From positions 1 through 20,054 of IMG/VR virus record IMGVR_UViG_3300046467_001312: a stretch of DNA of 20,054 nt; one strand, given 5' to 3'. This document shows, piece by piece, positions 1 through 20,054 of the stretch; position 1 is the stretch's first letter, and each line of letters begins with the position of its first letter. The notes beneath the pieces were generated by a model, which had not been told where the DNA came from, did not search any database, and saw only the letters and a program-made list of their open reading frames with translations. The position numbers and the translations under genes are program-made. This stretch comes from a virus.

Positions 1-444
1 ATAACCATCTGTAATTTCTGTTGAACCCCATACATATTTTTCATCTTTAGGTCCCATATATTTTGCTAGGCCTAAAGCTATTTTATCATTTTTACCACTG
101 AATCGAACTGATTCAATCCACTCACTATGATAAGAACCTGGTTTTCTGTTAGGATCTTTAAAAGCAAATATGTGAGTAAGCCCAAAGGATTTAAGTTTAG
201 CAGTTTGTTTTGCTTTAGCATCAAAATTACCTTCTCCCATCCACCAATCTCCGTCAGGTGAAATTCCTCCCTGCTCTTTATTCCACCAATCTGTATATGC
301 TTTGCTTGTAAACCTGTAACCAAAATCAACAGTTGATTTAAATTTACTAGCAGCTGCAAGGAACTTATCCTTATTCCCAAATATCTCAGGATCTACCTTT
401 TTTGCTTCTGTTAATGATTCTCTTATTTGTGTAAATGTTTTCAT
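1..444 (-). CDS. Unknown protein with capsid-targeting-like N-terminus (partial, C-terminus outside window)
   Basis: An open frame of 148 codons runs off the left edge; only the N-terminal part is visible. The ATG at 444 overlaps the stop of the upstream nucleotidyltransferase gene as ATGA, so the two are translationally coupled. The protein begins MKTFTQIRESLTEAKK, very like the T4 internal-protein leader MKTYQEFIAEA, with a gp21-type LTE cut site at residues 11-13. The rest is soluble and rich in Trp and Gly (a DWW segment near residue 60). I do not recognise a family. By position and leader it belongs to the cassette of putative head-packaged proteins. Confidence 0.75.
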   Translation of the reverse strand, partial: MKTFTQIRESLTEAKKVDPEIFGNKDKFLAAASKFKSTVDFGYRFTSKAYTDWWNKEQGGISPDGDWWMGEGNFDAKAKQTAKLKSFGLTHIFAFKDPNRKPGSYHSEWIESVRFSGKNDKIALGLAKYMGPKDEKYVWGSTEITDGY

Positions 445-1508
445 GTGTTATACCTATGTTTTTTCTTTAATATGTTCATAGCGGTAGCTAGCTTATGTGA
501 TTTTGAAGTAAAATCTTTCATATCTAGCTTCATTGCTATTTTTTCCAACTCTATTTTAAGAGCTGGGGTTAATTTAAATTCATCTTTAAGCACAAATTGC
601 CTAAAGTCTAATAATTCTGCTTGACCTGGTGTATCTTCCATGTACTTTTTAGTTAACTCGTAAGTACCAAAATCACCAGCTCCACCTTCCTCTTCTAATT
701 TCTCTACTGAATCTAGCCAGCATCTCTTTCTTATGGTTCCAAATTCTACCAATACGTAGTTCGAACCACAAACCTTAATAGTACCAACTTCATTGTTTTC
801 TTTTAGTACTACTTCATCATCTACTTTGAAAAGATTACCTTGTATATAATCTTCTCTAAGATCAGAAACCTTTTCTAATTGTACGTGTTGCCTGTAATTA
901 TGAGATTCTTTTAATCCCATTCCAGACCTTACGGCATTAAAGAGTCCTTCGACATCTTTAAATCCCTTTGGCATACCCTTAGAAAAACTTTTTAAATCAT
1001 TTTCTGAAGCTGCTGCTCTTAATTTAGAAGCACTCATTCCTGTTACACTATCTGAATCAGGATCACGCGCACCCGCACTAACAACCTTTACTCCATTTTC
1101 AAATTGGTAAAATCCATGTTTACCTTTTTTACCATTATATTTATTTAAAAGCTTATCAAATTCTATAACTCGATCTTCTCCAACCACCATAGTAGCTTGA
1201 ACAAATCCTTGATCATATAAAGCACTAATAACATCAAATGCTGTTCTCATTCCTTTATCAGCCATTATATTTCTGGCATATTTAGGAAACATCTTTCTAA
1301 GATACTTTACCTTTGTTTTAAAATCTAAAGGATTCCTTTTAGCATCTTGTGTATGGGTAGGATATACTCTATATAAACCACCTCTACTAGCCTTTTTAAC
1401 TGCTTCAAATAATTTTTCATGTCCTGTAGTTGGAGGATTAAACCTACCAAATGCAAATGTTATTTCATTAGTATTCTCTACTATATAATCTTTAAATCCT
1501 TTAACCAT
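441..1508 (-). CDS. HxGH-type nucleotidyltransferase with capsid-targeting-like leader
   Basis: This 355-residue protein belongs to the cytidylyltransferase/adenylyltransferase-like superfamily. After a leader MVKGFKDYIVE (IVE is a gp21-type cut site) comes the nucleotide-binding motif GRFNPPTTGH at residues 21-30, then VVGEDRV near 108-114 and SASKLR at 159-164, equivalent to the ISTxxR motif. The catalytic domain covers about 16-200. Residues about 225-272 look like a small SH3/KOW-like barrel, and 280-355 form a helical tail of unknown role. The substrate is not predictable; relatives make NAD, CoA or CDP-linked compounds. An AGGA ribosome site lies in the end of the preceding gene. Catalytic assignment is firm; packaging is inferred. 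Confidence 0.85.
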   Translation of the reverse strand: MVKGFKDYIVENTNEITFAFGRFNPPTTGHEKLFEAVKKASRGGLYRVYPTHTQDAKRNPLDFKTKVKYLRKMFPKYARNIMADKGMRTAFDVISALYDQGFVQATMVVGEDRVIEFDKLLNKYNGKKGKHGFYQFENGVKVVSAGARDPDSDSVTGMSASKLRAAASENDLKSFSKGMPKGFKDVEGLFNAVRSGMGLKESHNYRQHVQLEKVSDLREDYIQGNLFKVDDEVVLKENNEVGTIKVCGSNYVLVEFGTIRKRCWLDSVEKLEEEGGAGDFGTYELTKKYMEDTPGQAELLDFRQFVLKDEFKLTPALKIELEKIAMKLDMKDFTSKSHKLATAMNILKKKHRYNT

Positions 1509-1512
1509 AATA

Positions 1513-1878
1513 TTATCCTGTTTTTGCCTTAAATGCTTTCAATCTTTCTCTTTCTTTAACTTTTATTTTTGGTAAAAGTCTCTTAGCTATTTTTAAAATA
1601 GCCCCTTGCTTCTTAGCAACTCTTTTTTCTAAATCCTGACGAGCAGCATAAGACAAATCTGCCTTACTTTTATCCTTAAGAAGTTTCTTAATAATAAGGC
1701 CACGGGCTTGTTTACGAGATCGCTGTTTAAGCTTTTCGGGGGAGGCGAGTTTTTTTGCTGCTTTCTTCCGGCCTAATTTTATTTTGGCTTTGTTCTTTCT
1801 CATAGCAGCTTTCATTTTCATACGTGTGGCCATTGTTACGGCCTCATCCTGAAAAGAAAACTCTTTAAATGTTTGCAT
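1513..1878 (-). CDS. Small, very basic protein with capsid-targeting-like leader
   Basis: This 121-residue protein is extremely rich in Lys and Arg and predicted to be mostly helical. It begins MQTFKEFSFQDEA, close to the T4 internal-protein leader, though the expected (L/I)xE site is not perfect (QDE). The remainder resembles a DNA- or RNA-binding histone-like tail. T4 internal proteins I-III are also small, basic, head-packaged proteins, so an internal protein is a natural guess. An AGGA ribosome site lies just before the ATG, in the 16-base gap after the ligase-like gene. The function is not known from sequence. Confidence 0.8.
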   Translation of the reverse strand: MQTFKEFSFQDEAVTMATRMKMKAAMRKNKAKIKLGRKKAAKKLASPEKLKQRSRKQARGLIIKKLLKDKSKADLSYAARQDLEKRVAKKQGAILKIAKRLLPKIKVKERERLKAFKAKTG

Positions 1879-1894
1879 TTATCCTTGGTCCCAT

Positions 1895-3133
1895 TTAGCC
1901 TGGATTATCCCAGCCCTTAATAATATCTGCACTGAAATTGTTAGTAGAAAATTCTAATCTATCTACTAGCTTAACAGCTCCACCTTCCATACGATCTATG
2001 GCAACAAAACCTTCATGGTTGGTTACCTTAAACCCGGATTTAGTTTTTACAAAAGTCCCAACATTATTGAGACTGTTTAGTTTATTTATAATAATTAATT
2101 TCGCATCGACGATATAATTTTGTAAATCGAATACATTTTGAAGGTTTTTTAAGTTACTTTTACTAAAAAATGCCATTAATGCTGATTTTTTCGCTTCAAC
2201 ACCAGCTTTTCCTTTGTCTGACTTTAATTTATCAGATTGTTTTGCATATCGTTCTTCTACAAACTTAATTAATCCTAATGCATGTGCTTTAGTATTTGTG
2301 ATACGTACACCTTTTCTAACCATTGTATTATTATATACATTGATGACTAGGTTTAATTCTTTGTTTGATTCTATCTCTTTTAGTACTCCTGCTTTAATCT
2401 TTTGGAACATTTTTCCAGCATTAGAGAGTTGTACTGTGACTTCTTTCGTTTCTTTCGCGCTCATGAGTGCGCCCGCGACGCCCGGGAGGGTTGCATCTTG
2501 CATCCATACATCTTTAGATTTTTTGAGACCTTTAGTTATTTCTCCACCAAAAGAAGCTTTCATACCTTGGAAGTTTGATCCTTTATAAGAAGTATGCCAT
2601 ACTATTCCAACCTTAGATTTAGCTATTTGTTTAGCTAATGGTGTTCCAATAGGGATAGCATATGCAATAGTATTAGGGTGGAATGTCAGATATTTCTGTC
2701 CACCAATCTTTTCTTTCTTAAGATCTCCTCTATCATACATAAAATCTCCTTGAATAACACCGGTTATACCTAAATCCTTTAGGTTATCATATGCTAATCT
2801 AAGTTTTTTGGCCAAATCCCCAGAGGTATCATCATCTATATCATCATGTGATTTATATACCTTTGGATTTTGTGCAAATATACCTTTCTTTGCGACGAAG
2901 AATTCTCCATCGCTCGGATCGATACCCGCGAATACGGCGGGAGCACCGTCCCATTTAACAGTGACGTCGACTGCAGTGGGTGATTCTCCAGCAAGCATGT
3001 CCCTTAGTGATCGTAGGGCTAATATTGCTTGTCTGGCTCCCTTAACTCCTCCATCCAGTACTAAGTCCTCAATATGAGTCATATGAGTGTTTTTAGCTTC
3101 TGTGATGTGGTTAAATTGGTTTAATCTTTTCAT
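1895..3133 (-). CDS. Ligase/nucleotidyltransferase-superfamily-like protein with capsid-targeting-like leader
   Basis: This 412-residue protein resembles phage proteins annotated DUF6267 (recalled, not searched). The leader MKRLNQFNHITEA contains an ITE cut site (10-12). The sequence carries what look like motifs of the covalent nucleotidyltransferase fold shared by DNA/RNA ligases and capping enzymes: motif I KWDG at 60-63, a motif III-like QGDFMYD at 128-134, motif IV EGFV at 374-377 and motif V VKLVDR at 387-392. A helical insert separates III and IV. RNA or DNA ligation, or adenylylation of another target, are possible. It starts with an ATGA overlap on the upstream 67-residue gene. Two GC-rich patches (2450-2492, 2893-2975) interrupt the AT-rich codon use. 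Confidence 0.8.
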   Translation of the reverse strand: MKRLNQFNHITEAKNTHMTHIEDLVLDGGVKGARQAILALRSLRDMLAGESPTAVDVTVKWDGAPAVFAGIDPSDGEFFVAKKGIFAQNPKVYKSHDDIDDDTSGDLAKKLRLAYDNLKDLGITGVIQGDFMYDRGDLKKEKIGGQKYLTFHPNTIAYAIPIGTPLAKQIAKSKVGIVWHTSYKGSNFQGMKASFGGEITKGLKKSKDVWMQDATLPGVAGALMSAKETKEVTVQLSNAGKMFQKIKAGVLKEIESNKELNLVINVYNNTMVRKGVRITNTKAHALGLIKFVEERYAKQSDKLKSDKGKAGVEAKKSALMAFFSKSNLKNLQNVFDLQNYIVDAKLIIINKLNSLNNVGTFVKTKSGFKVTNHEGFVAIDRMEGGAVKLVDRLEFSTNNFSADIIKGWDNPG

Positions 3134-3333
3134 TTTTTTCCGTACTTTTTCTTATCCCCTGGGATTCTATATTTCATTAATGGTTTCCCATTGATTGATA
3201 TATCACCATTGTCGTTTCTGGATATGGTTTTTACTACGATTGGTTTGTTTTTAAATTTACCGCCTAACACAGTATCACCGACATTAATTTTGACTTTAAT
3301 ATCATCTTTTAAAAAGTGTATAAATGAAATCAT
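3130..3333 (-). CDS. Small basic beta-rich protein, phage-conserved type
   Basis: A 67-residue protein, probably a small beta barrel (VGDTVLGGKFKNKPIVVKTI pattern) with a Lys-rich tail. I recognise the type from T4-like marine phages but know no function. Its start MISFIHFLKDD resembles the leaders of its neighbours but lacks a clear (L/I)xE site. It is coupled by ATGA overlaps on both sides, so it sits in one translational unit with the neighbouring cassette genes. Confidence 0.75.
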   Translation of the reverse strand: MISFIHFLKDDIKVKINVGDTVLGGKFKNKPIVVKTISRNDNGDISINGKPLMKYRIPGDKKKYGKK

Positions 3334-4790
3334 TTCCCTACCTTAATATATGTACTAGAATCTAGCATATTAGATCCTGCATAATTAACAAAGTGCGTTA
3401 TAATAGCATTAGATCTTTTTCCACCAGCATTATCTAAAAAATAACAAACATATAAGGATGCTAATTTAGCTGAATACCAATCTTCGGGTTTTCTTTCTCT
3501 ATCATATATCATTTGCATGTCTTTTAAAAAATCCCCGTAGGTTTCATTAGGATAAAAATAATTATACATTTTCCAAAAGTGTTTTAACTCACCTAAAGGT
3601 TTAGGAGTTTTAGAATCTTTTTGAAGTTTAAGTTTTTTCTTTATATCGGCTGCTTGTTTTTTAACTCCACCTCCATGTTTAGGAAAAGTCTTACCAACTT
3701 CTCTTTTAACAAACTCCTGCATTTCTCCCCAACCAATACCTCCACCTCTTGCTGATTTACCATCAATCTCTGCTCTATTAGCTCCGCCTGGTGAAGGATC
3801 TCTAAGAGACATAGATCCACCATCGTATTTTAATGTAGATCCTTTTCTTGACCAAAATGTTCCTCTACCTGATTTGGTAGCTTGAAGTTCTACACCTAAA
3901 TATTTATAATCCTCTGTATCAGGTGGAATAACATTATTAAATTCTTTGTTATAAGGATTTTCTTTTTTTACAGGACCTTTAAGAGATATAGCAACTAACT
4001 TTCTAGTATTAAAATGTTCCATTATATCTTTATTAAACGTTTGTACAGAAGAAGTATCTAAGTTTTTTAGAATATTAAATCCCTTTTCTACAGCCCATAC
4101 ATCTCCTGGATTCCACTTATCATTATTTAGTGGTTTAAATCCATTATTTTTATAAGCTTGGTTTTTCAATGTATATACTAAAGTCATGGCAGGTCCACCA
4201 CGATCAAAGATTTGATTCTTATTAATATAACCATTCTCAACTAACCATTTACTTATATAATAAGAACTAGCAACCCAAGCTTCAGGAGATTCTAGAATTT
4301 TATCTGTATTAACATCCACATTATTTTTACCATTATCTTTGAATGCTTGAGCTATACGCGCTTCATCAAAATGTTCTAAATCATAACCTGATCCATCATC
4401 AGCCATGGCTTTCATCATACAAGCATTATGGCTTTCGTTTCTAGCAGTATCATGAGTACCAGATCCAGAACCTCCTCCACCACCAAATACTGCAGATTTA
4501 CCTAAATCATTAGACTTATATTCTTTTCCATCTGCAGCTATAAGAGGAAACCCACTTTTACCATAATGGTTGGGGTTTTTTTCGAAATTTTTGATGTGAT
4601 CTAATGCAGAGTCAATATCTGCAACAATCATTGTACCACCTTTAGCTAGTTCTAAAGGTTCTTTTTGTTTGATAAGTCGTGCGAGTATATCAATTCTAGG
4701 TTCTTTTGTTTTAGAATTGAGTTTATCCAGCTGGCCAGGAGTTAGTTTTATTAACCCCTCTGTGATATTTTTGAAATGTTTAAAACGCAT
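3330..4790 (-). CDS. Large cassette protein with capsid-targeting-like leader, possible PD-(D/E)xK-like fold
   Basis: A 486-residue protein of unknown function and the first gene of the putative head-packaged cassette. It begins MRFKHFKNITEG, with an ITE site at 9-11. A Gly/Ser-rich linker at 103-111 separates an N-terminal part from the main domain. The pattern E119, G229-D230-V-W, S269-L-K271 is weakly reminiscent of PD-(D/E)xK nucleases, with Ser where Asp/Glu is usual; this is a guess. The C-terminal third is aromatic-rich. A GGGA ribosome site precedes the ATG, and a late-promoter-like CATAAATA lies about 37 bases upstream. No membrane segment is seen. Confidence 0.8.
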   Translation of the reverse strand: MRFKHFKNITEGLIKLTPGQLDKLNSKTKEPRIDILARLIKQKEPLELAKGGTMIVADIDSALDHIKNFEKNPNHYGKSGFPLIAADGKEYKSNDLGKSAVFGGGGGSGSGTHDTARNESHNACMMKAMADDGSGYDLEHFDEARIAQAFKDNGKNNVDVNTDKILESPEAWVASSYYISKWLVENGYINKNQIFDRGGPAMTLVYTLKNQAYKNNGFKPLNNDKWNPGDVWAVEKGFNILKNLDTSSVQTFNKDIMEHFNTRKLVAISLKGPVKKENPYNKEFNNVIPPDTEDYKYLGVELQATKSGRGTFWSRKGSTLKYDGGSMSLRDPSPGGANRAEIDGKSARGGGIGWGEMQEFVKREVGKTFPKHGGGVKKQAADIKKKLKLQKDSKTPKPLGELKHFWKMYNYFYPNETYGDFLKDMQMIYDRERKPEDWYSAKLASLYVCYFLDNAGGKRSNAIITHFVNYAGSNMLDSSTYIKVGK

Positions 4791-4826
4791 TAACAGATTC
4801 CCATGTAAATATAATATATACTGATC

Positions 4827-4834
4827 TATTTATG
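4827..4834 (-). promoter_or_regulatory. Candidate T4-type late promoter
   Basis: The minus strand reads CATAAATA, a 7 of 8 match to the T4 late consensus TATAAATA. It sits in the only real gap (4791-4839) before the cassette of capsid-targeted proteins, about 37 bases from the ATG at 4790. Position and match suit late transcription of head-packaged proteins. Chance matches are common in AT-rich DNA, so confidence is modest. Confidence 0.4.
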
Positions 4835-4839
4835 CTATT

Positions 4840-5067
4840 TTATTCTTCGTCTTTTGAATCTTCTTGCCAGAATTGATTTGGCTTGAGCTCGCCTTTATTA
4901 TCGTAACAGATAATTTTTTTTTCACGTAATACGTAAAGAGTTTTTTCTGCCCCGGATTTTAATCCTGCTTTCCAGCAAGAATAACCAAGGCCAATACCAC
5001 ATAGTGCTACTATGATTACTTCAGGTGACAATTGTATACTCCAAGACATAAACGGATTGAAATTCAT
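4840..5067 (-). CDS. Small single-span membrane protein
   Basis: A 75-residue protein from the ATG at 5067; a GTG at 5070 would add one residue. A hydrophobic segment at about residues 14-32 (VIIVALCGIGLGY) is followed by a charged tail ending in acidic residues. This implies an inner-membrane anchor with a cytoplasmic tail. The start lies inside the upstream 55-residue gene, overlapping it by 47 bases. The function is unknown. Confidence 0.65.
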   Translation of the reverse strand: MNFNPFMSWSIQLSPEVIIVALCGIGLGYSCWKAGLKSGAEKTLYVLREKKIICYDNKGELKPNQFWQEDSKDEE

Positions 5068-5188
5068 CACCTAATTCTGCATTGGTATTGAATTTAATAT
5101 CCTTGTCTTTTTCTTTTAATTCAGCTATTCGATCCCTTCTTTCTTTATCAGTCTGGAAAGTTTCGAATGCTTTATAAGATTTAGTCAT
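5021..5188 (-). CDS. Small charged protein overlapping the ligase end
   Basis: A 55-residue frame beginning MTKSYKAFETFQTDKERRDR, mostly helical and charged. The ATG lies inside the last codons of the DNA ligase gene, preceded by GGAG at about six bases, which is a good ribosome site. Its 3' end overlaps the start of the membrane-protein gene. Without it, 5071-5180 would be an unexplained gap in an otherwise packed operon. The family is not recognised. Confidence 0.6.
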   Translation of the reverse strand: MTKSYKAFETFQTDKERRDRIAELKEKDKDIKFNTNAELGDEFQSVYVLEYTIVT

Positions 5189-6281
5189 CTCGGTCTCCTA
5201 TTCCCCAGTCAATTACAACTGGAAATCTTGGTATACCATCTGGGGTTTTTTCAAAGTATCGAACCGTAACCCAGGTAGGTTGTTCTTCTTGTTCTAGAAG
5301 TTCTTTTAATATCTCTTGTGTTCCTCTTACACCACTTTTGAAGTTTCTTCCATCACCTAATTCTAATTCAAAATGTTTGGCGTATCCTGCCCAAGTACCT
5401 GCACCTTCTAGTACACTTACCACATCAAATTCCTCGGTAATAAATTCTTTACGTTTGAGTAGATTTTTACTTCTCTTATTTTCATAAGGAGTATTGTTTC
5501 TAATCATTTGACCTTCATATCCATCTTTGGTATATTCAGAATAAAGTGAATCTAAATCTTCTTGTGCTGCACATGTGTTTGTTTTAACAATATGAATAGC
5601 ATCATTAGGTTCTACTGCCAAATTAAATCTTTCTAAAAATAAAGCACCTGGCTTATCCGGATCAAATAAATCATATACATGATATTGAACCAATTCTTTA
5701 GACTCTATCAAATCTGCCCCTGTAGGTTTTGTTTTACGAACTAAAGAAGTAATTTTATTAAAGTCATTTTTTAATTCATGGTTATATAACTCACCATCTA
5801 GGATAACATTAGGAAAAGCTTCAAAAAAGTCTTTGAGTTCTTCTGCTATATGAGGAACTGAAACTAATTCTTTTCCTGCTCTGCTATATAATCCATCTTT
5901 TCTGGCAACACATCTGATACCATCTAATTTAGGTTGAGATATACCTTCGCTCTGATGCCTTTTCGCATAATCGTGAGCTAACATGGGTTTAAACTTATCA
6001 TATTTGTCAACATCTTCTTCAAGTTCAAAATATTCTTTAGCTAAATAGAGTTTCCATTTAGACTCAGCTTCTTTATGAGCTTGTTCAAAAGATGTAGTAG
6101 CATTTTTCTTGCCAAAGTTTTTACCGAAAGATTCATTCCATCCGGATTTAACAAGTTTGCCATTTTTAATACCAGAAACAGTTCTTATTCCTGGGTTAAC
6201 TGGTCCACTGTATTCAACAGTCCATTCACGGATATTTCCGCTTGTGTCTCTTTTGTAGAGTGTTGGTAAAGGATATATCAT
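5181..6281 (-). CDS. ATP-dependent DNA ligase
   Basis: A 366-residue ligase that seals DNA nicks through an enzyme-adenylate. The adenylated lysine is K118 in motif I QPKLDGIR (116-123). Motif III (VILDGELYN), motif IV (EGQMIR) and motif V (LLKRKEF) follow in order, then an OB-fold-like C-terminus. Residues 1-85 resemble the WGR-like N-terminal domain common in phage ligases. It is shorter than T4 gp30. The start overlaps the stop of the 3'-phosphatase gene by one base (TAATG), so end-healing and end-sealing proteins are made together. Confidence 0.95.
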   Translation of the reverse strand: MIYPLPTLYKRDTSGNIREWTVEYSGPVNPGIRTVSGIKNGKLVKSGWNESFGKNFGKKNATTSFEQAHKEAESKWKLYLAKEYFELEEDVDKYDKFKPMLAHDYAKRHQSEGISQPKLDGIRCVARKDGLYSRAGKELVSVPHIAEELKDFFEAFPNVILDGELYNHELKNDFNKITSLVRKTKPTGADLIESKELVQYHVYDLFDPDKPGALFLERFNLAVEPNDAIHIVKTNTCAAQEDLDSLYSEYTKDGYEGQMIRNNTPYENKRSKNLLKRKEFITEEFDVVSVLEGAGTWAGYAKHFELELGDGRNFKSGVRGTQEILKELLEQEEQPTWVTVRYFEKTPDGIPRFPVVIDWGIGDRDD

Positions 6282-6724
6282 TAAAAATCTCCTTCTGCAA
6301 CTTGTAGAACTCTAAGACCTAGGTCTCTCCACATTTTAACAACTCTATCTCTGTCATCTAATACAAGTTCAATATCAAATTCATCCTCGATATATTGATG
6401 ATAAAGCTCGGCTTTAACTTCATTGTCAGGTCTGAAATCTCTAGTTTTTCTCATAAAGAGTTCATCAAATTCTACTCCATGATCGATTAACCAATCCATG
6501 GTTTCTTTCCTGCAATGATCTTGTCTGCCTGATACGAAGATGATATGATAGCCTTTAGCTTCATACATTGCTACTAAATCTATAATAGGTTGAATCGGAA
6601 GATCATTGCCAACGAGTGCGTAATCGTGGTGTTCTCTAATTTGATTTCCATCTGCATCGTAATGAGTTGCAACGGTACCATCAATATCAACTATGATTCC
6701 TTTTCTTAAATAATTTCTGTTCAT
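6281..6724 (-). CDS. HAD-family polynucleotide 3'-phosphatase, stand-alone
   Basis: A 147-residue protein closely resembling the C-terminal phosphatase domain of T4 Pnkp (PseT). Motif I is DIDGT with nucleophile D13 and D15, motif II SGR at 65-67, motif III lysine K104, and motif IV DDRD at 123-126. The ending VVKMWRDLGLRVLQVAEGDF is nearly the same as the T4 ending. The T4 kinase domain is absent. It probably removes 3'-phosphates so that the adjacent ligase can act. An AAGGAG ribosome site precedes the ATG. Confidence 0.9.
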   Translation of the reverse strand: MNRNYLRKGIIVDIDGTVATHYDADGNQIREHHDYALVGNDLPIQPIIDLVAMYEAKGYHIIFVSGRQDHCRKETMDWLIDHGVEFDELFMRKTRDFRPDNEVKAELYHQYIEDEFDIELVLDDRDRVVKMWRDLGLRVLQVAEGDF

Positions 6725-6726
6725 AA

Positions 6727-6836
6727 TATTCTCCTTATTTTTTCAACCCTGATGGGAAAGCTTTTCATCTTTCCCTGTATGTTCGGTCATAACCCCCGTT
6801 TCGCTTTCGTACGTCCGATCGGTGACGTTAGGGTGA
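6727..6836 (-). other. GC-rich non-coding gap, candidate structured RNA or leader
   Basis: This is the longest stretch without a convincing gene in the P1 operon. The central 90 or so bases are near half G+C, against about a third around it. On the minus strand there is a 7-bp hairpin (GGGAAAG, 8-base loop, CTTTCCC), a possible closing stem ACCCT/AGGGT that would bracket most of the region, and a CCGATCGG palindrome. A 15-codon frame starting at 6790 after a G-run could encode a leader peptide. It ends just before the phosphatase ribosome site. No T-run follows, so it is not a terminator. Confidence 0.35.
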
Positions 6837-6986
6837 TTAATATCCGCCTGACATATGGGTGTAGTGTTCACCACCATCATCAAGTAGATCACCACAGACA
6901 CAGAATTTTTCTTCTTCTGGATCTGGTCTCTCAAGGCTTTCGCCTGAGCTTTTTGCTAATATAGCAATCATTTCTGCTTTGTTCAT
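6837..6986 (-). CDS. Small acidic protein with Cys-x-Cys
   Basis: A 49-residue frame starting MNKAEMIAILAKSSGES. The ATG overlaps the stop of the upstream 145-residue gene as ATGA, and a GGGAG ribosome site lies about six bases before it. The C-terminal half has FCVCGD followed by two His residues (EHYTHM), which could bind a metal, but this is too little to call a zinc finger. No family is recognised. Confidence 0.6.
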   Translation of the reverse strand: MNKAEMIAILAKSSGESLERPDPEEEKFCVCGDLLDDGGEHYTHMSGGY

Positions 6987-7420
6987 ACTGTTCTCCCTTG
7001 CAAATAACCTCGGGCTCGAGGTTCTAATAATTTAACTTTTCTTGTACCACCTGCGCTGAATCCACTTAAGTAATGTGGACCAGTCCAAGCGACTGAATAG
7101 TCTTCAAAGATATTTCCTCTAGCTTTGTTGAGAGCGGGTGCTCTCCAGCTTTTGGCTTTTAGTATATCTCCGACTTTAAAATCTTTATTGGTTTTATTAA
7201 CAAAACCCCAAACTGATTTCTCAGTCATGATTTTGATATATTTTGATCCTTCTTTGATTTCAATACCGGCTCTGAATTTGTCGGCTGATTCTTGAGGTGT
7301 GGAATGCGTCCATCCATTAGCTTGATGGGCTCTTTTTGTCCATCTAAGATAATCTTCGACGATTGTTTCGATTAAAAATTTAAAGGGATAAGCCTCTAAG
7401 TTTATTTTTTCTGTTTTCAT
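6983..7420 (-). CDS. Unknown soluble protein, first gene after promoter P1
   Basis: A 145-residue protein starting MKTEKINLEAYPFKFLIETI. The frame is open further upstream to 7498, but that part is promoter DNA, and a clean AAGGAGT ribosome site lies five bases before the ATG at 7420, so this start is preferred. A helical N-terminus is followed by beta-rich sequence (KYIKIMTEKSVWGFV, then VGDILKAKSW) and a basic tail. It is probably an early phage protein. The function is unknown. Confidence 0.75.
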   Translation of the reverse strand: MKTEKINLEAYPFKFLIETIVEDYLRWTKRAHQANGWTHSTPQESADKFRAGIEIKEGSKYIKIMTEKSVWGFVNKTNKDFKVGDILKAKSWRAPALNKARGNIFEDYSVAWTGPHYLSGFSAGGTRKVKLLEPRARGYLQGRTV

Positions 7421-7456
7421 ATAACTCCTTACTGTTTTATTTTTGTTTATGGTACC

Positions 7457-7485
7457 ATTATACCATACTTTTGACCATTTGTAAA
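7457..7485 (-). promoter_or_regulatory. Promoter P1, sigma70-type, repeated family
   Basis: Minus strand TTTACA (7485-7480), 17-base spacer, TATAAT (7462-7457) with an extended -10 TGG. It shares the block AAAAGTATGGTATAAT with P2 and P4 and nearly with P3. It drives the gene starting at 7420 with a normal leader of about 30 bases. Confidence 0.9.
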
Positions 7486-7522
7486 CCTTTTTTTGCATTT
7501 ATTTTCAATTATTTTGCATTAA

Positions 7523-7541
7523 TGAGACACAGTTTGTCTCA
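7523..7541. other. Perfect 7-bp inverted repeat between terminator and P1
   Basis: TGAGACA, five-base loop, TGTCTCA. It lies about 38 bases upstream of the P1 -35 box and just beyond the terminator. It has no flanking T-run on either strand, so it is not a terminator; it could be an operator or RNA-processing hairpin. Confidence 0.4.
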
Positions 7542-7548
7542 GGTCCAT

Positions 7549-7575
7549 AAAAAAAGGAGGCCAAAGCCCCCCTTT
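7549..7575 (-). terminator. Intrinsic terminator of the helicase operon
   Basis: On the minus strand, GGGGGC, loop TTTG, GCCTCC (one G-U pair) is followed by seven T residues. It lies just after the stop at 7597 of the small membrane protein and before promoter P1, a classic Rho-independent terminator between two transcription units. Confidence 0.85.
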
Positions 7576-7596
7576 CTATCAGAACAGATAATTTAA

Positions 7597-7776
7597 TTAT
7601 TCTGCTTTTACTAAAGTGTAGACACCATAAGCTAGTCCGGCCCATGCGAGCCATTTAGCTAATCCGCCTAAGAGAATTACAGAGCCGCAAACAACTACAA
7701 TAGTTGTTCCGTCCCAGGTAGTTCTTTCAGCAACTCGAGCTTTCACCCAGTCCACTGCTGTATTTAGATAATTCAT
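7597..7776 (-). CDS. Small membrane protein, last gene before terminator
   Basis: A 59-residue protein beginning MNYLNTAVDWVKARVAERT. An amphipathic N-terminus is followed by a hydrophobic stretch at about residues 25-56 with Gly and Trp residues, probably one or two membrane spans. A GAGGA ribosome site lies six bases before the ATG. I recall similar small proteins in marine T4-like phages, without known function. A holin-like or host-membrane role is possible but not shown. Confidence 0.75.
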   Translation of the reverse strand: MNYLNTAVDWVKARVAERTTWDGTTIVVVCGSVILLGGLAKWLAWAGLAYGVYTLVKAE

Positions 7777-7791
7777 ACTATTTCCTCTGGT

Positions 7792-9195
7792 TTAGATTTT
7801 AAATTCAGCATAAGGATCACGTTGTTCTCCCTCCCCAAATTTATTGATTGCTTTATCATTCGACACAACTGTATCAGACATTATATCTGTTTGTGCCGAT
7901 TCTTCTACATCGTAAAGTTTCATGCGGGAACGATCTATACCAACTACAAAACGCTTGTATTTAGTTGGATCGTTATAACGATTTTTTAATTGCTTTACCA
8001 GCAATTGACCAAGATCATCAAGCTCCTCTGTGCTAATAAGAGCAAACATGAGATCTGCCGTAGCCGGTAGACCAAATGATTCCGAAGTGTCCTCTAATCC
8101 TACATCAGTATTTGAATAACCAGATCTAGTCGTTTGCGTTGCACTCACGATCGGGACATTAAATTCAACCGCTAAACCCCTTAATTCTTCCGCTATAGAT
8201 TTAACGTATGAGTAAGTATTTATACTTCCCCCAAGCCCACGCATCCGCGAGGACGCGCATATATTGATATAATCAACATAAATTATATGAGGTATGAAGT
8301 TCTTTTTTAACTTTAATTCGTTTAATAAAGCTCTGAAGTGTCCCGTATGGGCTGCGCCCGTAGGATACTCTTTAACTATAAGTTTCCCTATAGAGTTCTT
8401 CGCTATTCTTTGGATCTTATTATCGAATACATTTTTTGGAAGTGTTTCCAATTGTTGTATAGGTAGATCCATAAGGTTAGCATCGATTCTTTCTGCTATT
8501 CTTTCTTCAGCCATTTCCATGGTAATATAAAGAACATTTTTTCCTAATTCAAGATTAGCTGCTGCAGTATGGCACATAAAAAGAGATTTACCTACACCTG
8601 TACCTGCCATACATATGTTTAAGGTTTTATTTGGTAAACCACCTTTTGTAATTTTGTTAAAGTAATCTAAGTCCCATGGGATTCTAGATTCTTTTGAATT
8701 ATAAAATTCAAATCTTTCTTCAGAATTGTCAATATAGTCATGGCCAATATTAGGATCAAAATTAACCCCTAGGGCTTTTTGTAATATATCTGGTATAGCT
8801 TCTTCAGATTGCTCTCCTTTACCATCTATGATTTGTATAGATTCCATGATTGCAATATATACAGCACGATCCCTACACCACTTTTCTGTTTCTATGACTA
8901 AGTATTCTTGTTCAACATCGCTTTTAGATTTACATTCATTAATACATTCTGATACATTAATTCTAGTCTCATCTGGGAGTTGAACTTTTTTAAGTTCTAA
9001 TTCTAATATTTTAGAGGTAGGCATTTTGTTATGTTTATTAACAAAGTCTACAACAAGATCAAATACCACACTATGTGGTTGTTCAAAGTAATCCGGCTTT
9101 AGATAAGGTATTACTCTACGTAAATACTCCTCATCATTTATTAGATGACTAAGTACGTGTGTTTGTATTTGTGTTGTTATGTCCAATTTTTCCAA
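7792..9195 (-). CDS. 41: Replicative DNA helicase, gp41/DnaB type
   Basis: A 467-residue RecA-fold hexameric helicase that unwinds DNA at the phage replication fork, partner of a primase. Walker A is AGTGVGKS at about 197-204, Walker B lies in IIYVDYIN near 307-314, and SATQTTRSGY near 350 matches the DnaB-family H4 region. The N-terminal 150 residues form the helical primase-interaction domain. Translation appears to start at a TTG (9195) after an AGGA site, since no ATG is placed to give the family N-terminus; a second TTG at 9186 is possible. It overlaps the upstream gene by 47 bases. Confidence 0.93.
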   Translation of the reverse strand: MEKLDITTQIQTHVLSHLINDEEYLRRVIPYLKPDYFEQPHSVVFDLVVDFVNKHNKMPTSKILELELKKVQLPDETRINVSECINECKSKSDVEQEYLVIETEKWCRDRAVYIAIMESIQIIDGKGEQSEEAIPDILQKALGVNFDPNIGHDYIDNSEERFEFYNSKESRIPWDLDYFNKITKGGLPNKTLNICMAGTGVGKSLFMCHTAAANLELGKNVLYITMEMAEERIAERIDANLMDLPIQQLETLPKNVFDNKIQRIAKNSIGKLIVKEYPTGAAHTGHFRALLNELKLKKNFIPHIIYVDYINICASSRMRGLGGSINTYSYVKSIAEELRGLAVEFNVPIVSATQTTRSGYSNTDVGLEDTSESFGLPATADLMFALISTEELDDLGQLLVKQLKNRYNDPTKYKRFVVGIDRSRMKLYDVEESAQTDIMSDTVVSNDKAINKFGEGEQRDPYAEFKI

Positions 9196-9508
9196 TCACT
9201 TTTCCTGTGTCTAGTGATTCTTCCATTATATTTTGAAGGATTCCGCCGATATAGTTTCTAAAATCTATATCTCCGATTAATTCTGATTCTTCGAATTGTC
9301 CTGCTTCCTGTATATCATAGGTAAATGCAAGAGTTGCAATATCTAGTTCTGGGCTCTCTTTTATCGAGACCTTCCCATATATGTATAACACATCTTTCCA
9401 TTTACCTGTAAGTAATTTAACCCCATAAAATTCTATATCATTAGATTCTACTAATTGATAATCAGCATTAGTAATGATTGATTCACCGGGTGATTCAAAT
9501 TCACTCAT
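9149..9508 (-). CDS. Conserved T4-like hypothetical between uvsX and helicase
   Basis: A 119-residue protein with a beta-rich core (YGVKLLTGKWKDVLYIYGKV), a helical C-terminal third and a low-complexity Asn/Thr tail. I recall proteins of this kind in the same slot between uvsX and the helicase in marine T4-like phages; the function is unknown. It starts inside the last codons of uvsX (8-base overlap) and runs 47 bases into the helicase gene. The Asn/Thr repeat tail is encoded in that overlap. Confidence 0.8.
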   Translation of the reverse strand: MSEFESPGESIITNADYQLVESNDIEFYGVKLLTGKWKDVLYIYGKVSIKESPELDIATLAFTYDIQEAGQFEESELIGDIDFRNYIGGILQNIMEESLDTGKVIGKIGHNNTNTNTRT

Positions 9509-10553
9509 TTTCTATATCCAGTTCTATATTATCTAGTAATGGCTTATGCCCTATTTGATAATGACCTTTGACAAAATCTTTGAAATCTGTTTCATCAAAT
9601 ATTGGCGCCCAAAAAGATTCTGAAAGCGTGTCTTTCTCTCTAACTTTTGGATCGACCAGTTCTCCAGTATCTTTATCAACCCTGCAGTACCAACCAATAG
9701 AAGGCTTAGCAACATAGTTACCAGCAAGAGCGACATCCAGTAAACCACTGTAACGCTCAATGCCACCTTCCCAGCTGACAGATATAGGAATTTTTGACTT
9801 TTCTCTAACAAATCTCGATTTTTCGACGTTGATGACAAAATTATATCCTCTTATTTCTGTTCCCACTTTCTTTTGTTGTCTTCCGATAATCCATATATTG
9901 TCGGCAGAATAATAAATACCCGTACCTCCGGAAACAATTGCTTTTGGAAACAATCCTATCTCTTGATAGGTATGATTAACTGCTAAAAGGGAAATATTTT
10001 TCATGGTTAAATATGGTGTGACCATTCTAAACAATCCTTTTAACGCTTTGGCTCTTGTCATATCAGCTACAGATTTTTCATTAAGTGTATCATCTAGCTC
10101 TTTCTTTGAAGCTAGATTACCAATTGAATCTATAACAATTATAACATGATCTCCTCTTTCCAGACTTTCTAGTTGATTAACTATATCGAACTTTAATTGT
10201 TCTACATCTGTAATTGGAGTGTGTAATACTCTCGATACATCAATATCGAATGATTCAAAGAATTTTTGGGGTGCTCCAAATTCTGAATCATAAAATAATA
10301 ACACTGCATCATCATACTTCTTTAAGTAATCTCTTGCTATAAGAAGAGCAAATGATGTTTTAAAATGCTTACTCGGTCCTGCTAGGACAGTAAGCCCTGG
10401 AGCTAAACCCCCATCTAGGTTTCCAGATAAAGCTGCGTTTATCATTGGAACTGATGTTGATACAATCTCTTGATCTTTAAAGAATATTGATTCAGATAAA
10501 ACTGCTGTAGTTTTAATCTTGCTATTCTTTTTAAGTTTATCCATTATTCCCAT
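9501..10553 (-). CDS. uvsX: UvsX recombinase (RecA-like)
   Basis: A 350-residue strand-exchange protein that drives recombination-dependent replication and repair in T4-like phages. The Walker A motif GPSKHFKTS (59-67) is the UvsX form, close to T4 GPSKSFKS. Walker B lies in VIIVIDSIGN, and NHTYQEIGLF followed by VSGGTGIYYS matches loop 2. The start ATG overlaps the bS21 stop by one base (TAATG), preceded by GGGAGG at seven bases. The acidic C-terminus (NIELDIENE) is typical of RecA-like proteins. Confidence 0.95.
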   Translation of the reverse strand: MGIMDKLKKNSKIKTTAVLSESIFFKDQEIVSTSVPMINAALSGNLDGGLAPGLTVLAGPSKHFKTSFALLIARDYLKKYDDAVLLFYDSEFGAPQKFFESFDIDVSRVLHTPITDVEQLKFDIVNQLESLERGDHVIIVIDSIGNLASKKELDDTLNEKSVADMTRAKALKGLFRMVTPYLTMKNISLLAVNHTYQEIGLFPKAIVSGGTGIYYSADNIWIIGRQQKKVGTEIRGYNFVINVEKSRFVREKSKIPISVSWEGGIERYSGLLDVALAGNYVAKPSIGWYCRVDKDTGELVDPKVREKDTLSESFWAPIFDETDFKDFVKGHYQIGHKPLLDNIELDIENE

Positions 10554-10819
10554 TAGTATAACCTCCCTCGTGGTAAAGGTCTAAGGGACATTGAATCTTC
10601 TTTCTTTCTCCAACGAGCTGTTCCTTCTGCCTTTTTTCTAATTCTTTTTTGACAAGGCTTTTCGAAGTATTCTCTACGTCTAAGTTCTTGTATAATTCCA
10701 GCTCTTTCAACTTGCTTTCGAAACTTGCGCATTGCAATATCAAATGGCATTGGTCTCAATGGCCTATTACTTTTGTCTTTTGGGTGCCTCGGACGAGGTC
10801 TTAAATCTACACTTGGCAT
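10553..10819 (-). CDS. rpsU: Ribosomal protein bS21 homologue
   Basis: An 88-residue protein whose core (residues 25-73) is bS21: [17 protein letters not shown], then RRREYFEKP and a basic helix ending RWRKK. Cellular bS21 sits at the mRNA exit side of the 30S subunit and affects initiation. Compared with usual lengths of about 60-70, there is an extra Pro/Arg-rich N-terminus and a C-terminal extension. An internal ATG at residue 24 would give a canonical start, but the ribosome site (GGAG) and promoter P2 favour the first ATG. Marine phages including T4-like pelagiphages are known to carry bS21. Confidence 0.93.
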
Positions 10820-10842
10820 TAAATTTTCTCCATAATAGGTCT

Positions 10843-10871
10843 ATTATACCATACTTTTGTCTGTTTGTAAA
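10843..10871 (-). promoter_or_regulatory. Promoter P2, sigma70-type, repeated family
   Basis: TTTACA (10871-10866), 17-base spacer, TATAAT (10848-10843), extended -10 TGG. The leader to the bS21 ATG is about 17 bases from the expected start site. The -35 box abuts the stop of the upstream membrane-protein gene. It drives bS21, uvsX and helicase. Confidence 0.9.
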
Positions 10872-10874
10872 CCA

Positions 10875-11168
10875 TTATATTGTGAAATATTGAATAAAGT
10901 TTTTAAGTAAGAATAATAATCCAGCACCATTTAATATGATTAAAGCTCTATCATTCCATAGTATACTTACTATTAACCATAGTGAAACACCAATTAATGA
11001 AAGTCCTAAGTCGTATATTGTTAAACCCTCGAGACCTCTAATTGACATTGCTGCTAATACAAATACTGATGCAACCCATTTTACATACCAGTCAGTGGTA
11101 TATTTAGGAGTTGCTGATTTAAATATTCTTTTAGAATTTCTTAATTCTTTAGGATCATATGAAGTCAT
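10875..11168 (-). CDS. Three-span membrane protein
   Basis: A 97-residue protein: a polar N-terminus (MTSYDPKELRNSKRIFKS) and three hydrophobic stretches at about 29-45, 51-70 and 75-90. I recall similar proteins in marine T4-like phages, with no known function. It overlaps the end of the dCMP deaminase gene by 14 bases and is the last gene of the P3 operon. No clear terminator follows before P2. Confidence 0.75.
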   Translation of the reverse strand: MTSYDPKELRNSKRIFKSATPKYTTDWYVKWVASVFVLAAMSIRGLEGLTIYDLGLSLIGVSLWLIVSILWNDRALIILNGAGLLFLLKNFIQYFTI

Positions 11169-11595
11169 ATGTTACTCCTACTTCTTTAAACATTGATTGA
11201 GTTTCTAGAATAGAAACCTTCCATCTATCAGGAATGAAATTCTTTCTATTAGGGATAACTACCCTCTCAATTCCAACCTGAATTATTCCTTTTGCACACT
11301 CACTACATACAGGAAGTCCGTAAACGTACAATGTGCTACCATTAAGATTAGCTCCATTATAACCTGCATTATAAATGCAATTCATTTCTGCATGAACTAC
11401 ATATGAATATTTGACTTCTCTATTTTCCATTCTTGATTTTGATTCGCGTATACCTCTAGGAAATCCATTATATCCTTGCGCGAGCACCTGCCCACGCGCG
11501 CCTATCGCGACCGCTCCTACGCCCGTGCTAGGGTCTTTTGACCAAACTGAGAAGAACTTAGCAAGATCTAAATATTTTTCATCATGCTTATGCAT
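11155..11595 (-). CDS. cd: Deoxycytidylate deaminase
   Basis: A 146-residue zinc enzyme converting dCMP to dUMP for thymidylate supply. HAEMN gives zinc ligand H68 and catalytic E70; PVCSEC gives C97 and C100. The length is typical of phage dCMP deaminases. It overlaps the amidotransferase gene upstream by 8 bases. Codons for residues 24-41 (about 11470-11532) switch sharply to GC-rich forms, with four Ala codons all GCG, unlike the rest of the gene. Confidence 0.92.
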   Translation of the reverse strand: MHKHDEKYLDLAKFFSVWSKDPSTGVGAVAIGARGQVLAQGYNGFPRGIRESKSRMENREVKYSYVVHAEMNCIYNAGYNGANLNGSTLYVYGLPVCSECAKGIIQVGIERVVIPNRKNFIPDRWKVSILETQSMFKEVGVTYDFI

Positions 11596-12934
11596 TACTT
11601 CTCCAAATTTCTTGATTGATTATTCTTTGTTCCATAGGGTTATCTCTTATAGCTTCTGTTTTAAGAGGTAGCTTATCTCTGTCTAATATTTCTTGGGGTA
11701 TTAATTCCGCAAATGTTTCTTTTAATTCTTTCTTTTCACCATTGCGCATTTCATATGGAATACCTAATGCATGTTTAATTACTGCTGGAGATAGAAAAGG
11801 AGCTCGTAGCTCTACTGTAGATCTCATCATAGTACGATCTAATTTAGGTAAATGATAATAAGGTAATTCACAGAATACATCACTATGTTGTGAATCATAT
11901 TCTTTGGCTCTACGATAACCACCGAACAATTCATCTGCACCATCACCTGTTAATACATTCTTAAATCCTAATTCATTAAGCTTTTCTGCCATAGCTATTT
12001 GGGGTTTTACTGATCCTAGATCTACAGGAGATTGGTGTACCATCACTGCATACTCATCCGTTATAGCTCCTAGGGTTACGTCTATGCAATCCTTTTCAAT
12101 CATCTTAGCATAACTATGTTCATTATTTTCTACGTGTATAGCCGTAACCTTTTTATCTAATGAAATTTCTTTTATTAATTGATATATAATACTTGAATCT
12201 AATCCACCTGATAACAATACAGCAGCTTCTCTAAAACCGGTTAAACGATTACGAACTGCACAAGAAAGATCACTATAAAGGCCAAATGTTTCAACCCTAT
12301 CCCAATGCCAATATAGATGTTCTTCTCCTTCAAAAAGATAATGCCCTGGCTTTAATTGTTTAATTTCATTCCAAGGTGTTCCACCAGTAGGATCATAACC
12401 CCATTTCATTACATTACTATGGAATGTTTTATTAGGTGTTACAGGTCCAAATGTCTTTAATGCATTTGGTTCACTAGCAGCACAATCATAATCATTTCTA
12501 TAATATACTGGTTTAATTCCTAGGAAGTCTGTATAGATTATAGGTCTCTCATAACCACAATCACCTTCACTGAAGGTTATATAAGACCAAAATCCATCGA
12601 ACTTGTGCCAATCGAATTCTGGATAGGGATGATGGTTTGCATTATAATATTGATGATGTATCATTAATGCATCAGTATCATAATTACCAAATTCCCTAAA
12701 ATTAAATATCTCACCGACAAACATTGAAGGAGGACATTCTATACCTTTACCAATTGGTTGTATAGCTATTTTAGGATCTGGATCTACCATTGGTAGAGCG
12801 ATGTGTGCTAGATCATAACCAAAATAGTGTTGATAACCTACATATTGTTTTTCTCCTCGATAACTCATTTCATCAATAAGTTTAATCAAATTTGGAGATC
12901 CTTCGGTTTGTTTAGCTATTATAAATCCGCACAT
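11588..12934 (-). CDS. Asparagine-synthetase-like glutamine amidotransferase, divergent
   Basis: A 448-residue two-domain protein. Residues 1-200 are a class II glutamine amidotransferase with N-terminal nucleophile C2. Residues about 215-448 are the asparagine-synthase ATP-pyrophosphatase domain with PP-loop SGGLDSS (242-248) and GDGADELFGGY. It is shorter than cellular AsnB (about 550). From memory of E. coli AsnB, the conserved Arg of the HxRLxIxD segment is Ala here (AHIALPMVD) and NGEIYN reads VGEIFN, so glutamine use may be altered. It lies between nucleotide enzymes, so the product may be asparagine or a modified base or nucleotide. Confidence 0.85.
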   Translation of the reverse strand: MCGFIIAKQTEGSPNLIKLIDEMSYRGEKQYVGYQHYFGYDLAHIALPMVDPDPKIAIQPIGKGIECPPSMFVGEIFNFREFGNYDTDALMIHHQYYNANHHPYPEFDWHKFDGFWSYITFSEGDCGYERPIIYTDFLGIKPVYYRNDYDCAASEPNALKTFGPVTPNKTFHSNVMKWGYDPTGGTPWNEIKQLKPGHYLFEGEEHLYWHWDRVETFGLYSDLSCAVRNRLTGFREAAVLLSGGLDSSIIYQLIKEISLDKKVTAIHVENNEHSYAKMIEKDCIDVTLGAITDEYAVMVHQSPVDLGSVKPQIAMAEKLNELGFKNVLTGDGADELFGGYRRAKEYDSQHSDVFCELPYYHLPKLDRTMMRSTVELRAPFLSPAVIKHALGIPYEMRNGEKKELKETFAELIPQEILDRDKLPLKTEAIRDNPMEQRIINQEIWRSNA

Positions 12935-13680
12935 AATCTTTCCAAATTGTATTTATCTAATGCAAAACAATGCAAAGAAGTAGAACTAAAATGTAATGTT
13001 CCTGGTATAGTACCATTAAGCTCTGCTGCTTTTATTAACCACATGGCTAATCGATTAGCAAAGTATAAATCATTATGTAAATGTCTTACAACATCACATG
13101 ATCTCATATGATAAGCACAATGTAATTTCTCTTCTCTTAACATAAAATGCCATCCGAAGGTACATGGTACGCGCTCGCCTAGCGCCGCGGCCGTGAGGTC
13201 TTCTGGAAACCATATCGGAATATAGCATTGTCTAGTAGTAGGATCCTTTTTTAAAAGTTCCACTGCAGTATTTAGGTTAGCTATAATAAATCTTATTCCT
13301 TCTGTAACAATACCTCGGCTAGCTTTATCCCCATTATTTTGCCATAATCTTTCTGGATAGGAATGAGAAAAAGCCTCATCACTACTTAAATATTTGTCTG
13401 TATCTTTTAACCACATTGTGTGGGATGGGGGAGGATTATAAGGTATACCTGATACTCTTTCATCGAAATGAACATCTGCCCAAGGTTGAGTAGCTTGTAA
13501 AAGCTCTGAAGCTTCACTGGCTGTACTGGACATTGGTACCATTAGATCAGCATGAATAATTTCTAAGAAAGATGGGTGATTAGTATCACCTTGCCACCTT
13601 TCGGTTTCTATTTCATGTCCTTGTTCTAATAATTTCTTTCTTAATAGATGTAATCCTTCTTTAAGATCCTTAGCTCTCAT
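12919..13680 (-). CDS. Thymidylate-synthase-fold protein, possible dCMP-type enzyme
   Basis: A 253-residue member of the thymidylate synthase/deoxypyrimidylate hydroxymethylase superfamily. DPTTRQCYIPIWFPEDL carries the phosphate-binding Arg region, VPCTFGWHF holds nucleophile C173, and MRSCD matches the RSxD motif. In the canonical LGLPFNI segment this protein reads VRHLHND, placing Asp204 where TS has the uracil-binding Asn; an Asp here marks dCMP hydroxymethylases. The His after the Cys is Thr. Substrate therefore uncertain: dCMP or dUMP, methylation or hydroxymethylation. It overlaps both neighbours. Confidence 0.8.
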   Translation of the reverse strand: MRAKDLKEGLHLLRKKLLEQGHEIETERWQGDTNHPSFLEIIHADLMVPMSSTASEASELLQATQPWADVHFDERVSGIPYNPPPSHTMWLKDTDKYLSSDEAFSHSYPERLWQNNGDKASRGIVTEGIRFIIANLNTAVELLKKDPTTRQCYIPIWFPEDLTAAALGERVPCTFGWHFMLREEKLHCAYHMRSCDVVRHLHNDLYFANRLAMWLIKAAELNGTIPGTLHFSSTSLHCFALDKYNLERLCADL

Positions 13681-14005
13681 TTATTTTCCTATTAAAAATG
13701 TCATTTGTTTTATCTTGACCATCAATATCTCCATCAAGGTAAGCACCAAAGAATGAAGTATAGTTAATTAAATCAACTGCGGAATCTTCTAGAGATTCAA
13801 AGTTTTCTAAATGATTACCATCATTTTCCATTGCATCTAAGATAGATTGCATTCGTAGGATCTTACCTACCATAATATCCATAATAGTGTTAACACCATG
13901 GGGATAATAATCAGCTTGTCTTACTCTAGATACTGGATTTTGATAATCATTGCCTTTTTTTGTTTGGAGCTCGGCTGCTCGCTTTAATATTTGTAAAGGT
14001 TTCAT
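13670..14005 (-). CDS. DUF1599-like (MazG-like helical) protein
   Basis: A 111-residue helical protein. The segments KKGNDYQNPVSRVRQADYYP and ESLEDSAVDLINY resemble DUF1599 (Nmad1, nucleotide modification associated domain 1), recalled rather than searched. The acidic pattern in the second segment is reminiscent of MazG-type NTP pyrophosphohydrolases. It is the first gene of the P3 operon and overlaps the TS-like gene by 11 bases, supporting a nucleotide role. The ATG lies only seven bases after the -10 box, so the mRNA is probably leaderless. Confidence 0.65.
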   Translation of the reverse strand: MKPLQILKRAAELQTKKGNDYQNPVSRVRQADYYPHGVNTIMDIMVGKILRMQSILDAMENDGNHLENFESLEDSAVDLINYTSFFGAYLDGDIDGQDKTNDIFNRKINES

Positions 14006-14012
14006 AATGTCT

Positions 14013-14041
14013 ATTATACCACACTTTTGACTGTTTGTAAA
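14013..14041 (-). promoter_or_regulatory. Promoter P3, sigma70-type, leaderless arrangement
   Basis: TTTACA (14041-14036), 17-base spacer, TATAAT (14018-14013), extended -10 TGG. The seven bases AGACATT separate the -10 from ATG at 14005, so transcription should begin at or next to the start codon. Confidence 0.9.
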
Positions 14042-14044
14042 CCC

Positions 14045-15010
14045 CTAATATTTCTCAAGTACTGTACCTGTTTGATATAAAGGGATTTTAACTTCTGGGT
14101 ATCTTTTGGGATATGTATTCATAAACAATGTTTGGGGTAAATGTCTATGGATAAATGTACCATAAGGTTTTACAGGAAGATTCTCCATTAGCATATCAGC
14201 TATCATTTTATGGAGTAAATAAGGTTTCTTGTTTTGTGTTGGGTCTTTAATAATAGTAATAAACTTTCCGCCTCGTTTTAATTTACCAATAGCTTCTGTA
14301 TAGATTGCTAATACTGTATCCCAGTATTTTTGTCCTTTTAGAATCCCAACATTTTTATCTTTTTCATACTGGATTGTTGCCCCTTTTCCTTCAGAGGTAT
14401 ATCCTCTTTCAGGAGCATCACTTTGTCCTCCCCCAAGAACTGGATAAGGTGTTCCATTAATTACTAAATCAAATATCTCATTACCTATAAATCCTTTATC
14501 ATGTAACAGGTGATTAAGCTCTCTAGCATCACCATTTATTATTGTTCCATTACCTAAAGGAACTACACTTCCGTTTTCATTAGCACGATCATATTGTACT
14601 TGTATTGTTCTTTTTGTAATATCACAGAATTCTAGTTCTATCCCTATAGCATTCCTTCCATGATTAATAGATTCTACAACTGCTGTTCCTGTACCAACTG
14701 TTGGATCCAGAATCATATCACCTGAATTAGTAAAGTTTTGAATTGCCCATCTATATCCTTGCCAGTGACCTGGACATATATGTTTATCAAATCCACCTTC
14801 TGGTTTTACATCTGGAAAATAGTATTGTGATCTCATACTTTGGGTATAATATTGATCGGTAAGTGTATGATATAATTCTCCTAGCCATTCACCTATAATA
14901 ATATCTTTACCGTGGTAATCTTCAGGTATTTCATCTCTTGAATATATCATCGCTGTTCGCACGTCCGATATATTAAACTTTTTTATTGTATCATATTTTC
15001 TGGGGTTCAT
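14045..15010 (-). CDS. DNA methyltransferase, amino type
   Basis: A 321-residue S-adenosylmethionine-dependent DNA methyltransferase. Motif I is DPTVGTGT (about 102-109); the catalytic motif IV region is DLVINGTPYP (about 181-190), an unusual form of (S/T)PPY with Gly-Thr where Ser-Pro is expected. Order I then IV, with the recognition region probably downstream, suggests an N6-adenine or N4-cytosine enzyme. ATG at 15010 is chosen because an AG-rich ribosome-site-like stretch precedes it; the frame is open to 15049. It overlaps the PD-(D/E)xK-like gene by 20 bases. Confidence 0.85.
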   Translation of the reverse strand: MNPRKYDTIKKFNISDVRTAMIYSRDEIPEDYHGKDIIIGEWLGELYHTLTDQYYTQSMRSQYYFPDVKPEGGFDKHICPGHWQGYRWAIQNFTNSGDMILDPTVGTGTAVVESINHGRNAIGIELEFCDITKRTIQVQYDRANENGSVVPLGNGTIINGDARELNHLLHDKGFIGNEIFDLVINGTPYPVLGGGQSDAPERGYTSEGKGATIQYEKDKNVGILKGQKYWDTVLAIYTEAIGKLKRGGKFITIIKDPTQNKKPYLLHKMIADMLMENLPVKPYGTFIHRHLPQTLFMNTYPKRYPEVKIPLYQTGTVLEKY

Positions 15011-15452
15011 ATTGTTCTTCTTCATAATTATATTTAAAATAAGAGTCAAAGGTATATACCTCTTCTGTTCTCATAAACATAACAACGTGGGGGTATTTTG
15101 TTTTTCTATATTCTAATTTTAAAATGTGTTCGAATTTGGTTTGAATATAATTATATCTAAAAGTTTTAACTTCTACCTCTATGTCTTGAGGAGATATAAT
15201 ATCATGCCACATTTTAGGGTTATCGTGGTACCCGTGTTCTTGTATTAGATATTGTTCTGCAACTAATCCATTCTCACAATCCCTTTGGATATCTGAAAAG
15301 GTTCTATGCCTACCTTGTAGTGAATTTCTAGATACTCCACCATCAATTATACCTTTGGTCATCTTGATAGCTTCTTCTTTGATTCTAGCTATGCTTTCTT
15401 CTGTTAGATCATTTCTAGTAAATTCAACTTCACTTAATTCATTTAAATTCAT
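14991..15452 (-). CDS. Putative PD-(D/E)xK endonuclease-like protein
   Basis: A 153-residue protein with a restriction-endonuclease-like pattern: E66 in GLVAEQYLI, an acidic residue D84 or D90, then E94-V-K96 on a predicted strand (IEVEVKTFRY). This spacing fits the PD-(D/E)xK core, though no homologue was checked. It is the first gene after P5 and overlaps the DNA methyltransferase by 20 bases, so the two are probably a functional pair. The ATG is seven bases from the -10 box, giving a leaderless transcript. Confidence 0.6.
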   Translation of the reverse strand: MNLNELSEVEFTRNDLTEESIARIKEEAIKMTKGIIDGGVSRNSLQGRHRTFSDIQRDCENGLVAEQYLIQEHGYHDNPKMWHDIISPQDIEVEVKTFRYNYIQTKFEHILKLEYRKTKYPHVVMFMRTEEVYTFDSYFKYNYEEEQYEPQKI

Positions 15453-15459
15453 AATGTAT

Positions 15460-15488
15460 ATTATACCATATTTTATTCGGGTTGAAAA
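15460..15488 (-). promoter_or_regulatory. Promoter P5, sigma70-type, leaderless arrangement
   Basis: TTTTCA (15488-15483), 17-base spacer, TATAAT (15465-15460) with extended -10 TGG. It diverges from the other four in the spacer but keeps ATGGTATAAT. Seven bases (ATACATT) lie between the -10 and ATG at 15452. The -35 box is inside the end of the nuclease gene. Confidence 0.8.
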
Positions 15489-15910
15489 CCCCTCATTGCT
15501 AGCCTTTGTCTATTAGCTATATGTCCTTCCTGGATATCATCTTTTGATTGGCCATAATAAGCTACGGCATGATTTTCTTTAACTAAGAGTTGATTGACAT
15601 TAATTTCTTTTATTTCTGTTTTTACATTACTTTTGATATAGAATTCTCCAAGAATTCTGCCATATTTATCTGGCTTTGAAGTAACTAGTTTATATTTCTT
15701 TCCTACTATTAGATAGGATTCAAGAAAAGCAGATGCTAATTTTCCATAGTACTTTTCAATTAGATCTCTCGTTCTTTTTTCTGGTGTATCTATTCCTAAT
15801 AATCTTATTCTTTTTTTATTAGAAGTAAGACCAAATCCTAAATCTATATCGACATCGACCGTGTCTCCGTCTACTATTCTTAGGATTTTTGCCTTGTATA
15901 CTCTTTCCAT
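15473..15910 (-). CDS. Staphylococcal-nuclease-fold (thermonuclease-like) protein
   Basis: A 145-residue SNase-fold nuclease. Key residues of the staphylococcal enzyme are present: VDGDT (D14, D16), IRLLGIDTPE with R36, D41, T42 and E44, and DKYGRILGE with R85. It should cleave DNA or RNA with calcium. No signal peptide is visible, so it probably acts inside the cell, for example in host-DNA breakdown. It starts at the last base of the upstream acidic-protein gene (TAATG). Confidence 0.9.
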   Translation of the reverse strand: MERVYKAKILRIVDGDTVDVDIDLGFGLTSNKKRIRLLGIDTPEKRTRDLIEKYYGKLASAFLESYLIVGKKYKLVTSKPDKYGRILGEFYIKSNVKTEIKEINVNQLLVKENHAVAYYGQSKDDIQEGHIANRQRLAMRGFQPE

Positions 15911-16278
15911 TATTCTTCCTCTTTATTTTCCCATATTGTGTCCTGTCTCCATTCGTTATCAGGACCTTTTAAAACTTTTTCTTTTATAGAACCAGACTCT
16001 ATTACATCTGATTCAAATGCGCCACTATAATCCATATCTTTTTCTAGATGACGATATTCATCTACAATTACACTTGCATCTTCTAGATCATCACCCTCAA
16101 TACCTATCATTATTTTGTCAACGGCTTTTACAGCATCAGTTATTTTTTTAGCAGCTTCAATATCATCGGACTCATCGTATTCTGTAGGATGTACTGGACC
16201 ACCTTCATCTACCATATTAAGAATAGGTTCTAATTCATCCATTAATTGTTCTGATACTGATTTTTTTTCTTCTGTCAT
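15910..16278 (-). CDS. Acidic protein of unknown function
   Basis: A 122-residue, strongly acidic, soluble protein with roughly twice as many Asp/Glu as Lys/Arg. It contains a helical stretch (DDIEAAKKITDAVKAVDKI) and a polar C-terminus. No motif is recognised. A DNA-mimic or partner of the adjacent nuclease is imaginable but unsupported. It begins six bases after the hydrolase stop, and a TATAAATA in that stop region lies very near its ATG. Confidence 0.7.
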   Translation of the reverse strand: MTEEKKSVSEQLMDELEPILNMVDEGGPVHPTEYDESDDIEAAKKITDAVKAVDKIMIGIEGDDLEDASVIVDEYRHLEKDMDYSGAFESDVIESGSIKEKVLKGPDNEWRQDTIWENKEEE

Positions 16279-16283
16279 ATAAT

Positions 16284-16820
16284 CTATTTATAAAAGATAT
16301 GTGTTTCTATTTGGACTAATCTTTCCAGATGATCAGACCAATAAGGATTACTATAATCCGCATGATAATATAATGCTCCATCTGTTAAATCTATTGTAGA
16401 ACCTAAAGCAAGTTCTGCTATTTCTAGTGATTCTATCCATGTGACAGAATCTTTTGGATCATCTGGCTTTCCATCACAATACCAAGAGAATTGACATTGG
16501 CCTCTAACAGGTATTAATTCACCAGTTAGCCACGAGAGTTTATATCTTTTAGTTTGATAAACAACGTCACAAACATTGTCGGGAAATTGTTTACTCATTA
16601 CTCTATTAAGAACTACATTAGCTACTGCTAATTTACCAGAGAAGGGTTGATTGCCAGCTTCAAAATAAATATTTTGAGCTAAACAATGTCTATCTTGAGA
16701 GAAAAATAACCAATCACTTGCTGGTGTATTTGGAAGAGCAACTACTTTAGTAGCTACTAATATTAATGCTACTGCTATTAATACTCCAAATGTATAATCT
16801 AATTTTCCTAATTTTCTCAT
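16284..16820 (-). CDS. SleB/CwlJ-type cell-wall hydrolase, secreted or membrane-anchored
   Basis: A 178-residue peptidoglycan hydrolase of the Hydrolase_2 (SleB) type. The catalytic domain shows CLAQNIYFEAGNQ with E54, LAVANVVLNRV, and QCQFSWYCDG. An N-terminal hydrophobic segment at about 9-28 ending near VVALP looks like a signal peptide or signal anchor, so export by the host Sec system is likely, as for SAR-type endolysins. ATG 16820 is preferred over 16826 because it forms an ATGA overlap with the upstream 39-residue gene. Probable role: lysis. Confidence 0.88.
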   Translation of the reverse strand: MRKLGKLDYTFGVLIAVALILVATKVVALPNTPASDWLFFSQDRHCLAQNIYFEAGNQPFSGKLAVANVVLNRVMSKQFPDNVCDVVYQTKRYKLSWLTGELIPVRGQCQFSWYCDGKPDDPKDSVTWIESLEIAELALGSTIDLTDGALYYHADYSNPYWSDHLERLVQIETHIFYK

Positions 16821-16936
16821 ATGCATAAATCCATATTACAAATACATGAATTACAAATGGGGTTTTGGGGTGGTTTTTCTGGTGCGGGAACTATTGATAC
16901 TAAAAGTATTGTTATTGTTATTATTATATATTTCAT
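16817..16936 (-). CDS. 39-residue secreted Cys-rich peptide coupled to the hydrolase
   Basis: This tiny frame starts with a TAATG overlap on the upstream gene and ends with ATGA on the hydrolase start, a placement unlikely by chance. A hydrophobic segment (MKYIIITITILLVSIVPAPE) is followed by a short Pro-rich stretch and four cysteines spaced C-x2-C-x-C-x4-C. It looks like a signal peptide or short membrane anchor with a small disulphide-rich exported tail. A holin, spanin or lysis accessory is the natural guess from context. Confidence 0.6.
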   Translation of the reverse strand: MKYIIITITILLVSIVPAPEKPPQNPICNSCICNMDLCI

Positions 16937-17205
16937 TACCATTTCTCTATTGGGACTTTAAAAGGATCATCATAATCATGTGGTTTAGATATATTCAATA
17001 TCGCCGGTCTTCTTTCAGCACCAACCCATGTAAAATGATGGCATACCATTATTGGATCCGGATTAGTGTACCAATGTAAAATTTCTTTCTCATATCCTAA
17101 TATTCCATTCTCACAATAAAGTTCTATTTGACCCTCTGAAGGACCAACAAGATATTCTATGTGGCCATTGACATCTTTGCATGATGCGTATATAAATGTA
17201 TTCAT
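16936..17205 (-). CDS. Unknown 89-residue protein
   Basis: A compact soluble protein beginning MNTFIYASCKDVNGHIEYLV, with several Cys, His and Trp residues (C28-ish, VCHHFTW) and a basic-aromatic tail. No family is recognised. It starts within the end of the upstream membrane-protein gene (4-base overlap) and its stop overlaps the start of the 39-residue peptide gene. Confidence 0.7.
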   Translation of the reverse strand: MNTFIYASCKDVNGHIEYLVGPSEGQIELYCENGILGYEKEILHWYTNPDPIMVCHHFTWVGAERRPAILNISKPHDYDDPFKVPIEKW

Positions 17206-17426
17206 TTGTTAGACTCCATTGTCATAGCTTTGAGGTCGGCTACAGATAGTATTCTTTTTCCTTCTTCAATATCATCAGATTCTTCTTCGATTAGGTTATC
17301 ATAATGATCATGTGTCCCTGCTCTATATCGAGCTTTTTTCTCTGAGACCATAACACTAGTTTCCCATGCAAACCAACCTGCAATTATAGTAATGAATATG
17401 ATAAACAATATATTTAATATTTCCAT
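17202..17426 (-). CDS. Small single-span membrane protein with cytoplasmic tail
   Basis: A 74-residue protein with an N-terminal hydrophobic span at 3-22 (ILNILFIIFITIIAGWFAW), then a basic stretch and an acidic tail with IEEESDDIEEGKRI. N-out, C-in topology is likely. A similar type is recalled in marine T4-like phages, function unknown. It starts on the last base of the oxygenase stop (TAATG). Confidence 0.7.
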   Translation of the reverse strand: MEILNILFIIFITIIAGWFAWETSVMVSEKKARYRAGTHDHYDNLIEEESDDIEEGKRILSVADLKAMTMESNK

Positions 17427-17929
17427 TATACATTTCCTTCTATAAAATTAAAATTAAAAACTATTCTTTTAGCAACATCAGTTTGACCGATTGCCCTATG
17501 ACGAGTATTTGTAGGAAATACTATTAATCTATTTATTACAGAATCAATTCTATCACCATCTTCAAATTCGGTAGCTCCATTGTTCGTATTCAAATAAAAA
17601 ATAGCAGTTGTTAATTTTTTTGTATCTTCATAACTAAAATCACAATCTGTATGAAAATCTGATACACTTGGGGTTTCTTTTCTAAGTAATAAATTAACAT
17701 TTAATCTACATAGAGTAATATACTTTATATAACCCTTAAAAATTTGGATTATAGGATTATATAAATCTGATTTGGGTACATCTTCATCATATAATATATG
17801 TGAAAGCCAACCACCATCATCTGCATCTATAACTTGTTCTTCGTTTAAATACCACGGAAAATCATTATAGATAAAATTCTCTAATTCAGTCAAATCTTTC
17901 TTAGTTAAGAAATTATCCTTTATTTCCAT
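17426..17929 (-). CDS. 2-oxoglutarate/Fe(II)-dependent dioxygenase
   Basis: A 167-residue double-stranded beta-helix oxygenase. The iron site is H93-x-D95 (FHTDCDF) with distal H144 (TRHRAIG), and R155 would bind 2-oxoglutarate. Such enzymes are frequent in T4-like marine phages; the substrate (protein, nucleic acid or small molecule) is not determinable here. The start forms a TAATG overlap with the primase-like gene. Confidence 0.85.
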   Translation of the reverse strand: MEIKDNFLTKKDLTELENFIYNDFPWYLNEEQVIDADDGGWLSHILYDEDVPKSDLYNPIIQIFKGYIKYITLCRLNVNLLLRKETPSVSDFHTDCDFSYEDTKKLTTAIFYLNTNNGATEFEDGDRIDSVINRLIVFPTNTRHRAIGQTDVAKRIVFNFNFIEGNV

Positions 17930-18855
17930 TATATGTTTTTCCTAAATACAAATTCAATTGCTCTATCTGCTTCTTTACTAATTGGTCTTTTTTCATACCA
18001 GTTACCAGTATCAGCATCTAGATCTCTTATTAAAAATTCTATTTCTTTTGAAGTAATAGGATATCCTTTACTTATAGCATTACCTGCAATAGATACCATT
18101 AATTGATACATTGCATAATACCAACCTTCATTTAAGGCTTTATATTCTTGTATTCTTTTTTGATTAACAAATGGACAATCTGCATATCCTGTCCAATTGA
18201 TATTTGTATTATTTAATTGAGCTTTTTTATGATCCATCAATCCCTGTTTAATGGCAGCTGGAAGACGATCGTAAAAGCTTTCAGCTGGTAGGGCGTATTT
18301 GTGACGTACCATGAGGTCATCTGGGTCCATAACTTCTCCATGATGGGAGAAGATGAAGTTGAAACTGTTTCTGTACTGAGATGGTACGTAATACATTCTT
18401 GAAAGGTCTTTTGTTTGGGCATCTGCGATACCTCCTATTTCTTTATTTAAAGCATACCAAAAATGCTTAATATTATCTTTTTCTACCCACTTGGTTAATG
18501 GGAATACTAATCTAAATTTTGGATGCTCTACACTAGAGCTCGCTGTGCTATAACATATGTATTTGTATTGTTGATACTTTGCTTCTATCTCTTTCATATC
18601 GCCAGAGAAATTATCAACATCAATAATACCAAAGCCACCCCAGGCAGTAACGTTATCATTCGCGCGTCTAGAATCCTCAGAATAAACTGCTGGACTAATA
18701 AGAGGAGCTGCTGATTTTGTTTGATATTTATCTCCTTCAGCTAGACGATATAGAACCTGTTCGAATTCCTCGAAAGATTCATAGTCCATCCTTTTTACAG
18801 TTGAGCTATCGTAAACGTTATCAAATATTGTCAGGGAGATTTCCATAGTTTCCAT
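17929..18855 (-). CDS. AEP-primase-like protein
   Basis: A 308-residue protein with a pattern matching archaeo-eukaryotic primase-type domains. D79-x-D81 lies in GIIDVDNF, H111 in SSSVEHPKFRLVFPL, and D150 in KDLSRMYYVPSQYRN. The C-terminal part (200-308) is helical with PITSKEIEFLIRDLD, like a PriCT-type tail. If active it would synthesise primers or short DNA, alongside the gp41 helicase. Overlap with the MazG gene is 35 bases. No homologue was searched; a DNA-binding but catalytically inactive relative is possible. Confidence 0.6.
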   Translation of the reverse strand: METMEISLTIFDNVYDSSTVKRMDYESFEEFEQVLYRLAEGDKYQTKSAAPLISPAVYSEDSRRANDNVTAWGGFGIIDVDNFSGDMKEIEAKYQQYKYICYSTASSSVEHPKFRLVFPLTKWVEKDNIKHFWYALNKEIGGIADAQTKDLSRMYYVPSQYRNSFNFIFSHHGEVMDPDDLMVRHKYALPAESFYDRLPAAIKQGLMDHKKAQLNNTNINWTGYADCPFVNQKRIQEYKALNEGWYYAMYQLMVSIAGNAISKGYPITSKEIEFLIRDLDADTGNWYEKRPISKEADRAIEFVFRKNI

Positions 18856-19231
18856 TATGTGAAGGATTTTCCCATCCTTCGGGTTTCATTAAGTCTGGTA
18901 ATCCTAAAGGATTAGGTCTTTCAGGTTTAGTACCAACTTCTTTTGCCATATTAGCTTTGTGAACTACATCCCAGGCTTTTTCTACATCTACTCCAAATGC
19001 GAGTAGTGTACCTATTGCAATAACACATATATCAATATGACCATCAATTAATTCTTCTGGGTCCGCGCTGACCCACGCGTCGTTTGTTTCTTCATATTCT
19101 TCTTTTAAGAAATTCATTCTAAATCGTAAGAATTCAAAAAGTAAACCTTTATTGGCAGGATCTTGCATCCAATCTTGAATGCCGAATTTCTCCTGCATAT
19201 CTCTTATATCTTGTGGCCAATTGTTATACAT
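18821..19231 (-). CDS. mazG: MazG-like nucleotide pyrophosphohydrolase
   Basis: A 136-residue helical NTP pyrophosphohydrolase. LKEEYEE (42-48) and EELID (59-63) with D67 supply the metal-binding acidic residues. The tail AKEVGTKPER and KPEGWENP resembles the ending of phosphoribosyl-ATP-diphosphatase-like phage proteins. It may remove non-canonical dNTPs or ppGpp-like nucleotides. It overlaps the stop of the Sm-like gene by one base. A GC-rich patch lies at 19062-19081. Confidence 0.85.
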   Translation of the reverse strand: MYNNWPQDIRDMQEKFGIQDWMQDPANKGLLFEFLRFRMNFLKEEYEETNDAWVSADPEELIDGHIDICVIAIGTLLAFGVDVEKAWDVVHKANMAKEVGTKPERPNPLGLPDLMKPEGWENPSHNGNYGNLPDNI

Positions 19232-19530
19232 TAAATTATAACTCCACCTGGTGGTGTTACAATACCGCTTCTTGCTGATTTAAATTGATCTATTAAACTT
19301 TCAATTGGATCAATTATAAACATTATATCTTCTTTTCTTAGAACTAATCCATCTTTGGCTCTAGTGTAAGGCATCCAAGGCATAAAGCCTAATTTACCTT
19401 GACCCGCTGGAATCATTATAATAGCATCATATACCATGACCGTATTATTAAGTTCGTGACTAATTTCCGCTATTATTTCTTCACCAGATGTTAATCTAAT
19501 TAATTTTATTTGTTTTTTATTTTTACTCAT
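19231..19530 (-). CDS. Sm-like (LSm/Hfq-fold) phage protein
   Basis: A 99-residue protein with an Sm-type strand pattern (IKLIRLTSGEEIIAEI, then NNTVMVYDAIIMI) and a polar tail ending SGIVTPPGGVII. Sm-like proteins of this sort occur beside DNA polymerase in T4-like marine phages; RNA binding is likely but unproven. ATG 19530 is chosen because GAGGA precedes it and promoter P4 lies upstream; the open frame to 19599 would run through the promoter. Confidence 0.8.
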   Translation of the reverse strand: MSKNKKQIKLIRLTSGEEIIAEISHELNNTVMVYDAIIMIPAGQGKLGFMPWMPYTRAKDGLVLRKEDIMFIIDPIESLIDQFKSARSGIVTPPGGVII

Positions 19531-19539
19531 ATGTCCTCT

Positions 19540-19568
19540 ATTATACCATACTTTTCTGCGTTTGTAAA
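19540..19568 (-). promoter_or_regulatory. Promoter P4, sigma70-type, repeated family
   Basis: TTTACA (19568-19563), 17-base spacer, TATAAT (19545-19540), extended -10 TGG. It lies between the polymerase stop and the Sm-like gene and gives a short leader that includes the GAGGA ribosome site. Confidence 0.9.
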
Positions 19569-19591
19569 CCCCTTTATCATCAAAATGTTTT

Positions 19592-20054
19592 CTAACCAAA
19601 GAATTCTTCCAATGTACTTATTTCTATAGCTGACCATCCTACCGCAGATAAGATAGGATCAACTGCATCAAGGAAAGATTTTTTGAATTGTAATTCATAA
19701 TCTATGTATTTGTGTAGTCCAAATTCTTTTGGTAAATAGTCTGGAAATGCAATTACATTTTCTTTGATGGGATTGGGGACACGAAGATATAAGAATTTAA
19801 CTTTATCTCCATTTCTAAGATTAGGATATTGTGTTAATCCTAAATCTTTTCTTTTTAAATTATAAAGAAGAGCACCACGAACATGTATCGGAGTACCTTT
19901 TTTATAAATAATTTGATTGTCAAAAAACCCAGTTATATTATTAGCTCCCCTAGGGAAAGCAATTTGATCTGGTCTAAGAGTAAAGAAATGTTCTTTGAAT
20001 CGATTTATGGTTTCTTGTACCTCTTTCTCGTCTTTTGATATGATAACTTTAAAG
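19592..20054 (-). CDS. 43: DNA polymerase gp43-type, C-terminus (partial)
   Basis: The last 153 residues of a family B phage DNA polymerase; the start lies outside the window. The thumb segment KKGTPIHVRGALLYN resembles RB69 and T4 gp43, and the protein ends STLEEFFG, matching the clamp-binding ending of RB69 polymerase (LDFLFG). A C-terminal peptide like this binds the sliding clamp. It places the adjacent genes in the replication region. Confidence 0.93.
   Translation of the reverse strand, partial: FKVIISKDEKEVQETINRFKEHFFTLRPDQIAFPRGANNITGFFDNQIIYKKGTPIHVRGALLYNLKRKDLGLTQYPNLRNGDKVKFLYLRVPNPIKENVIAFPDYLPKEFGLHKYIDYELQFKKSFLDAVDPILSAVGWSAIEISTLEEFFG

What the first reader, a model, noticed from the sequence alone, without database searches (positions are those of the whole stretch)
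1..4790. Cassette of six consecutive genes with capsid-targeting-like leaders
Seen: neighbours begin MRFKHFKNITEG, MISFIHFLKDD, MKRLNQFNHITEA, MQTFKEFSFQDEA, MVKGFKDYIVE, MKTFTQIRESLTEA. Known: T4 internal proteins start MKTYQEFIAEA and are cut by gp21 after (L/I)xE. Four of six carry LTE, ITE or IVE at the right place. Inferred: these are packaged in the prohead and injected. The passengers are enzyme-like, not merely small basic proteins, which would make this a phage effector-injection system.
Basis: partly seen in the sequence, partly recalled or inferred. Interest (0 to 1): 0.85.

Follow-up and report, generated by a model that had tools for sequence, protein, structure and literature searches.

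The report
Phage genes tagged for head packaging
Six neighbouring genes of a marine T4-type virus carry short front-end tags like those T4 uses to load proteins into its head, here on enzyme-like proteins, which suggests the virus ships a small enzyme kit into the cell together with its DNA.

Summary
Six overlapping minus-strand genes (1-4790) begin with a leader M(1-4)-[F/L]-x-x-[F/Y/I]; four of them continue into (L/I)xE or IVE. The leader is modular. In related viral contigs it sits on at least a dozen unrelated proteins, falls outside the Pfam domain and the confident part of the models, and is missing from some homologues. Its frequency is 2-5% of genes far from DUF6267 and 99% at DUF6267. 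A leader score trained only on marine contigs picked out gp22, IPII and IPIII in T4, and ranked the cytidylyltransferase first in cyanophage S-SM1. That protein was found in purified S-SM1 virions (PMC3037559). Published proteomics of S-SZBM1, S-SCSM1 and S-CREM2 also place cytidylyltransferase/NMNAT-like proteins, and neighbours from this locus, in virions. Best reading: a T4-type capsid-targeting cassette whose cargo is enzyme-like: a DUF6267 protein (RNA-ligase-like by inference), an NMNAT-like nucleotidyltransferase, a possible nuclease and small basic proteins. Packaging and trimming are well supported by homology and by published mass spectrometry of relatives. Injection and effector function are inferred. 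Nothing was tested on this phage, and its gp21 lies outside the fragment. I found no earlier report of the link in the searched library.

The parts
3330..4790 (-). 486-aa protein, phrog_1462 family; leader MRFKHFKNITE|G; slot upstream of DUF6267; possible PD-(D/E)xK-type nuclease (inference)
   Evidence: invariant DKWNPGD..WA and ISLK; leader pLDDT about 48; no PDB fold match
4758..4790 (-). leader of the 486-aa protein, MRFKHFKNITE
   Evidence: score 18.5
3130..3333 (-). 67-aa basic protein, MISFIHFLKDD: hydrophobic pair present, D where T4 has E
   Evidence: pI 10.1
1895..3133 (-). DUF6267 protein (PF19782), leader MKRLNQFNHITE|A; RNA-ligase-like nucleotidyltransferase (inferred): invariant K60-x-D-G, G129-D130, E374-G, K388
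   Evidence: residues 1-16 pLDDT <50; RNA ligases are the first annotated hits outside the family
3098..3133 (-). leader of DUF6267, MKRLNQFNHITE; Pfam domain starts at residue 15
1513..1878 (-). 121-aa very basic protein (pI 11.1 whole, 11.5 without leader), leader MQTFKEFSFQDE|A
1843..1878 (-). leader of the basic protein; hydrophobic pair matches, cleavage site degenerate (QDE)
441..1508 (-). cytidylyltransferase/NMNAT-like protein (phrog_395; T4-GC190 family of cyanophages), leader MVKGFKDYIVE|N; orthologue found in S-SM1 virions
1476..1508 (-). leader of the cytidylyltransferase, MVKGFKDYIVE
   Evidence: score 18.0
1..444 (-). N-terminal 148 aa of a protein of unknown function, leader MKTFTQIRESLTE|A; cut by the window end
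406..444 (-). leader of the truncated gene, MKTFTQIRESLTE
   Evidence: score 12.3

Best explanation
The cassette is a cargo operon of a T4-type (Kyanoviridae-like) marine myophage. Each protein carries an N-terminal capsid-targeting leader of 10-13 residues: a hydrophobic pair three residues apart, then usually (L/I)xE. As in T4, the pair should bind the prohead core, the gp21-type protease should cut after the E, and the trimmed basic proteins should stay in the head with the DNA and enter the host with it. The cargo is a DUF6267 protein (RNA-ligase-like nucleotidyltransferase), an NMNAT/cytidylyltransferase-like enzyme, a larger possibly nuclease-like protein whose slot is swapped among contigs, and small basic proteins. 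Most likely role: ready-made enzymes for the first minutes of infection, such as repair of cut RNA or DNA, NAD or nucleotide repair, or counter-defence. Shown by sequence: leader modularity and clustering. Shown in the literature for relatives: virion presence of leader-bearing orthologues. Inferred: cleavage in this phage, injection, and each enzymatic role.
For: Leader on unrelated families, outside the Pfam domain and low-confidence in AF2 models. Held-out families still score. Leader frequency 0.02-0.05 far away, 0.67/0.99/0.89/0.69 at positions -1/0/+1/+2 around DUF6267. P1' is A>G>E,D>S, a column the leader pattern left free. Marine-trained score flags T4 gp22, IPII, IPIII. S-SM1's top hit MKKFSAFLNE|A is the protein found in its virions. 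S-SZBM1 cytidylyltransferase MRFRQFIIE|A in virion. S-SCSM1 ORFs 89-93, 95 and 97 annotated virion proteins, with leaders on 89 and 91. gp21 in all five relatives tested; LxE before the mature part of gp23 in 7 of 7 phages. Leader-bearing families basic, 19 of 21 with pI >9 against median 6.9.
Against: No direct data on this phage; the window lacks gp21 and head genes. Two of six leaders lack a canonical cut site. In cyanophages DUF6267 often lacks the leader (S-SM1, Syn9, S-SZBM1, S-CRM01) and was not listed in the S-SZBM1 virion. Some S-SCSM1 virion proteins of this locus have no leader. In T4 the score missed IPI and flagged gp17 and 57B, probably falsely. Virion mass spectrometry can include carry-over, as the S-SCSM1 authors note.
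Confidence: 0.82

Rival explanations
1. The leader does target the proteins to the prohead, but they act in head assembly, core formation or DNA condensation and are not effectors in the host.
For: All six are basic; T4 core proteins gp22, gp67 and gp68 are cut by the same protease; head-protein genes lie next to the cassette in cyanophages.
Against: Conserved nucleotidyltransferase motifs, a Zeta-toxin/AAA_33-type kinase and a RimK-like ATP-grasp protein among leader-bearing proteins; the slot upstream of DUF6267 is swapped among unrelated families, unlike a fixed assembly part.
Confidence: 0.13
2. The shared N-termini are chance or a generic start of phage proteins.
For: Short motif; looser patterns match about 1-2% of internal Met positions.
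Against: Sharp clustering on the cassette, held-out family test, T4 and S-SM1 tests.
Confidence: 0.02
3. The leader is a different signal (membrane, replisome or degradation tag, or a translation signal), not a head-packaging signal.
For: The cassette lies between replication genes gp41 and gp61 in relatives.
Against: Leader-bearing orthologues are in purified virions; the LxE site matches gp21; codon use at the E position is as in the rest of the genes, F only slightly shifted, so the constraint looks like one on protein.
Confidence: 0.03

Closest known systems
T4 internal proteins IPI, IPII, IPIII and their capsid targeting sequence (MKTYQEFIAE|A)
   Same: 10-13-residue leader, aromatic pair three apart, (L/I)xE end, basic mature proteins, unrelated cargos sharing only the leader
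   Different: Here six in a row, several of them large and enzyme-like; placed between replication genes gp41 and gp61 in relatives; phages of marine bacteria
T4 Alt (packaged, gp21-trimmed ADP-ribosyltransferase)
   Same: An enzyme packaged in the head, trimmed by gp21 and injected
   Different: Different enzyme families; shorter propeptide at the N-terminus and a second one at the C-terminus
T4-GC190 cytidylyltransferase/NMNAT-like proteins of cyanophage virions (S-SM1, S-SCSM1, S-SZBM1, S-CREM2)
   Same: Same family and locus; virion-associated by mass spectrometry; leader present in the three I read
   Different: The papers read here report virion presence without describing a targeting leader or the cassette
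Polyvalent proteins of phages and conjugative elements (Iyer et al. 2017)
   Same: Predicted injected enzymes aimed at host conflict
   Different: Those are single large multidomain proteins; here separate proteins each carry a leader, though phrog_455 spans both DUF6267 and the cytidylyltransferase

Membership tests
T4-type capsid-targeted internal proteins | N-terminal leader of about 10 residues with key residues at 4 and 7 | tested here: met
   Pair three residues apart in 6 of 6, starting at positions 3-5; strict aromatic pair in 4 of 6 (L/F and F/I in the other two) (T4 data)
T4-type capsid-targeted internal proteins | gp21 cleavage motif (L/I)xE at the leader end | tested here: inconclusive
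   LTE or ITE in three, IVE in one; QDE and LKD in the other two
T4-type capsid-targeted internal proteins | Leader modular, shared by otherwise unrelated proteins | tested here: met
T4-type capsid-targeted internal proteins | gp21-type protease in the same genome | not testable with these tools
   20-kb fragment; present in 5 of 5 complete relatives tested
T4-type capsid-targeted internal proteins | Protein present in mature virion | not testable with these tools
   Not for this phage; orthologues found by published mass spectrometry
T4-type capsid-targeted internal proteins | Injected into the host | not testable with these tools
   Inference from T4
Nucleotidyltransferase (HxGH/CTP_transf_like) | GRFxPxxxGH motif and family profile | tested here: met
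   phrog_395 E=8.5e-69; Pfam CTP_transf_like E=0.0017 but below its curated cut-off
RNA/DNA ligase-like nucleotidyltransferase (DUF6267) | KxDG motif with downstream acidic, EG and K motifs, and ligase fold | tested here: inconclusive
   Motifs invariant; PDB search not significant; viral-model hits to RNA ligases, best E 4.4e-3, prob 0.97, low TM-score; profile comparison with DNA ligase negative
PD-(D/E)xK nuclease (486-aa protein) | Nuclease core fold with D...(D/E)xK | tested here: inconclusive
   Invariant GD and ISLK motifs, no fold or Pfam match

The most novel reading that the evidence does not exclude
Marine T4-type phages carry a modular loading platform: any protein given the leader is packed, trimmed and injected. 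They use it to deliver a pre-made nucleic-acid and NAD repair or counter-defence kit (RNA-ligase-like DUF6267, NMNAT-like enzyme, Zeta/PNK-like kinase, exchangeable nuclease-like slot) that acts before phage genes are expressed.
Probability: 0.4. Interest if true: 0.85.

Novelty: new variant of a known kind. Interest (0 to 1): 0.7.

Why it matters
T4-like phages are among the commonest in the ocean, and many of their genes have no known function. The leader gives a simple sequence rule that predicts which unknown proteins travel in the virion. It may explain why NMNAT/cytidylyltransferase-like proteins keep appearing in cyanophage virion proteomes, and it points to an exchangeable cargo slot likely shaped by host defence.

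Tried and rejected
Chance or generic N-termini: rejected. Leader as part of a folded domain: rejected. Host-genome homologues: hits in genome contigs are mostly on metagenome bins; the one isolate locus I read (Nonlabens, L258) lies among phage DNA polymerase, UvsX and gp41 genes. PDB sequence and fold searches gave nothing significant for DUF6267 or the 486-aa protein. Profile comparison of DUF6267 with phage DNA ligase was negative. S-CREM2 sequence was not read, so its leaders are unchecked.

Full report
What is there. The window is a whole viral record of 20054 bases, too short to be a complete T4-type genome. Its genes (DNA polymerase C-terminus, UvsX-like, gp41-like helicase, thymidylate synthase-like and others, read from the sequence) and its relatives mark it as a T4-type, Kyanoviridae-like marine phage. 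The six genes are minus-strand, tightly packed and partly overlapping. By profile they are phrog_1462, an unmatched 67-aa protein, DUF6267, a basic 121-aa protein, a cytidylyltransferase-like protein and a truncated protein.

Is the leader real? A regular expression and then a two-block score were built from related viral contigs fetched with three cassette proteins. The leader occurs on unrelated families. Examples are MYGFKEYITE|A, MKRFSTFIYE|A, MKDFKGFLITE|S, MLSFKRFLME|G and MNSVDNFKQHFDLME|G, the last on a Zeta_toxin/AAA_33-type kinase. With each family left out of training, 20 of 120 families have a median score above 7. The fraction of genes with the leader is 2-5% from -10 to -5, then 14, 14, 41 and 67% up to -1, 99% at DUF6267, then 89, 69, 55, 48, 33 and 32%, falling to 0-12% by +8 to +12. 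One caution: the training leaders were chosen with a pattern, so the score is partly circular. The held-out families, the internal-Met null, T4 and S-SM1 are the fairer tests.

Link to T4. The marine-trained score, applied to T4, flags uvsW.1 (MLLEFKQFLYE|A), 61.1 (MKTFKEFIKED), gp22 and IPII/IPIII near the top. It also gives gp17 and 57B, which are probably false, and it misses IPI. T4 work places targeting at residues 4 and 7 and processing at 8 and 10, with D at 10 blocking cleavage but not targeting (PMC9026906). The 67-aa protein MISFIHFLKDD fits that uncut case. gp21 is present in all five relatives tested, and gp23 in all seven phages tested has LxE just before its mature part.

Virion evidence from relatives. 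S-SM1: the T4-GC190 cytidylyltransferase was found in purified virions (PMC3037559). Its sequence starts MKKFSAFLNE|A, the top score of 215 ORFs. S-SZBM1: the cytidylyltransferase was detected, leader MRFRQFIIE|A; the leaderless DUF6267 was not listed (PMC9146016; gene numbers matched by length, my inference). S-SCSM1: ORFs 89, 90, 91, 92, 93, 95 and 97 are annotated virion proteins; 91 starts MKSFLQFLKE|A and 89 MDSKTFNSLSE|A, while 90, 92 and 93 lack a clear leader (PMC9602691). S-CREM2: a cytidylyltransferase and neighbours were detected (PMC10665884; sequence not read). So this locus does supply virion proteins, and the leader marks some of them.

What the cargo may do. DUF6267 has invariant K60-x-D-G, G129-D130, E374-G and K388, in the order expected for ligase-type nucleotidyltransferases (motif order from general knowledge). 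The AF2 model (pLDDT 85, pTM 0.82) gives no significant PDB hit. Among viral models the first annotated hits outside its own family are RNA ligases, best E 4.4e-3, with low TM-scores. A profile comparison with DNA ligase failed. I hold the ligase reading at about 0.6. The cytidylyltransferase keeps GRFNPPTTGH. The 486-aa protein has invariant DKWNPGD and ISLK, compatible with a PD-(D/E)xK nuclease, but no fold match. The slot before DUF6267 is filled by different families in different contigs, many of them leader-bearing. Leader-bearing families are basic.

Conclusion. A T4-type capsid-targeting cassette with enzyme-like cargo is the best reading (0.82). Injection and a repair or counter-defence role are plausible inferences. 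T4 Ip1-3, which share only a leader and block restriction enzymes (PMC12373910), are the nearest functional precedent. No paper in the searched library joined the leader to these proteins, but most subscription journals are not in it.

Noticed in passing
T4 NC_000866: 114210-114440 (+) and 18966-19130 (-): T4 uvsW.1 (name from memory; MLLEFKQFLYEA, inside the annotated uvsW frame) and 61.1 (MKTFKEFIKED) score highest for the leader, above IPII and IPIII; 61.1 is next to gp61, where the marine cassette lies. They may be unrecognised head proteins.
   Followed up: partly
L267:8627-8836: S-SCSM1 ORF93, a virion protein (DUF3008), ends in RTFKEFLEYIE, a leader-like motif at the C-terminus.
   Followed up: no
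L003:82-1131: A RimK-like ATP-grasp protein of phage Melnitz starts MTQKFSQFITEE, away from the cassette: another possible packaged enzyme.
   Followed up: no
L002:21607-23016: The annotated start of the C48C1 cytidylyltransferase misses its leader; the frame opens MIKNFSQYLLEEE.
   Followed up: yes
L258:5169-5948: The protein upstream of the leaderless DUF6267 in the Nonlabens contig has a D..EL...FELKEK pattern, like a PD-(D/E)xK nuclease, and no leader.
   Followed up: no
L268:7673-10138: An 821-aa kinase-like protein of S-CRM01 (weak Pkinase/APH match) starts MISFDQFLSEK.
   Followed up: no
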